Origin: Hyphomicrobium facile | GTDB taxonomy: Bacteria; Pseudomonadota; Alphaproteobacteria; Rhizobiales; Hyphomicrobiaceae | Assembly: GCF_900116175.1 (NCBI RefSeq) | Contig: NZ_FPCH01000001.1 | Coordinates: forward strand, 932,501-996,500 | DNA length: 64,000 nucleotides | Direction: 5' to 3' | Shown here: positions 1-64,000 of the stretch, piece by piece | Layout of the letters: each line of letters begins with the position of its first letter | Numbering within the stretch: position 1 is the first letter of the stretch | Made by a program: the position numbers and the translations under genes | The notes under the pieces: model-generated | Told to the model about the DNA's origin: nothing | What the model saw: only the letters and a program-made list of their open reading frames with translations | Database searches by the model: none

Positions 1-207
1 CACGCAGTCGACGGTTGCAAAGCGGACGATCTTGTCAAACCTCCGACTGCCGGAGTCATACATTCCCGCCTCATAATCCGTGAGTTGAATGCTATCAGCG
101 AGACGGTCGAGGGCTTGCCGAGCCGGCAATCCTTCAGGCGCCGTTATCAATATTTCAAAAAGCTTGCGAAGTAATTCCCCCGTTCGTTTACGCGTAATTT
201 CCGCCAT
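1..207 (-). CDS. Mrr-like restriction protein, N-terminal winged-helix part (cut by window edge)
   Basis: The frame begins with ATG at 207 (AAGGA about 9 nt upstream) and runs open off the left edge, giving 69 codons. The visible protein starts MAEITRKRTGELLRKLFEIL and continues with a segment containing LTDYEAGMY and RRFDKIVRFATVDCV. This matches the pattern of the Mrr N-terminal winged-helix domain, where a small-residue/aromatic turn is followed by an arginine/phenylalanine-rich helix. In the known family this domain precedes a PD-(D/E)XK-type nuclease domain, which would lie outside the window. DNA restriction is therefore inferred, not seen. The region is visibly more AT-rich than the rest of the window, in keeping with an accessory gene. 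Confidence 0.6.
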   Translation of the reverse strand, partial: MAEITRKRTGELLRKLFEILITAPEGLPARQALDRLADSIQLTDYEAGMYDSGSRRFDKIVRFATVDCV

Positions 208-370
208 CAGCCAATTCCTTGCCGTCCATTTCCTGCGCGCAATCTAGTTGATTCTGTCGTTCATAGGCCGCCGATGTGGGCTTTCAAGATAAAACCAGCA
301 TGCATCGCGGGAGACGGAACCCAAATTTGCCAGTAGACAAAGCTGATGGCCGATTTGGGCGTCCGCAATA

Positions 371-1021
371 CTAAGAACCTGTATCTTCGTCTAGTATAGT
401 GCCTAGTATGCTACCGGGGAGGTTCGGTCGTGGACGAAAATGAACCAAGCCACGTTCCTCATCTGGGTCTAATCCGGCTCGGCGAATTGCGCTGAAGATG
501 CGCGCCTCCACCCAGTCGGCACCTTCCTTGAGCAGATCGAGTGAGTTGCGACCCTCAAATGGTCCCCCCTTCATTAATAGTATGGGACGAGCACCATCCT
601 CATCCAGAGTAAGGAGCGACAAGTTGGGGGCGCGAAACGTTCCATCGGGCTTCATCCAAGCTTCGTAGGCGCCCCACTCGTATTGGTGTAGGATATTGTC
701 TCTCTCTTTTCTGAGGAAATCCCAGAATATGGCGTGCTCATTTTGTTGAACCCTAATCAAGTTCCATTCGGCCGCTATTTCATCTCTGATCTGTTTAGGC
801 AGGCATGATTGTTGATCGGCCCGAAAAAGATCAATTGCTGTCCTGAGTATGGTGCAAGTCCCAATCCATATTATCTTCCATTCATGGAGGAAGAACTTTG
901 CGGAGGTGAGCTGCTCATCGAGATGCCGGATGCCGCGGCGGCCGTCAGAAAGCGCTCGGTAAGACGACAAGAAATACTTCGCCGGAAGGTAGTTGTTCAG
1001 ATACTTTGTCGGAACCGTCAT
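371..1021 (-). CDS. hypothetical protein with HEPN-like R-D-x3-H motif
   Basis: The product is 216 aa, with an ATG start at 1021 and no signal peptide or membrane segment. I do not recognise the family. It is mostly helical in character, and residues 107-112 (RDNILH) fit the R[N/D]x3H active-site signature of HEPN ribonucleases, within the context LRKERDNILHQYEW. The C-terminal third is richer in proline and glycine. It lies on the same strand as the Mrr-like gene fragment, with a 163-nt gap, in AT-richer DNA than its neighbours. A role as a defence or toxin-type RNase is inference from one short motif. It could equally be a non-catalytic helical protein. Confidence 0.6.
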   Translation of the reverse strand: MTVPTKYLNNYLPAKYFLSSYRALSDGRRGIRHLDEQLTSAKFFLHEWKIIWIGTCTILRTAIDLFRADQQSCLPKQIRDEIAAEWNLIRVQQNEHAIFWDFLRKERDNILHQYEWGAYEAWMKPDGTFRAPNLSLLTLDEDGARPILLMKGGPFEGRNSLDLLKEGADWVEARIFSAIRRAGLDPDEERGLVHFRPRPNLPGSILGTILDEDTGS

Positions 1022-1766
1022 GTCTTTCGATACGATCTTGTCTGCAGTCTGTGTCTCAATGGATGAAATGTTTAGGACGCTATAACAAATAAGTTGTCGA
1101 TCGCCGTATTTGGAATACCTGTCGCAAACACTTGTCCACCGAACAATAATGCGCCCCGTTGCTCCGAGTGACCGAAAATAAACACCGTCAATCCGCCCTG
1201 CGCTGCGCGTTGCCTGGATCCCGGCCTTCGCCGGGATGATGGTGGGGAAGCAGTGCCGCCTTAACTGCGTTTCGGGATGACGGGGTCAAAAAAACTTATC
1301 CCCGCTCTCGTCCGTGCCCGCATAGTTCTCCGCATCTTGCCACGCTGACAAAGGGCATGAGCTCGTGCCGCGAGACGTGTGTGGTGAAGAGCATGCGGGG
1401 TCGCGCGGAGAAATCGGTATGCCGCGGGTTCGCTGCCTGCTGCGCGCGGGCCTCTCAGGAGGCAGCGCAGTGAAACGCCGCTCGAAAGGAGATGCGGGGG
1501 CGGATGGCGGGTTCGACGGCTCAGGGATCGCCTCACAGCGATTCGCACTCATACGAGAGGCGCCGGACGCAAGGGCCGGAGCCGAGGCGGAGAGTTGGCA
1601 TGCGCGGGGCGGCATCGGTCCGCATCCCCAATCCAACTGCAAAGAGCGAGGCCGCGTCGCCCCGTCCCTTTGTTGTTTTGTGCAACCGGGTCCGCTTCGC
1701 GGAGCCGGATGGATGCGCATGTCTATCGCCTCTGCCCTTAGCGAAACGCAAGCTTGTGGACAGGGT
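1022..1766. other. gene-free 745-nt stretch, GC-rich
   Basis: No convincing gene is seen. From about 1260 the sequence becomes very GC-rich and carries long overlapping open frames on both strands (about 1286-1720 minus, 1365-1781 plus, 1492-2058 plus). They have arginine/serine/proline-rich translations and no ribosome-binding sites or recognisable domains. A perfect inverted repeat lies at 1218-1237. The block could be a degenerate or noncoding conserved element; nothing in it resembles a tRNA, tmRNA tag, RNase P or SRP RNA that I can identify. Confidence 0.5.
1218..1237. repeat. short palindromic intergenic hairpin
   Basis: ATCCCGGC and GCCGGGAT form a perfect 8-bp stem around CTTC. The same GGGATGA-type half-motif recurs at about 1274. 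Such GGATCCCGGCCTTCGCCGGGATGA-like hairpins are common dispersed intergenic repeats in Hyphomicrobiales. Confidence 0.5.
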
Positions 1767-2513
1767 CTATTCCCTGCGTGAGCGCGGTGGTTTTCCCTTC
1801 ACAAGCATCGCCTCGAATGTGAATTGCTGCGTGAGGGTGATGGGGCTCAGGCTGACCTTTGGCGGGATTGGAGGAAAAGGCGCAGCCCGGTCGAGTGCGG
1901 CTGCGGCGGCATCGTCGAGTATTTTGAAGCCCGAGCCTGATACGACCTCTCGCGACAAGAGCTTGCCGTCGAGACCGATTACAAAGCGCATGACGACAGC
2001 TCCAGACCGCCGCGACGGGGGGCTCACTTTCGCGCGCTCAACGTGCTTTTGGATCTGACCGAGGTAAAGACCGACCGCTTTCGCATCTGCGCCTGTCTTC
2101 GCTGGGCCGGAACTTTGCTCAGTGGAGACCGCAGCCTGCGGGGGCTGCTGTTCCTTGGCCTGCGCGACATCCGGCTGGGGAGGCGCCGGCCGTTCTTGCG
2201 TCTCGCCCACGATTGCCTCGACACTGCTCGCATCCGAAGCAATGACGTTGCGCAACTCGTCTGGCTTTACCTCATCCGGTTGGGGCGGAGGTTGAGGCGG
2301 CAAGATTTGGGCCGGTTCGATCGTCTGCATCGCGTCGCCGAGCTTTACAAGTCCCTCGGTCGCGATGCCTTGCTCGACAAGCACAACGTCGATCCCTTGC
2401 CCGAGGTCGAGCGCATCTGCGATGGATTTTCGCGACGAAGCCAGCATTAAGCTGCCGATCGAGGCGTGGATCAGCACAGACATCGATATTGCGATTAATC
2501 GCAGCCGGCTCAT
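1767..2513 (-). CDS. TonB-family energy transducer protein
   Basis: The 248-aa protein has the TonB layout: one N-terminal membrane anchor (LIAISMSVLIHASIGSLML), a long proline/glutamine/glutamate-rich periplasmic spacer (PPQPPPQPDEVKPDE and following), and a C-terminal TonB domain of about 85 residues with VMRFVIGLDGKLLSREVVSGSGF. TonB proteins couple the ExbBD proton-driven motor to outer-membrane receptors. No exbB, exbD or receptor gene is nearby, so its partner is unknown, and a TolA-like or cell-envelope role is possible. The longer frame starts with TTG at 2555; ATG at 2513 places the membrane segment at the usual distance from the N-terminus and is preferred. Confidence 0.8.
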   Translation of the reverse strand: MSRLRLIAISMSVLIHASIGSLMLASSRKSIADALDLGQGIDVVLVEQGIATEGLVKLGDAMQTIEPAQILPPQPPPQPDEVKPDELRNVIASDASSVEAIVGETQERPAPPQPDVAQAKEQQPPQAAVSTEQSSGPAKTGADAKAVGLYLGQIQKHVERAKVSPPSRRSGAVVMRFVIGLDGKLLSREVVSGSGFKILDDAAAAALDRAAPFPPIPPKVSLSPITLTQQFTFEAMLVKGKPPRSRRE

Positions 2514-3125
2514 TCTGACGTAATCTGCTGTAAACTGTGCCCGTGTTCGGGCCAATATTCGAACCGTGCGGCGTCTTTTAGGTTAAACCGCGCTCTGGGC
2601 TCGCGGCAGCGAACTCCACATTCTGACGAAGGTGCTAAACGATACGCCGATCGGTGCCGCGAGATCGCTAAAGAGCAGCGCAACTGCAGCCTCCAGTTTG
2701 AGATCGCCGAAGACCTTACCGAGCGAATCCATCGCTGCCGAATACTCTACAGCGGTTGGATTCCAGTTGCAGACAATTTGCGCCGACACGATTTGGAAGG
2801 TTGACCGTAGGGCAGAAAACATCTTCTTTCGCATAAGGGTGCAAATATCGGATCCCCGGGCACATGACCAAATTCGATGACGGGCGGAGCAAACGTGGCC
2901 TGTTGGCTTCTTTCAGATTGTTGAACGGCTTCGTTTCGGCCTCTTCCAGCAACACGATGGCCTGATCCTGAACGGTCTGTGAACTGTCTATTCCGAAACG
3001 GTTCAACCGAACGCGCGCAATCTGCCCTGCGTCGGGTGGCGTCGCGTTGCAATAATCCGGAAAAGCAAAAACACGATGACGCCGCTGAGCCAACGCATTC
3101 AACGCATCTCCATGGAGAGAGTGTC
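2514..3125. other. intergenic region, one doubtful small open frame
   Basis: About 610 nt separate the TonB-family gene from the divergent small exported protein. The only frame with a protein-like look is 2583-2834 on the minus strand (83 aa, containing EYSAAMDSLGKVFGDL and DLAAPIGVSFSTF). It has no Shine-Dalgarno sequence or family resemblance, so I do not call it a gene. The region upstream of 3126 presumably carries the promoter of the plus-strand genes. Confidence 0.35.
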
Positions 3126-3503
3126 GTGAACAGGATTTTTCCCGCTATCGCTCTGGCTGCCGGCGTCACAATAACGGCGATGTCGACGGCTTACGCTTAT
3201 GAATACAATTCGCACATCCGCACAGATCGGAACGACATTCGCCGAGATAGCGCCGCAATCGCGCGCGATGAGCGCCATATCGATGAAGAACGCCAGGAGC
3301 TCAGCGATGCGCGCCGCCATGCGCGCTGGGCGTGGTTGCACGGTGAAATCTGGGCCGCCCATGATGCCAGGGAAAATGTCCGTGAAGAGGCCGTCGAGCT
3401 TCGCGGGGCGGAGCAAAAACTCAACCGGGACGTGACGGACATTCGTCACGACCGCGAGGACCTCAGCGAAGACCACCGCTCGCGGCACTGGTGGTGGAAT
3501 TGA
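3126..3503 (+). CDS. small exported, highly charged helical protein
   Basis: GTG at 3126 is preceded by GGAGAGA and opens a 125-aa frame beginning with a clear signal peptide (NRIFPAIALAAGVTITAMSTAYA). The mature part is almost entirely charged and helical, with recurring D-I-R-[RH]-D units (TDRNDIRRD, VTDIRHDRED) and a histidine/tryptophan-rich end, RSRHWWWN. It looks like a periplasmic coiled-coil protein; the family and function are not recognised. It is followed 48 nt later by the PsiF-like gene on the same strand, so the two may be co-transcribed and belong to an envelope stress response (inference). Confidence 0.65.
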   Translation: MNRIFPAIALAAGVTITAMSTAYAYEYNSHIRTDRNDIRRDSAAIARDERHIDEERQELSDARRHARWAWLHGEIWAAHDARENVREEAVELRGAEQKLNRDVTDIRHDREDLSEDHRSRHWWWN

Positions 3504-3551
3504 CGAGCCGTGCAACGTAACTGATCTGACAAGAGCTAAAGGAATTACGAG

Positions 3552-3863
3552 ATGAAATCTTTCACGATAATGCTGGCGGCCATTGCGATTGCGGCCACAT
3601 CGACTGGGGCTTTCGCTGCAGATTCGAAAACGAAGCCGAAGACGCCTGAGTCGATCGAATGCTCGAAGCAGGCCGACGCAAAGGGCTTGCACGGCAAGGA
3701 GCGCATCAAATTTCGCGCTCAATGCAAAAAGGACCTGAAGGCGAAATCAGCCGCGGGCTCATCGGCTACGACGACGCCACCGCCGGCTGCCGATAAGTCC
3801 AGCGCGACGCCGGCTCCAGCGAAAACTGAGGATTCGGCGACGGGCACCAAGACGCAAAATTGA
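3552..3863 (+). CDS. PsiF-repeat family exported protein
   Basis: The 103-aa product has a cleavable signal peptide (KSFTIMLAAIAIAATSTGAFA) followed by one PsiF-type repeat, with ECSKQADAKGLHGKERIKFR and a following CKKDLK. The remaining third is low-complexity Ala/Thr/Pro/Lys. PsiF of E. coli is a phosphate-starvation-inducible protein of unknown function that normally has two such repeats; here only one is seen. It ends in a strong stem-loop shared with the convergent sulfatase gene. Phosphate control cannot be judged, because no clear Pho box was recognised. Confidence 0.7.
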   Translation: MKSFTIMLAAIAIAATSTGAFAADSKTKPKTPESIECSKQADAKGLHGKERIKFRAQCKKDLKAKSAAGSSATTTPPPAADKSSATPAPAKTEDSATGTKTQN

Positions 3864-3878
3864 TCGCTCTTTTTGTTT

Positions 3879-3919
3879 GCGATCGGCGGTCCCGCTCCGC
3901 GGAGCAGGCCGCCGATCGC
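3879..3919. terminator. stem-loop between convergent genes
   Basis: GCGATCGGCGG (3879-3889) pairs perfectly with CCGCCGATCGC (3909-3919). It lies between the PsiF-like gene and the convergent sulfatase. The flanking T tracts are short, so efficiency is uncertain; it could act in both directions. Confidence 0.5.
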
Positions 3920-3957
3920 GTTTGCTGTTGGGCCGGACGCCGATCGCGCTGGCCGTG

Positions 3958-5601
3958 CTACTGGCCGGTGCCTTTGCTTGCGGCTTCGGCCTGGGCCATC
4001 CGCTTCTGCATTTCCGCTTTGACGGCGTCTAGGTTGAAGCTCGCGCCTCGCTGCATCGGCGGGAAGTCGAGGAACGTCTGAAGTTCCTTCGCGACCATCT
4101 GCTGGACGAACACGAAGCGCCAGAACTGATACTTGAACCAATCGAAGTATTGTTGCCCGCCTTCTTTCGTGCCGCTCTCCGGCCAGCCGGTGCGTTCGAA
4201 GGGATCGAGGCGCAAGTTGGTGATGTAGGGGATGTCGGGGTGCGTTTTTTGCCCCACCCAACCTTGGGGCTGATCGATGAAGCGGAACTTGTAGTCGTCG
4301 ATGCGCACCGCGCCGACCGTGCTTTCGCCGAGATAGAAAATCTCGTGGCGCGCGGAGGGGCCCTTGCCGGATATGCAATCGAGCTGGTTGTAGCCGTCCA
4401 GATGGTTCTTGTACGTCTGGTCGCCGATCTGCTTACCCTTCAGCAATTCTTCGGTGATGTTCGGATTGCCGGCAGCGGCGACGAACGTCGGAAACCAGTC
4501 GAGGCCGGAAAAGATTCCGTTCTGCACGGAGTCCACCGGCACATGGCCGGGCCAGCGAACGATCGCGGGTACGCGGAAGCCGCCTTCGAGAACGGTTCCC
4601 TTTGACTGCGCAAATGGCGTTTGCCCGCCATCGGGCCACGTGAAGACTTCGGTGCCGTTGTCGGTGGTGAAGACGACAATGGTGTTGTCGTCGACGCCCA
4701 GGTCCTTGAGCTTCTGCATCACGAGCCCGACATCGTCGTCGAGCTGGGCCATGCCGGCTTCTTCCTCCGACCAGCCGTTCTCGGAATTGCGCATCGCCTC
4801 GTATTTGGGAGAAAGATGGGTGACGATGTGCATGCGCGTCGGGTTGAGCCAGACGAAGAACGGCTTGCCGTCCTTTTTGGCTTTATCCATGAAGTTGATT
4901 GCGAGGTCGCGGATCTCGTTGTCGACCGTTTCCATGCGCTTGGGATAGAGGGGCCCAGCGTCTTCGATCCGCTGTTTGCCGATCTTGCCCCAACGCGGCA
5001 TCACGGTCTGATCGTCCGTGTCAGTCGCCCAGCTATGGACCATGTTGCGCGGGCCAACGACGTTCAGCAGGTTCTGCGGATAGTTGGGATGGGCCGGATC
5101 TTCCATGGCATCGAGATGATACAAGTAGCCGAAAAATTCATCAAAGCCGTGGACGGTCGGCAGGAACTCGTTCCTGTCGCCCAGGTGGTTCTTGCCGAAT
5201 TGGCCCGTGGCGTAGCCCATCGATTTCAAAGCGGTCGCGATGGTGATGGCCTCTGCAGGGAGGCCGATTGCTGCGCCCGCTTGGCCGACCGTCGTCATGC
5301 CGGTGCGGATCGGGAGTTCTCCGGTGATGAAATTGGCGCGACCTGCTGTGCAACTCGCCTCGGCATAATAGTCCGTGAACAGCATGCCTTCCTTGGCCAA
5401 CTTGTCGAGGTTCGGCGTTCGCCCGGCCATCAGTCCCCTGTGATAAGCGCCGATGTTCCACATGCCGATGTCGTCGCCCATGATGACGACGATGTTGGGT
5501 TGGGATTGGGCGTCTGCGGGTGAGGCGGAGAGTGCCGGAAACGCGAGCGCGAAAGCTGTAATGAGTGGTGTCAGTATGTTGAGTTGTCGAAAATCGAACA
5601 T
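3958..5601 (-). CDS. exported arylsulfatase (type I sulfatase)
   Basis: The 547-aa protein hydrolyses sulfate esters, or possibly phosphonates, in the periplasm. It has a signal peptide ending near SASPADAQ and an alkaline-phosphatase-superfamily fold with metal-binding D43-D44 in VVIMGDDIG. The C-T-A-G-R motif at C84-R88 within CTAGRANFITG is the site where sulfatases convert Cys to formylglycine. Further motifs are FTTDNGTE, KGTVLEGGFRVPAIVRWPG and a C-terminal region with IPYITNLRLDPFERTGW. ATG at 5601 has GGAG 8 nt upstream; the upstream ATG at 5628 lacks one. The activating formylglycine-generating enzyme is not in the window. The natural substrate is unknown. Confidence 0.88.
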   Translation of the reverse strand: MFDFRQLNILTPLITAFALAFPALSASPADAQSQPNIVVIMGDDIGMWNIGAYHRGLMAGRTPNLDKLAKEGMLFTDYYAEASCTAGRANFITGELPIRTGMTTVGQAGAAIGLPAEAITIATALKSMGYATGQFGKNHLGDRNEFLPTVHGFDEFFGYLYHLDAMEDPAHPNYPQNLLNVVGPRNMVHSWATDTDDQTVMPRWGKIGKQRIEDAGPLYPKRMETVDNEIRDLAINFMDKAKKDGKPFFVWLNPTRMHIVTHLSPKYEAMRNSENGWSEEEAGMAQLDDDVGLVMQKLKDLGVDDNTIVVFTTDNGTEVFTWPDGGQTPFAQSKGTVLEGGFRVPAIVRWPGHVPVDSVQNGIFSGLDWFPTFVAAAGNPNITEELLKGKQIGDQTYKNHLDGYNQLDCISGKGPSARHEIFYLGESTVGAVRIDDYKFRFIDQPQGWVGQKTHPDIPYITNLRLDPFERTGWPESGTKEGGQQYFDWFKYQFWRFVFVQQMVAKELQTFLDFPPMQRGASFNLDAVKAEMQKRMAQAEAASKGTGQ

Positions 5602-5950
5602 GGAGTATCTCCGGGTCCATCGAAGCATTCGTGCGGGAGAAATGGTCTCGCCTTCGGTCGGGCGCCCAATGCTTATGACGTTGAAACGGAGCGCGCTCGA
5701 ACTCGATTCAATTCGAATTAATCAACCGTTGCGGCCGCAGATCAAACTGTACCGAGCAACGCCGCAGCGGCGTTCGTTGCATCTTGAGATGACAGAAACG
5801 GGTTTGACTTTGGCGCCGAAGGTCACGGCGTTGCTCGCGCGTTCGAGGATGAAGGAAGATCCCGCGGAGGTCGGTATGAAAATCGAGCGGCCGCCTTTGT
5901 GGGGACCGCTCGCTGCCCTTTCTCGTATTCAAACGATCAATTTCAAACGA
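5602..5950. other. intergenic region upstream of the sulfatase gene
   Basis: This 349-nt stretch holds the presumed sulfatase promoter and, at its left-reading end, the terminator of the HbpS-like gene. No coding frame with a plausible start or domain is seen. Confidence 0.4.
5878..5912 (-). terminator. probable intrinsic terminator of the HbpS-like gene
   Basis: Read on the minus strand, CGAGCGG and CCGCTCG form a 7-bp stem followed by ATTTTC, 39 nt past the stop codon of the upstream minus-strand gene. The T tract is short. Confidence 0.45.
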
Positions 5951-6775
5951 TCAATGCGATGAGGCGATCGAAACGTGGCGGATCGGATCGAGCGCGGCGG
6001 GATTGCCGGTGTTGATGCATTTCGGATGTCCGAAGCCGCTCGTGCTCGGTCCTGGCACCGGTGACGGCGCTGCGACCTGCGATGTCGGGATGTCGAAGAT
6101 GACGTTGTCCGGCCGGTTAGGATCGCCGGAAACGCCTGAGGGCACGTAGTCGAGTTTCAGCACGTGGCGCAGTTCCCAAGCGACGAAGTGGTCGCGGCAC
6201 GAGGTATCGCCGCTAACGCCGACGCCGCCGATGATCGTTCCGCTGCCATCGTAAAGCGCGAGGCCGCCGCCGAAGACGTTGACGCCACCGATTTTGCCGC
6301 CGACCATCGGATCGTTCGACGTGCCGATAAGGCGTGAATCGCCGCCGTACGCGACGCCGGTGTTGACGGGGTTGCTTTCCTGCAGGCCGAAAAGACTTCC
6401 GCCCGGCTGCACGGCCGAGAAGAGGTTCGCTGTCGAAAGTGCGAGCTTGTTGAGGCTGAACGCATTCGCGGTGTTGGCCTTTTGTGCCGAGATCACGCGG
6501 CTTCCCGGCCATTGCGCGCCGCGGTCATCGCCTTGAAATGCGACGGCGCAGACGATGCCGTCGCGGTTGACGACCGTCGCCCAGTTGAGCAACTGCAGGC
6601 CGTTCAAGGCTTTCGGATCGTTTGCTGCTGCAATGAGGCTGGCTCGCAGCACCGAAACGCTGGGAAGCCCGGCACACGCTCGCTTCAAATCGAACGAAGC
6701 GTCCGTCGCATGCGCGACGCCGGCGGGGGCGCTGAGTATGGTGAGAACGCATGCTACGAATTTTGGAGCTTTCAC
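5951..6775 (-). CDS. exported HbpS/GlcG-family (DUF336) haem-binding-like protein
   Basis: The 274-aa product has an N-terminal signal peptide (KFVACVLTILSAPAGVAHA) and a GlcG/HbpS domain. Recognisable segments are NTANAFSLNKLALSTANL, GGVNVFGGGLALYDG and GGVGVSGDTSCRDHFVAWELR. HbpS proteins bind or help degrade haem, and other members sit beside glycolate or alcohol oxidation genes, so the ligand here is not certain. GTG at 6775 lies 7 nt after GGAG and is preferred to the TTG two codons upstream. The proline-rich tail ends in a short His-containing segment. Confidence 0.75.
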   Translation of the reverse strand: MKAPKFVACVLTILSAPAGVAHATDASFDLKRACAGLPSVSVLRASLIAAANDPKALNGLQLLNWATVVNRDGIVCAVAFQGDDRGAQWPGSRVISAQKANTANAFSLNKLALSTANLFSAVQPGGSLFGLQESNPVNTGVAYGGDSRLIGTSNDPMVGGKIGGVNVFGGGLALYDGSGTIIGGVGVSGDTSCRDHFVAWELRHVLKLDYVPSGVSGDPNRPDNVIFDIPTSQVAAPSPVPGPSTSGFGHPKCINTGNPAALDPIRHVSIASSH

Positions 6776-7156
6776 TGGCAATCTCCTTTTTCAATATAAC
6801 TGGTGTGTTGGGTTTTCGTAATATTCAGTACACGCCATTATTCGCCGCGCCGCCGCCTTCGGGCTTGGGCGAGACTGCACGAACATGGTTCATCGTGCAC
6901 TCGGCGTTCGCTCGGTTTGCGCGGGGTGTTAGCCAAAGGCTAGGGCGGGGAGGTGGGAGGAGATGCCAGGCCCAAGCGTCCCGTTAGAGGGCCGTGGCTG
7001 CTTATCTATTCGTCCACAGAGTATTTCAGGATATCGCGAGATTTATGCTCGCCCGCCGCAAAAGATATTCCCGGGCGTCAGGAGCGTGCTGTAATCGGGC
7101 TCGCGATGCTCGAGCGACCGCCGGTTGGCACGCCAGCGCAAGCTCGCAAATGCGCG
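6776..7156. other. intergenic region between arsC and the HbpS-like gene
   Basis: This 381-nt gap is downstream of arsC and upstream of the HbpS-like gene (both minus). I see no gene. A short AT-rich patch at 6795-6845 is a plausible promoter area for the HbpS-like gene. Confidence 0.35.
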
Positions 7157-7570
7157 TTATTTCTTTTTGCGCGCCGGGATGATTTCGCCGTCTTCCTTTG
7201 TGAATGCCCCGATGTCGGCGTTGGGAAGGATGTCGAGCACTGTTTCGGATGGCCGGCAAAGGCGGGTGCCGAGCGGCGTTACGACGATCGGGCGATTGAT
7301 GAGGATCGGGTGCTCCAGCATGAAGCCAATCAGCTGATCGTCGGTCCATTTCGGATCGTCGAGGCCAAGCTCCTCGTACGGGGTACCCTTCCGGCGAAGC
7401 AAGTCACGGGCCGAGATGCCCATCGCGCGGATGAGGTCTCGGAGTTCATCACGGCTCGGCGGCGTTTTCAGATACTCAATGACGCGCGGTTCCGCGCCGC
7501 TTTGGCGAATGATGGCAAGCGTGTTGCGCGACGTTCCGCAGCTTGGGTTGTGATAGATCGTGATGGACAT
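7157..7570 (-). CDS. arsC: arsenate reductase, glutaredoxin-dependent ArsC type
   Basis: This 137-aa protein reduces arsenate to arsenite with glutathione and glutaredoxin in the cytoplasm. The N-terminus carries ITIYHNPSCGTSRNTL with catalytic Cys11, and the family signatures LKTPPSRDEL, NRPIVVTPLGTRLCRPSETVL and the thioredoxin-like fold length are all present. The C-terminus is a lysine-rich PARKKK. No arsR, arsB or acr3 gene is adjacent, so it looks like a stand-alone copy. Assignment to the ArsC/Spx superfamily is firm, although some relatives (YfgD-like) have other substrates. Confidence 0.88.
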   Translation of the reverse strand: MSITIYHNPSCGTSRNTLAIIRQSGAEPRVIEYLKTPPSRDELRDLIRAMGISARDLLRRKGTPYEELGLDDPKWTDDQLIGFMLEHPILINRPIVVTPLGTRLCRPSETVLDILPNADIGAFTKEDGEIIPARKKK

Positions 7571-7615
7571 GACTTCACTCCATGGTGGCCGCTACGCGCC
7601 GCCGTTTGGGGAGCG

Positions 7616-7993
7616 TCACTTCCACAGGCCAAGGTCCTCCCATTGGCTTTCGGGAATTTCGGGGCCGACTTCATAGGTGAACGATGTCGCCTTCATTTGC
7701 TCGCTCGTGACGGCACACGTGAACTTCAGCTGATACCAATGATTATTGGCGCGGACGGCGCCGCCGTTGGCGACGACCGTGGTGCCGTCGAATTTTGCGC
7801 GCGAGAGGATGCTCGTTTTCACGCGATCGACGTGCCGCAACTTCTTCGAGCGCTTGATATCGTCGATGCCCTTCAGGATGCAAACCTGATGCGCGCGCTC
7901 CTCCGGATCGAGTTGGAGCAGGGATTGGTCAATGGACGCGGCGCTTGCGGGCGATATCAGTCCAATCAAAATCAGAAAAAGCCAGCGCTGCAT
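7616..7993 (-). CDS. DUF930-family exported protein
   Basis: The 125-aa protein starts MQRWLFLILIGLISPASA, a signal peptide. It then shows the DUF930 hallmark LLQLDPEERAHQVC followed by a basic DIKRSKKLRHVDRVK helix and a beta-rich half with a second cysteine (QLKFTCAVTSEQM). The family is restricted to Hyphomicrobiales and its function is unknown. ATG at 7993 has GGAGG 4 nt upstream; an in-frame extension to 8104 would bury the signal peptide, so it is rejected. It lies 45 nt upstream of arsC on the same strand and may share its transcript. Confidence 0.75.
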   Translation of the reverse strand: MQRWLFLILIGLISPASAASIDQSLLQLDPEERAHQVCILKGIDDIKRSKKLRHVDRVKTSILSRAKFDGTTVVANGGAVRANNHWYQLKFTCAVTSEQMKATSFTYEVGPEIPESQWEDLGLWK

Positions 7994-8197
7994 TCGTCCT
8001 CCGCGGGTGCCTGGAACTTCCTCCAACTTTTCGGCAAAAAATCTGCCGAGACGAAGGCGCAGTTCCTCGGTCTCCTTATGCCCAGAGAGCATACGGAGCG
8101 TCACGCACTTTTTTGGTTTGCCGGGTTCGTTCGATTTACAAGCGCGGAGGTCCTTCGGCGATCCGGTGTGGCATCGCAGAAGGACGAATGTGAGCGC

Positions 8198-8578
8198 TTA
8201 CGTTTCGTCGCTGGTGTGGGCCGGGTCGATGACGTCGTCTGTCGTCGGCTCGCTGTCGTCGTCCTCGATGAGGATGTTCGGCGTGTCGGCGCCGTCATCA
8301 GCTTCCTCGACGTCAACTCCGGCTTCGACGCCGACTTCGGCTTCTTCAGCCTCGGGCTCGGCTTGGGTCAGCTTGTAGACCTTGCCGCGCGTGCGCTTGC
8401 CGACTTCCATCTCGAACGTGTGGCGAGCGTGAACGGCCAGCGGGTCGAAGGCGACGCCGCAATACGGGCAATCCGTCGGGTCGCGGTTCAAATCGTAAAA
8501 TCGTTCGCCGCATTCGTCGTTGCTGCACGTGTGTTTTGTGCCGCGTGCCGCATGCATCTGAGCTGCGCTAGTGGACAT
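8198..8578 (-). CDS. FYDLN-acid family protein (TIGR02300)
   Basis: This 126-aa protein has an N-terminal zinc-ribbon-like part with CSNDECGERFYDLN followed by CPYCGVAFDP, giving paired CxxC-type ligands, and then a long acidic tail rich in Glu and Asp. These are the defining features of the alphaproteobacterial TIGR02300 family. The function is unknown; the small zinc ribbon plus acidic tail suggests protein or nucleic-acid binding (inference). ATG at 8578 is preceded by GAGGA. In many relatives this gene precedes aroA; no aroA is found here. Confidence 0.8.
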   Translation of the reverse strand: MSTSAAQMHAARGTKHTCSNDECGERFYDLNRDPTDCPYCGVAFDPLAVHARHTFEMEVGKRTRGKVYKLTQAEPEAEEAEVGVEAGVDVEEADDGADTPNILIEDDDSEPTTDDVIDPAHTSDET

Positions 8579-9110
8579 TCGTCGAATCCTCGCTGGGGTT
8601 GGTTGGTGCTTTTCGAGCACCTGCAAAGCGAGATGCACACCGTGTTAAAATTGATCGTCCGGTTAGTTGAGTATTTTCGGATAAGTCATCGTGGACGCCG
8701 CTTGCTGGACGGCGCGTTGCCGATCCAAATCGTGGAACCGGTCAGCGAATATGCGTGTCTAATCGGTGTAGCCGCGATGTCTGCTTTGCGACTTCTGCGC
8801 TGATAACCTCGGTGGGCGTCAGCTCCAATTATGCCGGCGGCGCCTCGGGGTGTTCTTGGCGAGGCCGATCGAACTGCCGAATAGTGTGCTGCGACCGTAC
8901 CGGAAGTGCGCCAATAAAGCAACTTCACGCCCCGTCGGGGCCGGGAAAGGTGGCTCGAGGGCTGTTCCAGGTGGACGGATCGCTAACCGCGAGCGGAGGT
9001 TGATGCGGCGTCGCGACCAGGACGGGCGCGACCTTCAGGGAGTGTTAGGCACGGATACTCTCGCGCTATCGATGCTTTGAACAATTCTTGCCGAGGCGCG
9101 TTTCCTGCGC
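8579..9110. other. 532-nt intergenic region between divergent genes
   Basis: The stretch separates the minus-strand FYDLN gene from the plus-strand histidine kinase gene. I searched by eye for tRNA cloverleafs and small starts with ribosome-binding sites and found none. It presumably contains both promoters. Confidence 0.35.
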
Positions 9111-10130
9111 ATGCAAGGATGGATCTCGACAGTTCACCGAGCTGCCGACGCCTCAAGAAGAGTTCCTGTCGCGTTGCGCTATCTTGTGACTGTCGCACTC
9201 GTGGCCCTGGTCGCGTGGATACAGTATAGTTGGATCGGGGACGCGGCGTTTCGCTACCCATTCCTTGCATATTTTCCGATCATTTTTATTACCGGGGCGT
9301 TCCTCGATCGCGGCAACGGCTTTTTCGCCACGGTTTTGAGCGCGCTGGCGGTCTCGTATTTCTTTATGGAACCGCGCTATTGGATCGACGTCATTAACCG
9401 GTCCGACCAAGTGGCTCTGGCGCTTTTTGTCGTGATCGGATTTGCAATCTCGGCGGTAGTCGAAGCTTTGCATACGGGGCTTGTGTCGCTCGCCGACGAG
9501 CATGCGCGTGTGAGTGAGGCCGTGCGGGATCGCGAAGTGCTGCTCCACGAGCTCGCCCATCGCACGAGGAATGATTTCGCCAATGTCGTGACGCTACTGA
9601 ATTTGCAAGCGCGGTCGGCGAATGCGGAGGCGCGCGAGGCGTTGACCTCGGCCGCGGAGCGCGTGCAGACGATAGCGCGCGTGCACCGGCGGCTGGAGCT
9701 GCGCGGCGAGCACGTGTTCGTCGATACGAAATCCTATATCGGCGAATTGTGCGCTGACCTCAGGCTGTCGCGGCTCGCGATGCGCCCCATTGCAATCGAG
9801 TGCAATGCTGAAAGCCACTCGATCAGTTTGGAAAAGGCGGTTCCGCTCGGGCTGATTATCAACGAATCCGTCACCAACGCGACGAAGCACGCTTTTCCTC
9901 AACGGCATGGAAGCATCATCGTGGATTTCCGGCAGGAGGGAGAGGCCTATAAGCTCGTTGTCGCGGACGATGGTGTGGGGCAGCGCAACGGGCCGGAATC
10001 GGGAAAGGCCGGCATCGGTAATCGCCTGATGGGGATGCTCGCAGCGCAGCTCGGCAGTAAGATCGAGGTCGAACCCCGCTCGCCGGGAACTGCAATCGTC
10101 GTCACGATCCCGGTGAAGATCGCGAATTAA
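9111..10130 (+). CDS. membrane sensor histidine kinase, DUF4118 plus HisKA_2 (HWE-like)
   Basis: The 339-aa protein has a DUF4118 (KdpD-type) membrane block of about four helices in residues 20-125. A HisKA_2 dimerisation segment follows, with the likely phospho-acceptor H150 in HELAHRTRNDFANVV. The HATPase domain shows NESVTNATKHAF (N box), DDGVG and GIGNRLMGMLAAQLG. Kinases of this class act on PhyR/NepR-type general stress or single-domain regulators in alphaproteobacteria (family knowledge). No response regulator is adjacent, so it is an orphan kinase and its signal is unknown. Confidence 0.85.
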   Translation: MQGWISTVHRAADASRRVPVALRYLVTVALVALVAWIQYSWIGDAAFRYPFLAYFPIIFITGAFLDRGNGFFATVLSALAVSYFFMEPRYWIDVINRSDQVALALFVVIGFAISAVVEALHTGLVSLADEHARVSEAVRDREVLLHELAHRTRNDFANVVTLLNLQARSANAEAREALTSAAERVQTIARVHRRLELRGEHVFVDTKSYIGELCADLRLSRLAMRPIAIECNAESHSISLEKAVPLGLIINESVTNATKHAFPQRHGSIIVDFRQEGEAYKLVVADDGVGQRNGPESGKAGIGNRLMGMLAAQLGSKIEVEPRSPGTAIVVTIPVKIAN

Positions 10131-10159
10131 AAAAAAAAGGCAGTGCATTCGCCCTGCCT
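10129..10159 (-). terminator. intrinsic terminator on the minus strand
   Basis: On the minus strand AGGCAG and CTGCCT form a stem around a short loop, immediately followed by eight or more T residues (plus-strand A run 10129-10138). It overlaps the stop of the convergent kinase gene. The nearest minus-strand coding gene ends 260 nt upstream. Confidence 0.7.
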
Positions 10160-10260
10160 CGAGTTTCGGAGTCCTTGGGGATTCCCCAGTGAACTTCGAA
10201 CGTAAACCCAAGCTGGCGGAAAGCAGTACTTACACTTTGGTAAAGTAGCTTGTGAGGCCC
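10130..10260 (-). ncRNA. candidate small RNA ending in the terminator at 10129-10159
   Basis: The minus strand between the usg stop and the terminator has no credible gene but contains two consecutive hairpins. One is a GGGGATTCCCC-type palindrome around 10175-10187 and the other is the terminator itself. This is the usual 3' layout of a trans-acting sRNA or of a long processed 3' UTR of usg. The 5' end given is only a guess, as no clear promoter was identified. Confidence 0.3.
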
Positions 10261-10421
10261 TCCGCCCCGTTCGCGAACTGATCGAATGCGACGTCGCACG
10301 CGGGGCTCGGCGATGATCGAATTCGTTCTGCGTCGCGCGCAACGTGGCGCGCGATCCCCCCGTTTCCGAACCTGGCGCCGCCATCGAAAAGGCGGACTGC
10401 TTTCAGCGCGAACTTCGCTTC

Positions 10422-10709
10422 CTAGTTCAGTTTAAACTCTGTGCCGATCAATCTGAGTTCTGCCGGGCGCACCAGCTTGGAATGCGCGACGGTCACGCGG
10501 TAGAGCTGGCCCTCGAGCTTTGCCGTCCAGAAGTCGAGAAACGATTTGAGCTTTGGAAAGCGCGGCGCGGAGTCGTATTCTTGCCAGATATAGCTTTGGA
10601 TGAGCGACGGATGATCCGGAAGACGATAAAGGATCTCCGCAGTCGTCAGACTGAACCCAGCGAGCTGGGCTTTAAAACCTTTGTCGCAAGACATTTCACG
10701 TTCGGTCAC
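10422..10709 (-). CDS. usg: Usg-family protein
   Basis: The 95-aa protein matches the Usg family throughout: LAGFSLTTAEILYRLPDHPS, the central QSYIWQEYDSAPRFPKLKSF, FLDFWTAKLEG, and VTVAHSKLVRPAELR. Usg is a short cytoplasmic protein conserved in alphaproteobacteria and first noted near trp genes; its function is unknown. The start is GTG at 10709, with AAAGGAG 8 nt upstream, rather than the internal ATG at 10694. No trp gene is nearby. Confidence 0.85.
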   Translation of the reverse strand: MTEREMSCDKGFKAQLAGFSLTTAEILYRLPDHPSLIQSYIWQEYDSAPRFPKLKSFLDFWTAKLEGQLYRVTVAHSKLVRPAELRLIGTEFKLN

Positions 10710-10928
10710 TTAGCAATCTCCTTTCAATTAGGTGACTGGGCGCCCTCCCTGAAATGACGATGATCATGCGAGATTCGTTCCGTGTCCATATTCATTGTTG
10801 GCCAATTCGAATTGTTAGCAGCTGACCAAATCGAGTGCTTGGATTTGTCGGCGGAGCATTGAGCAAAGCGCTGCCTCGCTGTGCAGCTCTGCGGTTTGCT
10901 TCGGTGTCTGTTGCGGCGTTAGAGGCGG

Positions 10929-11567
10929 ATGACAATGGTTGAGATGGCGCTCAAAAGTTTTCTGACGTTTTTCGTAACGATCGGACCGATAGAAGCGGCG
11001 GTGCTGTTTGCGACGCTTACGCCGAAGATGCCTTACGACGTGCGCCGAGGCATCGCCATTCGCGCGACGCTCATCGCTTCGTGCATCCTCGCGGTTTTCA
11101 CGCTGTTCGGCGATCCGATCCTGAGTGAACTCGGCGTATCGCTTGCGGCGTTGCAAACCGCGGGCGGGATCATCCTGCTGCTGATCGCTCTAGACATGAT
11201 TTTTGCGAGGCCGGGGGGCGCGATCAAGCTCACGCCGCCCGAAGGGGCTGAGGCTCAGACGAAGGACGACATCGCTGTTTTTCCGCTAGCGACGCCGCTG
11301 ATCGCGGGGCCGGGCGCAATGAGCGCCGGCATTTTGCTGACGGCGAATGCGCATGGTGAGCCGCTCGGCGTTGCGATCGTCGCGGCGTCGCTCGCCGCGG
11401 TGATGGTCGTAACGCTCGTGCTGCTCATTCTCGCGAACGAGCTCAATCACCTGCTCGGCATTACGGCGCAACGCGTGCTCATCCGGGTGTTCGGCATTTT
11501 GCTTGCGGCTATTGCCATGCAGGCTGTTTTCAACGGAATCAGCGCTTCAGGCATTATTCACCGCTGA
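10929..11567 (+). CDS. MarC-family integral membrane protein
   Basis: The 212-aa protein has six predicted transmembrane helices and the MarC signatures FFVTIGPIEAAVLFA, LQTAGGIILLLIALDMI and FPLATPLIAGPGAMSAGI. MarC/YhgN proteins were once linked to multiple antibiotic resistance, but their transport role is unproven. The start ATG at 10929 has AGAGG just upstream, and a second ATG two codons later is equally possible. It appears to be a single-gene unit. Confidence 0.85.
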   Translation: MTMVEMALKSFLTFFVTIGPIEAAVLFATLTPKMPYDVRRGIAIRATLIASCILAVFTLFGDPILSELGVSLAALQTAGGIILLLIALDMIFARPGGAIKLTPPEGAEAQTKDDIAVFPLATPLIAGPGAMSAGILLTANAHGEPLGVAIVAASLAAVMVVTLVLLILANELNHLLGITAQRVLIRVFGILLAAIAMQAVFNGISASGIIHR

Positions 11568-11694
11568 GAGCAAAAGAAGCTCGCGGGCTTTCCAAAAGCT
11601 GGCAGCCGTTAGGGCCGCATTAACGCCCGGATGTTTCAATCTCGGACAATTCTTGGGTTTTGTAGCGTTTGTAGCGTTGTCGAAGGCGTGTTCC

Positions 11695-12132
11695 ATGTTC
11701 GCGTTATCCTGCGGCCGACGGCCGGTTGAAGCCCTGCGCGCGGTCCTTTTCCCGCTGATGGCCGGAGCGGTTGTGATCTCAGTGGCGGGATGCGCAACCG
11801 ACAACGAGGCCTATTACGCGGGCTCGCCGCCTCCGGCCTATGTCGCGCAAGCACCAACGGTTCAAACGGTTCAGATGGAAGCGGACGGCCTGCCGGTGCA
11901 GGCAGCGCCGTCGGTACGTATCCGGGCGATGCCGGACGATCCGAACGAGCCCTTCAGCCCCAACTACGGCGGCGCCAATCCGGCAGACCGGCGTTCCGCA
12001 CCGGCGACTGTAAGTAGACCGAACGACACGGCGTCCACGTCCACGTCGACGCCGATGCCCGTTGCCATTCCGGCCGATCTGCCCCCGTCGTTTCGCCGGC
12101 AACTTGTTGCCGCCGTCGACGCCGCCGGGTAG
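11695..12132 (+). CDS. putative lipoprotein of unknown function
   Basis: The 145-aa product starts at ATG 11695 with a basic n-region and a hydrophobic core ending in the lipobox-like VISVAGC, so it is probably a lipoprotein. The mature chain is low-complexity Ala/Pro/Ser/Thr with IRAMPDDPNEPFSPNYGG in the middle, and ends PPSFRRQLVAAVDAAG. That end resembles the segment just before the YkuD catalytic domain of alphaproteobacterial L,D-transpeptidases, but no catalytic domain follows. It is either a short lipoprotein in its own right or a truncated relative. The open frame extends upstream to 11503, but that part overlaps marC. Confidence 0.6.
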   Translation: MFALSCGRRPVEALRAVLFPLMAGAVVISVAGCATDNEAYYAGSPPPAYVAQAPTVQTVQMEADGLPVQAAPSVRIRAMPDDPNEPFSPNYGGANPADRRSAPATVSRPNDTASTSTSTPMPVAIPADLPPSFRRQLVAAVDAAG

Positions 12133-12205
12133 ATGCATTGCGCCAGGGGGATGCTTTTTTGGGGGTTGCCCTCGTCCAAACGCCATTGCGTGACAAGCGA
12201 GAGCA

Positions 12206-12745
12206 ATGTCCGAGACAGTAAGCATCCACCGTTTGCTCGACGCCGGTCCGACGCCTGACATCGAGCGCGGCATCGACGCTATTTTTTTTGAGTCAAGCAA
12301 TACGAAATCGTTCGAGAGCGAGCCCGTGCGGGCGGCGTTCCGGGAGCGGTGGCTCGGGCGCTATCTGCGGCACGATCCGCAATTCGGGTATCTGGCGCTG
12401 AGGCCGTCGGGCGAGGTCGCCGGTTATCTCGTCGGGGCCATTGAGGATCCGGCCCAGGCGGCGCGCTTTGCCGACATCGAGTTCTTCAACGCGCTTCGCG
12501 AGCAGACGAAGAAATTTCCCGCGCACCTGCATGTGAACGTCGCGCCGGATTTTCGAAATCGCGGCATTGGCGGCCGGTTGATTGATCATTTCGTCGCCGA
12601 TGCAAAAGCTCTTGGCTCGCCGGGCGTCCACGTCGTCACGGGGGCTGGCTCGCCGAATATCAGCTTCTACAACCGGAACGGGTTCGCCGAGATCGTCCGG
12701 GCCGGGACGAGCGGACAGCTGCTCTTCTTGGGCCGCGCGCTCTGA
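12206..12745 (+). CDS. GNAT-family N-acetyltransferase
   Basis: The 179-aa protein has one acetyltransferase domain. The acetyl-CoA-binding motif is visible as LHVNVAPDFRNRGIGGRLI (R-N-R-G-I-G), followed by GVHVVTGAGSPNISFYNRNGF, the typical motif B region. The substrate cannot be predicted. The gene sits 75 nt upstream of the SbcD-like gene on the same strand, with a possible shared transcript. Confidence 0.8.
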   Translation: MSETVSIHRLLDAGPTPDIERGIDAIFFESSNTKSFESEPVRAAFRERWLGRYLRHDPQFGYLALRPSGEVAGYLVGAIEDPAQAARFADIEFFNALREQTKKFPAHLHVNVAPDFRNRGIGGRLIDHFVADAKALGSPGVHVVTGAGSPNISFYNRNGFAEIVRAGTSGQLLFLGRAL

Positions 12746-12820
12746 TAAAGTTATCCACACGCCGCGGCGACGCCCAGAGATGCCTTGAAGTTGACGGACG
12801 AAGCGGCGAAAGCTCGCGCC

Positions 12821-13954
12821 ATGACGTTCCGCTTCATTCATTCCTCGGACTGGCACCTCGCAAAACCGTTTCGCCGCTTCGAGCCGGGGCTCGCGGGCGA
12901 GCTGGCGGCTGCGCGGCTCGGAATTATCGGACGGCTTGCAAAGATCGCGCGTGAGCGTGGCGCGCGGCATGTTCTCGTTGCAGGAGACATCTTCGATTCC
13001 GAGTTGATCGCGACGCTCGAGATCCGGCGTGCGCTTGCGCAACTCGCCGAGGAAAGCGACGTGACCTGGCTGCTTCTGCCGGGCAATCACGATCCCTTGC
13101 GATTGAGTGGCGTGTGGGATCAGGTCTCGCGACTTGGTCTGCCGCCGAACGTTTCCGTGCTTTCTAGTGCAACGCCTCATACGCTCGCCGGCAATGCGGT
13201 GCTGTTGCCGTCGCCGGTAACGTCGAAAGATCCGGGGCGCGATGTCACCGAATGGATGGACGCGGCTCAGACCCCGCCGGGCGCCGCCCGCATCGGGCTC
13301 GCGCATGGGTCGGTTCGCGGCTTCGGCAGCGATGACGACGCGGCGCTCCGTTTGGCGCCCGATCGCGCGAAACGTGCGGGGCTCGCGTATCTGGCGCTCG
13401 GTGATTGGCACGGTGCGGCGCGTGTTTCAGCAGAGACCTGGTATTCGGGGACGCCGGAGCCGGATCAATTTCCCGACAACGAGCCGGGCTTTGCGCTTTC
13501 GGTCACGGTCGACGGTGCGCAGCTGGTTGCGGTTGATAAGGTGCCGACAGCGGAGTTCACCTGGCTGAAGTTCGATCGGACCGTTCACTCGGCCGCCGAT
13601 TTCGGTGCGATCGAACGCGACGTTCGGAGCGCGGCTTCGACGCTCGGCAAGACTTTGCTTCGGCTCGCTCTTGGCGGCCATCTTTCGCTCGCGGATCGCG
13701 CGGCGCTCGATGTATGGCGGGAAGAATGGTCGGCGCGGCTGCGCCGGTTCGAGATCGACGACAAAGCGCTGACGGTTACGTCCGGCTCCATGGATTTCGA
13801 GAGCCTCGGTCTTGCGGGGGCGCTGCTCGACGCGGCACGACATCTGGCTGCGGTGAGTTCAGATCCCGCAAGTCCGGAACGTGACGCTGCCGCAACGGCG
13901 CTGCTTCGTCTCGCGGGCTTCGCCGCTGAGGGCCGACGCGAGGCGGGCCAGTGA
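12821..13954 (+). CDS. SbcD/YhaO-like DNA repair metallophosphoesterase
   Basis: The 377-aa protein is a calcineurin-like phosphoesterase of the Mre11/SbcD/YhaO class. It has FIHSSDWHLAK (D-x-H), VLVAGDIFDS (GD) and LLLPGNHDPL (GNHD), then GLAHGS and LALGDWHG farther on. Together with the next gene, whose GTG overlaps its stop codon by 4 nt, it should form a two-subunit nuclease that processes DNA ends or hairpins. A TTG at 12785 would add 12 residues; ATG at 12821 places the first motif at the usual position. The C-terminal part (LSLADRAALDVWREEW) corresponds to the capping region. Confidence 0.82.
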   Translation: MTFRFIHSSDWHLAKPFRRFEPGLAGELAAARLGIIGRLAKIARERGARHVLVAGDIFDSELIATLEIRRALAQLAEESDVTWLLLPGNHDPLRLSGVWDQVSRLGLPPNVSVLSSATPHTLAGNAVLLPSPVTSKDPGRDVTEWMDAAQTPPGAARIGLAHGSVRGFGSDDDAALRLAPDRAKRAGLAYLALGDWHGAARVSAETWYSGTPEPDQFPDNEPGFALSVTVDGAQLVAVDKVPTAEFTWLKFDRTVHSAADFGAIERDVRSAASTLGKTLLRLALGGHLSLADRAALDVWREEWSARLRRFEIDDKALTVTSGSMDFESLGLAGALLDAARHLAAVSSDPASPERDAAATALLRLAGFAAEGRREAGQ

Positions 13955-16206
13955 AAATTCTCGCCCTCCGCGTCGCGGCATTCAGAAGATTTGTCGAGCC
14001 GGTTGCCATCGAAACATTCGGCGACGGCGTGAACGTTCTCTGCGGACCCAACGAGATGGGTAAGTCGACGATGTTCCACGCGCTCGAAGCGGCTTTTCTT
14101 ACACGCCACAAAGTGAGCGGCGGTGCGCTCGACGCGATGCGGCCGTATGGGGGAGGCGAGCCCCTGGTCGAAGTCGACTTCGAAGCGCAGGGCCGCCGCT
14201 GGCACATTCGCAAGCAGTTCGGACGGGGAGCGAGCGCTCTTTTGAGCGATCTTGATTCTGGGGCGATCGTCGCGCGCAACGCCGAGGCCGAAGAGCGCCT
14301 TGCCGAGTTGACCGGCAGGAGCAGCGACCTTCCCGGGAGCTTCGGCTTGGTCTGGGTTCGCCAGAAGCAGACGTTGTCGCTGCCCGAGCCCGACATCGAT
14401 CCCGCCGGTAAAGTGAAGGATCGTGGCGAGAGGGCCATTCTCAGGGACGTGATCGGCCGCGAAATCGAAACGGCTGCATTCGATGCGGCTTTCGAGGGCG
14501 TGCGCGATCGAACCAAACGTGCGCTTGATCTGCTGCTGACGCCGTCGAGAGCCGGGATCAAGAAGGACGGGCCGCTTTACGTCGCGCAGCAGCTTCGAGA
14601 CGATGCCAAAAAGGAGCGCGACGAGACTCGCACAATCGCGCAAGCTGCGGAGCAGCGGCTCAACGACATCGTGGAGATGACGAGGCGGCTTGGCGAGTTG
14701 GAAGCCGAGGTGCAATCGAATGCGTCCGGTTCGGGGACTCTGGCACTAGAGGCGCGGCGCGCGGCTGCCATCGATACGCGGTCTCAGCGGGATCTCGCAC
14801 GGGAGGCGATGCGCGCGCGGGAAGCGGAACACGCTGCGGCGCTCGGCGCGCTCGCGTCGCGCAAGAAATTGGCGGAAGCGCTCGACCAGAAGCGGGCGGG
14901 ATATGCCACGGCGGTGGAAACCGGCCGGCAGATCGGCACGTGGACATCCGAGATTGAAGCCGATCCGGCGCTTCCGGGCGTGATCGATCGCCTCGGCGTT
15001 CTGGAACAGCAACGTGCCGTCGCCGAAGCGGAGCTTTCAGGGCACGCCGCAACAGTCGATATCGCGGTCGAAGAGGGTGGCCGCGGGCGGATCGAGATCG
15101 GCGGGTCGCCGCTTCAAGAGAGCCGCAGTTTCGCTGTCGTCGAGCCGCTCGAAATTCGCATTCCGGGGATCGCTGCGATTTCGATTTCGACGGCGCATGC
15201 GGCGCGCGGCGCGGAACTCCGCGCTAAGAGTGAAGCGGCGACGCGCGAAATCGAGGATGCGCTGAAGCGTCTCGGCGTTGCGACGACCGAACAAGCGCGC
15301 GAGCGGGCTCAGGCCCGTGCAAAGAAGCAAGCGGATCTCGCCGCTGCGCGTGCCCGGCTCTCAGATCTCGCGCCTCGTGGCGCGGAAGTGCTCGCCAGCG
15401 ACATTGCGCAGATCGAGGCGGAGTTGGCGGCTGTGGCTCAAGCCTCTCTCTCCGAACCTGACGTCGAACGTTTGAAGTCGGTTGCCATGGACGCTCGCCT
15501 GACATTCAACGCACTCAGTGCTCAGGCGATGGACGACGACGACTTCCGCAGACTCGACGGCGAAATCGTTGCCGCCCGAAAGACCGAAGAAAATCGCAAG
15601 AGCGAGATCGGCCGCCTGCGGGATGAGCTTGCGCACGCAAAGGGCGCGCAGCAGGCAAGTGACGAAAACGGCCGGGCGGGGGAACTTGCTGCGCGCGAAG
15701 GCGAGTTCGAGCGCGCGGAAGCGGAGGCGCAGAGGCTACGGCACGAGGCGGAAGCGTTGCGGCTTTTGGAGCGAACGCTCGCCGCTATCGAAGCCCAAGC
15801 GAAGGCTGCTTATTCGGCCCCGATCTCACGCCGGCTCGGCCGGCATCTCGAACGGGTGTTCGGGACATCGGAGCTGACATTTCGCGATGATTTCGCTGTC
15901 GATGCCCTGCGGCGTGCTGCAGGGACCGAGACCGTCACCGCGCTTTCCGACGGCACGCGGGAGCAGCTCTCGATCCTGGTCCGCCTGACGTTTGCGGAAA
16001 TACTCGCCGAAAGCGGGCGGGGCGTGCCTCTCGTGGTCGACGATCCGCTGGCCTATTCGGACGATGCGCGTCTCGCGGCCGTATGCGGGGAGCTTGCGGC
16101 CGCCAGCAGCGTTCCGCAGATCATCGTTCTGACGTGTCGCGAGAGAGCTTTCGAAATCCTTCCCGGCCGTCGACTCACAGTTACAAACTGGCGGCCGGAA
16201 AGGTGA
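13951..16206 (+). CDS. SbcC/YhaN-like AAA ATPase with coiled coil
   Basis: This 751-aa ATPase has Walker A GPNEMGKST at residues 32-40. A long central segment rich in Ala, Glu, Arg and Gln forms heptad coiled coils. The C-terminal half of the nucleotide-binding fold has a signature-like LSDGTREQLSILVRL and Walker B VPLVVDDPLAYSD. SMC/Rad50-type ATPases drive the partner nuclease; the gene overlaps that partner (GTGA), so coupled translation is likely. It is clearly shorter than E. coli SbcC (about 1050 aa) and closer to the YhaN subgroup. No CxxC zinc hook is visible in the middle of the coil. Confidence 0.82.
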   Translation: MKILALRVAAFRRFVEPVAIETFGDGVNVLCGPNEMGKSTMFHALEAAFLTRHKVSGGALDAMRPYGGGEPLVEVDFEAQGRRWHIRKQFGRGASALLSDLDSGAIVARNAEAEERLAELTGRSSDLPGSFGLVWVRQKQTLSLPEPDIDPAGKVKDRGERAILRDVIGREIETAAFDAAFEGVRDRTKRALDLLLTPSRAGIKKDGPLYVAQQLRDDAKKERDETRTIAQAAEQRLNDIVEMTRRLGELEAEVQSNASGSGTLALEARRAAAIDTRSQRDLAREAMRAREAEHAAALGALASRKKLAEALDQKRAGYATAVETGRQIGTWTSEIEADPALPGVIDRLGVLEQQRAVAEAELSGHAATVDIAVEEGGRGRIEIGGSPLQESRSFAVVEPLEIRIPGIAAISISTAHAARGAELRAKSEAATREIEDALKRLGVATTEQARERAQARAKKQADLAAARARLSDLAPRGAEVLASDIAQIEAELAAVAQASLSEPDVERLKSVAMDARLTFNALSAQAMDDDDFRRLDGEIVAARKTEENRKSEIGRLRDELAHAKGAQQASDENGRAGELAAREGEFERAEAEAQRLRHEAEALRLLERTLAAIEAQAKAAYSAPISRRLGRHLERVFGTSELTFRDDFAVDALRRAAGTETVTALSDGTREQLSILVRLTFAEILAESGRGVPLVVDDPLAYSDDARLAAVCGELAAASSVPQIIVLTCRERAFEILPGRRLTVTNWRPER

Positions 16207-16209
16207 GTT

Positions 16210-16233
16210 AAGGCCTTTAGGGGGAAAGGCCTT
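16210..16233. terminator. stem-loop between convergent genes
   Basis: AAGGCCTTT (16210-16218) and AAAGGCCTT (16225-16233) pair perfectly around AGGGGG. It lies between the SbcC-like gene and the convergent bactofilin gene. It is followed by G-rich rather than T-rich DNA, so its strength is uncertain. Confidence 0.4.
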
Positions 16234-16270
16234 GGGGGGTTTGAGAGGGTTTAGTCGGTAGTGACGGGTA

Positions 16271-16783
16271 TTAATTCGGAAGTTCGGGCGGCAGCCGCGG
16301 CGGCACGACAAAGCCGATGGGCTCGGATTTCGGCGCCGCGATCGTACGCGGGTCCTCCTTGGTGCGGCGCGACTTGCCCTCGAACAGAGCACCCTGCTCG
16401 ATGGACAGCGATTGGTGGAAAATATCGCCTTCGACCTGGCTGGTCGTCTGCAGCATGACGCGGCGTCCGCGTACCGATCCGACGACGTGGCCGCGGACGA
16501 TGACTTCTTCACCGGAGATGCTGCCGGTGACGGTCGCGTGTTCACCGACGACGACGTTGCTGCCTTGGATGTCACCCTCGACGATGCCGTCGACTTGGAC
16601 TTCGCCCTTGCAGATGAGATTGCCGGTTATGGTCAGGTCCGTGCCAATCACCGAAACGGATTTTGGTCCTTCGGTCGCGGCAGCTCGGGGCACGGTCAGA
16701 AAGGGGCGCGGCTGGAAGGCTGGTGCGGCGCTCGCTTCGGCGGCAGAGGCGGTCGGCTCGGTACGGCGAAAATTAGGCAACAT
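16271..16783 (-). CDS. bactofilin (polymer-forming cytoskeletal protein)
   Basis: The 170-aa protein has a central bactofilin beta-helix of repeating short strands: SVIGTDLTITGNLICKGEVQ, VDGIVEGDIQGSNVVVGEHA, TVTGSISGEEVIVRGHVVG and SVRGRRVMLQTTSQVEGDI. It is flanked by proline-rich unstructured tails. Bactofilins self-assemble without nucleotides and scaffold cell-wall enzymes at curvature or stalk/bud sites, which would suit a budding or stalked alphaproteobacterium (inference). ATG at 16783 has GGGGAAG about 5 nt upstream. No M23 peptidase gene, a frequent partner, is adjacent. Confidence 0.88.
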   Translation of the reverse strand: MLPNFRRTEPTASAAEASAAPAFQPRPFLTVPRAAATEGPKSVSVIGTDLTITGNLICKGEVQVDGIVEGDIQGSNVVVGEHATVTGSISGEEVIVRGHVVGSVRGRRVMLQTTSQVEGDIFHQSLSIEQGALFEGKSRRTKEDPRTIAAPKSEPIGFVVPPRLPPELPN

Positions 16784-17019
16784 ATGTTCTTCCCCTCTAA
16801 CACAACATAAGCAACGACCCGCGCCCGAAGCGGCCTCAACGCATTACGTTATTCAAACGTGCGGCGAGCGCGTTTGATTCGGATAGCATTTTTGGCGGCC
16901 CAATCCACCGTTGAGCGTAACAATTTCCACCGGAAACTCTCTGCATTGCTGCAGATGGCATATTCTTGGTGGAGAAGTGTGGCGGAAGATCAACGGTGCC
17001 GCTATTCGCACCGTTTTGG

Positions 17020-17487
17020 TCAGGTTTTGAGCGCCTTAACCGTCTCCAGAACCTCTTCGGCATGCCCCGGGACGCGAACTTTCCGCCAGCTGCGGAGAAG
17101 TTTTCCCGATTTGTCGATCAGGAAGGTCGAGCGTTCGACGCCCATGTATTTCCGCCCGTACATCGATTTCTCGACCCATACGCCATAGGCGATCGCGGTC
17201 TCCTTCTGCTCGTCGGCAGCCAAGCGCACGGACAGGCCGTGTTTGGTTTTGAATTTTTGATGGCTCTTTGCGCTATCGGGGGAGATGCCGATGACGTCCG
17301 CGCCTACGGCTGCGAATTCTTCGGCGAGGCACGAGAAGTCTTTTGCCTCCTGCGTACAACCCGAAGTGTCGTCCTTCGGATAGAAATAAAGGACGACAAG
17401 ACGGCCTTTCAATTTGGAAAGCCGAACCTCTCCACCGATGTCATCAGGCAGGCTAAAATCAGGAGCCTTCTTTCCTTCCTCGATCAT
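17020..17487 (-). CDS. bcp: thioredoxin-dependent peroxiredoxin, Bcp/PrxQ type
   Basis: The 155-aa protein reduces hydroperoxides in the cytoplasm. It begins MIEEGKKAPDFSLPDDIGG and contains YFYPKDDTSGCTQEAKDF, in which C44 is the peroxidatic cysteine. The usual resolving cysteine five residues later is absent (K49); C53 is the nearest other cysteine. The C-terminal FLIDKSGKLLRSWRKVRVPGH is typical. The in-frame extension upstream to 17709 lacks family resemblance and is rejected; ATG at 17487 follows AAAGG. It is divergent from the AsmA-like gene. Confidence 0.87.
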   Translation of the reverse strand: MIEEGKKAPDFSLPDDIGGEVRLSKLKGRLVVLYFYPKDDTSGCTQEAKDFSCLAEEFAAVGADVIGISPDSAKSHQKFKTKHGLSVRLAADEQKETAIAYGVWVEKSMYGRKYMGVERSTFLIDKSGKLLRSWRKVRVPGHAEEVLETVKALKT

Positions 17488-17655
17488 CTTAAATGTGCCT
17501 TTCTTTTGTCGCTTTTCGGCACTGTAGCTGGCACGTCGAGCGAGCGGAGGCCAGACAGATTTAGACTTTCTTTTTGAAAGCTTTTTCTGTCCGTTCCCGG
17601 CGACAGCACGAGGGGTCGGGCCGGTATGGCCCGCGGGGGTTCTTGAGGAGCGGCG

Positions 17656-20600
17656 TTGACGAAACTGGCAACCGGCGGGCGCCCTCCAAATCGGCGCGAC
17701 GCCGATCAAAGCGCGCAGCTAAATGTCGTGCCACGAACTGCTGTTTCGCAGCGCGTGGCGACGGCTCCGCCCGGTCCTCCGATGGACGACGATGAAGATG
17801 GGGCGATGTCTACAGGCCTCCGGCATTTCTTGAGCGGCTGCCGCGTTCTCTTTTATTGCATCGTGCCGTTGACGTTGCTCGCGATGATGGCGACCGGCCT
17901 GCTCTACGTACGGCTGAAGCACGGTCCGATCGCTTTTGATTTCGTCGTCTCGCCGATCGAGCGCGGCATCAACGCGGAACTCGTTACGAGCTCGGTGAAG
18001 ATCGACGGCGCCGAGCTCAGGCTTGGGCCAAACAGCGAGTTGGAATTCCGGCTCCGGGACGTGAGCGTGCTGGAGCAGGGCGGCGATGTGGTGCTCTCGT
18101 CGCCACTTGCCGCCGTAAACATTTCGATGGCGGCGCTGGCGCGCGGACGCATCGTTCCGGCGCGCATCGAACTCATCGATCCGATCATCGCGCTCGCCTA
18201 TTCCGAGAAATCCGGGTTCGTGTTCGAGCGAGCGGTGCCGAAGCCTGTTCCGGTGCGTCCGGATGGCAGCAGCGTTGCCGCTCCGCCTCCCGTCGCCAAC
18301 CCGGGAACAACGGTGGCTCCGCCGCGCTCGGCGGTTGAAGCGGGGACGAAGGTCAACCTGGCGAAGATGCTGAGCGAGTCGTCCCGCCGCGCCAGAAAGC
18401 GCCTCGACGCGACTTCGTATCTGACGGAATTCGGTCTTTCGAACGCGACGGTCGTCGTCGACTACGAGGGCCAGCGCAGTTCGTGGCGCATTGATGAGGC
18501 GAGCGTCGATTTCAATCACGCCGAGCGGCGTAGCGTCATCTCCGGCCGCGCGACCGTCGCGTCGCCGAGGGGGGCATGGTCGGTATCATTCCTGACGGAC
18601 GAAAGCGTTCAAACCGGCAAGCTCGACGTGAAGGCAACGATCCGCGACCTCGTTCCATCCACGCTCGCAGCTGCGGCGCCCCCGCTTGCCTTGCTTGGGA
18701 ACTTCGAATTTCCGGTTTCGGGCGATGCCACGGTCGAGCTTTCCACCGTCGGCGATATCGAAAGCGGTGAACTTGCCCTCGAAGTCGGTCAAGGGCGCGT
18801 GCGGCTTCCGCATCTGGTCCACCCGATGGAGGTGACGGCCGGTCTCTTCAAGCTGACGTTCGACGGCAAGGCCCGGCATTGGGAGCTGCAGCCGAGCCCG
18901 GTGAAATGGGCCGACGGCACGATGATGTTCACCGGGAACATGACCGACGTTTCGAAGGGAACAGACCCGCCGCAATGGCTCTTCGCGCTCGACGGCAAGA
19001 ATGGCGTGTTCGAGGCGGCGGAATTCAACGTGCCTCCGGTGACGATCGACAACTGGTCGGCGCGCGGCACGATCATACCCCGGCGGGGTTTCATCGATCT
19101 GACCGAATTCCGCCTCGCGGGCGGTGGCGGCGAGGCGACGGTCAAGGCGACGACCCAGGCGGGACCGCAAGGTCAGAGTATGTCGGCCGAGTTCACGGTT
19201 TCACCGATGCCGCTTGCGACGCTCAAGGCGCTATGGCCGCGTGCGGTGGCGACGGGGACGCGCGACTGGGTTGGCAAGAACGTATCGGCCGTCGACTTCA
19301 AGGGTGGAACTCTTCGGTTCACGAACGACAACGTGGGTGGCATGGAGCCGGGCTCCGTTTCGACGGAGCTCGAGCGAGTCAACGCGAGTTTTGAGGCGAG
19401 TAACGCGGTGTTTGCGCCATTGCCGGGCATGCAGTCGATTGCGGCGCCGAGCACGTCAATTCGCATCAAGGATAACGCGCTTGATATTACGGTGCCCGAA
19501 GGCGCCGTCGCGTTGCCGGGCGGTGGCCAGCTTCCGCTCAAGAATGGGCGCCTGACGACCGACGATATCCTGGGTCCGCGCCCGAACGGCGAGATCGGCT
19601 TTTCGGCTGTCGGAGATCTTGGTCCTTTCCTTGAAGCCATGGAGCAGCTTCCGGTCCGGGCTGTGCGGGATGCGTCGCCATTGCCGAAAGCCGGAGAAGG
19701 CAAGGTCGACGCTCAGCTTGTGATCAAGCTGCCGTTCTTCCCGGGTGTCACCGGCGATGACATGACGATTACCGGCAAAGCCCGCGTATCCGACGGGCGC
19801 TTCGGCAAAGTCGCCGGCCGCTTCGATGTTCAAGGCTTTACTCTCGATCTTACGCTCACCGACACGTCGCTCGATGCGAAGGGCGATCTGCTCATCAACG
19901 GCATTCCGGCGAAGGTCGTCGGACAGCGGCTTCTCGGTCCGGATGCGGCGCAGCAGCCGCCGCTCAAGATCGTCGCGAAGCTGGACGAGACGGATCGCAC
20001 GCAGCTCGGCCTCGACATCAACAACCTCGTTCATGGTGTCGTCCCGGTCGAAATTTCGCTGCAGAAGGGCGACCGGCCGGAGCCCGCGATCAAGCTGCAT
20101 GCCGATCTGACGGAGGCCGAGCTTACATTCGAGCATTTGCAATGGCGAAAGGCGCCGGGCCGGACAGCGAGCCTTGACGCGGATATCGTCAGTAGTCCGG
20201 GCCGCGACACGGAACTGCAAAACTTCAAGGTCGTCAGCGACGATATCGCCGCCGATGGGCGGATCGTCATCGGCACCGACAACAAGGTCAAGGAATTCAA
20301 TTTTCCTGGGGTCAATCTGAACGTCATCTCGCGGCTCGACATGAGCGGCTCGCGCAGCAAGGACGACATTTGGACGATCAAGATCGCCGGTTCGAATTTC
20401 GATGCGCGAAATTTCTTCCGTTCGCTGTTCAGCGTCGGCGACGGTCCGGACCGGAAGGACAGGGCGTCGTCGGCCGGTGCGCACGTTACCGTCGACCTCG
20501 CGAACGTCATCGGTAGCTATGACGTTTCGTTGCGCAATCTCAAGATGGCAATTGAAATGCGCGACGGAGATCTCGCGAGCCTCGATGCCAAGGGCACGCT

Positions 20601-21456
20601 CGACGGGGGAGCATTGCTCGTCGCGAAACTCGATCAAGGCCAGGGCGGCCGGAGATTGGTCGTTACCTCGAGCGACGCGGGCCAGGTGATGAAGCTCGTG
20701 AACTTCTATCCGAATATGACGGGCGGGAAGATGCAGCTCGACGTCGGGCTCGACGGCGCTGGGCCCGCGGAAAAGACCGGCGTTCTCGTCGTCGACAATT
20801 TCAGAATTCTCGGCGATCCGATCGTTACCGAAGTCGTCAGCAGCGCTGACGAGGGGCGTCCGGCCATCGGGGGCAATCGCAAGGTTACGCGCGAGGTATT
20901 CGATTTCACGCGGATGCGCGCGCCGTTCTCTGTCGGGTACGGTCAGTTCGTGCTGCAGGAATCCTATCTCAAAGGGCCGATGCTCGGCGCAACGCTTCGC
21001 GGCAAGGTTGATTTCCGGACGAAGCGCGTCAACATCGGCGGCACCTACATTCCGTTGCAGGGTTTGAATGGCGCGCTCGGCGACATTCCGCTGCTTGGAC
21101 AGATCCTATCGGGCTCGCAGGGCGAGGGAATCGTCGGAATGACATTTGCCGTGCAGGGACCGACTTCCGACCCGCAGGTCATCGTCAACCCGTTCTCGCT
21201 GGTCGCTCCTGGAATATTCCGGGACATCTTCCAGATGACGTCGATGGATCCGACCATTCAGGTACGCGAAGACCGGGCTCCGCAAAAGCCGGTCGAGGAC
21301 CGGGTGCGCGCGGCGCCGCCCGTTCCCTCTGTCGCGGGCGAGAAGCCAAAGTCGAAAGCAAAGACGCACGCGCCAGCGCAGGCCAAGGCAAAGAAGACCG
21401 CTCCGAAGGAGGCTGAGGCGGTCGATGGTTGGTCGTCGACGACGACCAACCACTGA
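17656..21456 (+). CDS. large AsmA-like / DUF3971 envelope protein
   Basis: This 1266-aa protein has one N-terminal membrane segment (VLFYCIVPLTLLAMMATGLLY). It is followed by a huge beta-rich periplasmic part with DUF3971 and an AsmA-like C-terminal region, recognised by LRGKVDFRTKRVNIGGTYIP, GALGDIPLLGQILSG and GIVGMTFAVQGPTSDPQV. AsmA/YhdP/TamB-like proteins bridge the periplasm and are implicated in phospholipid transport to the outer membrane (family knowledge). TTG at 17656 has GAGGAG 5 nt upstream; ATG at 17782 or 17806 is a reasonable alternative, because the first 50 residues are unstructured. The end is a lysine/alanine-rich tail. It converges with tyrS, with a 7-nt gap. Confidence 0.8.
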   Translation: MTKLATGGRPPNRRDADQSAQLNVVPRTAVSQRVATAPPGPPMDDDEDGAMSTGLRHFLSGCRVLFYCIVPLTLLAMMATGLLYVRLKHGPIAFDFVVSPIERGINAELVTSSVKIDGAELRLGPNSELEFRLRDVSVLEQGGDVVLSSPLAAVNISMAALARGRIVPARIELIDPIIALAYSEKSGFVFERAVPKPVPVRPDGSSVAAPPPVANPGTTVAPPRSAVEAGTKVNLAKMLSESSRRARKRLDATSYLTEFGLSNATVVVDYEGQRSSWRIDEASVDFNHAERRSVISGRATVASPRGAWSVSFLTDESVQTGKLDVKATIRDLVPSTLAAAAPPLALLGNFEFPVSGDATVELSTVGDIESGELALEVGQGRVRLPHLVHPMEVTAGLFKLTFDGKARHWELQPSPVKWADGTMMFTGNMTDVSKGTDPPQWLFALDGKNGVFEAAEFNVPPVTIDNWSARGTIIPRRGFIDLTEFRLAGGGGEATVKATTQAGPQGQSMSAEFTVSPMPLATLKALWPRAVATGTRDWVGKNVSAVDFKGGTLRFTNDNVGGMEPGSVSTELERVNASFEASNAVFAPLPGMQSIAAPSTSIRIKDNALDITVPEGAVALPGGGQLPLKNGRLTTDDILGPRPNGEIGFSAVGDLGPFLEAMEQLPVRAVRDASPLPKAGEGKVDAQLVIKLPFFPGVTGDDMTITGKARVSDGRFGKVAGRFDVQGFTLDLTLTDTSLDAKGDLLINGIPAKVVGQRLLGPDAAQQPPLKIVAKLDETDRTQLGLDINNLVHGVVPVEISLQKGDRPEPAIKLHADLTEAELTFEHLQWRKAPGRTASLDADIVSSPGRDTELQNFKVVSDDIAADGRIVIGTDNKVKEFNFPGVNLNVISRLDMSGSRSKDDIWTIKIAGSNFDARNFFRSLFSVGDGPDRKDRASSAGAHVTVDLANVIGSYDVSLRNLKMAIEMRDGDLASLDAKGTLDGGALLVAKLDQGQGGRRLVVTSSDAGQVMKLVNFYPNMTGGKMQLDVGLDGAGPAEKTGVLVVDNFRILGDPIVTEVVSSADEGRPAIGGNRKVTREVFDFTRMRAPFSVGYGQFVLQESYLKGPMLGATLRGKVDFRTKRVNIGGTYIPLQGLNGALGDIPLLGQILSGSQGEGIVGMTFAVQGPTSDPQVIVNPFSLVAPGIFRDIFQMTSMDPTIQVREDRAPQKPVEDRVRAAPPVPSVAGEKPKSKAKTHAPAQAKAKKTAPKEAEAVDGWSSTTTNH

Positions 21457-21463
21457 GCGGCGC

Positions 21464-22723
21464 TTAGACCGGTTTCAGAAGCACGTGCTTCTTTTTGCCA
21501 AGCGAAAGCTTGATGACGCCGGTCGTTCCAGCGTCAGCGGTGCCGACGGTTGCCTTGTCGCTCGTCACCGGTTCGTCGTTGACCTTCAGGCCGCCGCCTT
21601 GGACTTGCCGTCGCGCTTCGCTGTTCGACGCCACCAAGCCCGCTTTGACGAAGGCAGTCAGAACGCCAAGGCCCGCTTCCAAATCGGCGCGAGGGATCTC
21701 GATCGTTGGAAGATTATCCGCGAGCGTTCCCTGCTCGAACGTTTTGCGCGCGGTCTCGGCCGCAGCCTCGGCCTTTTCGCGGCCGTGCAGAAGGGCGGTT
21801 GCTTCCGTCGCCAGTACTTTCTTTGCTTCGTTGATCCCGGAGCCCGAAAGGCTCTCGAGCTTGGCGATTTCGTCGAGCGGCAGGAATGTGAAAAGCTTAA
21901 GGAAGCGGCCAACGTCCGCATCTTCCGTGTTCCGCCAAAACTGCCAGTAATCGTAGGCGGAAAGCTGCGCTTCGTTCAGCCAGACGGCGCCGGAGGCGGT
22001 CTTGCCCATCTTCGCGCCGGATGCGGTCGTCAGCAGCGGACACGTCAGAGCGTAGAGCTGCTCCTTGACGCCCATTCGGCGGCCAAGGTCGATGCCGGTG
22101 ACGATGTTGCCCCACTGGTCCGATCCGCCCATCTGCAAGTTGCAGCCATAGCGGCGGTTGAGTTCCACAAAGTCGTAGGCCTGGAGCAGCATGTAGTTGA
22201 ATTCGATGAACGACAGCTCCTGGTCGCGCTCGAGGCGCAGCTTTGCGCTGTCCATCGTCAGCATGCGGTTGACCGAGAAGTGGCGGCCGACGTCGCGCAG
22301 GAAGCCGATATAATTCAGCGGCGCCAGCCATTCCGCGTTGTCGACCATCAGCGCATCGGTCATCTGATCGCCGAAGCGCAGGAATTCTGCAAAGACCTGC
22401 TTGATGCTCTGTTTGTTGGTTTCGATCTCTTCAACCGTTCGCAATACGCGGGTCTCGTCCTTGCCGGAGGGATCGCCGATGCGCGTGGTGCCGCCACCCA
22501 TCAGGGCGATAGGCTTGCCGGCCCCGGAGGTCTGCATCCAGCGGAGCATCATGATCGACAAGAGATGGCCGATATGCAGCGACGGCGCGGTGCAATCATA
22601 GCCGACATAGGCGACGAGGCGGCCCTCGCTCGCCAATTTATCGAGGCCCTCGATATCCGAGCTCTGGTGAACAAAGCCGCGCTCGGTCATAATCTTGAGA
22701 AATTCGGATTTCGGTGTCGACAT
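21464..22723 (-). CDS. tyrS: tyrosyl-tRNA synthetase
   Basis: The 419-aa class I synthetase charges tRNA-Tyr. It shows the HIGH motif as PSLHIGHLL (H50-H53), the tyrosine-site segment [20 protein letters not shown], a KMSKS variant in [10 protein letters not shown], and a C-terminal S4 RNA-binding domain with [23 protein letters not shown] at 22723 is the normal start; the frame extends to 22855, but that part overlaps the divergent anmK gene and has no homology. Only 89 nt separate the two divergent starts, the usual Hyphomicrobiales arrangement of tyrS with anmK. Confidence 0.95.
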
Positions 22724-22812
22724 CGTTATTGTTGGCTTCCGCTTGGGTGGCCGCGAGCTGCTCCAATCGAGCCGTGTCGCGGGCGGGCGACACCATGCAC
22801 GGGAAGGTGCCC

Positions 22813-23934
22813 ATGGGCAAGTTGATGCGGGCGATTGGGCTGATGAGCGGCACATCGCTCGATGGCGTTGACGTAGCCCTTCTCGAAACGGATGGGGAGG
22901 ACATCGTTCGTCGCGGCCAAGCGCGGACCTATCCCTATGACGACGCCATGCGGCGGCTTCTCATCAACGCGATTGCGGACGCCGGCGGTCTGAAATCGCG
23001 GGGTGATCGTATTCGTTCGCTGGCGGAGGCCGAGCGGGCCCTGACCGAGCGTCATGCTGTCGCCGTCAGCCAGTTTTTCAGGGATACCGAGATCGACGGG
23101 GCATCGGTCGACGTCATCGGGTTTCACGGCCAAACCGTGCTTCACAGGCCTGAGGCGGGCTTGACCGTGCAACTTGGGCTCGGCGGGCTTCTGGCCAATT
23201 TCACGCGCTGTCCGGTCGTCTACGATCTCCGCGCCGCCGACGTCGATGCGGGCGGGCAAGGCGCGCCCCTCGTTCCGGTTTACCATCGTGCGCTCACGTC
23301 CAAACTGCCGCAACGGCCGGTCGCGGTCGTCAACATCGGCGGCGTCGCGAACGTCACGTGGATCGGCCGCGACGGCCATCTGCTGGCGTTCGATACGGGG
23401 CCGGGCAACGCGTTGCTCGACGATTGGATGGCGCGGAAAACGGGCGCAGCTCTCGATTCCGGTGGGGCGACTGCATCGAACGGCACCGTAGACGAGGAGG
23501 CCGTCCGGCTTTGTCTGAGCCACGCCTACTTCACGGAGACGCCGCCGAAGTCACTCGACCGGAATACGTTTTCGACTGATCTCGTCGACCATCTCTCGGT
23601 CGAGGACGGGGCGGCGACGCTTGCTGCTTTCACGGCGCGAGCCATCGCCAGAGCGCGCGAGCATATGCCCGCTGAGCCCGAGCTTTGGATCATTTCAGGG
23701 GGCGGCCGCAAGAACCGCGCGATCATGCGGATGCTTGCCGAGCGGGTTCAGTATGCGGTTGTTCCCGCAGAGACCGTGGAACTCGACGGCGACAGTTTGG
23801 AAGCGGAAGCGTGGGCTTATCTGGCGGTCCGCTCAATCCGCGGTTTGCCGATCACTTATCCCGGAACGACGGGCGTTGCCGAGCCGATGAGCGGGGGGCT
23901 GCGCGCAGACCCCACCGCTCATGTGATTAATTAG
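22813..23934 (+). CDS. anmK: anhydro-N-acetylmuramic acid kinase
   Basis: The 373-aa kinase phosphorylates 1,6-anhydro-MurNAc with ring opening to MurNAc-6-P during cell-wall recycling. Diagnostic segments are [21 protein letters not shown] at the N-terminus, [25 protein letters not shown], the ATP-site [12 protein letters not shown] and [18 protein letters not shown] at 22813 follows GGAAGG with 5-nt spacing; ATG at 22795 and 22825 are alternatives. It lies divergent to tyrS. Confidence 0.93.
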
Positions 23935-23967
23935 AGAACCGGACTCTCGAAAAGCTGGGCGACGAAC

Positions 23968-24750
23968 TTACTCGTCGTCGCTGTCGTCCTCGCCAGCCGC
24001 CGCCGCCGCCGGGGTGCTCTGAGTTTCCATGCGCTCGAGTTCACGCTGGCGCTGACGTTCGCGTTCGCGTTCGCGCTCACGTTCCTTGTTGCGCTCGCGA
24101 TCCTGTTCGAACTGGATCATCCGGTCATCCAGATAGGAGCCGACGATGGAGCCGAGTTCTTCGGTTTTGTTCTCGAAGAAGTGGTTGGCGCCGGGCACGA
24201 CCTCGTGCGTGATCTTGATGCCTTTTTGCACCTTAACCTTTGCGGCCATTTCGGCGACGGACGCCGTCGGGACGACGCGATCGATGTCGCCGTTGATGAT
24301 CAGGCCAGAGGAGGGGCAGGGCGCGAGGAACGAGAAGTCATAGAGATTGGACGGCGGGGCGACGCAGATGAAGCCATCCACCTCGGGGCGCCGCATCAGG
24401 AGCTGCATGGCGATCCACGTTCCGAACGACACGCCGGCGATCCAGCACGTCTTGGCGTCGGGCTTAACCTGCTGGAGCCAGTCGAGAGCAGATGCCGCAT
24501 CGGCAAGCTCGCCCGGCCCGCCATCCCAGACGCCCTGGCTGCGACCTACGCCCCGGAAATTGAACCTCAGGACGGAAAATCCACGTGCGGCAAAGGTGTG
24601 ATAGAGCGAATAGACGACCTGATTGTTCATCGTGCCCCCGAACTGGGGATGGGGATGCAAAATCAGCGCGATCGGGCTGTCGCCGTTGCTTTCGTGATGG
24701 TACCGGGCTTCCAGGCGTCCGCCTGGGCCATTGATAATAAGTTCGGGCAT
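23968..24750 (-). CDS. alpha/beta hydrolase with charged repeat tail
   Basis: The first 215 of 260 residues form a compact alpha/beta hydrolase of the YqiA/COG2945 type. It has HPHPQFGGTMNNQVVYSL, FNFRGVGRSQG, the nucleophile elbow GVSFG with the presumed Ser, SSGLIINGDIDRVVP, and the catalytic His in VVPGANHFFENKTEEL. The substrate is unknown. Residues 217-241 are an almost pure Arg/Glu/Gln run, followed by an Ala stretch and an acidic DDSDDE end, which is unlike the rest of the family. It is convergent with anmK. Confidence 0.8.
   Translation of the reverse strand: MPELIINGPGGRLEARYHHESNGDSPIALILHPHPQFGGTMNNQVVYSLYHTFAARGFSVLRFNFRGVGRSQGVWDGGPGELADAASALDWLQQVKPDAKTCWIAGVSFGTWIAMQLLMRRPEVDGFICVAPPSNLYDFSFLAPCPSSGLIINGDIDRVVPTASVAEMAAKVKVQKGIKITHEVVPGANHFFENKTEELGSIVGSYLDDRMIQFEQDRERNKERERERERERQRQRELERMETQSTPAAAAAGEDDSDDE
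24028..24102 (-). repeat. 6-nt microsatellite-like repeat encoding an Arg/Glu run
   Basis: The DNA consists of degenerate GCGTTC/GCGCTC hexamers (plus strand), encoding alternating Arg-Glu and Arg-Gln residues 217-241 of the hydrolase. Such simple repeats are prone to length change in steps that keep the frame. Confidence 0.6.
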
Positions 24751-24867
24751 CGGAGATTACTCGGTTTTTTCGGGTGATTCGGGTTCAGACGATTGGCTTC
24801 AGAGCGACTGAGGAAGCCAATGGATGGCCTCCGGGCGTTCAAATCCTTGTGGGTTGAATCTCAATCC

Positions 24868-24896
24868 TTGACTCCGGCGCTCAGGATTTCCATAAC
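24868..24896 (+). promoter_or_regulatory. predicted suf promoter (sigma70-like)
   Basis: TTGACT (24868-24873) is followed after exactly 17 nt by CATAAC (24891-24896), a good -35/-10 pair. It lies 145 nt upstream of the first suf-locus start codon and directly abuts the ICE-type operator. This is prediction by eye only. Confidence 0.5.
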
Positions 24897-24913
24897 TTTA
24901 GAACCGTTCGAAA
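24897..24913 (+). promoter_or_regulatory. Irr box (ICE-type iron-responsive operator)
   Basis: TTTAGAA-CCG-TTCGAAA matches the alphaproteobacterial Irr (ICE) consensus TTTAGAA-N3-TTCTAAA with one mismatch. It starts immediately after the predicted -10 element, where a bound repressor would block initiation. Irr is known to control suf operons in Rhizobiales and binds when haem/iron is low or, at other promoters, activates; here the position suggests repression. Confidence 0.6.
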
Positions 24914-25041
24914 TACTGGGTCCTGGCTCGTTTACAAAAGGCATTGGATCAGGGCGGCTCTCTTAGCACAGTCCGGGGTGCCGGGCGCAAGGTTTGGATT
25001 CCGTTGCCACTTGGGGCGACGATAGTCCGGAGAATAGAAAC

Positions 25042-26613
25042 GTGGAATTGACGACCAAAGGCCGGTACGCGGTCATGGCCATGGCCGATCTCGCCGGGCA
25101 TGCCGATGAGGGCGCGATAGCGCTATCGGTCGTCGCTGAGCGGCAGAGCCTGCCGCTCGCCTATCTCGAGCAACTTTTCGTGCCACTTCGCCGCGCTGGT
25201 CTCGTCGAAAGCGCCCGCGGCCGGTCCGGCGGTTACCGGCTTTCCAAGCGTGCCGCGGAAATCTCGATTGCTGCGGTCATGGATGCGGTCGAGGAAGACA
25301 CGCGATTCACCCGTTGCTCGCATAACGATCCGCGCTGCTCTGCCGCGACGCCTTGTGTCACGCATTGGCTTTGGAGCGCGCTCAGTGAGTCGACGGGGCA
25401 GTTCCTGGCTTCCGTCAATCTCGCCGACGTCATTGCAGGCGGGCGATATTCGTCGCGGCCGGCTTTCGCAGCCGCTGCCGCGCGGCCGGCGGGCATGCGG
25501 ACATATCTCGATTATAATGCCACGGCGCCGCTTCGGCCCGAGGCCAAGGTTGCGATGATCGCGGCGCTCGACGTCGTCGGCAATGCTTCGTCGGTTCATG
25601 CGGAAGGACGTCGCGCTCGCGCGGTCGTCGAGGGGGCGCGCGAAAGCGTCGCGCGCCTGATCGGCGCCAAGCCGTCCGAAATTGTTTTCACGAGCGGCGC
25701 GACGGAAGCCAACAACTGGGTCATGGCGCAGCCGTGGACGTCGATTTTGACGAGCGGCGTCGAGCACGATTCGGTTCTCGCGCCGGTCCGTTCTTCGCGC
25801 AGCGAAATCATTATGCTGCCGGTCGACCGGAACGGCGTGGTCAGCGCCAAAGACGTCAGCGAGCAGGTATCGTCGCGGAGCTTTGCGGGGCCATCCCTTC
25901 TTGCGCTTCAGCTCGCCAACAATGAAACCGGCGTCGTTCAGCCTGTCGCGGAAATCGCGGAGCTGGCGCGCTCGCATGGGCTCAGTGTGCATACGGATGC
26001 TGTGCAGGCGGCCGGCCGGATGGCGATCGATTTCGCCGCACTCGGTGTCGATACGCTTGCGCTCTCCGCGCACAAATTGGGCGGGCCCAAAGGTATTGGC
26101 GCCTTGGTCATTCGCGACCATATAGATCTTGTGCCCTTACTTCGGGGCGGCGGGCAGGAACGACGGCGGCGGGCGGGAACAGAGAACGTCGCGGCAATCG
26201 CCGGATTTGGCGCAGCGGCGGAAGCCGCGCTTCGCGACTTGCAGGCTGCAGCGGCCATCAGCGCCTTGCGGGATGAGTTCGAGGCCGACCTGAAACGCAT
26301 CAGTCCGGATGTGGCGATCATCAGCGAAGGCGCGACACGCCTCGGAAATACGACAGCGTTGGCGCTTCCCGGCAAGCTCGCCGAGACACTGGTCATCAGG
26401 TTGGATCTCGCCGGAATCGCTGTAAGCGCCGGATCGGCTTGCTCATCGGGCAAAGTCGGCGCGAGCCATGTTCTCGAAGCGATGGGCCTCGGTCACGACA
26501 TTGCCGCGGGCACCATCCGCATCAGTCTCGGGCCGACGACGACGAAGGACGATATCGCGGCATTTCTGGCTGCGTGGACGACGATCGCAGGGGCATCAGC
26601 GCTCGCTGCGTAA
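25042..26613 (+). CDS. IscR-type Rrf2 regulator fused to NifS-like cysteine desulfurase
   Basis: One uninterrupted 523-aa frame encodes two proteins that are normally separate. Residues 1-150 are an IscR-like Rrf2 winged helix (ELTTKGRYAVMAMADLAGHA, ARGRSGGYRLSKR) with the Fe-S ligand set C92-x6-C99-x5-C105-x2-H108. After a roughly 15-residue Ala-rich linker, residues 152-523 start MRTYLDYNATAPLRPEAK. They form a class V PLP enzyme with PLP-Lys345 in LSAHKLGGPKG and catalytic Cys467 in SAGSACSSG. GTG at 25042 has GGAG about 9 nt upstream. The ATG for residue 152 (25495) could serve as an internal start giving a free desulfurase. It heads the suf operon behind the Irr box. Confidence 0.88.
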   Translation: MELTTKGRYAVMAMADLAGHADEGAIALSVVAERQSLPLAYLEQLFVPLRRAGLVESARGRSGGYRLSKRAAEISIAAVMDAVEEDTRFTRCSHNDPRCSAATPCVTHWLWSALSESTGQFLASVNLADVIAGGRYSSRPAFAAAAARPAGMRTYLDYNATAPLRPEAKVAMIAALDVVGNASSVHAEGRRARAVVEGARESVARLIGAKPSEIVFTSGATEANNWVMAQPWTSILTSGVEHDSVLAPVRSSRSEIIMLPVDRNGVVSAKDVSEQVSSRSFAGPSLLALQLANNETGVVQPVAEIAELARSHGLSVHTDAVQAAGRMAIDFAALGVDTLALSAHKLGGPKGIGALVIRDHIDLVPLLRGGGQERRRRAGTENVAAIAGFGAAAEAALRDLQAAAAISALRDEFEADLKRISPDVAIISEGATRLGNTTALALPGKLAETLVIRLDLAGIAVSAGSACSSGKVGASHVLEAMGLGHDIAAGTIRISLGPTTTKDDIAAFLAAWTTIAGASALAA

Positions 26614-26668
26614 CGGAATTTAGTTGAAGGGCCGCCGGTTGGCGGCGTTGAAAGAGAGACGGAAAGAA

Positions 26669-28138
26669 ATGGCTGCTGTTCAGGAGACAATCGATCACGT
26701 TCGGAAGATCGATGTCGACCAGTACAAGTACGGTTTCGAGACGGTGATCGACAGCATCCGGGCGCCGAAGGGCCTCGATGAATCGACCGTGCGCTACATC
26801 TCGGCCAAAAAGGGCGAACCGGAGTGGCTTCTGAATTGGAGGCTCGAGGCATTCACCCGCTGGAAGGCAATGACCGAGCCGACTTGGGCGAAGGTCCGCT
26901 ATCCGAAGATCGATTTTCAGGATCTGTATTACTACTCGGCGCCGAAATCGACCGAGGGGCCGAAGAGCCTCGCCGAAGTCGATCCGGAGTTGCTGGAGAC
27001 CTATAAGAAGCTCGGCATTCCGCTCAAGGAGCAGGAAATTCTCGCGGGCGTGACGTCGTCGCGCGTCGCGGTCGATGCCGTGTTTGACAGCGTTTCGGTC
27101 GTCACGACGTTCAAGGACGAGTTGAAGAAGGCTGGCGTCATCTTCTGCTCGATCTCGGAAGCCGTGCGCGAGCACCCCGAGCTCGTGAAGAAGTATCTCG
27201 GCTCGGTCGTGCCGCAGTCGGACAACTTCTATGCGTCGTTGAACTCGGCGGTGTTCTCTGACGGCTCGTTCGTGTACGTGCCGGAAGGCGTGCGCTGCCC
27301 GATGGAGCTTTCGACGTATTTCCGCATCAACGCGAAGCAGACGGGACAGTTCGAGCGCACGCTGATCATTGCCGATCGCGGCGCGTACGTATCCTATCTC
27401 GAAGGTTGCACCGCGCCGATGCGCGACGAAAACCAGCTGCACGCAGCGGTCGTCGAGCTTGTGGCGCTCGACGATGCCGAGATCAAATACTCAACGGTGC
27501 AGAATTGGTATCCGGGCGACGCGCAAGGCAAAGGCGGCATCTATAACTTCGTGACGAAGCGCGGGGATTGCCGCGGTCATCACTCGAAGATCTCGTGGAC
27601 GCAGGTGGAAACCGGTTCAGCGATCACGTGGAAGTATCCGAGCTGCATTCTGCGTGGCGACTATTCACGGGGCGAGTTCTATTCGATCGCGGTTTCGAAC
27701 GGCTATCAGCAGGTCGACAGCGGAACGAAGATGATCCATCTCGGCAAGAATTCGTCGAGCCGCATCATCTCGAAGGGCATTGCGGCGGGCTATTCGGAGA
27801 ATACCTATCGCGGTCTCGTGTCGGCGCACCGGAAGGCGACAGGCGTTCGCAACTTCACGAACTGTGACTCGCTGCTCATCGGCGACAAGTGCGGTGCGCA
27901 CACCGTGCCTTACATCGAAGCGAAGAACTCGAGCGCGCACTTCGAACACGAGGCGACGACGTCGAAGATTTCGGACGACATGCTGTTCTACTGCCGCCAG
28001 CGCGGGCTTTCGTCGGAAGAGGCGATTGCGCTCGTCGTCAACGGCTTCGTCCGCGATGTGCTGCAGCAGCTGCCGATGGAGTTCATGGCTGAATCGCAGA
28101 AGCTTATCGGCATCTCGCTTGAAGGAAGCGTGGGATGA
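26669..28138 (+). CDS. sufB: Fe-S cluster scaffold protein SufB
   Basis: The 489-aa SufB is the core scaffold of the SufBCD complex on which Fe-S clusters are built. Recognisable parts are the N-terminal [33 protein letters not shown], the beta-helix core ([39 protein letters not shown]) and [20 protein letters not shown], with the cysteine and histidine-rich core residues. ATG at 26669 is the expected start; an upstream in-frame TTG at 26624 is rejected. It lies 55 nt after the fused regulator/desulfurase. Unusually, sufC does not follow directly: two reverse-strand genes intervene. Confidence 0.95.
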
Positions 28139-28254
28139 TCGGAATGCCGGCTCATAATTTGGGAACGTTGCCTCCGGTTCCGTTGCCGGAGCCGGCGGCC
28201 GCTTGCCTGCATGAAATCGACGTGCTTCCGGGATGCGGAGGCGTGGCCGGTGGC

Positions 28255-28662
28255 CTATTTGTTGGCTTGCCGCACGTTCGCGAGAAATTGCCGTCCTTCT
28301 TCGCTGCTCACGACCTCAGCGTGCGTGAAGTCGTTGTTGCTCATCACGACATAGACTGGGTGATTTGCGGCGGCGACGCTTATCCCAGCATCGCTCGAAA
28401 CCCCATAGTCGCTCTTTCCGGCGAGCTTGACGCGAACGTTGTGATTCCCCGCCACTACGTTGGTGCGGAGCGCGTCGCAGATTTTCAAGTGTCCGACGAG
28501 CTTGCCATTGACGAAGACGGGACTGGACGAGCCAAAGGGGTCGGTTTTCCAGCCGGTCAAGATTTGGATCGGTGCGCACCGCGAAACGATGTAAAGCTCG
28601 CCGGCTTGGGCAGATTGGGCGAGGATCGTTGCAAAGGCGGCGATGGCGAAAGTGGTTTTCAT
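28255..28662 (-). CDS. small exported protein inserted in the suf operon
   Basis: The 135-aa product has a signal peptide (KTTFAIAAFATILAQSAQA). A beta-rich domain follows with FVNGKLVGHLKICDAL and TNVVAGNHNVRVKLAGKS, a layout like DUF2846-type proteins (surface-exposed V-x-G-x-x-V-G strand, then a G-x-H-x-V turn). I cannot name a function. It faces sufB (convergent) and shares its fold signature with the next minus-strand gene, suggesting an old tandem duplication. GGAG lies about 10 nt before the ATG. Confidence 0.7.
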   Translation of the reverse strand: MKTTFAIAAFATILAQSAQAGELYIVSRCAPIQILTGWKTDPFGSSSPVFVNGKLVGHLKICDALRTNVVAGNHNVRVKLAGKSDYGVSSDAGISVAAANHPVYVVMSNNDFTHAEVVSSEEGRQFLANVRQANK

Positions 28663-28689
28663 TTTGAGGACGCTCCAGTCAGGACGGCT

Positions 28690-29139
28690 TCAATTCTTGG
28701 CCATGTTGGTAATTTCGCGAATGCCGACTTCCGCGGGAACCTCGCGGTATTCGACGTATTTGAAAAAGGTCAGCCGGATGTAGATCGGGGCGCCGGGCGG
28801 AACATTATAGTACGGCCCCTTCAATCCGAAGGCGCCCGCGAGGTCGACAAGCAGCATGGGCGATTTGACTTTGACTTCATGGCGTCCGGACGTGACCTCG
28901 AAGCGCCGATACTCGCAGCGCCCGATGTCTCCGACAGTGTTGCCATCGACGATGACGGAGTAGCGCTCTTTCAGTACATCGGGCGTCGGGATTTCGAGAA
29001 GGCACGGCCAGTACATGTTCAAGGCAGGGCCCGGCGCGCTCGCCAGGGCCGGCACTCGGATGCTCGCGTCAGGCCCCATCGCCGAGGAGCACCCAGTCGC
29101 AATCATAAGCGCAAGGATGCATCCCGGTATGCGCAGCAT
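28690..29139 (-). CDS. putative lipoprotein, paralogue of its neighbour, inserted in the suf operon
   Basis: Starting at ATG 29139, the 149-aa product has a lipoprotein signal ending MIATGC. The mature part contains VIVDGNTVGDIGRCEYRR and EVTSGRHEVKVKSPM, aligning by eye with the motif of the adjacent 28255-28662 protein, and a hydrophobic C-terminal segment APIYIRLTFFKYVEY. It resembles DUF2846-type lipoproteins; the function is unknown. The frame could extend to 29181, but that adds charged residues ahead of the signal. It is divergent from sufC, so the 179-nt gap must hold promoters for both. Confidence 0.7.
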   Translation of the reverse strand: MLRIPGCILALMIATGCSSAMGPDASIRVPALASAPGPALNMYWPCLLEIPTPDVLKERYSVIVDGNTVGDIGRCEYRRFEVTSGRHEVKVKSPMLLVDLAGAFGLKGPYYNVPPGAPIYIRLTFFKYVEYREVPAEVGIREITNMAKN

Positions 29140-29318
29140 GGTCCGAATTGGTCCCCCTCGATCTCGGGTCCAGTGCTGCATGGATGCCGTTATAACGTCA
29201 ACGGCCTAAGGGCGATTGCCGATGGGTCTGTGATCGGGAAGAAACAGCCAGCAAAACAGAAGTGAGTTGGCGCTCGGGTAAGAATTCAAACGGAAGTTCA
29301 TAGGAAACGGTCACTGAG

Positions 29319-30074
29319 ATGCTTGAGATTAAGAACCTGCACGTGAAGCTCGAGGATGAGGATCGGGAGATTCTCAAGGGGCTTTCGCTGACGGTGCCGA
29401 AAGGTGAAGTGCACGCTATCATGGGGCCGAACGGCTCCGGCAAGTCGACGCTTGCGTATGTGCTCGCGGGGCGCGACGGCTATGAAGTCACCGACGGCGA
29501 CATTCTTTGGAATGGCGAGTCGATCCTTGACATGGAGCCTGACGAGCGCGCCGCGAAGGGCGTGTTCCTGGCGTTCCAATATCCGATGGAAATTCCGGGT
29601 GTGGCCGGCCTGACGTTTCTCAGGACTGCGCTCAACTCCATTCGCAAGAAGCGCGGCGAAGCGGAGCTGACGACGCCTGCCTTCCTGAAGCTCGCGAAGG
29701 AGAAGGGCGCGAAGCTCAACATCGACATCGAGATGTTGAAGCGTCCGGTCAACGTCGGGTTCTCGGGCGGCGAGAAGAAGCGCTCGGAAATCCTGCAGAT
29801 GGGACTTCTCGAGCCGACGCTGTGCGTGCTCGACGAAACGGATTCCGGCCTCGACATCGATGCGCTGCGGATCGTCTCGGAAGGCGTCAACGCGCTTCGC
29901 TCGCCCGACCGCGCGTTCCTCGTCATCACGCACTATCAGCGGCTCTTGAATTACATCGTTCCGGACAAGGTGCACGTTCTCGCCGACGGGCGCATCCAGA
30001 AGACGGGCGGCAAGGAACTCGCGCTCGAACTCGAGAAATCCGGCTACGCTGAATATTCGAACAAGGCAGCGTGA
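29319..30074 (+). CDS. sufC: Fe-S cluster assembly ATPase SufC
   Basis: The 251-aa ABC-type ATPase energises the SufBCD scaffold. It has Walker [11 protein letters not shown]-loop [11 protein letters not shown], the SufC-specific signature [17 protein letters not shown], Walker [18 protein letters not shown] and the switch histidine in [12 protein letters not shown]. Its stop overlaps the sufD start (GTGA). As the first gene after the two-gene insertion it probably needs its own promoter, which I could not identify in the preceding gap. Confidence 0.95.
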
Positions 30075-31414
30075 ACATGAACGTAGCAGTCATGAAGACC
30101 AAGGCGGAGCAGGCCATCTCGGAAAGTTTCGAGGCGGCCGCCGCAAAGCTTCCGGGCAGCGCACCGGTGAAGGCGCGCCGTGCTGAGGCTATCGGCACGT
30201 TCGGTGGCCTCGGGCTTCCACACCGGCGGATCGAAGAGTGGAAATACACGGATCTGCGCGCCAACCTCAAAGAGGTGCTGCCAGCCGCCGTCGAGGATAA
30301 GACCCCGCTGAGCATCGGCGAACTCATCGTTGCGCTCGGGCCGTTGGCTCACGTCGACGCGCATCGCATCGTGTTCGTGAATGGTCACCATCGCGCAGAC
30401 CTCAGCGACATCGCGGATGCCAAGGGATTGGCGATCTCGACCATCGGGAAGGCGCTACAGTCGGCGTCGGAAGAGGCCGTTGCCAGCCTGGCTTCAACGC
30501 CAGCGGGCGGAGACGCCGTCGAGGCGCTCAACACGGCTTTCATGACCGACGGCGCAATCGTAGACGTCACCAAGGGCGCGTCGATCGCCAAGCCGCTGCT
30601 GATCGTTTTCGTTCGTGCGGGCTCAGAGGCGAACGCCGTTACCGTCCGGAATTTGATCACGGTCGGCGAAGGCGCCAGCGCGACCATCGTCGAAGCCAAC
30701 GTCGTGCTGCCGGGCGCTGTCCGCGACGCGCATCTCAATGTCCTCGCGGAAGTGTCGGTCGGGAAGGGCGCAACGCTCAATCACGTCCGGTCGGCGGTTG
30801 ATGAAGGCAAGTCGCTGCATCTTTCGAATTGCGAAGTGACGATGGCAGTTGATGCAACTTATCGTGGCTTCCAATTTTCATCGAACCTCGGCTTTGCACG
30901 GCATGGCGCCAACATTCTTTTCGACGGCGAAGGCGGCAAGCTCGATCTTTCGGGCGCGTATCTGGCGCGGGGCTCCGAGCACGTCGACAACACGCTCGTC
31001 GTCGACCATGCGGTGCCGCACTGCGAAAGCCGGGAGCTGTTCAAGGGCGTTCTCGACGGTCACGGCCGCGGTGTGTTCCAAGGCAAGGTCATCGTTCGGC
31101 CCGACGCGCAGAAGACGGACGGCAAGCAGATGTCGCAAGCTTTGATGCTGTCTGAAGATGCGGAGTTCGACTCAAAGCCCGAACTCGAAATTTACGCCGA
31201 CGATGTCGTTTGCGGTCATGGTACGACGAGTGCGGAACTCGATTCCGATCTTCTCTTCTACTGCCGCTCGCGGGGAATTCCTGAGAAGGAAGCCCGCGCG
31301 CTGATGATCGAATCGTTCATTGGTGAGGCGCTCGACAAGGTCGAGCACGAGGGGCTCAGAGAGGCGCTTGCATCGTATGCGATGCAGTGGCTCGGCCGCT
31401 CGCCACGCGGATAG
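30071..31414 (+). CDS. sufD: Fe-S cluster assembly protein SufD
   Basis: The 447-aa SufD pairs with SufB in the scaffold complex. It shows [19 protein letters not shown] near the N-terminus and a beta-helix core with [19 protein letters not shown]. The conserved end contains [42 protein letters not shown] and [20 protein letters not shown], with the functional cysteine/histidine CGHG. GTG at 30071 overlaps sufC by 4 nt; ATG at 30077 is also possible. It is 4 nt upstream of sufS, so translation is tightly coupled. Confidence 0.94.
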
Positions 31415-31418
31415 GCAT

Positions 31419-32702
31419 ATGGGACGCGAAACGTCGATTGATGTAGCGAGAAGCACGGCCTCGCACGCGGGGCTGACGGCGGCGCCTTATGACGTCGAAA
31501 GCATTCGGGCCGACTTTCCGATCCTCTTTCGCGAGGTGAACGATCGTCCGCTCGTCTATCTCGACAACGGGGCGTCGGCGCAGAAGCCGCTCTCCGTCAT
31601 CGAGGCGATGGATCACGCCTATCGCTTCGAGTACGCGAACGTGCATCGCGGGCTGCACTATCTCTCGAATACCGCGACGGAGCACTATGAGGCGGCACGG
31701 GAAACCGTGCGCCGCTTTCTCAATGCCGAGTACCAGGACGAGATCATCTTCACGCGCAATGCGACGAGCGCGATCAATCTCGTTGCGCGTTCGTTCGGCG
31801 AACCCCGGATCGGCGAGGGCGACGAGATCCTCATCACGATCATGGAGCATCATGCCAACATTGTGCCCTGGCACTTTCTGCGCGAGCGGAAGGGCGCCGT
31901 TCTGAAATGGGCGCCGATGACGGATAGCGGCGAGCTGATCATTGAAAAGCTCGAGAGCCTGATCACGAAGCGCACGAAGCTTGTCGCCGTTACGCATATG
32001 TCGAACGTGCTCGGCACGATCAATCCGGTGAAGGAGATCATCAGGATTGCGCACGCCAAGGGCGTGCCGGTTCTCGTCGACGGCAGTCAGGCCGCCGTGC
32101 ACATGGGCGTCGACGTTCGCGAACTCGATGCCGATTTCTACGTCTTCACCGGCCACAAGACGTATGGCCCGACGGGGATCGGCGTGCTTTACGCGAAGCG
32201 CCAACACCTCGCTGCCATGCCGCCTTACGAGGGCGGCGGCGATATGATCGAGACCGTGACGCTCGATAACGTGACGTACAACCAGCCGCCGCACCGGTTC
32301 GAAGCGGGCACCCCGGCCATCGTCGAAGCCATCGGCCTGGGTGCCGCGCTCAACTACATGATGCAGATCGGCCGAGAAAAGATTTCGCTCTACGAAGCGG
32401 AGCTTGGCGCTTACGCAGCGGAACGCTTGGCGGAACTACCGTGGCTGAAGCTCTACGGGACTGCGCCGGGAAAAGGCTCGATCTTTTCGTTCACGATCGA
32501 TGGTCTGCACCCGCACGACGTTTCGACGATCATCGACCGGTCCGGCGTCGCTATTCGCGCCGGTCATCACTGCGCGCAGCCTCTGATGGAGCGGCTTGGG
32601 GTTACCGCAACCTGCCGCGCGTCTTTCGCGTTGTACAACACAAAGGCCGAGGCTGACGCGCTGATGGTAGCGCTTACCAAAGCCCATGACCTTTTTACTT
32701 GA
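31419..32702 (+). CDS. sufS: cysteine desulfurase SufS
   Basis: The 427-aa class II PLP cysteine desulfurase supplies sulfur to SufBCD. Key parts are PLVYLDNGASAQKPLSVI, HRGLHYLSNTATEHYE, PLP-lysine in VFTGHKTYGPTG, and the catalytic cysteine in IRAGHHCAQPLMERLG. It is the second desulfurase in this locus: the fused IscR-NifS is a different, shorter-loop type. No sufE or sufU is present, so the sulfur-transfer partner is not obvious here. The start at 31419 follows sufD by 4 nt. Confidence 0.94.
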   Translation: MGRETSIDVARSTASHAGLTAAPYDVESIRADFPILFREVNDRPLVYLDNGASAQKPLSVIEAMDHAYRFEYANVHRGLHYLSNTATEHYEAARETVRRFLNAEYQDEIIFTRNATSAINLVARSFGEPRIGEGDEILITIMEHHANIVPWHFLRERKGAVLKWAPMTDSGELIIEKLESLITKRTKLVAVTHMSNVLGTINPVKEIIRIAHAKGVPVLVDGSQAAVHMGVDVRELDADFYVFTGHKTYGPTGIGVLYAKRQHLAAMPPYEGGGDMIETVTLDNVTYNQPPHRFEAGTPAIVEAIGLGAALNYMMQIGREKISLYEAELGAYAAERLAELPWLKLYGTAPGKGSIFSFTIDGLHPHDVSTIIDRSGVAIRAGHHCAQPLMERLGVTATCRASFALYNTKAEADALMVALTKAHDLFT

Positions 32703-32713
32703 GGAGCTTCCGC

Positions 32714-33205
32714 ATGGACGGGAAGCAGATTGAAGACCGCGCCGCCGTAAAGCAGGCGGTCGAAGCGCTAGACGCGCCGCCGACGTCGCCGCCGGATGGT
32801 GGCGTCGCTCCGGACCCCGTGCCGGACACTGCGACGTTTGAGCAAAAGACAACTGATCAAAATGCGGCGGCTCTGGCGACGGCGCTGCCGCCTGAAGAGA
32901 TCGAGCGGCTGACGAACGAAATCGTCGCCGCACTGAAGACCGTTTACGATCCCGAAATCCCTGCCGACATCTACGAGCTGGGATTGATCTACAAAGTCGA
33001 GATCGACGACGACCGCAATGTCGCGATCAACATGACCTTAACGGCTCCCGGATGCCCGGTTGCGGGGGAAATGCCGATCTGGGTTGAAAATGCCGTCAAT
33101 GCGGTTCCGGGCGTCGCGCAGACGAAAGTCGCCATCGTGTTCGATCCGCCTTGGGATCAGAGCCGGATGTCGGATGAGGCGCGCCTCGCTGTCGGCATGT
33201 TTTGA
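32714..33205 (+). CDS. sufT: SUF-associated protein SufT (MIP18/DUF59 domain)
   Basis: The 163-aa protein has an unstructured Pro/Ala-rich first third and then a MIP18 (DUF59) domain with VAALKTVYDPEIPADIYELG, LIYKVEIDD, and the conserved cysteine in NMTLTAPGCPVAGEMP, ending VFDPPWDQSRMSDEARL. SufT-type proteins help Fe-S cluster maturation of target proteins. ATG at 32714 follows GAGGAG with 8-nt spacing and starts 11 nt after the sufS stop. Confidence 0.92.
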   Translation: MDGKQIEDRAAVKQAVEALDAPPTSPPDGGVAPDPVPDTATFEQKTTDQNAAALATALPPEEIERLTNEIVAALKTVYDPEIPADIYELGLIYKVEIDDDRNVAINMTLTAPGCPVAGEMPIWVENAVNAVPGVAQTKVAIVFDPPWDQSRMSDEARLAVGMF

Positions 33206-33280
33206 GGACGCCCTCGCATTTGAGCCCCGAATTCCTATATGATGTGGCTGTTGCCACGACTCGCACATACGGAGGCCCGC

Positions 33281-33667
33281 GTGCCCTCGCTTAGAATAAT
33301 GCCAAAAGTCATGACCCTGACCGACGCCGCTGCGGCGCGCGTTTCCGCGCTCATTGCGCAGAAGCCCGGCGTCAAAGCCCTCAAGATCGGGGTGAAGAAG
33401 GGCGGCTGTGCGGGCATGGAATACACCATGACGTGGGCGGAAGAGATCGGGAAGTTCGACGAGATCATCGAGGAAAAGGGCGCCGTCGTCCTGATCGATC
33501 CGGCTGCGATGATGTATCTGCTCGGCACCGAGATGGACTACAAGACCGACAAGCTTTCTTCGCAGTTCGTGTTCAACAACCCGAACCAGAAGAGTGCATG
33601 CGGTTGCGGCGAGAGCGTCAATCTCGAGCCGGCAACGCCTCCTGGATTTGCTCCGGCCGAGGCGTGA
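33281..33667 (+). CDS. sufA: A-type Fe-S carrier protein SufA
   Basis: The 128-aa A-type carrier passes Fe-S clusters to apoproteins. It contains the fold motifs KIGVKKGGCAGMEYTMTW and AAMMYLLGTEMDY, and the C-terminal pair in SACGCGESVNL; the three cysteines of the A-type set are present. GTG at 33281 with GGAGG 6 nt upstream is preferred over ATG at 33239 or 33299. It closes the suf operon. Confidence 0.92.
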   Translation: MPSLRIMPKVMTLTDAAAARVSALIAQKPGVKALKIGVKKGGCAGMEYTMTWAEEIGKFDEIIEEKGAVVLIDPAAMMYLLGTEMDYKTDKLSSQFVFNNPNQKSACGCGESVNLEPATPPGFAPAEA

Positions 33668-33693
33668 GGCGGACGCGGGCATGACGGTCAATC

Positions 33694-34110
33694 ATGTCCG
33701 CCAATGACGAAATTCTCGAAATTCTGAAGGATGCGCTGGGACGTGCGGGCTCGGTTCGCGGGCGGCGCATGTTTGGCGGCGTCGGCGTTTATTTTGACGG
33801 CATCTTCTTCGCCATCATCGACGACGGCGCGATCTATCTCAAGACGTCGGACGAGACACGGTTGAGGTTCGCGGCTGAAGGCTCGCGCGCGTTCTCATAC
33901 ATGACGAAGAATGGCCGCGCCGAACTGCATTCCTACTGGCTACTTCCCGAGCGCCTGCTCGACGATACCGAGGACCTGCGAGACTGGGCATCCGCATCGG
34001 TCGCGGCGGCGAAATATGCGGCTTCGGAAACCAAGCGGTCAGTCACGCCGGCTCGCACCGTTAGAACGGCGAAGCCGGCGAAACCTAATGTTAAGCCGAC
34101 GAAACGCTGA
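33694..34110 (+). CDS. TfoX/Sxy N-terminal domain protein
   Basis: The first 105 of 138 residues are a TfoX N-terminal domain: VRGRRMFGGVGVYFDGIFFAII, DGAIYLKTSDETRLRF, and AFSYMTKNGRAELHSYWLLP. The C-terminal TfoX helix-hairpin domain is missing, as in many alphaproteobacterial relatives, and is replaced by a basic Lys/Arg/Pro/Thr tail that could bind nucleic acid (inference). In gamma-proteobacteria TfoX regulates competence; a like role here is unproven. It starts 26 nt after sufA and may be co-transcribed with it. Confidence 0.85.
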   Translation: MSANDEILEILKDALGRAGSVRGRRMFGGVGVYFDGIFFAIIDDGAIYLKTSDETRLRFAAEGSRAFSYMTKNGRAELHSYWLLPERLLDDTEDLRDWASASVAAAKYAASETKRSVTPARTVRTAKPAKPNVKPTKR

Positions 34111-34115
34111 GCGTT

Positions 34116-34141
34116 AGCCTCAGCCGCGAGCCTCAGCCGCG
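34116..34141. repeat. perfect tandem 13-mer
   Basis: AGCCTCAGCCGCG occurs twice in direct succession (34116-34128 and 34129-34141). The second copy contains the stop codon of the helicase gene and the first lies in the 22-nt gap to the TfoX-N gene, so the duplication sits exactly at the convergent junction. Confidence 0.8.
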
Positions 34142-35995
34142 GCCAGGGACTTTCATCGGACGTGGCGGCTTGCGCATGAACGCGGGCACGTTCTCGGCAA
34201 AGCCCAAGCGCTCATCACCCTTATGAGAGGGCTGCTGCTTACGAGGCGCTTCCCTTGCCGGTTCCCGCTTTTCCGCCCGCTCATGGCGTGCCTGTCGCTG
34301 CGCGGGTGCGGGCTCGTCCGTCCACGCATCAGGAGCGGGTTTCGGGCGCTGCGGGCGCCGTCCCGGTTCTGTGGGCCGGCGAGGATGCTCCGTCCGTGCG
34401 TGCTCGGGCCGTGCGTGCTCGGATCTTGGGTGATCAGGGGTTGGCTGATCAGATCTCGCGTGCTCAGACCGCGGATGTTCTGGCCTCGGTTGTTCGAGCC
34501 TCGGTTGCTCGGATCTTGAATGCTCGGGTGATCTCGAGCGCTCTGATCTCGCATGCTGCTGCCGTGGCTGCTCGGATCGCGGTTGTGGCGCTCTCTCCGG
34601 GCGAGGCGTGCGTTTACGCTCCTCGCGGTGCGGTTGCTCGATCGGCTCGGCATACTCCGGCTGAGCCGGCTCGTGCTGGGGCGGGCGAGCGCTTTGCTCC
34701 GGTCGTTCCCGACGCTCGGGTGCACGTTCTTTATGTTCCGGCGGGCGGCTACCTCGTTGCGCAGCCTGCGGCGGTCTCCGTGATTTATCGGGGCCCGAGC
34801 TTTGGCCGCGTCCACCGCGACCGCGGCGGCGTTTGCCGGCACCTGCGATATCTTCCTCACTCGGCGGATCGCCGAGCCAGACGGCTGTTTCGGCGGTGAC
34901 CTTTTCGATGTCCTTTACGAACTTCAGGTCGTCCGGGCTTACGAGCGAAATCGAATGGCCTTCGTGACCGGCGCGTCCGGTTCTGCCGATGCGATGCACG
35001 TAATCGTCGGCAGCCCAGGGAAGGTCGAAGTTGAAGACGTGGGACACTTCCGGAATGTCGAGGCCGCGCGCCGCGACATCGGACGCCGCGAGCAACATGA
35101 TGTCGCCCGAACGAAATTTGTCGAGGGTGTCCGTCCGGCTCGCCTGATCCATATCGCCGTGAAGCGCGCCGGCGTTGAAGCCGTGCTTCGTCAGCGATTT
35201 GAAGAGGACGGCGACGTCACGCTTGCGGTTGCAGAAGATGATGGCGTTCTTGACGTTGCCATCGCGGATCAAATTCCGCAGGACGTCGCGCTTCGCCCAG
35301 TCTTCGCCGTTCGGGCAATAGACGAAGTGCTGCGTGATGGTCTTCGCGGTCGTCGCGGGTTTCGCGACTTCGATCCGCTCGGGATTGTTCAGGAACTGAT
35401 TGACGAGCCGGGTGATCTCCGGCGGCATCGTCGCCGAGAAGAAGAGCGTCTGGCGCCGTGGCGGCAGAAGCTTGCAGATTTTCTCGATGTCCGGAATGAA
35501 GCCCATGTCGAGCATGCGGTCGGCTTCGTCGATGACGAGGATTTCGACGCCCATCAGCATGACGCGGCCACGCCCGAAATGGTCGAGAAGGCGGCCGGGG
35601 GTTGCGATCAGAACGTCGACGCCACGATCAAGCTTCTTGACCTGGTCGTCCATCGAGACGCCGCCGATGAGGAGCGCGACCTGCAGCTTGTGATTTACAC
35701 CGTATTTTTCGAAACTTTGCGCGACCTGGGCCGCAAGCTCTCGGGTCGGAGCGAGGATCAGCGAACGGGGCATTCGTGCCCGCGCGCGGCCGGTTTCGAG
35801 GCGCGTGATCATCGGGAGGACGAACGAAGCCGTTTTTCCTGTGCCCGTCTGGGCAATGCCGAGCACGTCTCGTCCGGTAACGGCGACCGGGATGGCGGCG
35901 GCTTGAATGGGGGTTGGGTTTGCGTAACCCGCAGCCGTTATGGCCGCTTGAACCTTGGGCGAAAGCCCTAGGTCAGCGAACGTCTTGGTTTCCAA
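34133..35995 (-). CDS. DEAD-box ATP-dependent RNA helicase (RhlE-like)
   Basis: The 620-aa helicase remodels RNA. It has Q motif PTPIQAAAIPVAV, Walker A AQTGTGKT, PTRELAAQV, DEAD box VIDEADRMLDMGF, SAT motif FFSATMPPEI, and the second RecA lobe with ARGLDIPEVSHV and HRIGRTGRAG. From about residue 390 the sequence is an extremely polar Arg/Pro/Glu/His/Gln tail with a pentapeptide repeat, typical of RhlE-class tails that bind RNA or drive condensation, ending in the conserved-looking AFMRKPPRPMKVPGRG. The start codon is TTG at 35995, with GGAG about 10 nt upstream. Confidence 0.9.
   Translation of the reverse strand: METKTFADLGLSPKVQAAITAAGYANPTPIQAAAIPVAVTGRDVLGIAQTGTGKTASFVLPMITRLETGRARARMPRSLILAPTRELAAQVAQSFEKYGVNHKLQVALLIGGVSMDDQVKKLDRGVDVLIATPGRLLDHFGRGRVMLMGVEILVIDEADRMLDMGFIPDIEKICKLLPPRRQTLFFSATMPPEITRLVNQFLNNPERIEVAKPATTAKTITQHFVYCPNGEDWAKRDVLRNLIRDGNVKNAIIFCNRKRDVAVLFKSLTKHGFNAGALHGDMDQASRTDTLDKFRSGDIMLLAASDVAARGLDIPEVSHVFNFDLPWAADDYVHRIGRTGRAGHEGHSISLVSPDDLKFVKDIEKVTAETAVWLGDPPSEEDIAGAGKRRRGRGGRGQSSGPDKSRRPPQAAQRGSRPPEHKERAPERRERPEQSARPPQHEPAQPEYAEPIEQPHREERKRTPRPERAPQPRSEQPRQQHARSERSRSPEHSRSEQPRLEQPRPEHPRSEHARSDQPTPDHPRSEHARPEHARTEHPRRPTEPGRRPQRPKPAPDAWTDEPAPAQRQARHERAEKREPAREAPRKQQPSHKGDERLGFAENVPAFMRKPPRPMKVPGRG
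34379..34576 (-). repeat. 15-nt tandem repeats encoding [SPLT]-[ED]-[HQ]-[PA]-R
   Basis: Thirteen consecutive units (helicase residues 474-539) follow the pattern SEQPR, SEHAR, PEHPR, SDQPT, PEHAR, TEHPR, with one 6-residue unit. The period is 15 nt, so copy-number change keeps the frame. Confidence 0.75.
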
Positions 35996-36677
35996 AAGTC
36001 AGTATCTCCATCTGCACAGCTCGGATGGTCCGGCGCAACGCAGCGTCAGACAGTCTTTCAAGAGCGCAGGGGGGACGGGTGCCGAAAGGACCTAAGCCGA
36101 AATAGGAGTGCGGATCAAAAAGCATTTAAAAAATGCGCAAATCGATCCCCTGCGCTCCGGCACGTTCGGGTGCTCGCATACATCTCGTCCTAGCGCAAGG
36201 GAAACTCGCCGGTTTAGGCCTGTGAGCCCGCGGGGTTGTGTCACAGGGAGGATTGGGCGAGCGAATTCGGCCGTTTGCGCCGGTTATCGTCACTATGCGT
36301 CGGCTCGGGCAGCCATTTTTCCCGGAGAAGGCGATGCCGAGGATGCCGCAGCGCCCCGGCGGTGCTCTGGAGGAGTAAAAATGCTCGGCCTCGAATGGCC
36401 GCGTGGACGAATCAATGCGGCGCGCACTCATTTTCGCGAGGCATAGGACATAGGCCCCGGTTGAAGGCGATTACAAACTGTCCCCCGCCGAGAAGGGCTT
36501 ATTTGTCGTATCAGCGAAATTGACTTTTGGATCAATAATCAATGCCGTAGATATCTGCTGGGGCAGATACCGGTCGGACACGCAGGTTCGCTAAAAGTCG
36601 ATGGCGTCGCGTGGTGCGACGCGATTCTCAGGTTAGAGATACCCGAGCGCCGCTGAAATTCGCGAGGATCTCGATCG
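35996..36677. other. 682-nt intergenic region between divergent genes
   Basis: No supported gene is seen between the helicase and desaturase starts. A perfect 7-bp hairpin, GCGTCGC-GTGGT-GCGACGC, lies at 36604-36622, about 55 nt before the desaturase ATG. Its position would suit a 5' leader structure, although nothing identifies a known riboswitch. The part near 36000-36110 probably holds the helicase promoter and leader, where cold-shock control is common for this class. Confidence 0.35.
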
Positions 36678-38087
36678 ATGGCTGGAAATGCTCGTTCTTC
36701 GATGGCCGATGCCGGTCTGACAGTTCGCGAAACCGCGACGAGCGGCGAAGCGCGTCAGAAAGGCCCCCGCCGCGGTGACGCCATCCGAGAGCTCAAGAAG
36801 CGGGATAACTTCACGAATTTCCGCCATATCGCGTTTGTCTACCTCGTCATCGCTGCATCGATTGGCTTGACCATTTGGAGCTATGGCGCGGTCGCGGAGG
36901 CAGGTCTCGAGTGGTGGTGGAATATCCCCATGACGCTGCTGTGCATCGCCGTGGTCGGCGCGTCGCAGCACCAGTTCGGCGGTGTCATTCATGAGGGGAC
37001 GCACTTCATCCTCTTTGAAAACAAGACCCTGAATGAACTGGCGTCCGATTGGCTCGGCGGGTTTCCGATCTATACGTCGACGTTCCAATACCGGCTGCAC
37101 CATCTCGCGCATCACCAATTCATCAACGACCCGCTTCGCGATCCCGATTGGGCCCAGCTCAATGAAAGCGGCCATGATCTCGATTTCCCGATCACTCATT
37201 TCGAGATGCTGAAGGAGCTCGGGAAGCAGCTTTGGCTGCCGAACCTCTTCCGCTACATGATCGTTCGTGCGCGCTATAGTGCTCTCGGCACCGACAACAA
37301 CCCGTACATGGACCGCGAGCGCAAGGGCGAACGGCTACCGACGCTGATGGGCGTCATTTACGCCGTGACGGCGCCTGCGGCTGCGATCACGCTCATCGAG
37401 TCGGGACATGGCGCGTGGGCTTTCGCGGCGCTTGGCGTGATGACGGCCGCGGCTGTTGCGTACTTCTATTTTCTCGATGAGGAGAAGCTGCCGCATGCGC
37501 ACGTCGAGACGGTGATCTCGCATCGGACGACGAACATCAGCCGCATTCTCTTTATGGCGATCCTGTACTCCGCTCTCACGGGCATCGAAGTTGCGGGCTG
37601 GGGCCCGGCGTGGGCATATTTCGGTCTACTTTGGATCCTTCCTCTGTTCACGGCGTTCCCGCTATTCATGATCATGCGCCAGTGGGTGCAGCACGGAAAT
37701 GCCGATCGCGGACGTTACACGAACACCCGGGTGTTCCTGGTCAATCCGTTCATTCGTTACGCGGTGTTTCCGTTCGGCATGGATTATCACCTTCCGCACC
37801 ACGTCTTCGCCTCGGTGCCCCACTACAAGCTGAAGGGCTTGCACGAGCTGCTGCTGCAGGATCCCGAATACCGAGACAAGGGGATCGTCGTTGAGGGCTA
37901 CTTCAACTCGCCGCATGGCAAGGTCGAGGATCGCAATCCGACCGTCATCGAGGTTCTGGGTGAAAAGTACGCGCCGGAGGCGGGCGGTAACGTCTACGTC
38001 GATACCAATACGCTCGAATACGCCAAGGTGAGCGACGCCGCTGCCATTGCGCGCGAGAACGAGGCGTCTCTGCGCGACGGTACATAA
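36678..38087 (+). CDS. membrane fatty acid desaturase family protein
   Basis: The 469-aa protein has several membrane helices and the three histidine boxes of membrane di-iron desaturases and hydroxylases: HEGTH (GGVIHEGTHFILF), HHLAHH (YRLHHLAHHQF) and HLPHH near the C-terminus. These ligate the oxygen-activating iron pair. It probably introduces a double bond or hydroxyl into acyl chains or a lipid, but the substrate could also be an alkane or carotenoid-like lipid. ATG at 36678 is chosen; ATG at 36702 is possible. The C-terminal 70 residues are soluble and polar. Confidence 0.83.
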   Translation: MAGNARSSMADAGLTVRETATSGEARQKGPRRGDAIRELKKRDNFTNFRHIAFVYLVIAASIGLTIWSYGAVAEAGLEWWWNIPMTLLCIAVVGASQHQFGGVIHEGTHFILFENKTLNELASDWLGGFPIYTSTFQYRLHHLAHHQFINDPLRDPDWAQLNESGHDLDFPITHFEMLKELGKQLWLPNLFRYMIVRARYSALGTDNNPYMDRERKGERLPTLMGVIYAVTAPAAAITLIESGHGAWAFAALGVMTAAAVAYFYFLDEEKLPHAHVETVISHRTTNISRILFMAILYSALTGIEVAGWGPAWAYFGLLWILPLFTAFPLFMIMRQWVQHGNADRGRYTNTRVFLVNPFIRYAVFPFGMDYHLPHHVFASVPHYKLKGLHELLLQDPEYRDKGIVVEGYFNSPHGKVEDRNPTVIEVLGEKYAPEAGGNVYVDTNTLEYAKVSDAAAIARENEASLRDGT

Positions 38088-38120
38088 AAAAACGAGAGGA
38101 GCGTTTGCGCTCCCCTCGTT
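38085..38120 (-). terminator. intrinsic terminator of parE
   Basis: On the minus strand AACGAGGGGAGCG pairs with CGCTCCTCTCGTT (one internal mismatch), followed by seven T residues, 26 nt past the parE stop. It overlaps the end of the convergent desaturase gene. Confidence 0.8.
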
Positions 38121-38145
38121 CAAGCTGCCAGCCTATCGTTTCGTC

Positions 38146-40152
38146 TTAGATGTCCAGGTCCTTCGCGAAAGCCGCGTGTTCCTGGATGAAGCGGTAACGA
38201 GCTTCGGGCTTCGATCCCATCAGTGCATTGACGACATCGCCCAATCCGCCACGTGCGTCTTCGCTGATGCCAACGCGCAGAAGCGTTCGCTTCTTCTTGT
38301 CCATCGTCGTCTCTTTGAGATCCTTGAAGTCCATCTCGCCGAGGCCTTTGAAGCGCGTAACCTTGGGCTTGCGACCCTTGAAGCGCGTGGCGATAAGCTC
38401 GTCGCGATGCACTTCGTTGCGTGCATAGGCAACGTCGCTCTTGTCGGAGATTTTGTAGAGCGGCGGGACGGCCAGAAACAGATGGCCGTTTTCAACGAGC
38501 TCCGGCGTCTCCTGATAGAAGAAGGTTATCAGCAGCGAGGCGATGTGTGCGCCGTCCACGTCGGCGTCCGTCATGATGATCACGCGCTCGTAGCGCAAAT
38601 CCTCGTCGCGATATTTGGTGCCAGTGCCGACGCCGAGTGCCTGAATGAGATCGGAGAGCAGCTGGTTTTGCGACAGCTTCGCCGAGGACGCGTTGGCGAC
38701 GTTCAGGATTTTACCGCGCAACGGCAGGATTGCCTGGGTTTCGCGATCGCGCGCGCTCTTGGCGCTGCCACCGGCGGAGTCGCCTTCGACGATGAAGATT
38801 TCCGTGCCTGCTGCCTGCTGAATCGAGCAGTCGGCAAGCTTGCCGGGGAGGCGCAATTTGCGCGTGGCGGATTGGCGGCCGACCTCTTTCTCGCGGCGGC
38901 GTTTCAGGCGCTCCTCGGACTGATCGATGGTCCACTCGAGCAGCTTCGTTGCCTGTTGCGGGCTATCTGCGAGCCAGTGATCGAAGGCGTCGCGGACAGC
39001 GGTTTCGACGATCTTGGTTGCTTCGGCGGACGCGAGCTTGTCTTTCGTTTGCCCCTGGAATTCTGGCTCGCGAATGAAGACCGACAGCATCGACGCTGCC
39101 GTGCCCATCACGTCTTCCGAGGTGATCTGGATCGCCTTCTTGACGTTGACGAGTTCGCCATAGGCGCGGAGGCCCTTGTACAGCGCCTGACGCAGGCCGT
39201 TCTCGTGCGTGCCGCCTTCGGCCGTCGGAATGGTGTTGCAGTATGAGGACGAGAAGCCATCCTCGTCAGCGATCCAGGCCACGGCCCATTCGACCGATCC
39301 GTGACCGGCTTCTTTCTCAACGCGGCCCGAGAAGATGTCCTTGGTGACGCGGGCTTGCCCCTCGATCGACGAAGTCAGGTAGTCGCTCAATCCGCCGGGG
39401 AAGTGGAACACCGCTTCGGCGGGCGTTTCGTCCTTGATAAGTTCGGGGTCGCACTTCCAGCGGATTTCGACGCCGCCGAAAAGGTAGGCCTTCGAGCGGG
39501 CCATCTTCATCAGGCGAGCGGGCTTGAACGCGCAGCCTTTGCCGAAGATCTTCTCGTCCGGCTTGAAGCGCACTTTGGTGCCGCGCCGGTTCATGATCGA
39601 GCCGAGTTTCTCGAGCTTGGTTTGCGGCTCGCCGCGCGAGAATACCATCCGGTAAAGCTGCTGGTCGCGCGCGACCTGAACTTCGAGCGTTTCGGACAGC
39701 GCGTTGACCACGGAGACGCCGACGCCGTGCAAGCCGCCGGACGTGTTGTAGGCTTTCGAGTCGAACTTGCCGCCGGCGTGCAGCACAGTCAGCACGACCT
39801 CGAGTGCGCTCTTGTTCTTGTATTTAGGGTGCGGGCCGATCGGGATGCCGCGGCCGTTGTCGGTAACCGTCAGAAAGCCGTCGGCCGAGAGTTCGACTTC
39901 GATCCACGTCGCGTGGCCGGCGACGGCCTCGTCCATAGAGTTATCGATCACCTCGGCGAAGAGGTGATGCATCGCCTTTTCGTCAGTGCCGCCGATGTAC
40001 ATGCCGGGGCGGCGGCGTACGGGCTCCAGGCCTTCGAGCACCTCGATATGATGCTCGCTGTAGCCAGTTTCGACGGGCTTGCGTGCACGCGACGATTTTT
40101 CAGTCATTTCGCTATCGAATTCCGGAAAGAGGTCGGTTTGAGATCGGCTCAT
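38146..40152 (-). CDS. parE: DNA topoisomerase IV subunit B
   Basis: The 668-aa ATPase subunit works with ParC in chromosome decatenation. Visible are the GHKL site (RRRPGMYIGGTDEKAMHHLF, EVIDNSMDEA, TVTDNGRGIPIG, GGLHGVGVSVVNAL) and the TOPRIM domain with IVEGDSAGGSAKSARDR, LPLRGKILNVANAS and IIMTDADVDGAHI. ParE rather than GyrB is favoured by the length (below 700 aa) and by ASSAKLSQNQLLSDLIQALGVGTG. ATG at 40152 is the normal start; the frame extends upstream without homology. panC lies upstream on the same strand. Confidence 0.93.
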   Translation of the reverse strand: MSRSQTDLFPEFDSEMTEKSSRARKPVETGYSEHHIEVLEGLEPVRRRPGMYIGGTDEKAMHHLFAEVIDNSMDEAVAGHATWIEVELSADGFLTVTDNGRGIPIGPHPKYKNKSALEVVLTVLHAGGKFDSKAYNTSGGLHGVGVSVVNALSETLEVQVARDQQLYRMVFSRGEPQTKLEKLGSIMNRRGTKVRFKPDEKIFGKGCAFKPARLMKMARSKAYLFGGVEIRWKCDPELIKDETPAEAVFHFPGGLSDYLTSSIEGQARVTKDIFSGRVEKEAGHGSVEWAVAWIADEDGFSSSYCNTIPTAEGGTHENGLRQALYKGLRAYGELVNVKKAIQITSEDVMGTAASMLSVFIREPEFQGQTKDKLASAEATKIVETAVRDAFDHWLADSPQQATKLLEWTIDQSEERLKRRREKEVGRQSATRKLRLPGKLADCSIQQAAGTEIFIVEGDSAGGSAKSARDRETQAILPLRGKILNVANASSAKLSQNQLLSDLIQALGVGTGTKYRDEDLRYERVIIMTDADVDGAHIASLLITFFYQETPELVENGHLFLAVPPLYKISDKSDVAYARNEVHRDELIATRFKGRKPKVTRFKGLGEMDFKDLKETTMDKKKRTLLRVGISEDARGGLGDVVNALMGSKPEARYRFIQEHAAFAKDLDI

Positions 40153-40321
40153 CTGCAGCCCTTGATCGTCTGAGGCGTGACCACACGTTCGGAAAGAAGC
40201 GGCGGGACGCACGACAGCAGAAGCCGCAGATGCGAATCTTGAGGGCTCCTTATAGCCTGAGCCGGGGTCATGCCACCATCGCGTTTGCGACTTGTGGCGG
40301 CACTGCAACGCGCCAAATGCC

Positions 40322-41173
40322 TTAGACTGGGACGTTATCGATCAATCGCGTCTTGCCGAGCCAAACAGCGGCCAGGACGCGCAGCGCCCGCCCATCTGCC
40401 GCAGGCGGCACGGCCAGCGTTTCCGCGTCGCGGACCTCGATGTAATCAATTCTCGCAAACCCCGCTGCGACGAGCTTGCGCTTGGCGTTGGAGATGCCGG
40501 TCGGGACATCCGCGCCATTTGCAACATCTTCGGCGAGCGAGGAAATTACAGCGTACAGTGCGGGGGCAATCTTGCGTTCGGCTTCGCTCAGATAGGCATT
40601 GCGGGACGAAAGCGCCAGCCCGTCGGTGTCACGCTTTGTCGGTCCGCCGATCAGCTTTACGGGCATATTGAGATCGCGCACGACTTGCCGCAGCACGGCG
40701 AGCTGCTGATAGTCCTTTTCGCCGAAAATCGCGACGTCGGGCGTGACCTGGTTGAAGAGCTTCGTGCATACGGTCGCCACGCCGTCGAAGTGGTGCGGAC
40801 GGAAAGCGCCGTCGAGATCCTTGGCGGCGCTCCCGGCGCGCACACCCACGGAAAAGCCCTCCGGATACATTTCCTCGACGGCCGGCGCCCAAACGAGATT
40901 AGCGTCGGCATCGGCGAGCTTTATCAGGTCACCCGCCTCGTCGCGCGGGTAACGCGAGAGATCTTCGGCTGGCCCGAATTGGGTGGGGTTGACGAAGATC
41001 GAAACGACGACCTTGTCCGCCTTCTTCCTGGCAAGCTTGACGAGCGCAAGATGGCCTGCGTGGAGCGCGCCCATCGTCGGCACGAGGGCGATCGTCTGGC
41101 CACGCTGGCGCCATTTCGAGGTGGCTTTTCGGAGGTCGCGCAGGTTGCGGACGACTTTGATGATTTCGGACAA
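40322..41173 (-). CDS. panC: pantoate--beta-alanine ligase
   Basis: The 283-aa enzyme makes pantothenate from pantoate and beta-alanine with ATP, the last step before CoA synthesis. It has ALVPTMGALHAGHLALVK (HxGH nucleotide motif), SIFVNPTQFGPAEDL, YPRDEAGDL, the pantoate/ATP region FGEKDYQQLAVLRQVVRDL and SSRNAYLSEAER. The start is apparently TTG at 41173, because no ATG or GTG lies near the family's usual N-terminus; the ribosome-binding site is weak. No panB or panD is adjacent. Confidence 0.93.
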   Translation of the reverse strand: MSEIIKVVRNLRDLRKATSKWRQRGQTIALVPTMGALHAGHLALVKLARKKADKVVVSIFVNPTQFGPAEDLSRYPRDEAGDLIKLADADANLVWAPAVEEMYPEGFSVGVRAGSAAKDLDGAFRPHHFDGVATVCTKLFNQVTPDVAIFGEKDYQQLAVLRQVVRDLNMPVKLIGGPTKRDTDGLALSSRNAYLSEAERKIAPALYAVISSLAEDVANGADVPTGISNAKRKLVAAGFARIDYIEVRDAETLAVPPAADGRALRVLAAVWLGKTRLIDNVPV

Positions 41174-41339
41174 AGCTTAGGCCCAGATAAGATTTCAGGG
41201 CAGTGGTGCAGGGATTACGGGCAAGTCGTCAAGTGGACAAGCTGATGGCAGTTTTTTCAGCCGCAGGCGCAGGCCCCCCAATCTGCTAATATTGGCGCTG
41301 GGCGAATCGCTGTGAGCGCCTTTTATCAGCGGGAACATT

Positions 41340-44300
41340 ATGGTCGCGATATTGCGGCGTGAGGATAGCGTGACACAACGGAGTCTCCCGTCACGGGACG
41401 AGTTCGCCGCACAATATCTCATGGACGAGCAGCGGCTTGTCGGCGCTCTGATCGAACGCGCGCTCTTCACCGAGGACGAGCGGCGGCGGACCGCGGACGT
41501 GGCGCGGCGGCTCGTGCACGCGGCGCGGGCCGACAAGGCGAGCCATGCCGGCGTCGATGCGTTCATGCACGAATACGGCTTGGCGACGGACGAGGGCGTG
41601 ATCCTGATGTGCCTCGCCGAGGCCTTGCTGCGCATTCCGGACGCCGAGACGGCAAATGCTTTCATTGCAGACAAGATTTCCGGTGGCGCGTGGGAGAAGC
41701 ATCGCGGGCATTCGGAAAGCCTCTTTGTCAACGCTTCGACTTGGGGCTTGATGCTGACGGGCCGCATCATGCGGCTCAGGGAAGCCAAGGGCGCAAACCC
41801 TCTGCAGGCGATGAAGCGCCTCGTGGCGCGCTCGGGCGAGGGAACGATCCGGCTCGCCATTCGCCAGGCCGTGCGGCTTCTCGGCGAGCAGTTCGTGCTG
41901 GGCTCGACGATCGAGGCGGCGCTATCGCGGTCGCGGGCATATGCGGAAAAGGGCTACCGGTTCTCCTACGATATGCTCGGAGAGGCTGCCCGATCCAAGC
42001 AGGACGCGGAACGCTATTTTCAACGATACATGGCGGCAATCGATGCGGTCGGCGCGGATGCCGGGCCGTTTACGACGCCGCATGCCGATGCGATTTTCGA
42101 CCGGCCTTCCATCTCCGTGAAGCTATCGGCGCTTCATCCGCGCTTCGAGCCCGGCAAGGAACATCGTCTCAGGGCCGAGCTTGCGCCGCTGCTGTTGACG
42201 CTGGCGCGCGCAGCCCGGGCGAAAGGCTTGGGTTTGATGGTCGACGCGGAAGAGCAGGACCGGCTCGACGTTACGGCGGATCTCTTCGGCGAGACGCTCG
42301 TCAGTCCGCACCTCGAGGGATGGAATGGTCTCGGCATCGCCGTCCAGGCTTACGGCAAGCGGGCCATTCCGATGCTCCGCTGGCTGCGCCGTCTCAGCGA
42401 GAAGACCGGCAAGCGTATCCCGGTGCGCCTCGTCAAGGGCGCCTACTGGGACAGCGAAATCAAATGGGCGCAGGAGCGCGGCTTCGAGGATTATCCGGTT
42501 TTCACACGAAAGCTGCATACGGATGTTTCCTATCTGGCTGCGATGCGACTGCTGATCTCCGATCCGGCGGCCTTCTACCCGCAGTTTGCGACCCACAACG
42601 CGCACACGATCGCGGCGGCGTCGGTTGCGGGCGGCGCCGTCGAGTTCGAATATCAGCGGCTGCACGGCATGGGCGAAGCGCTCTACGAACAGGTCTCCGG
42701 CGAGGGCAAGTTCGGGCGGCCGTGCCGGATCTATGCGCCCGTCGGCGGGCATGAAGATTTGCTCGGCTATCTCGTGCGCCGCTTGCTCGAAAACGGCGCC
42801 AACACATCGTTCGTCAACCGGCTGGGCGATGAGGAAATGTCCATTTCCGAAATCATCGCCGATCCGGTCGAGATTGCCGATCGCGAATTTACCTCGGGTG
42901 AACGCGTCAAACTGATCACGCGGCCGCGGGACATCTTCCTCCCCGAGCGAAAGAACAGCGCGGGATTGGCGCTGGTGCAGGCAAGCGTCCGCGATGGCCT
43001 TCAGGCGGACATTGCGAAGATCCTGAAGACTCCCTTTTCGGCCGGACCCATCGTGAACGGCACGGTCACGGCCGGTGGCGATGCGGCTGCGATCTCCTTG
43101 TCGCCGCACGACCATCGCGACAGGATCGGTACGGTGCGGCTTGCAAAGCCGCAGCATCTCGAGGATGCGATTTTCTCGGCGATGAACGGCGCGCCGCGCT
43201 GGGAAAGAACGGATGCGGCGGAGCGCGCGCGCATCTTGGAGGCCGCGGCCGATCTTTTCGAAAGGGATCGCGCGGTTTTGATGGCCGCCCTCATTCGCGA
43301 AGCTGGGAAAACGCTCGAGGCCGCGCAGTCCGAGGTTCGCGAGGCGGTCGATTATCTTCGCTACTACGCGATTGAAGCGCGGCGGCTTTTTTCCGATCCA
43401 ATAGTGCTCAAAGGGCCGACGGGCGAGGAAAACACGCTGTCGCTCAGAGGCCGCGGCGTGTTTGCGTGCATATCGCCGTGGAATTTCCCCATCGCGATCT
43501 TTACGGGGCAAGTCGCGGCGGCGCTCGCGGCGGGCAACGCCGTCATCGCGAAGCCAGCCGAGCAGACGCCCATCGCGGGATTTCTTGTGGTGAAGCTGCT
43601 GCAAGAGGCCGGCGTGCCTCGCGACGCGCTGCATCTGGTGACGGGCGGCGGCAAGCTCGGAGAGGCCATCGTCAAAGATGCCCGCATCCAGGGTGTAGCG
43701 TTCACCGGCTCCAACGAAACTGCCTGGGCCATTCAGCGGGCGCTTGCCGATCGCCGTGGCGCGATCGTGCCGTTCATTGCAGAAACGGGCGGCATCAATG
43801 CCATGATCGCGGATTCGTCCGCTCTTCCCGAGCAGGTCGTCCGCGACGCGGTGCGATCGGCTTTCGACAGCGCCGGTCAGCGATGCTCTGCAGCCCGGGT
43901 TCTGTTCGTACAGGACGATAACGCGCCGCGTATCCGCTCGATGCTGGCGGGCGCGATCGAGGCGCTCGACGTCGGGGATCCGCTCGATTATGCGACCGAC
44001 ATCGGTCCCGTCATCGACGAGACGGCGCAGGATGCTCTGGAGAGCCATAAAGTCCGTATGCAGCGCGAGGGTCGCGAGATCATCGATCTGGCGATGCCGG
44101 AAGCGTGCCGCGCGGGGACCTACGTCACGCCGTCGCTTTATGAAATCGATCGCCTGAGCAAGCTCGACCATGAAGTGTTCGGGCCGATCCTCCACATGAT
44201 CCGGTACGAGCGCGGGCATTTGGACAAAGTCGTTGCGGCGCTGAACGTTACCGGGCACGGGCTGACGCTCGGGCTGCACAGCCGCATCGAAAGCGTTGCC

Positions 44301-44522
44301 GATTACGTCGCGGAGAACGCGCGGGTCGGCAATCTTTACGTCAACCGCAATCAGATCGGCGCCGTCGTCGGCGTTCAGCCTTTTGGGGGTGAGGGGCTTT
44401 CGGGCACCGGCCCCAAAGCGGGTGGCCCCAACTATCTGGCGCGGTTCGCGACCGAGCGCGTGCGCGCGACGGACATCACCGCGACCGGCGGCAACTACAC
44501 GTTGCTCAGCGGGAAGGGATAA
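41340..44522 (+). CDS. putA: bifunctional proline dehydrogenase / glutamate-semialdehyde dehydrogenase
   Basis: The 1060-aa enzyme converts proline to glutamate by an FAD-dependent proline dehydrogenase (about 190-490: LSALHPRFEPG, GLMVDAEEQDRLD, RLVKGAYWDSEIKWAQERG, RIYAPVGGHEDLL) and an NAD-dependent aldehyde dehydrogenase. The latter has NAVIAKPAEQTP, FIAETGGINAMI with the general base Glu, and catalytic Cys in FDSAGQRCSAARVL. It lacks the N-terminal ribbon-helix-helix and the C-terminal extension of E. coli PutA (1320 aa), so it is not its own repressor. An alternative GTG start at 41370 has GAGGA upstream. Confidence 0.93.
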   Translation: MVAILRREDSVTQRSLPSRDEFAAQYLMDEQRLVGALIERALFTEDERRRTADVARRLVHAARADKASHAGVDAFMHEYGLATDEGVILMCLAEALLRIPDAETANAFIADKISGGAWEKHRGHSESLFVNASTWGLMLTGRIMRLREAKGANPLQAMKRLVARSGEGTIRLAIRQAVRLLGEQFVLGSTIEAALSRSRAYAEKGYRFSYDMLGEAARSKQDAERYFQRYMAAIDAVGADAGPFTTPHADAIFDRPSISVKLSALHPRFEPGKEHRLRAELAPLLLTLARAARAKGLGLMVDAEEQDRLDVTADLFGETLVSPHLEGWNGLGIAVQAYGKRAIPMLRWLRRLSEKTGKRIPVRLVKGAYWDSEIKWAQERGFEDYPVFTRKLHTDVSYLAAMRLLISDPAAFYPQFATHNAHTIAAASVAGGAVEFEYQRLHGMGEALYEQVSGEGKFGRPCRIYAPVGGHEDLLGYLVRRLLENGANTSFVNRLGDEEMSISEIIADPVEIADREFTSGERVKLITRPRDIFLPERKNSAGLALVQASVRDGLQADIAKILKTPFSAGPIVNGTVTAGGDAAAISLSPHDHRDRIGTVRLAKPQHLEDAIFSAMNGAPRWERTDAAERARILEAAADLFERDRAVLMAALIREAGKTLEAAQSEVREAVDYLRYYAIEARRLFSDPIVLKGPTGEENTLSLRGRGVFACISPWNFPIAIFTGQVAAALAAGNAVIAKPAEQTPIAGFLVVKLLQEAGVPRDALHLVTGGGKLGEAIVKDARIQGVAFTGSNETAWAIQRALADRRGAIVPFIAETGGINAMIADSSALPEQVVRDAVRSAFDSAGQRCSAARVLFVQDDNAPRIRSMLAGAIEALDVGDPLDYATDIGPVIDETAQDALESHKVRMQREGREIIDLAMPEACRAGTYVTPSLYEIDRLSKLDHEVFGPILHMIRYERGHLDKVVAALNVTGHGLTLGLHSRIESVADYVAENARVGNLYVNRNQIGAVVGVQPFGGEGLSGTGPKAGGPNYLARFATERVRATDITATGGNYTLLSGKG

Positions 44523-44575
44523 TTCAACTTTGGCGTCGGCGGCCCGCATTCGCGAGCCTGCCGCCGGCGCCCTTG

Positions 44576-44941
44576 TTATTCGTAAAACGCATAAAATTTC
44601 TTGGCGGGCTCAACGATTTCCCACGTGCCGGTGAAGCCCGCGGGTGTCAGGAATGCGTCGCCCGCGCGGAAGGTCGCCTCGGAACCGTCGTCGCCCCGGA
44701 CGACGATGACGCCTTCGAGCAGGTGGCAGAATTCACTTTCCGAGAAAACGACTCGCCAGGTTCCCGGCTCGCTGCTCCAGATGCCGCTGTTGAAGCGGCC
44801 GTCTGCGCTTTGGAACAAGTTCTGCGCGCTTTGAACCGGATCGCCGGCGGTGATGCGTTCGGCCGCCGGCCGGTAAACTTCGGGAGCGGGCAGATTGCCC
44901 TGAAAGAGGACCAGCTTCGGAAATTCTGATTGGGTTGTCAC
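44576..44941 (-). CDS. cupin-domain protein (cupin_3, DUF861-like)
   Basis: The 121-aa protein folds as a single cupin. SGIWSSEPGTWRVVFSESEFCHLLEGVIVVRGDDG is followed by TFRAGDAFLTPAGFTGTWEIVE and AKKFYAFYE, as in the (S)-ureidoglycine aminohydrolase-like cupin_3 family. Function and ligand are unknown. GTG at 44941 with GAAGG upstream is preferred over the in-frame start at 45001, which adds residues without similarity. It is convergent with putA, with a 53-nt gap. Confidence 0.78.
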   Translation of the reverse strand: MTTQSEFPKLVLFQGNLPAPEVYRPAAERITAGDPVQSAQNLFQSADGRFNSGIWSSEPGTWRVVFSESEFCHLLEGVIVVRGDDGSEATFRAGDAFLTPAGFTGTWEIVEPAKKFYAFYE

Positions 44942-45023
44942 GGATGAGCCTTCATTGACGGATTGCCTGCAACGGTACGACGCGGCCACTTCCGTGGGCA
45001 AGCCTGTGGTTGGGCAAGTGTCG

Positions 45024-46850
45024 TCAGTCGCCCGCCATCACGAAGCAATCGACGGATTGCCGGCGAAGGGCGTTGCAGGTGGTCGTCGCCCGGTCGGCGT
45101 CAAAGCCTGTGAAGCGCGCGCGATAGACTTGGCGGCCGTCTTTCTGGGCGGGATGTGTGACCGTCGGGATGCCGGCGAGAAGTTTGCCTACGCGGCCTTG
45201 TACGTTCGTGAGGGCACGCTGCGCATCGTCAATCGAGCCATAGGCGCCGATTTGCACGGTGTACCGGCCGCCGGAAGCCTTCTTGCCGGCGTTCCTTGGC
45301 TCGTAGCTCCCTTGGACGGAAGCGAGGTGCAGCGCGCTCGCTTGTGCGCCGAGCGTGGACGGCGGCAGTCCGCGGATCACGGGCGCCGAATGCGACGCGG
45401 TGTTCGCATTCTTCTGCTTCGTCCGGGCGATGGGCTTCACATCGGCTGCCGGTGAAGCTGCCGGGGCTTCGGCCGCGATTGCAGCTGCCGCACGGTAGGG
45501 CTTGGCCTCCGAAGTGTTGAGCATTGCGCCTTGGGTCCCGGCCGTCTGAGGGCTTGCAGTCGATGGCATGCCTGCTTCGGCGTCGGACGCTCCGAGGCTG
45601 GCGGGCGCGAAGGGACGCAGGACTATGTCCTCAGTGGGAGTATTCTGACTTGCCGGATTTTGGCTCGTCGCGTTGTCAGCCACACGGACCTGGTCGGACT
45701 TCGTGGGAGTGCCGCGCGGCGGCGGTGCCGTGCGGTCGGGCCGCCGATCTGAGGCTTCCATGTCGGTCGTTTCTTCAGGGGATGCGGCGGCCGGACGTGC
45801 TTTCGGCACCATCGGCACGGCGCGAACCTTGAAGATCTGGACCGGCGTTTCAGGCTGCGTTTCAGGCTCTGCAGCAGAAGAAGGCTCCGGCGACTGTGCG
45901 GCGCTCGGCTGCTGGCGGGGGGCAGGCGGCGCTGTCTCTGCAACCTCGGTCGGCCGCGGCTTGCGGTCGACAGGGCGCTGGGCCGCCTTGGGCTCACTCT
46001 TCAGGCGTGCGAATTGCGTGGGCTTGCGGGTCTTCTGGGCGGAGGCCCGCGAGGCCATCCGCGTCAGCAGGACCCGCATTTCGGCATTTCGCTCGGCCGC
46101 GGTGTCACCGCCGAAGACGACGCCGATGAGGTGATGATCACCCCGGCGCCATGAGGTCACGAGATTGAAACCCGAGGCGCGGGTGTAGCCGGTCTTGATG
46201 CCGTCGATGCCTGCGAAATTGTTCAGCATCGTATTGTGATTGCGGAAGTTTTTGCCTCCATACGCGAATGTGCGGGTGGCAAAGAGCGGGTAATACGACG
46301 GAAAATCGTCCTGCAGACGCAGGGCAAGCGTCGCCATGTCTCGGGCGGTTGTCACCTGAGCGTTGTTCGGTAGGCCCGAAGCATTCTCGAAATGCGTCTT
46401 AGACATGCCGATCTCGAGGGCGCGCGCATTCATCAGACGGACGAAATTGGCCTCCGAGCCGCCGACCTTTTCGGCGAGCGCTACGGCGATGTCGTTGGCG
46501 GATTTTGTGATAACGGCCCTGATGGCGTCGGAGACCGTGATTTGCTCGCCTGGTTTGAGGTCGAGCTTCGAGGGTGCGACACCGGCGGCAGCTGCGGAGA
46601 TCGTCAGCTTGTCCGACATCTTCAGGCGCCCCGACTGGAGCGTCTCGAAGGTCATATAAAGGGTCATCATCTTCGTGAGAGATGCCGGATGCCGGAGCGC
46701 ATTGCCGTCTGCATCGTGCAGAACGGTGCCCGTATTGGCATCAAGGATTAGTGCTGCGTGGCGATTTCCCCCGGCGGCGCTTGCGCCTCCCAGGAACACA
46801 CCAAACACAACTGCAAAAGCCGGCGCATAGGCCAACGCTCGTCGCAACAA
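45024..46850 (-). CDS. D-alanyl-D-alanine carboxypeptidase with SPOR domain (PBP5/DacA-like)
   Basis: The 608-aa exported enzyme trims pentapeptide stems in peptidoglycan. It has a signal sequence (YAPAFAVVFGVFLGGASA) and a serine-peptidase domain of family S11 with SLTK (S57-K60), SAN (117-119) and KTG (219-221 in GIDGIKTGYTRASGFN). A long Pro/Ala-rich linker follows, and a C-terminal SPOR domain of about 75 residues (RYTVQIGAYGSIDDAQRAL) binds denuded septal glycan. No PBP5 C-terminal amphipathic anchor is present, so SPOR probably provides septal targeting. The start is TTG at 46850 with AGAGGGA about 10 nt upstream. Confidence 0.88.
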   Translation of the reverse strand: MLRRALAYAPAFAVVFGVFLGGASAAGGNRHAALILDANTGTVLHDADGNALRHPASLTKMMTLYMTFETLQSGRLKMSDKLTISAAAAGVAPSKLDLKPGEQITVSDAIRAVITKSANDIAVALAEKVGGSEANFVRLMNARALEIGMSKTHFENASGLPNNAQVTTARDMATLALRLQDDFPSYYPLFATRTFAYGGKNFRNHNTMLNNFAGIDGIKTGYTRASGFNLVTSWRRGDHHLIGVVFGGDTAAERNAEMRVLLTRMASRASAQKTRKPTQFARLKSEPKAAQRPVDRKPRPTEVAETAPPAPRQQPSAAQSPEPSSAAEPETQPETPVQIFKVRAVPMVPKARPAAASPEETTDMEASDRRPDRTAPPPRGTPTKSDQVRVADNATSQNPASQNTPTEDIVLRPFAPASLGASDAEAGMPSTASPQTAGTQGAMLNTSEAKPYRAAAAIAAEAPAASPAADVKPIARTKQKNANTASHSAPVIRGLPPSTLGAQASALHLASVQGSYEPRNAGKKASGGRYTVQIGAYGSIDDAQRALTNVQGRVGKLLAGIPTVTHPAQKDGRQVYRARFTGFDADRATTTCNALRRQSVDCFVMAGD

Positions 46851-47593
46851 GACGCTAATTCCCTCTGCCGCTCAAACCGAGCGGTTGTTTTGACAACCCT
46901 GATCCACGGGTTGGCGGTAAAGGCTCCCGTGGAAGGCCCCGCAGTCAACGTCGAAAGCAGAGCACTGTTTTTGGGCACCTTTTGGGCGCCCCCGAATTTT
47001 TCGGCGCCCGCCGATGCTCGGGGAAGTGTATGGGCGGAGGACTGCAGCAGGGTTAAAGAACGCGGTAAAAATACCCTGTTGCGGTGTCTCAATTTCGCTC
47101 GCCAAGCCAGCGTCCGGAGGGCAAGCTTAGGGCGGCGGTTCGTGGACCCGCCAGAGTTCAATAGCAGGGGGCAAGACAGGGGTACGGATTCAACGTGAGG
47201 TTCGGCGTGCGGACGGAGTAAGCTCTTGCCGCTCGAGGCGGAGCGCCGTGTCCGGCACCGGAGCCCGGTTGCTATTCAGTCAGGCAAACCGGAACTTGAA
47301 GGGAGTTTCGTCATTCAATTGTTGGAAATGCCAGATGCGTCACTCGGCTCGTTCTATTTTTTGTTCGTCAGCGTGCCTATATTACGTGCTTGATGGAGAC
47401 GGGTGTTAGCTTGAACATTTGGCAAGAAAGACGAGTGCCCCGCTGGGCACGCATTTGGGGAAGCGGGCGTTACCTTTCTGCCTCCAACATGCACCTGATG
47501 CGGGATAGCTTTGAACCATCCGACGGATTCGGGTTTTCCCCGAGGCACGCGATGAAGACGGTGCAACTTATTCCCTCGTTGGCGGCCCACCGC
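46851..47593. other. intergenic region upstream of clpS
   Basis: This is about 740 nt between divergent genes. Overlapping arginine-rich open frames occur on both strands but none has a start signal or domain. A TATATT at 47378-47383 is a possible -10 element for clpS. No RNA gene was recognised. Confidence 0.35.
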
Positions 47594-47947
47594 ATGGCCG
47601 CGAACAAGGACGACCCGCCCGATGGGCCGCGTCGCGATGACGGCGACGGCGAGTCGAAAACAGGTATCGTCACCAAGACCCGTCCAAAAACGAAGAAGCC
47701 GAACCTATATAAGGTTCTCCTGTTGAACGACGACTTCACGCCGATGGAGTTCGTGGTTCTGGTGCTGCAACGCTTCTTCAACAAGGGACAGGAGGATGCG
47801 ACCCGCATCATGCTCCATGTCCACCACAAAGGAGTCGGGATTTGCGGGGTGTATACTTACGAGGTCGCCGAAACAAAGGTGACGCAGGTGATGGACTTTT
47901 CACGGCAGCATGGCCACCCTCTACAGTGCACCATGGAGAAAGAGTAG
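47594..47947 (+). CDS. clpS: ATP-dependent Clp protease adaptor ClpS
   Basis: The 117-aa adaptor delivers N-end-rule substrates to ClpAP. The ClpS core is complete: [25 protein letters not shown], the metal/N-degron pocket region [31 protein letters not shown], and the end [10 protein letters not shown]. The ClpS1-type pocket residues (N-D-D, M, H) appear intact. The N-terminal extension is variable; ATG at 47594 fits the family length, but ATG at 47552 (AAGACGGTGC next) is possible. The clpA start follows 8 nt downstream. Confidence 0.9.
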
Positions 47948-47954
47948 GACTCGA

Positions 47955-50411
47955 TTGACATCGCTCTCCAAAAATCTTGAAGCCTCGCTGCACCGCGCTG
48001 TGCAGTATGCAAACGTCCGCCACCACGAGTTTGCGACGCTTGAGCATTTACTGCTCGCGCTCGTCGACGATCGTGACGCTGCTGCCGTTATGCGGGCCTG
48101 TTCCGTCGACATCGAGCAATTGCGTGCCCGATTGATCGAATATCTCGACACCGAGCTGAAGCCGATCGTGTCGAAATCAGCGCGCGACGCTCACCCGACG
48201 AATTCGTTCCAACGGGTCGTGCAGCGGGCGATCGTCCACGTCCAGACGTCGGGCCGGGAGGAGGTTACGGGCGCCAACGTGCTCGTCGGCATTTTCTCGG
48301 AACGCGAAAGCCACGCGGCGTATTTCCTGCAGGAGCAGGAAATGACACGCTTCGACGCCGTTCAATACATTGCTCATGGGATTGCAAAGCGGCCCGGCAT
48401 GTTTGAGCCGCGGACGGTTCGTGGAGTCGATGACGACGTGAACGCAACCGAGGGTGAAGAGAAGAAGCCAGGCGATGCGCTCAACACGTATTGCGTGAAC
48501 CTCAACAAGAAAGCTCGCGACGGCAAGATCGATCCGTTGATCGGCCGCGAGCAGGAGGTGATGCGCACCGTGCAGGTGCTCTGCCGCCGTCAGAAGAACA
48601 ATCCGCTCTTCGTCGGCGACCCGGGTGTCGGTAAAACGGCTATTGCCGAAGGACTGGCACGCAAGATCGTTGCCGGTCAGGTGCCTGACGTTCTGAAGGG
48701 CGCAACGATCTTCGCGCTCGACATGGGCGCGCTGCTTGCCGGAACCCGCTATCGCGGTGATTTCGAGGAGCGGTTGAAGGCCGTTATGAAAGAGGTCGAG
48801 GCGTTCCCCGGCGCGGTTCTCTTCATCGACGAGATCCACACCGTGATCGGTGCGGGTGCGACTTCGGGCGGAGCTATGGACGCTTCGAACCTGCTGAAGC
48901 CTGCGCTGCAGTCGGGAACGCTCCGCTGCATCGGATCGACGACCTACAAAGAGTACCGGCAGCACTTCGAGAAGGACCGGGCACTCGTGCGCCGGTTCCA
49001 GAAGATCGATGTGAAGGAGCCGACCGTCGAGGATGCGATCGAGATCCTCAAGGGCCTGAAGTCGGTCTTCGAGGACTATCACAAGATCAAGTATACGAAC
49101 GAGGCCATCAAGGCCGCGGTCGAGCTGTCGGCGCGGTACATCCACGACCGGAAGCTGCCGGACAAGGCGATCGACGTGATCGACGAGACGGGTGCTTCGC
49201 AGATGCTTGTGCCGGAAAACAAGCGGAAGAAGAAGATCACCACGAAGGAGATCGAGGCGACCGTCGCCGTCATGGCGCGCATTCCGCCGAAAACCGTCAC
49301 GAAGAGCGATGCCGAAGTCATCGCCCATATCGGACGCGATCTGAAGCGGCTGGTTTTCGGTCAGGACAAGGCCATCGAGGCTCTTTCGAGTGCGATCAAG
49401 CTGGCGCGTGCCGGCCTGCGCGAGCCCGAGAAGCCAATCGGTTGCTATCTGTTCTCCGGCCCGACCGGCGTCGGCAAAACGGAAGTCGCCAAGCAGCTCG
49501 CCAACCTGATGGGCGTCGAGCTTCTGCGCTTCGACATGTCGGAATACATGGAGAAGCACACGGTTTCGCGTTTGATCGGCGCGCCTCCGGGGTATGTCGG
49601 ATTCGATCAGGGTGGTCTTCTGACCGATGGCATCGATCAGCATCCGCACTCGGTGCTGCTGCTCGACGAAATCGAGAAGGCGCATCCGGATCTGTTCAAT
49701 ATCCTCCTGCAGGTGATGGACCACGGCAAGCTCACGGACCACAACGGCAAGTCGGTCGACTTCCGCAACGTCGTTCTCATCATGACGACGAACGCGGGCG
49801 CGTCCGACATGGCGAAGCCGCCAATGGGCTTCAACCGTCAGAAGCGGGAAGGTGAGGATACGGAAGCAGTGACGAAGCTGTTCACTCCGGAGTTCCGCAA
49901 CCGTCTCGACGCCATCGTGCCGTTCGCGGGCCTGTCGCCCGAGATCATTGCGCAGGTCGTCGAGAAGTTCATCTTCCAGCTCGAAGCGCAGCTCGCAGAT
50001 CGCAGCGTTACGATCGAACTGTCGGATGAGGCGACACGGTGGCTCGCCGAGAAGGGTTACGACGAGAAGTTCGGCGCGCGGCCGTTGTCTCGCGTCATCC
50101 AGGAATACATCAAGAAGCCGCTGGCTGAAGAACTGCTGTTCGGCAAGCTCGAGAACGGCGGAACGGTGAAGGTTCTGGTCTCCGGCAAGGGCCCCGACAG
50201 GACGTTGGCTTTCGACTTCCTGCCGCTCGATCCTTCGAAGAAGGCCAAGTCGCCGGAAGACGAAGAGACGGATGACGACGACGATCTTCCGCAGCCGGTT
50301 CTTGCGGATGCGACGCCGAAAAAGGCGTTGCCCGGGCCGAAGGAAAAGGGCGAGAAGCCCAACGGCTCCGGAGCGGTGCCGAGTGTGCCGCGGAAGAAGA
50401 AAGACGAATAA
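47955..50411 (+). CDS. clpA: Clp protease ATP-binding subunit ClpA
   Basis: The 818-aa AAA+ unfoldase feeds ClpP. Domains in order are an N-terminal Clp_N repeat ([25 protein letters not shown]), AAA-1 with [35 protein letters not shown] and [14 protein letters not shown], then AAA-2 with [30 protein letters not shown] and [13 protein letters not shown], and a Clp_D2 small domain. A charged tail of about 50 residues ends [10 protein letters not shown]. The start is TTG at 47955 with AGGA 5 nt upstream; a longer ATG frame from 47910 overlaps clpS. No clpP is in the window. Confidence 0.94.
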
Positions 50412-50418
50412 AGTTCAA

Positions 50419-50450
50419 CGGCACGACCTTCGGGTCGTGCCGTTTCTTTA
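50419..50450 (+). terminator. intrinsic terminator of clpA
   Basis: ACGGCACGACC-TTCG-GGTCGTGCCGT is a perfect 11-bp stem with a UUCG tetraloop, followed by TTTCTTTAT, 8 nt past the clpA stop. It is a textbook rho-independent terminator. Confidence 0.93.
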
Positions 50451-50496
50451 TGTGTCGATAAATCCGTTATGATGACCGGAAGGCCCGTGTGGTTGC

Positions 50497-50730
50497 ATGA
50501 TCTGGCTCTCCACTTTGCTTCTCGCGGGAATTTTCGGCTGGCTCGGAAGCGGCTGGGTGGCGCCGATCCTGATCGGCATCGTTGCCGGGTTGATGATTGC
50601 GATCGATAGCATCGCTGCGAATGAATTCACGGGAAGCACGGCAGCGACGCTTGCGATGATCATCGCGGCGATTTTTGTCGTGTGGGGCGGCGGCCGTTTC
50701 CTGAGACGTTCTCGTACGACTGCCGGTTAG
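50497..50730 (+). CDS. small membrane protein of unknown function
   Basis: The 77-aa product is almost entirely hydrophobic: IWLSTLLLAGIFGWLGSGWV, PILIGIVAGLMIAIDSIAA, then AATLAMIIAAIFVVWGGG and a basic end RRSRTTAG. That gives two to three membrane helices with the positive end probably inside. The family is not recognised. It comes after the clpA terminator, so it likely has its own promoter in the 50451-50496 gap. Confidence 0.55.
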   Translation: MIWLSTLLLAGIFGWLGSGWVAPILIGIVAGLMIAIDSIAANEFTGSTAATLAMIIAAIFVVWGGGRFLRRSRTTAG

Positions 50731-50781
50731 CCGTCCGGACCAAGGGATCGGCTGGCGAGCGCCGCCTGCGTTCGCAGTTCT

Positions 50782-50838
50782 GAACAAATTGTTCGACGTT
50801 CGGTGCGGAAGGCATGCAGGCAGGCATGCTGGCCTTCC
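50782..50838. promoter_or_regulatory. palindrome and hairpin upstream of a GNAT gene
   Basis: GAACAA-A-TTGTTC (50782-50794) is a perfect inverted repeat with a one-base centre, the size of a repressor operator. GGAAGGC (50807-50813) pairs with GGCCTTCC (50831-50838), enclosing GCATGC-type palindromes. They lie between the small membrane protein gene and the acetyltransferase; the second may be a terminator with no T tract. Confidence 0.35.
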
Positions 50839-50916
50839 GGGTGGCTGTGGTTTGGTGTAAGCGCCAAGAGAGAATGATCCATCCATCTATGAAAAATCGA
50901 GAGAAAGCACGGGATC

Positions 50917-51615
50917 ATGGGCCATGATCTTTCCTGCTGGACGCGCCGCCCGCGTCCGGCGCGCGTTGTCATGGACGGTCGCTACACGCGGCTCGAGCCG
51001 CTGGATCCTGCACGGCACGGAGATGCCTTGTTCGAACAATCGGCTGCACGCGGGGCTGAAGAGCGTTTTCGCTATCTCTTCGAACCGCCGCCCGCGACAA
51101 GCGCCGATTTGCGGCCATGGCTCGATACGATGTCGCAAAGCCAAGACCCAATGTTCTGGGCGGTGGTTGATAAGACGAGCGGCCGCGCTGCCGGGCGGCA
51201 GGCGTTGATGCGCATCGAACCGGCCCACGGCGTTATCGAGATCGGATCGATCCTTTGGGGTCCGGCGATTGCGCGCACACGCGTCGCAACTGAAGCACTC
51301 TACCTCTTCGCGGCGCATGTTTTCGAGGATCTGGGCTATCGCCGTTTCGAATGGAAGTGTCACAACGATAACGAGCCATCCAAGCGCGCCGCGCACCGCT
51401 TCGGTTTCACCTACGAGGGACTATTCCGTCAGCACATGGTGGCCAAAGGAGCCAACCGGGACACCGCTTGGTTTTCGATGCTGGACAAGGAGTGGCCGGC
51501 CCTTAAAGCGGCCTACGAGGCTTGGCTGGCGCCGGAAAACTTTGACGATGCCGAGCAGCAGAGGGCGCGATTGGGGGCCGCCGCTGCGCTTGAACAAGGG
51601 CGGACACCTGCTTGA
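50917..51615 (+). CDS. GNAT N-acetyltransferase, RimJ/RimL-like
   Basis: The 232-aa protein has the RimJ/RimL-type fold: DGRYTRLEPLDPARHG at the N-terminus, FWAVVDKTSGRAAGRQALMRI, VIEIGSILWGPAIARTRVATEAL (CoA loop), and RRFEWKCHNDNEPSKRAAHRFGF. That last segment, with YEGLFRQHMVAKGANRDTAWFSML, is the hallmark of the COG1670 group. The substrate is unknown (a ribosomal protein or small amine). Confidence 0.85.
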   Translation: MGHDLSCWTRRPRPARVVMDGRYTRLEPLDPARHGDALFEQSAARGAEERFRYLFEPPPATSADLRPWLDTMSQSQDPMFWAVVDKTSGRAAGRQALMRIEPAHGVIEIGSILWGPAIARTRVATEALYLFAAHVFEDLGYRRFEWKCHNDNEPSKRAAHRFGFTYEGLFRQHMVAKGANRDTAWFSMLDKEWPALKAAYEAWLAPENFDDAEQQRARLGAAAALEQGRTPA

Positions 51616-51645
51616 CGACAAATCGGTAATTTCGGCGCGGGATTT

Positions 51646-52065
51646 TTAGGCGAGCGCTGCTTTCAGCTTTTCAGCGTTTGCGGTGAGCACGGAGCCTTCT
51701 TCCATATTGCGAGCGTGCAAATTGAGCGGCTTGCCTTCGTAGCGGGGTATGACGTGGAAATGCAGGTGAAAGACCGTCTGGCCGCCCGCTGTTTCATTGA
51801 ATTGTGCGATGCTGATGCCGTCGGCATTGAACGCGGATTTCGCGGCGATGGCGACTTTCTGAACGAGTGGAATGATCTTCGCCAGCACTGCCGGGTCGGC
51901 ATCGAGAAGATTGCGGGACTGAGCCTTCGGTAAGACCAGCGTGTGGCCCGGCGACTGGGGCATCACGTCCATGAAGACGATCGCGTCGGCATCCTCGTAG
52001 ACTTTGTGGCACGGAATTTCGCCGCGCAGGATCTTCGCGAAGATGTTGTTTGCGTCGTACGACAT
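51646..52065 (-). CDS. HIT-family nucleotide-binding protein
   Basis: The 139-aa protein is a HIT (histidine triad) hydrolase with YDANNIFAKILRGEIPCHKVYEDADAIVFMD and the triad HLHFHVIPRY (H-x-H-x-H). Bacterial members hydrolyse AMP-linked phosphoramidates or related dinucleotides. It belongs to the minus-strand group with DUF482, glycerophosphodiesterase and RidA genes, an order commonly seen in Hyphomicrobiales. Confidence 0.9.
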   Translation of the reverse strand: MSYDANNIFAKILRGEIPCHKVYEDADAIVFMDVMPQSPGHTLVLPKAQSRNLLDADPAVLAKIIPLVQKVAIAAKSAFNADGISIAQFNETAGGQTVFHLHFHVIPRYEGKPLNLHARNMEEGSVLTANAEKLKAALA

Positions 52066-52119
52066 GGTGTTCCGCCCGGCTCAATATGACTATGCGGCAG
52101 CCTTCGACTTGGCGCCGCT

Positions 52120-53292
52120 TCAGGCTTCGTCTTTGCGATAGGGGCCCATCTCGGTCAAGTCGGCATTGAAGCGGGTCACGGCCTGGCGCTCCTGGTTCAG
52201 GAAGCGTTCCACGGCTCGTTCGAGCGCCGGGTCGGCGAGCCAGTGCGCGGAGTATGTTTCGACCGGTAGATAGCCGCGTGCGAGCTTATGCTCGCCTTGG
52301 GCGCCGGCTTCGACGCGCGGGAGCCGGTGTTCGATGGCGTACTCGATCGCCTGATAATAGCAGACCTCGAAGTGGAGAGCCGGGTGGTGCTCGATGGCAC
52401 CCCAGTAGCGGCCGTAAAGGCAATCGCCGCCGATGAGGTTCAAGGCGCCCGCGATGTAGCTTCCGTGCCGCTTCGCGAAGACCAGCAGGCACCGCTCGGG
52501 CATTGCCTGTCCGAGGAGCGAGAAGAACGTGCGATTGAGATAGGGCCGGCCCCACTTGCGGTTTCCGGTGTCCATGTAGAAGGCGTACATCGCATCCCAG
52601 TGGGCTTCGCCGATGGCTCTGCCGGCGACCCGTTCGATCTCGATTCCGTGCGCCAATGCCGCTTGGCGTTCCTTTCTGATCCCCTTGCGTTTGCGCGATG
52701 CGAGGGTTCCAAGAAAATCGTCGAAAGAGCCGTAGCCCTGGTTTTGCCAATGGAATTGCTGACCAATTCGCGTCAGGAAGCCGAGGGCGCGCAGGCGGGC
52801 CGCGACGTCGCGGTCGAGGAATGTCAAGTGCACTGACGAAAGGCCGCCGAGGCGGGCAACCTCAATCGCTGCAGCGGCCAGAATCTGCTCGTCGGAATAG
52901 GACTTTGCTCCCGGTTTCACGAGCAGGCGGGGGCCGGGGACGGGCGTAAACGGCACGGAGATCTGCAGCTTCGGATAATAGCGTCCGCCTGCCTGGGCGT
53001 AGGCATCGGCCCAGCCGTGATCGAATACGTATTCTCCCTGGCTGTGCGATTTCAAATACGCGGGCGCTGCTGCGGTAATCGATCCGGTTTCGTCTTCGAT
53101 GACGAGATGGCGCGGCAGCCAACCGCTTCTCGTTCCGACCGCGTGCGATTCCTCAAGCGCCTTGAGGAAGGCGTGGGAGACGAAGGGATTGAACGTCGCC
53201 GGGTCGGGATTGGCGCAGGCATCCCACTCTGCTGCGTCGACCGCTGCGATCGACGGGGCGAGCTTTACGGCTGTGTCGGGAGATGTCGGCAT
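52120..53292 (-). CDS. GNAT-like / DUF482 protein (peptidogalycan biosynthesis-type)
   Basis: The 390-aa protein belongs to the COG3146/DUF482 family, a FemAB-like double-GNAT fold. It has EWDACANPDPATFNPFVSHAFL, DHGWADAYAQAGGRYYPKLQ, SVPFTPVPGPRLLV, FLGTLASRKRKGIRKER, GGDCLYGRYWGAIEHHPALHFE and VEAGAQGEHKLARGY. The biochemical role is not established. ATG at 53292 is chosen; the frame extends to 53403 with a second ATG at 53334. It lies 114 nt downstream of the glycerophosphodiesterase gene on the same strand. Confidence 0.85.
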   Translation of the reverse strand: MPTSPDTAVKLAPSIAAVDAAEWDACANPDPATFNPFVSHAFLKALEESHAVGTRSGWLPRHLVIEDETGSITAAAPAYLKSHSQGEYVFDHGWADAYAQAGGRYYPKLQISVPFTPVPGPRLLVKPGAKSYSDEQILAAAAIEVARLGGLSSVHLTFLDRDVAARLRALGFLTRIGQQFHWQNQGYGSFDDFLGTLASRKRKGIRKERQAALAHGIEIERVAGRAIGEAHWDAMYAFYMDTGNRKWGRPYLNRTFFSLLGQAMPERCLLVFAKRHGSYIAGALNLIGGDCLYGRYWGAIEHHPALHFEVCYYQAIEYAIEHRLPRVEAGAQGEHKLARGYLPVETYSAHWLADPALERAVERFLNQERQAVTRFNADLTEMGPYRKDEA

Positions 53293-53406
53293 CTTTACCG
53301 CTGCTGAGTATGTCCCAAGTCTATGCAACTCCATTGCAGTCTCAAAGCGACAAAGAGCAGGGCAGATCCGCGCTGCATGCGGTGATCCGGAGCGGCGGTT
53401 CAATCG

Positions 53407-54156
53407 TTAGGGATGAAAGCCCTCAAATATCATGGCGTCGGCGTGTGCTTCGGCTATGCGCCGCTGTTTCGGTGTGCGCACTGTCCAGGTGAAGAGCGGC
53501 AGGCCCGAGACTTGGCGCACGTATTCCGTTACCGGCGTCGGCAGTGCATCGACTTGGTAGGCATAAAAGTTGGGCGCAACTGGGCCAGACTCGAGCAGGT
53601 TGCGAAGCCCGGCTGCGCGCTTTCTTTTGATCTTGCGCGACCACCAACCGGCGCCCGCATAACTTCCCGAAACGATCCCGCGCGGGACGTCCGGGGCCAA
53701 GCTCCGCACAGCAGTCATCACATCCGGATCGAACGACATCAGGGCGACGGGGCCGGGATAATCGGAGACGAGCCTTGCGATGCGGGCGATGAACTCGCGG
53801 TCCGGCGGCTGCCATTCGCTTTTGATTTCGATGAGCAACGGGACGCTCCCGCCGACCAGGTCCAGCAGGCCGGCGAGTGTCAGGATCGTCGCGCCGCCGA
53901 CCCGATGGCGAAGCGATGCGAGATCACGTTCCTTGACGGCCGAGAGGGGCCCGCGTCCGTCGACGAGCCGGTTCAACGTCTCATCGTGAAAGACGACGGG
54001 CAAGCCGCCTCTGATGGGCCGGACATCGCATTCGATGCCGTAGCCCGCCGTAATGGCCGCCTCGAACGCGGGGCCGGTATTCTCGATGACCCCGCGCTTC
54101 GCGTCATGCAGGCCGCGGTGAGCGATCGGTCGAAGAAACGCTGCGCGGTCGAGCAT
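53407..54156 (-). CDS. glycerophosphodiester phosphodiesterase
   Basis: The 249-aa cytoplasmic GDPD hydrolyses deacylated phospholipids to glycerol-3-phosphate and an alcohol. It has the catalytic HRGLHD (RPIAHRGLHDAKRGVIENT), the acid pair in IECDVRPIRGGLPVVFHDETLNRL, EIKSEW, and a C-terminal FTWTVRTPKQRRIAEAHADAMIF. The family-typical second histidine (FHDETL) is present. It starts 4 nt after the stop of the RidA gene, consistent with an operon. Confidence 0.92.
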   Translation of the reverse strand: MLDRAAFLRPIAHRGLHDAKRGVIENTGPAFEAAITAGYGIECDVRPIRGGLPVVFHDETLNRLVDGRGPLSAVKERDLASLRHRVGGATILTLAGLLDLVGGSVPLLIEIKSEWQPPDREFIARIARLVSDYPGPVALMSFDPDVMTAVRSLAPDVPRGIVSGSYAGAGWWSRKIKRKRAAGLRNLLESGPVAPNFYAYQVDALPTPVTEYVRQVSGLPLFTWTVRTPKQRRIAEAHADAMIFEGFHP

Positions 54157-54160
54157 GGCG

Positions 54161-54628
54161 TCAACGGATTTTCAGGATCGCATCGATTTCGACGCACGTG
54201 CCGAGCGGCAGGCTCGAGACGCCGACAGCGGATCTCGTGTGCCGTCCGGCGTCGCCGAGGACAGCGACGAGAAGGTCGGATGCGCCATTGATGATTTTCG
54301 GGTGATCGACGAACTCCGGCGTCGACGCGACAAAGCCAGTCAGCCTCAAGACCTGGACCACGCGTTCAAGATCGCCGAGAGCGGCTTTCGCTTGTGCCAG
54401 CAAGCTGAGGGCAGATTGCCGGGCGGCTTCCTGCCCGTCTTCGATGGATACGCCGGCTCCAAGCTTGCCTGTCAGCACGCGGCCGGTCGCATCCTTGGCG
54501 ACCTGTCCGGAAATGAAGAGTTGGTCACCGGAAATGAGAAAAGGCACGTAATTAGCGACGGGTTGAGGCGCTTCGGGGAGTTTAAGGCCCAATTCGGAAA
54601 GCCTTTGATCGACTGTTGTCATTGGCAT
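54161..54628 (-). CDS. RidA (YjgF/YER057c/UK114) family protein
   Basis: The 155-aa protein has the RidA-like fold: LFISGQVAKDATGRVLTGKLGAG, EDGQEAARQSALSLLAQAKAALGDLERVVQVL, and the end GRHTRSAVGVSSLPLGTCVEIDAIL. It contains the key Arg in TRSAVG. RidA hydrolyses reactive enamine/imine intermediates; this longer subgroup is less studied. The start is among three close ATGs (54637, 54628, 54622). It is divergent from eipB, with a gap of about 110 nt. Confidence 0.85.
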   Translation of the reverse strand: MPMTTVDQRLSELGLKLPEAPQPVANYVPFLISGDQLFISGQVAKDATGRVLTGKLGAGVSIEDGQEAARQSALSLLAQAKAALGDLERVVQVLRLTGFVASTPEFVDHPKIINGASDLLVAVLGDAGRHTRSAVGVSSLPLGTCVEIDAILKIR

Positions 54629-54739
54629 ATTACCCATAGTTAGATTTCGGTGCAGCTTGTGCCGTGCTAGCGCCTCTTTGCAACGCTTTATCTGCGAACT
54701 ACACTGCTGCAGTTTTAAGTATACAGGCCTGGAGAGCGA

Positions 54740-55618
54740 GTGAGCCCAATGATTGTGCGTGAAGGCTATGTCACGATCGCGCTTCTCGTGCTTGCCGGTC
54801 AGATGCCGGTTTCGCCCGCGGCTGCAGCCGATCTTATCCCGTTTGCCCCACATCGAGCGGTCTACGAGCTTTCGTTGGGAGGTTCAACGGCGGGCTCGGG
54901 CGTGACGGGCGTCGCTGGCCGGATGGTCTATGAGCTCAGCGGCTCGCAGTGCGACGGCTATACGCAGAACATGCGTTTCGTGACGGTGATGACGAACCAG
55001 GAAGGAACCGAGACGCTCAGCGATCTCAGGAATTCGAGCTGGGAAGAGGCCGACGCGAAGAAGCTCAGGTTTTCTTCAACGCAATATCAGAACGATAAGC
55101 TCGCCGACACGAGCCAAGGGGATGCCGCGCGCTCGAAGGGTGCGATGCCAGTCGTCGGCGTCGATCTCGTGAAGCCCGCGAAAAAGCGCGTGTCGTTGCC
55201 GCCCGATATTTATTTTCCGATGCAGCACGCGTCGACTCTCGTCCAGGCGGCCAAAAGTGGTTTGAAGATGTTTGCGGCCAATCTCTACGACGGGTCGGAG
55301 CAAGGCGAGAAGTATTATTTGACCAATACTGTCATCGGCAAAAAGTTCGACAGAAGCACAAAGACTGTCCCTGCTTCCTTCAAAGGTGCGGACATTCTGG
55401 CGAGCGTCGATTCCTGGCCGATGACGATCAGTTATTTTGAGGCCGGCAAGGACAAGAACGATCAAACGCCGTCCTACGAGCTATCGTTTCGCTATTTCGA
55501 AAATGGCGTCACCAGCAATCTGAAGATTGACTACGGCGAGTTCTCCATCAAGGGCGAGCTTAAGGAACTGACGGCGCTGACGCCGGGCAAGTGCCCGGAA
55601 ACGAAGGACGTACACTAG
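54740..55618 (+). CDS. eipB: cell-envelope integrity protein EipB (DUF1849)
   Basis: The 292-aa periplasmic protein belongs to the EipB/DUF1849 family, known in Brucella as a beta-spiral envelope-integrity protein. It has a signal peptide (TIALLVLAGQMPVSPAAA), PFAPHRAVYELSLGGSTAGSGVTG, GRMVYELSGSQCDGYTQNM and YELSFRYFENGVTSNLKIDYGEFSIKGELKEL. The C-terminal GKCPE supplies the second cysteine of the family's disulfide. GTG at 54740 has GGAG with 5-nt spacing; ATG at 54749 is the alternative. Confidence 0.87.
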   Translation: MSPMIVREGYVTIALLVLAGQMPVSPAAAADLIPFAPHRAVYELSLGGSTAGSGVTGVAGRMVYELSGSQCDGYTQNMRFVTVMTNQEGTETLSDLRNSSWEEADAKKLRFSSTQYQNDKLADTSQGDAARSKGAMPVVGVDLVKPAKKRVSLPPDIYFPMQHASTLVQAAKSGLKMFAANLYDGSEQGEKYYLTNTVIGKKFDRSTKTVPASFKGADILASVDSWPMTISYFEAGKDKNDQTPSYELSFRYFENGVTSNLKIDYGEFSIKGELKELTALTPGKCPETKDVH

Positions 55619-55660
55619 CCAGTTCGTAATTCAGTCGCGGCCCCTCGGCTGATGCGATCA

Positions 55661-55954
55661 TTAGAAATCGATTGGTCCTGTCAGGAGTTGATGGGCCGGG
55701 CCCATGATCGCGGGATCGATGCCGGCTTCCTGGCAGAACGACAGCAACAGTCCTTCGTCTGAAAGAATGTAGTCGAACGTCGCTGTTTGCAGCTCGAGAG
55801 AACTGGCAACGCCTCGAAGATCGTCAGGTGAAAGTCCAGTCAATGAAAGAAAACGCGAAGTCTGATTTGGGTCGGCGAGCAGGAATGCCAGCACCTGCAA
55901 CGCTAGGGATTCTGCATCATCCTTAGTCATAGGTTTTGATCTGGAGCGTAGCAT
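55661..55954 (-). CDS. DUF3572-family protein
   Basis: The 97-aa protein aligns with the DUF3572 family of alphaproteobacteria: AESLALQVLAFLLADPNQTSRFLSLTGLSPDDLR, then FDYILSDEGLLLSFCQEAGIDP. It is a helical soluble protein of unknown function, commonly located next to divK. ATG at 55954 has AGGA 6 nt upstream; ATG at 55930 would be shorter without a ribosome site. It is divergent from divK with a 117-nt gap. Confidence 0.8.
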   Translation of the reverse strand: MLRSRSKPMTKDDAESLALQVLAFLLADPNQTSRFLSLTGLSPDDLRGVASSLELQTATFDYILSDEGLLLSFCQEAGIDPAIMGPAHQLLTGPIDF

Positions 55955-56071
55955 TGCGTTTCCTATGCGTAGGCTGATGTTAACTGTTGGTTACGGCTTT
56001 CGAGGCAAAGATGACCCAGGGTTTGGGCGAGAATCGGTGCAAAACGACCGCGATGGAGAGTGGGCGGTTCA

Positions 56072-56506
56072 ATGACGTATCAGGAATCCAGAACGAACGT
56101 CGAGCGTCGCGTGCCTGAGCCGCGGCCAACGGTGCGATCTGTCCTGATCGTCGAAGACAATGAGCTCAATATGAAGCTCTTCAACGACCTCCTCGTGGCG
56201 CACGGCTACAAGACGATCCAGACGCGAAATGGCTTCGACGCGCTCGAACTCGCGCGCAGGCACCGTCCGGATCTCATCTTGATGGACATCCAGTTGCCCG
56301 AAGTTTCCGGCCTTGAGGTGACGAGATGGCTGAAGGACGATGACAGTCTCCGCGAAATTCCGATCGTCGCCGTAACGGCCTTCGCGATGAAGGGGGACGA
56401 GGAAAGGATTCGGTCAGGTGGCTGTGAAGCTTACATTTCGAAGCCGATTTCGGTGATGGCGTTTCTCGAAACCGTTCGAAAGTTCATCGGCCCGTCGAAG
56501 CCGTAG
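56072..56506 (+). CDS. divK: single-domain response regulator DivK
   Basis: The 144-aa receiver domain is the cell-cycle phosphorelay regulator DivK, acting between PleC/DivJ kinases and DivL/CckA. It shows [23 protein letters not shown], the phospho-acceptor Asp in [32 protein letters not shown] and the Lys in YISKPISV. About 20 extra residues precede the usual DivK start. The gene is 23 nt upstream of pleD, the canonical divK-pleD operon. Confidence 0.93.
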
Positions 56507-56529
56507 TTCGTCTCCAGATTTAGTGATCC

Positions 56530-57900
56530 ATGACAGCCCGCGTACTCGTCGTTGATGATATTCTTGCCAATGTGAAGCTTCTCGAGGCGAGGCTGCAGGC
56601 GGAGTATTTCGAAGTTCTCACCGCCAACAGCGGGCAGCAGGCCCTCGACATTCTGGCGCGCGAAAGCATCGACGTCGTGCTGCTCGACGTCATGATGCCC
56701 GGCATGGACGGGTTCGAGGTGTGCCGGCGCATCAAAGGCAGCCACGCGACCCATCACATTCCCGTCGTCATGGTCACGGCACTCGATCAGCCGTCCGACA
56801 AGGTGCTCGGCCTCGAAAGCGGCGCCGACGACTTCCTCACCAAGCCTGTCGATGACATCGCACTCGTGACGCGCGTGAAAAATCTCGCGCGCCTCAAGAT
56901 GCTGAACGACGAAATGATCATGCGTGCCTCGACAGGCAAGGACATGGGCATTCCGGACGATGGCTCGCTCGCGCGGGCGCTTTCCGCGAGGTCGGGCCGG
57001 GTCATGCTGGTCGACGACCATCCGCGTTCGGCTGCGCGTCTTCTCGAGGTTCTGTCCAAAGCCAACGACGCCTACGCGGAGCGCGACGCGCAGATCGCGC
57101 TGGTGCGTCTCGCGGAGGGCAATTTCGATCTTCTGATCGTGAGTTTGTCGTTGCAGGGCGCCGACGGCCTGAGGCTTTGCTCGCAAGTGCGTTCACTCGA
57201 GCGTACACGGCATCTGCCGGTCATCATGCTGGTTGAGCCGGGAGACGAGGCGCGCTTGCTCCGCGGGCTCGATATGGGCGTCAACGACTATCTGATGCGT
57301 CCGATCGATCGGCACGAGCTGCTCGCGCGCGTGAAGACGCAGATCAAGCGGAAGCGGCATTCGGATTTCCTGCGGCATCGCCTCGCCGAGAGCGTCGAGC
57401 AGGCAATCACCGACTCGCTGACGGGGCTTCATAACCGCCGTTACATGGAAGGGCATCTTCGAACATTGGTCTCGGAAGCGATCCGCACCGGCCGCAACCT
57501 GTCGATGCTCGTTGCCGACATCGATCATTTCAAGAACGTCAACGACACGTACGGTCACGACGTCGGCGATGCAGTGCTCAGGGAGTTTTCCGTACGCCTT
57601 CGGCGGAATACGCGCGGGATAGATCTTGCGTGCCGGCTCGGGGGCGAAGAGTTCGTTATCATCATGCCGGACACTGATCTCACGCACGCCTACCAAGTCG
57701 GCGAGCGGCTGCGGGCATGCGTGGCGTCCGATGAATTTGCGATCGGCGATGGGAGAAGCATCCGCGTGACGGCGAGCGTCGGGATCGGCACGCTCGAAAC
57801 TCCTGAGGACACTCCGGAGACGATGTTCAAGCGTGCGGATTGCGCGCTCTACATCGCCAAAAGGCGCGGACGAAACAGGGTTGTCGCCGACGCGGCGTAG
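56530..57900 (+). CDS. pleD: response regulator / diguanylate cyclase PleD
   Basis: The 456-aa protein makes c-di-GMP at the developing cell pole in stalked and budding alphaproteobacteria. Domains are REC1 with phospho-acceptor D53 (VLLDVMMPGMDG); an adaptor REC2 in which the Asp position is Ser (IVSLSLQGADG), as expected for PleD; and a GGDEF domain with active-site GGEEF at 371-375. The inhibitory I-site is R362-G-I-D365, five residues upstream. The DivK-PleD pairing links it to cell-cycle control. Confidence 0.95.
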   Translation: MTARVLVVDDILANVKLLEARLQAEYFEVLTANSGQQALDILARESIDVVLLDVMMPGMDGFEVCRRIKGSHATHHIPVVMVTALDQPSDKVLGLESGADDFLTKPVDDIALVTRVKNLARLKMLNDEMIMRASTGKDMGIPDDGSLARALSARSGRVMLVDDHPRSAARLLEVLSKANDAYAERDAQIALVRLAEGNFDLLIVSLSLQGADGLRLCSQVRSLERTRHLPVIMLVEPGDEARLLRGLDMGVNDYLMRPIDRHELLARVKTQIKRKRHSDFLRHRLAESVEQAITDSLTGLHNRRYMEGHLRTLVSEAIRTGRNLSMLVADIDHFKNVNDTYGHDVGDAVLREFSVRLRRNTRGIDLACRLGGEEFVIIMPDTDLTHAYQVGERLRACVASDEFAIGDGRSIRVTASVGIGTLETPEDTPETMFKRADCALYIAKRRGRNRVVADAA

Positions 57901-58480
57901 CTGAGACTTTCGGGACAATGGGGTCGTTGCTGTTGCGCAATTGTGCTGATGCAACGTTTTGAGCGTTGCCGATCCCAGGCCAATTTTCGCATTATTTCCA
58001 GTTGATTAGTCGGTCAACGAAACGCCGCTGCTTGGGTCGAATCGTTGCGCTGGCGACACAGTAAAGCAGTTGTTGCTTTCTGCACTGTATTCTGGCACCA
58101 ATTTGAATAACGACGTGGGGATAACAAGAACATTACGTCAGATTTATTGGTCGCGAAGCCTGCAGCATGCTGTTTGGATGGCGACTGAGAAATCCCGCGC
58201 TATTGGGCCCGCCGCATAGCCTGATAGAGTGGGTATGATCGAACCGAGCGACCACACGAGTGGCCTCCTCGAACGGTTGCAGAGGGTCGATCGCGAAGCT
58301 GGGTGAGGAACAACGCCCTCTTTGAACCTCGCCCGGTTGTGGCCAGGGTCGCGAAGCTGTCTCGGAACGATTTACCCCGCTGCCGAGTTTGCTTTAGGCC
58401 CTGGCCGCTTTCAGCCAGGGCTCCTTCAACACATCTATTTTTTCAAAAATAAACCAGTGTAGGTTGGCGTTAACGCGCGC
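57901..58480. other. 580-nt intergenic region with repeats and a hairpin
   Basis: No gene is seen. The motif TCGCGAAGC recurs three times (58151, 58291, 58349) and GCCCTGGC/GCCAGGGC (58398-58405 and 58414-58421) forms a perfect 8-bp stem. A T-rich stretch around 58436-58442 follows, so a terminated noncoding transcript is conceivable. It is placed between convergent pleD and rpmG. Confidence 0.4.
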
Positions 58481-58648
58481 CTACTTGATCTTGGTTTCCT
58501 TGAATTCCACGTGCTTGCGCACGACCGGATCGTATTTCTTGAATACGAGCTTTTCGGTCGACGTGCGCGGGTTCTTCTTCGTGACGTAGAAGAAGCCGGT
58601 GCCGGCAGACGAGAGCAATTTGATTTTTTGTGTAACTGGTTTCGCCAT
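58481..58648 (-). CDS. rpmG: 50S ribosomal protein L33
   Basis: This 55-aa gene is easy to miss because a different frame over it is longer. The translation begins [18 protein letters not shown], contains [22 protein letters not shown], and ends [11 protein letters not shown]. This is ribosomal protein L33 of the alphaproteobacterial type, lacking the zinc-binding cysteines (C-minus form). It lies downstream of the Nudix gene in the topA-rnr-DUF983-Nudix-rpmG cluster, all on the minus strand. Confidence 0.95.
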
Positions 58649-58723
58649 CGATCTTGGCCCTAAGTGAAAGCGCCAATGAACCTTGGCGAGGAAGCGCGCA
58701 ACATACGCGCGAACTTTGCCGTG

Positions 58724-59425
58724 TCAAGGCGGCGGAGGTGCGACTTTACAGGATATTAGATCGCGACGATAGGCGGATCCGGCCGAATAATAGAACGGCA
58801 GGAATTCGCGCGTGCCGCTCAATTCCGGATCGTCCAGAAGCAGTGCTGCGACATCGTCGAGGACATGTTTGGTGATCCGCGGCAGGTCGAGATCCGAAGC
58901 CTTCGAAATGGTAAACCAACCGAGATCCAGCAACTCGCCGTCGGGTGGCGTGAAATTTCCGGATACAGCGTTCGCCTTCGCCACGAAAAACCAAGTGTCA
59001 TAACGGCGGACGCGTCCGGGGGGCGTAATGGCGCGCGCAAACGGCAGCAGCTCGGCGGGGGACGGGCTATGCCCCGAGGCTGCAAAAGCCTCCCATGCCG
59101 CGCTCTGATGCGCGAATAGGCTCTTCGTGCCGATTATGAGGCCGGTTTCCTCACAGAGTTCGCGAACGGCCGCCAGCGCGAAGGGCTTTATTTCGTGCGC
59201 CAGGTTCGCCGGCATGAAAGCGCCCGAGAACCCATCGGCGAGCGTGCGATCGTCTTCCTCGACGCGGCCGCCGGGAAACACCCATTTGTCTGGGAGAAAG
59301 ATTTGGCTGGCGTGGCGGCGCCCCATCAGAAGTGTCGGTTCTGTTCCCGACGTGTCGACGACGACGAGGCACGCTGCGTCGCGGATCGGCGTTTCAGTCG
59401 GTGGGTCGCTGGATGCGTCCGACAT
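58724..59425 (-). CDS. Nudix hydrolase with split Nudix box
   Basis: The 233-aa protein has RDAACLVVVDTSGTEPTLLMGRRH and KWVFPGGRVEEDD, and only then, after an insertion of about 25 residues, AAVRELCEETGLI. This divided Nudix box resembles the NUDT19/CoA-diphosphatase group. The substrate is not predictable (CoA, NAD(H) or related nucleotides). It starts 12 nt from the DUF983 gene stop and belongs to the topA-rnr cluster. Confidence 0.88.
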   Translation of the reverse strand: MSDASSDPPTETPIRDAACLVVVDTSGTEPTLLMGRRHASQIFLPDKWVFPGGRVEEDDRTLADGFSGAFMPANLAHEIKPFALAAVRELCEETGLIIGTKSLFAHQSAAWEAFAASGHSPSPAELLPFARAITPPGRVRRYDTWFFVAKANAVSGNFTPPDGELLDLGWFTISKASDLDLPRITKHVLDDVAALLLDDPELSGTREFLPFYYSAGSAYRRDLISCKVAPPPP

Positions 59426-59437
59426 CGCGACGGGCTG

Positions 59438-59911
59438 TCAGGAGGCTGCGGGCGGCGACGGCGGCCATTCTTCCGGCTCGTCCGTATTCGGAGCTCCGAA
59501 GCCATGCATGCGAAGGGCCCATTGATATCCGACGAGCGATCCCTTCACGCGCGGCAACAGCCACAAGCTCAGCAGTATTAGTGCTGGCATCCAGATCACA
59601 AGCTGCACCCACGTCGGCGGTGAATAAAGCCGCTCGACAATGATGATGCCGGCGACGATGACGTGTGCGGTGATCGTCATGACGAAATAGGGCGGAGCGT
59701 CGTCGGCGCGCTGGTGGAAAAGTTCGGTTCCGCAAGCCGGGCAGAGGTCGTTGACCTTCAGATATTTTCCGTAAAGCCGTCCGTCACCGCAGTCCGGGCA
59801 CTTCTGATTCCAGCCACGGCCCAATGCCTGCCAGACATTTCGATCTGTGCCATCATTCGCGACGGGGATGTTGCCTGCGGTGTCGAGCATGAGCATGTGA
59901 TGGGACGTCAC
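59438..59911 (-). CDS. DUF983 membrane protein
   Basis: The 157-aa protein carries two zinc-ribbon-like CxxC pairs, KCPDCGDGRLY and LCPACGTEL, and a hydrophobic C-terminal half with about two helices (MTITAHVIVAGIIIVERL, VQLVIWMPALILLSLWLLP). This is the standard DUF983 architecture, of unknown function, widely found with rnr in alphaproteobacteria. The start may be GTG 59911 or ATG 59896/59890. Confidence 0.85.
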   Translation of the reverse strand: MTSHHMLMLDTAGNIPVANDGTDRNVWQALGRGWNQKCPDCGDGRLYGKYLKVNDLCPACGTELFHQRADDAPPYFVMTITAHVIVAGIIIVERLYSPPTWVQLVIWMPALILLSLWLLPRVKGSLVGYQWALRMHGFGAPNTDEPEEWPPSPPAAS

Positions 59912-59949
59912 AGCGCGATGGTCAAGGGTCGGCGCGTCTTTCTGCGGCG

Positions 59950-62220
59950 TTATCGCCCGCGGCCCCGAAATTTATGAGACTTTCGCGGCCGAGCGTTGCG
60001 GCTGCTGAGCGCCTTCGAAGTGAAATTTCCCTTGGTCGGCTCGGTCAGCATTTCAAATCGTAGTGCACCGGCGGACGGGATTGCCTCGAGCAGGCGGACC
60101 TCGACGGTGTCGCCGAGCCGATAGCCCGTACCGGAACGGGCGCCGATCAAAGCGTGGGCCGCTTCGACGTGGTGGTAGTAATCGTTGCCGAGACTGGAAA
60201 TCGGAATGTAGCCGTCGGCTCCGGTATCCTTGAGTTTCACGAAGAGTCCGGACCGCGTGACGCCGGCGATGCGGCCATGGAATGTCGCGCCAACATGATC
60301 GGCGAGGTGAGCGGCGATCAGGCGATCCGTCGTTTCACGCTCGGCGGACATGGCGCGACGCTCGGTGTCGGAGATTGCCTTCGCGATGCTTGCAAGGCGC
60401 GGGATTTCGTCGTCGCTCAGTCCATCTGATCCGAGACCGAGTGCGCGGATCAATGCGCGATGCACGATCAGATCGGCGTAGCGGCGGATCGGAGACGTGA
60501 AGTGCGCGTAGCGTACGAGGTTCAAACCGAAATGCCCGATGTTCTTCGGATTGTATTCGGCCTGCGACTGCGAACGGAGGATCACTTCATTGATGAGGTC
60601 GGGAACGGGCAGATCCTTCGCCTGCTCGAGGACGCGATTGAAAGCTTCCGGCTTCAGCGCACCGGCGTGCGGAACCTTCATGTCGAGCGTTTCGAGAAAG
60701 TCTCTGAGGCCCTTCAGTTTCTCCGGGCTCGGCGCGTCGTGGACGCGATAGACGAGCGGAAGGCGTTTTTCCTCGAGCGTCTCGGCGGCTGCAACGTTCG
60801 CCTGGATCATGAACTCTTCGATCAGGCGATGCGCCTCCAATCGCTGAGGCGTCACGACGCGATCGACTTTGCCTTCGGCATTGAGAAGGATTTTGCGCTC
60901 AGGCAGATCGAGGTCGAGAGGGCCACGCTTGTCGCGCGCCTTCGCGACGGCTCTGTAAGCCGCCCACAGCGGCTTCAGCGCAGTCTCCATGAGAGGCTGA
61001 CATTTTTCCGACGGGTCGCCGTCGATGGCGGCCTGCGCTTCCTGATACGAAAGCTTGGCGGCCGATTTCATCATGGCGCGCAGGAACGTATGGCTGCGCT
61101 TTTCGCCGTGCTTGTCGAACACCATGCGGACAGCGAGGGCCGGGCGCTCTTCGAGTTCACGCAGTGAACATAGATCGTTCGATATTTTCTCCGGCAGCAT
61201 CGGCACGACGCGGTCAGGGAAATAGACCGAGTTGCCGCGGAGTTGCGCTTCGCGGTCGAGCTTCGAGCCGGGGCGGATGTAATGAGCGACGTCGGCGATG
61301 GCGACGGTTACGACGAAGCCGCCTGAGTTTTTCGAGTCCGTATCGGCGGCCGCGTGGACGGCGTCGTCATGATCGCGGGCATCCATCGGATCGATGGTGA
61401 GGAGCGCAAGGTCGCGAAGATCGGTGCGGCCTTTCATCGTCGGCGCCGGCAGTGTCTCGCATTCCTGAATGACCGACTCGGGGAAATCTTCCGGGATGCC
61501 GTGGGCATGAATGGCGATGAGCGAGATCTTTCGCTGATCGTCGGGATTGCCAAGGCTTTCGACGATCTCGGCGCGGGGCGTTGCGAAACGTCCGCGGCGG
61601 TTCAATTGGAAGCGAACGAGATCGCCGTCGCTGGCGCCGCCGGCATCATCGGGGAGAATTTGCCAGCTCTTCAATTCTTTCCGATCGATCGGCTCGATGG
61701 TGCCGCCGCCGCGTTTCGATGCGCGGTAAATGCCGAGAAGACGGCGCTTCTCGCGCGGCAGCTTCTTGATCGGCGTCGCTTCGTAGGATGCGGCTCCGCT
61801 TCCGCGCGGCAGTTTTTCGAGGCGCGCCAGAACGTGATCGCCGATGCCGATCTCGACGTCGCGACCGTGGCCGGTCAGCATGCGAACGATCGGTCGCTTG
61901 CCGTCGTCCTCTTCCCAGTGCAACGGCTTTGCAATGAGATCGCCGTCCTTGTCGCGGCCGGTGACTTCAAGCGTCGTGGTGGGCGGCAGTTTGCCCTTCT
62001 CACGCATGTGCTTTTTATCGCCAGCCAGAGTGCCTTCTTCCGACATCTCGGCGAGCAGTCGCTTCAACGCGATGCGGGCGCCGCCCGATACGCCGAAGGC
62101 GCGCGCGATCTCGCGCTTCCCGGCTTTGCCCTGAGCGGAGTTCAGAAAGTCGATGATCTGCTCTTTGCTCGGAAGTCCGCCGTTTGCAGGAGCGCGCGTC
62201 ACGTTCGATTTGCGGGCCAC
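59950..62220 (-). CDS. rnr: ribonuclease R
   Basis: The 756-aa 3'-5' exoribonuclease degrades structured RNA. Order of domains: an N-terminal winged helix (KEQIIDFLNSAQGKAGKREIARAFGV); cold-shock domains; and the RNB catalytic domain with TIDPMDARDHDDAVHA (Mg-binding Asp), VAHYIRPGSKLDREAQLRGNSVYFPDRVVPMLPE and TSPIRRYADLIVHRAL. It ends with S1 (GRIAGVTRSGLFVKLKDTGADGYIP) and a basic tail. GTG at 62220 has GAGG 6 nt upstream. topA lies 20 nt upstream. Confidence 0.94.
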   Translation of the reverse strand: MARKSNVTRAPANGGLPSKEQIIDFLNSAQGKAGKREIARAFGVSGGARIALKRLLAEMSEEGTLAGDKKHMREKGKLPPTTTLEVTGRDKDGDLIAKPLHWEEDDGKRPIVRMLTGHGRDVEIGIGDHVLARLEKLPRGSGAASYEATPIKKLPREKRRLLGIYRASKRGGGTIEPIDRKELKSWQILPDDAGGASDGDLVRFQLNRRGRFATPRAEIVESLGNPDDQRKISLIAIHAHGIPEDFPESVIQECETLPAPTMKGRTDLRDLALLTIDPMDARDHDDAVHAAADTDSKNSGGFVVTVAIADVAHYIRPGSKLDREAQLRGNSVYFPDRVVPMLPEKISNDLCSLRELEERPALAVRMVFDKHGEKRSHTFLRAMMKSAAKLSYQEAQAAIDGDPSEKCQPLMETALKPLWAAYRAVAKARDKRGPLDLDLPERKILLNAEGKVDRVVTPQRLEAHRLIEEFMIQANVAAAETLEEKRLPLVYRVHDAPSPEKLKGLRDFLETLDMKVPHAGALKPEAFNRVLEQAKDLPVPDLINEVILRSQSQAEYNPKNIGHFGLNLVRYAHFTSPIRRYADLIVHRALIRALGLGSDGLSDDEIPRLASIAKAISDTERRAMSAERETTDRLIAAHLADHVGATFHGRIAGVTRSGLFVKLKDTGADGYIPISSLGNDYYHHVEAAHALIGARSGTGYRLGDTVEVRLLEAIPSAGALRFEMLTEPTKGNFTSKALSSRNARPRKSHKFRGRGR

Positions 62221-62240
62221 CTGGCGCCTCGTGTTTGCGA

Positions 62241-64000
62241 TCAGGCCTTAGCCCTAGCGAGTTTCTTTGCGGGAGCGGCGGTTTTCGCCGCTTTTTTGGC
62301 TGCTGCGGGTTTCTTTTCGGCCGCAGGCTTCTTGGCGGCTGCGGGTTTCGCGGCCTTCTCAGGCTTTGCCGCTTTCGTCGCCTTCGGCTTTGCGGCGCGC
62401 GACGACTTCGACTTCTTGCCGCCGCCGTTGGCGACCCGTTCGGCCAGAAGCGACACCGCCTCATCCATCGTGAGGGATGCCGGGTCCTTCGCGCGAGGTA
62501 CCGTGGCGTTGACTTTGTTGTGCGTGACGTAGGGCCCGTAACGGCCCTCTAGCACCTGCACAGCGCCGCCTTCGCTCGGATGTGCGCCAAGATCTTTCAG
62601 GACCTTCGGCGCGTTTCGCTGGAAGCGGCTCTTGCCGCCGCCGGCGCGCTTTTCGGCAATCAGCGTGACGGCCCGGTTGAGGCCGATGGTCAACACGTCC
62701 TCGATGCTCTCGAGATTGACGTAGGTCTTGGTTCCGGCGTTCTCGTGAACAATGAACGGTCCGAACCGGCCGAGACCGGCGGTGATCGCGCCGCCCTCGT
62801 CGGGATGCGCGCCAACTTCGCGTGGAAGCGACAGGAGCTGCAGCGCCTTTTCGAAATCGAGCGTCGCTGCGTCAATGCCCTTCGGAATGCTCGAGCGTTT
62901 CGGCTTTTCGTCGCCTGCCGCTTCACCGAGCTGAATGTAGGGCCCGAACCGGCCGGTGCGCAGCGTGACCGCAACGCCATCGTCATTGTAGCCGAGAATC
63001 TTGCCGTCGAGCGCGTTCGCGTCGCCGTCGGCAGACTGGGTCAGCTGCCGCGTATAGTTGCACTCCGGATAGTTTCCGCAGCCGATGAAGGCGCCGTACT
63101 TTCCGGAAATCTTGAGGCTCAAGCGTCCCGATCCGCACTTGGGGCAAAGGCGCGGATCGCTGCCGTCTCCTTTATCCGGGAAGACGTGCGGTCCAAGCAT
63201 TTCGTTCAACGCTTCGAGAACGTCGCCGACGCGCAGATCCTTGATCTCTCCGACGGCCGCCATGAAGTCGCGCCAGAAGTCGCGCAGCACGTCCTTGTAG
63301 GCAAGTTCGTCGTTAGAGATGAGATCGAGCTTTTCTTCGAGCTCGGCTGTGAAGTCGAATTCGACGTATTTCTTGAAGAAGCTTTCGAGGAACGCGATGA
63401 CGAGGCGTCCCTTGTCCTCGGGGACAAGACGCTTCTTTTCGATGCGGACGTAATCGCGGTCGACGAGCACGGCCATCGTCGACGCATAGGTCGAAGGGCG
63501 GCCGATGCCGAGCTCTTCCATCCGCTTCACCAGCGTCGCTTCCGAGAAGCGGGGCGGGGGCTGCGTGAAGTGCTGGTCGGCGCTGATCTCTTTATCTTTC
63601 AGATGATCGCCAACGGCGAGCGCCGGAAGACGGCGATTGTCGCTGTCGTCGTCGGACGGATCGTCCTTGCCCTTCTGGATCGTGAGAACGCGGTCGTCGC
63701 GGCCTTCCTCGTAGACCTTGAGGAAGCCGTCGAACAGGAGGACGGAGCCGTTCGCCCGCATGCCGTAGGCTTTGCCGTCGGCGCCCTTGACCTCGATCTC
63801 GGCGGCCGTCTGCTCGATATCGGCAGGTGCCATCTGGCTCGAGATGGCGCGCTTCCAGATAAGATCGTAAAGCGCGGCCTGATCCTTTTCGAGGTACCTG
63901 CGAACCTGATCGGGCTTGCGGCGTGGGTCGGTCGGGCGGATGGCCTCGTGCGCTTCCTGCGCGTTCTTGGCCTTGCTTTTGTATTCGCGTGCGAAGGGCG
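62241..64000 (-). CDS. topA: DNA topoisomerase I, C-terminal part (cut by window edge)
   Basis: The visible 586 codons run open to the right edge; the visible N-terminal end reads EAHEAIRPTDPRRKPDQVRR and YDLIWKRAISSQMA. Type IA motifs include HFTQPPPRFSEATLVKRMEE and a zinc-ribbon CPKCGSGRLSLKISGKYGAF with CGNYPEC. Several topoisomerase C-terminal repeats (LGRFGPFIVHENAG, LEGRYGPYVTHN) and a long Lys/Ala/Pro tail ending AKKLARAKA follow. The catalytic Tyr and TOPRIM lie beyond the window. It relaxes negative supercoils. rnr follows 20 nt downstream on the same strand. Confidence 0.95.
   Translation of the reverse strand, partial: PFAREYKSKAKNAQEAHEAIRPTDPRRKPDQVRRYLEKDQAALYDLIWKRAISSQMAPADIEQTAAEIEVKGADGKAYGMRANGSVLLFDGFLKVYEEGRDDRVLTIQKGKDDPSDDDSDNRRLPALAVGDHLKDKEISADQHFTQPPPRFSEATLVKRMEELGIGRPSTYASTMAVLVDRDYVRIEKKRLVPEDKGRLVIAFLESFFKKYVEFDFTAELEEKLDLISNDELAYKDVLRDFWRDFMAAVGEIKDLRVGDVLEALNEMLGPHVFPDKGDGSDPRLCPKCGSGRLSLKISGKYGAFIGCGNYPECNYTRQLTQSADGDANALDGKILGYNDDGVAVTLRTGRFGPYIQLGEAAGDEKPKRSSIPKGIDAATLDFEKALQLLSLPREVGAHPDEGGAITAGLGRFGPFIVHENAGTKTYVNLESIEDVLTIGLNRAVTLIAEKRAGGGKSRFQRNAPKVLKDLGAHPSEGGAVQVLEGRYGPYVTHNKVNATVPRAKDPASLTMDEAVSLLAERVANGGGKKSKSSRAAKPKATKAAKPEKAAKPAAAKKPAAEKKPAAAKKAAKTAAPAKKLARAKA

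Follow-up and report, generated by a model that had tools for sequence, protein, structure and literature searches.

Introduction

In Escherichia coli, the regulator IscR and the cysteine desulfurase IscS are separate proteins encoded in the isc operon, the first an Rrf2 protein with (Cys)3(His)1 ligands and the second a PLP-dependent desulfurase with a lysine and a cysteine. IscR is a homodimer, and its feedback is the model case for how cells sense their demand for iron-sulfur clusters; to our knowledge there is no settled answer as to how the cluster of the sensor itself is loaded relative to other clients. Enzymes that also regulate the genes of their own pathway are represented by the enzyme-repressors PutA and BirA, whose role is like the one we propose below and whose families and pathways are unrelated to those described here.

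The closest described gene arrangement is the iscR-iscS-suf operon of Caulobacter crescentus and Rhodobacter sphaeroides, which has the same gene order as the locus studied here, with iscR and iscS as two genes and IscR acting on its own promoter, according to the respective reports (PMC11475020, PMC4618611, PMC6956336). In Rhodobacter, IscR binds the region of its own promoter (PMC4618611, PMC6956336), and the Caulobacter iscR promoter is both bound and repressed by IscR (PMC11475020). The nearest architectural analogue is the MocR/GabR family, in which a fold-type-I PLP domain is attached to a winged helix-turn-helix (PMC6677901). Here we describe a gene from Hyphomicrobium facile, located in a 64,000-nt stretch of DNA (the window), in which an IscR-type regulator and a cysteine desulfurase are encoded as one protein preceding suf genes.

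A single gene encodes an IscR-type domain and a cysteine desulfurase

The initial annotation proposed that one uninterrupted frame at 25042-26613 (plus strand) joins IscR to a desulfurase, and translation bears this out: the frame is stop-free, begins with GTG, ends with TAA and encodes 523 residues, a predicted protein of about 55 kDa. Pfam places an Rrf2 domain at residues 3-132 (25048-25437, plus strand; E = 3.7e-35) and Aminotran_5 at residues 154-508 (E = 3.1e-62), both above cut-off, with the IscS/NifS-type desulfurase half running from residue 154 (25501-26610, plus strand). At E ≤ 0.001 the only further Pfam match was Beta_elim_lyase, which fell below its cut-off. The Rrf2 assignment is clear, with 121.4 bits against PF02082 (cut-off 30) and 120.4 against rrf2_super (cut-off 73.3). 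By Pfam the protein falls outside the MocR/GabR family, in which a GntR-type helix-turn-helix is joined to an aspartate-aminotransferase-type domain, whereas here an Rrf2 domain is joined to a class V desulfurase. The combination is a new domain architecture made from two known families.

The best NCBIfam model for the first half is IscR, at 149.3 bits against an equivalog cut-off of 207.55. Four unfused IscRs of relatives score 164-184 bits and are also under the cut-off, which therefore does not discriminate the fusion; hence we use the label IscR-type. That the fused half scores below all four counts against a working regulator. The second half likewise scores best with NifS, at 341 bits, under the equivalog cut-off of 530.75 that would assign it to NifS/IscS, and three unfused desulfurases of relatives reach 297-329 bits, also under that cut-off. 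PDB relatives by sequence include the NifS-like 4ixo (3.7e-71) and IscR 4hf0 (2.5e-25), and in a search of its own genome the fused gene was the sole full-length match. AlphaFold, run with a 62-row alignment, predicts two confident folded halves separated by a low-confidence linker (mean pLDDT 88.7, pTM 0.73, residues 139-150 below 50). The best 50 Foldseek matches are all desulfurases and selenocysteine lyases that cover the desulfurase half alone, headed by IscS/NifS chains.

The fusion is found in one genus among the genomes searched

Sixty relatives were searched, of which 22, the source genome included, belong to one genus, Hyphomicrobium going by the titles of the records. All 22 carry the stop-free fusion, four of them as single-contig genomes (G002, G006, G007 and G017), and the length of the linker differs among the fused genes without the frame ever being lost. 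Two loci, L026 and L027 (genomes G012 and G004), carry about 20 inserted residues close to the Rrf2 N-terminus. Because this insertion follows the N-terminus, the match begins at residue 23 in G012 and 22 in G004; the frame extends upstream to VELTTKGRY in both, and L049 and L050, which are the same contigs, give fusions of 543 aa.

Outside the genus, iscR and iscS are adjoining genes, often with an ATGA overlap. Among the matches listed, no other stop-free row spanning both halves was present in the 81 non-genus genomes (24 genera) of a family sample of 103, and no stop-free fusion was present among 390 others in an order sample (397 genomes, seven of the genus) or 384 others in a class sample (385 genomes, only our own from the genus). 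The same was true of the 397 others in a phylum sample (398 genomes, again only our own from the genus). Under the E-value limits used, any match at all was returned for 371 of 397 order, 245 of 385 class and 60 of 398 phylum genomes; the four draws overlap, and a very divergent fusion could escape these searches. Among the matches listed, every row outside the genus that has both parts in one frame contains a stop (at least 5 in the order sample, at least 22 in the class sample and 17 in the phylum sample).

We also scanned named genomes and kept 80 loci, 28 of which match from residue 111 or later only. The 52 that match both halves divide into 15 fused and 37 unfused loci. Twelve of the fused records are titled Hyphomicrobium and three 'Proteobacteria bacterium', with several contigs shared with the genomes given G numbers here. 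The unfused loci also include records titled Hyphomicrobium (L056, L059, L067 and L069), and thus the fusion tracks the genome-based genus and not the name. Within the searches made, the combination is restricted to one genus, and our searches of open-licence papers turned up no account of an IscR-desulfurase fusion.

Two observations from these searches concern other frames. Among the matches listed, the 22 class-sample rows outside the genus with iscR and iscS in the same frame and a stop between them (e.g. G506:C1:1597256-1598842) have one TAG in 13 cases, one TAA in five and two or more stops in four. An in-frame amber stop at this position could let a fusion arise by rare read-through; the pattern may equally reflect shared descent or base composition. 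In another family of the order, a desulfurase match (G135:C3:533351-534493) lies within an 830-residue open frame, which is possibly another N-terminal extension or merely a long open frame.

Both halves are intact and under purifying selection

The C-x6-C-x5-C-x2-H ligand set noted at the outset is in place as C92 (25315), C99 (25336), C105 (25354) and H108 (25363) on the plus strand and, together with E43 and R59, is identical in all 22 fused rows. This differs from R. sphaeroides IscR, which has a single cysteine (PMC4618611). The desulfurase is complete, as had been claimed from K345 (26074, plus strand) and C467 (26440, plus strand), and these residues along with H242, D319, Q322 and R493 are kept in every row compared, 22 fused and 21 unfused; N294 is identical in all fused rows. 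We take the functions of these residues to be those assigned in E. coli IscR and IscS.

Omega, estimated for ten selected pairs of fused genes, was 0.03-0.20 in residues 1-80, 0.03-0.15 in residues 81-132, 0.07-0.17 in the desulfurase half and 0-0.64 in the linker. Across all 231 pairs, the ratio of mean pN to mean pS was 0.22, 0.34, 0.30 and 0.80 for the same four regions. Both halves are under purifying selection, which is far weaker on the linker, in agreement with the proposal of an intact regulator and an intact enzyme encoded as one polypeptide. We consider it likely that this is a genuine lineage-specific gene fusion, with a product that is most likely a bifunctional, self-regulating regulator-enzyme.

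In the mechanism we propose as the simplest, the N-terminal half would bind DNA and an iron-sulfur cluster and repress its own operon when clusters are abundant, and the C-terminal half would remain a catalytically active IscS-type desulfurase that supplies sulfur. Regulator and enzyme would be produced at a fixed 1:1 ratio and, if the protein stays uncut in cells, some of the enzyme would be located at the promoter of the operon. Cysteine desulfurases are homodimers (PMC8300815), and with some 20 residues of flexible linker between them both domains could dimerise within one chain pair. The tether may add nothing, may fix the stoichiometry, or may allow the sensor to be loaded in cis. In this last case the IscR domain would sense its attached desulfurase: sulfur delivered in cis would build or reload the cluster of the regulator, repression would follow local donation and not general cluster demand, and an IscS-type enzyme would be recruited to a suf promoter. 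We assign this extension a low probability. A genus that encodes sensor and sulfur donor as one molecule is a natural experiment on whether their proximity sets the response. The fusion may also attach a general sulfur donor to a protein that binds DNA.

The linker and its internal start codons

The linker spans residues 133-153 (25438-25500, plus strand). Its presence agrees with the initial annotation; its length, however, is about 20 residues and not about 15. The fusion might be translated and then cut in an exposed linker, releasing free IscR and free desulfurase and leaving the joining to do nothing but fix their ratio. The low-confidence model of the linker and its nearly unconstrained sequence favour this; however, no conserved cleavage motif is visible in the 22 linkers, and the unfused relatives are already closely coupled through the ATGA overlap. 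We consider cleavage unlikely.

A free enzyme could also come from internal initiation, which had been proposed for an ATG at 25495 placed exactly at the usual desulfurase start. The codon exists and lies three codons ahead of the YLD motif, but this is not the exact usual start: in 35 unfused loci the desulfurase start lies three to seven codons before YLD, at six in 23 and at three in only three, with starts chosen by a script that favours those near four codons before the motif. The ATG is present in three of the 22 fused genes and has a Shine-Dalgarno-like sequence in none of the three, so a conserved second product is unsupported. Other start codons occur in the linkers of some fused genes; three of them, in L015, L018 and L020, are preceded by GGAG, at positions that vary from gene to gene. 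A free enzyme may be made as a second product in single species.

Origin of the fusion

Quick trees were built for both domains, with 43 rows for the desulfurase and 41 for IscR, and in each tree all 22 fused rows fall to one side of a single branch. SH-aLRT support for this branch is 97 in the IscR tree and 84 in the desulfurase tree, where it was not starred, and we count the value of 84 against the regulator-enzyme reading. The grouping of fused sequences in both trees fits a single origin, without proving it. We examined 36 unfused loci. A desulfurase start could be recognised in 35, and in 19 of these 35 it overlaps the iscR stop as ATGA, GTGA or TTGA. We propose that a small change, such as an indel at an overlap of this kind, merged the frames, so that iscR and iscS, which lead the isc-suf operon of Alphaproteobacteria, would have lost the boundary between them in the common ancestor of a single Hyphomicrobium genus.

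The same overlap bears on whether joining has any consequence. The protein might work normally with its halves tethered by drift from the stop/start overlap, and the joining might be kept as harmless and without regulatory meaning. The 19 overlapping loci are one small indel short of a fusion, the linker is variable, and the fusion occurs in one genus only, among the samples searched and the matches listed. Against this, none of the 22 genomes shows a reversal, even though gain of a stop in the linker together with a start would split the gene; this point is weak. A neutral tether strikes us as rather improbable, and we retain the bifunctional regulator-enzyme as the preferred reading.

The fused gene encodes the only IscR-type protein found in the 22 genus genomes

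The Rrf2 half could instead have given up DNA binding and serve merely as an appendage to the enzyme, bearing a cluster or acting as a scaffold. The slightly lower score of the IscR half relative to unfused relatives fits this, as does our failure to identify an IscR operator upstream of the fused gene, which we count against a self-regulating protein. However, residues 1-80 are the most constrained part of the protein, E43 and R59 are kept throughout, and no other IscR-type protein was found. Above the Pfam cut-off, the 22 genus genomes encode 56 further stand-alone Rrf2 proteins, and the C-C-C-H pattern is absent from every one of these; the pattern recovers all 22 fused IscRs and 16 of the 19 unfused ones. 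Six weaker Rrf2 matches lay below the cut-off. A hidden unfused IscR was thus sought among these proteins and not found. We consider a non-binding appendage very unlikely. A sequencing or assembly error, which a small indel at the overlap seen in relatives would produce, is ruled out by the presence of the fusion in 22 genomes, four of them single-contig, with linkers that differ.

Most of the remaining class V matches in the genus are either of the SufS type or weaker. One second IscS/NifS-like desulfurase, a 402-aa frame with 40% identity (G006:C1:3506264-3507370), was the only one among the matches listed. The source genome also encodes a further SufS-type desulfurase on contig C5 (L002:325-2565), a 746-aa protein that matches the family 2A encapsulin cargo cysteine desulfurase model at 848.3 bits (cut-off 800).

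The suf operon and its upstream region

The fused gene heads a suf operon, all on the plus strand. It is followed by sufB (26669-28138, taking the ATG at 26669 in a frame open from 26624; NCBIfam SufB over cut-off), a sufC-like ABC ATPase gene (29319-30074; Pfam ABC_tran and place in the operon), a sufD-like gene (30071-31414; Pfam SUFBD_core) and sufS (ORF limits 31320-32702, with the true start probably further in; NCBIfam sufS 589 bits, cut-off 475.1). Genes for a SUF-associated, SufT-like protein (32699-33205; NCBIfam SUF_assoc over cut-off) and a SufA/IscA-type protein (33239-33667; TIGR00049 over cut-off, sufA_proteo 135.6 against a cut-off of 136.2) complete the series.

Upstream, an inverted repeat, TTAGAACCGTTCGAA (24898-24912), resembles an Irr box by pattern match. 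A repeat that fits the pattern with no mismatch lies 138-206 bases ahead of the start in 22 of 22 fused loci and is also present in 19 of the 36 unfused ones, which suggests putative control by Irr besides IscR. In published work, Irr binding was confirmed at P3 and not confirmed at the P1 and P2 regions. A second conserved element, TAGCAC..GGGGTG..GCAAG (24964-24991, plus strand), is a candidate promoter or operator, and elements of the TAGCAC..GGGTG type are present in all but one of the 22 fused loci and in 20 of the 36 unfused ones; by eye the 24964-24991 element has no obvious match to the Caulobacter IscR motifs. Because these elements are common to fused and unfused loci, the promoter region seems little altered by the fusion.

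Immediately 5′ of the Shine-Dalgarno sequence, an inverted repeat of 7 bp enclosing a 6-base loop (25002-25021, plus strand) occurs in 20 of 22 fused genes, L026 and L027 being the two without it. We tried this hairpin as a regulatory RNA and rejected it: 92.9% of cells are paired, but covariation is not clearly above that of shuffles (37 of 500 reach the score), and the best fold of 24985-25060 omits the hairpin (z = -1.1). Rfam at gathering level gave no match within the window.

Between sufB and sufC lie two minus-strand ORFs without a Pfam match, one signal-peptide-like (28255-28662) and one lipoprotein-like (28690-29181). Among the long loci fetched, both occur in L038 and L040 only, and L057 has a weak match to the 28255-28662 ORF.
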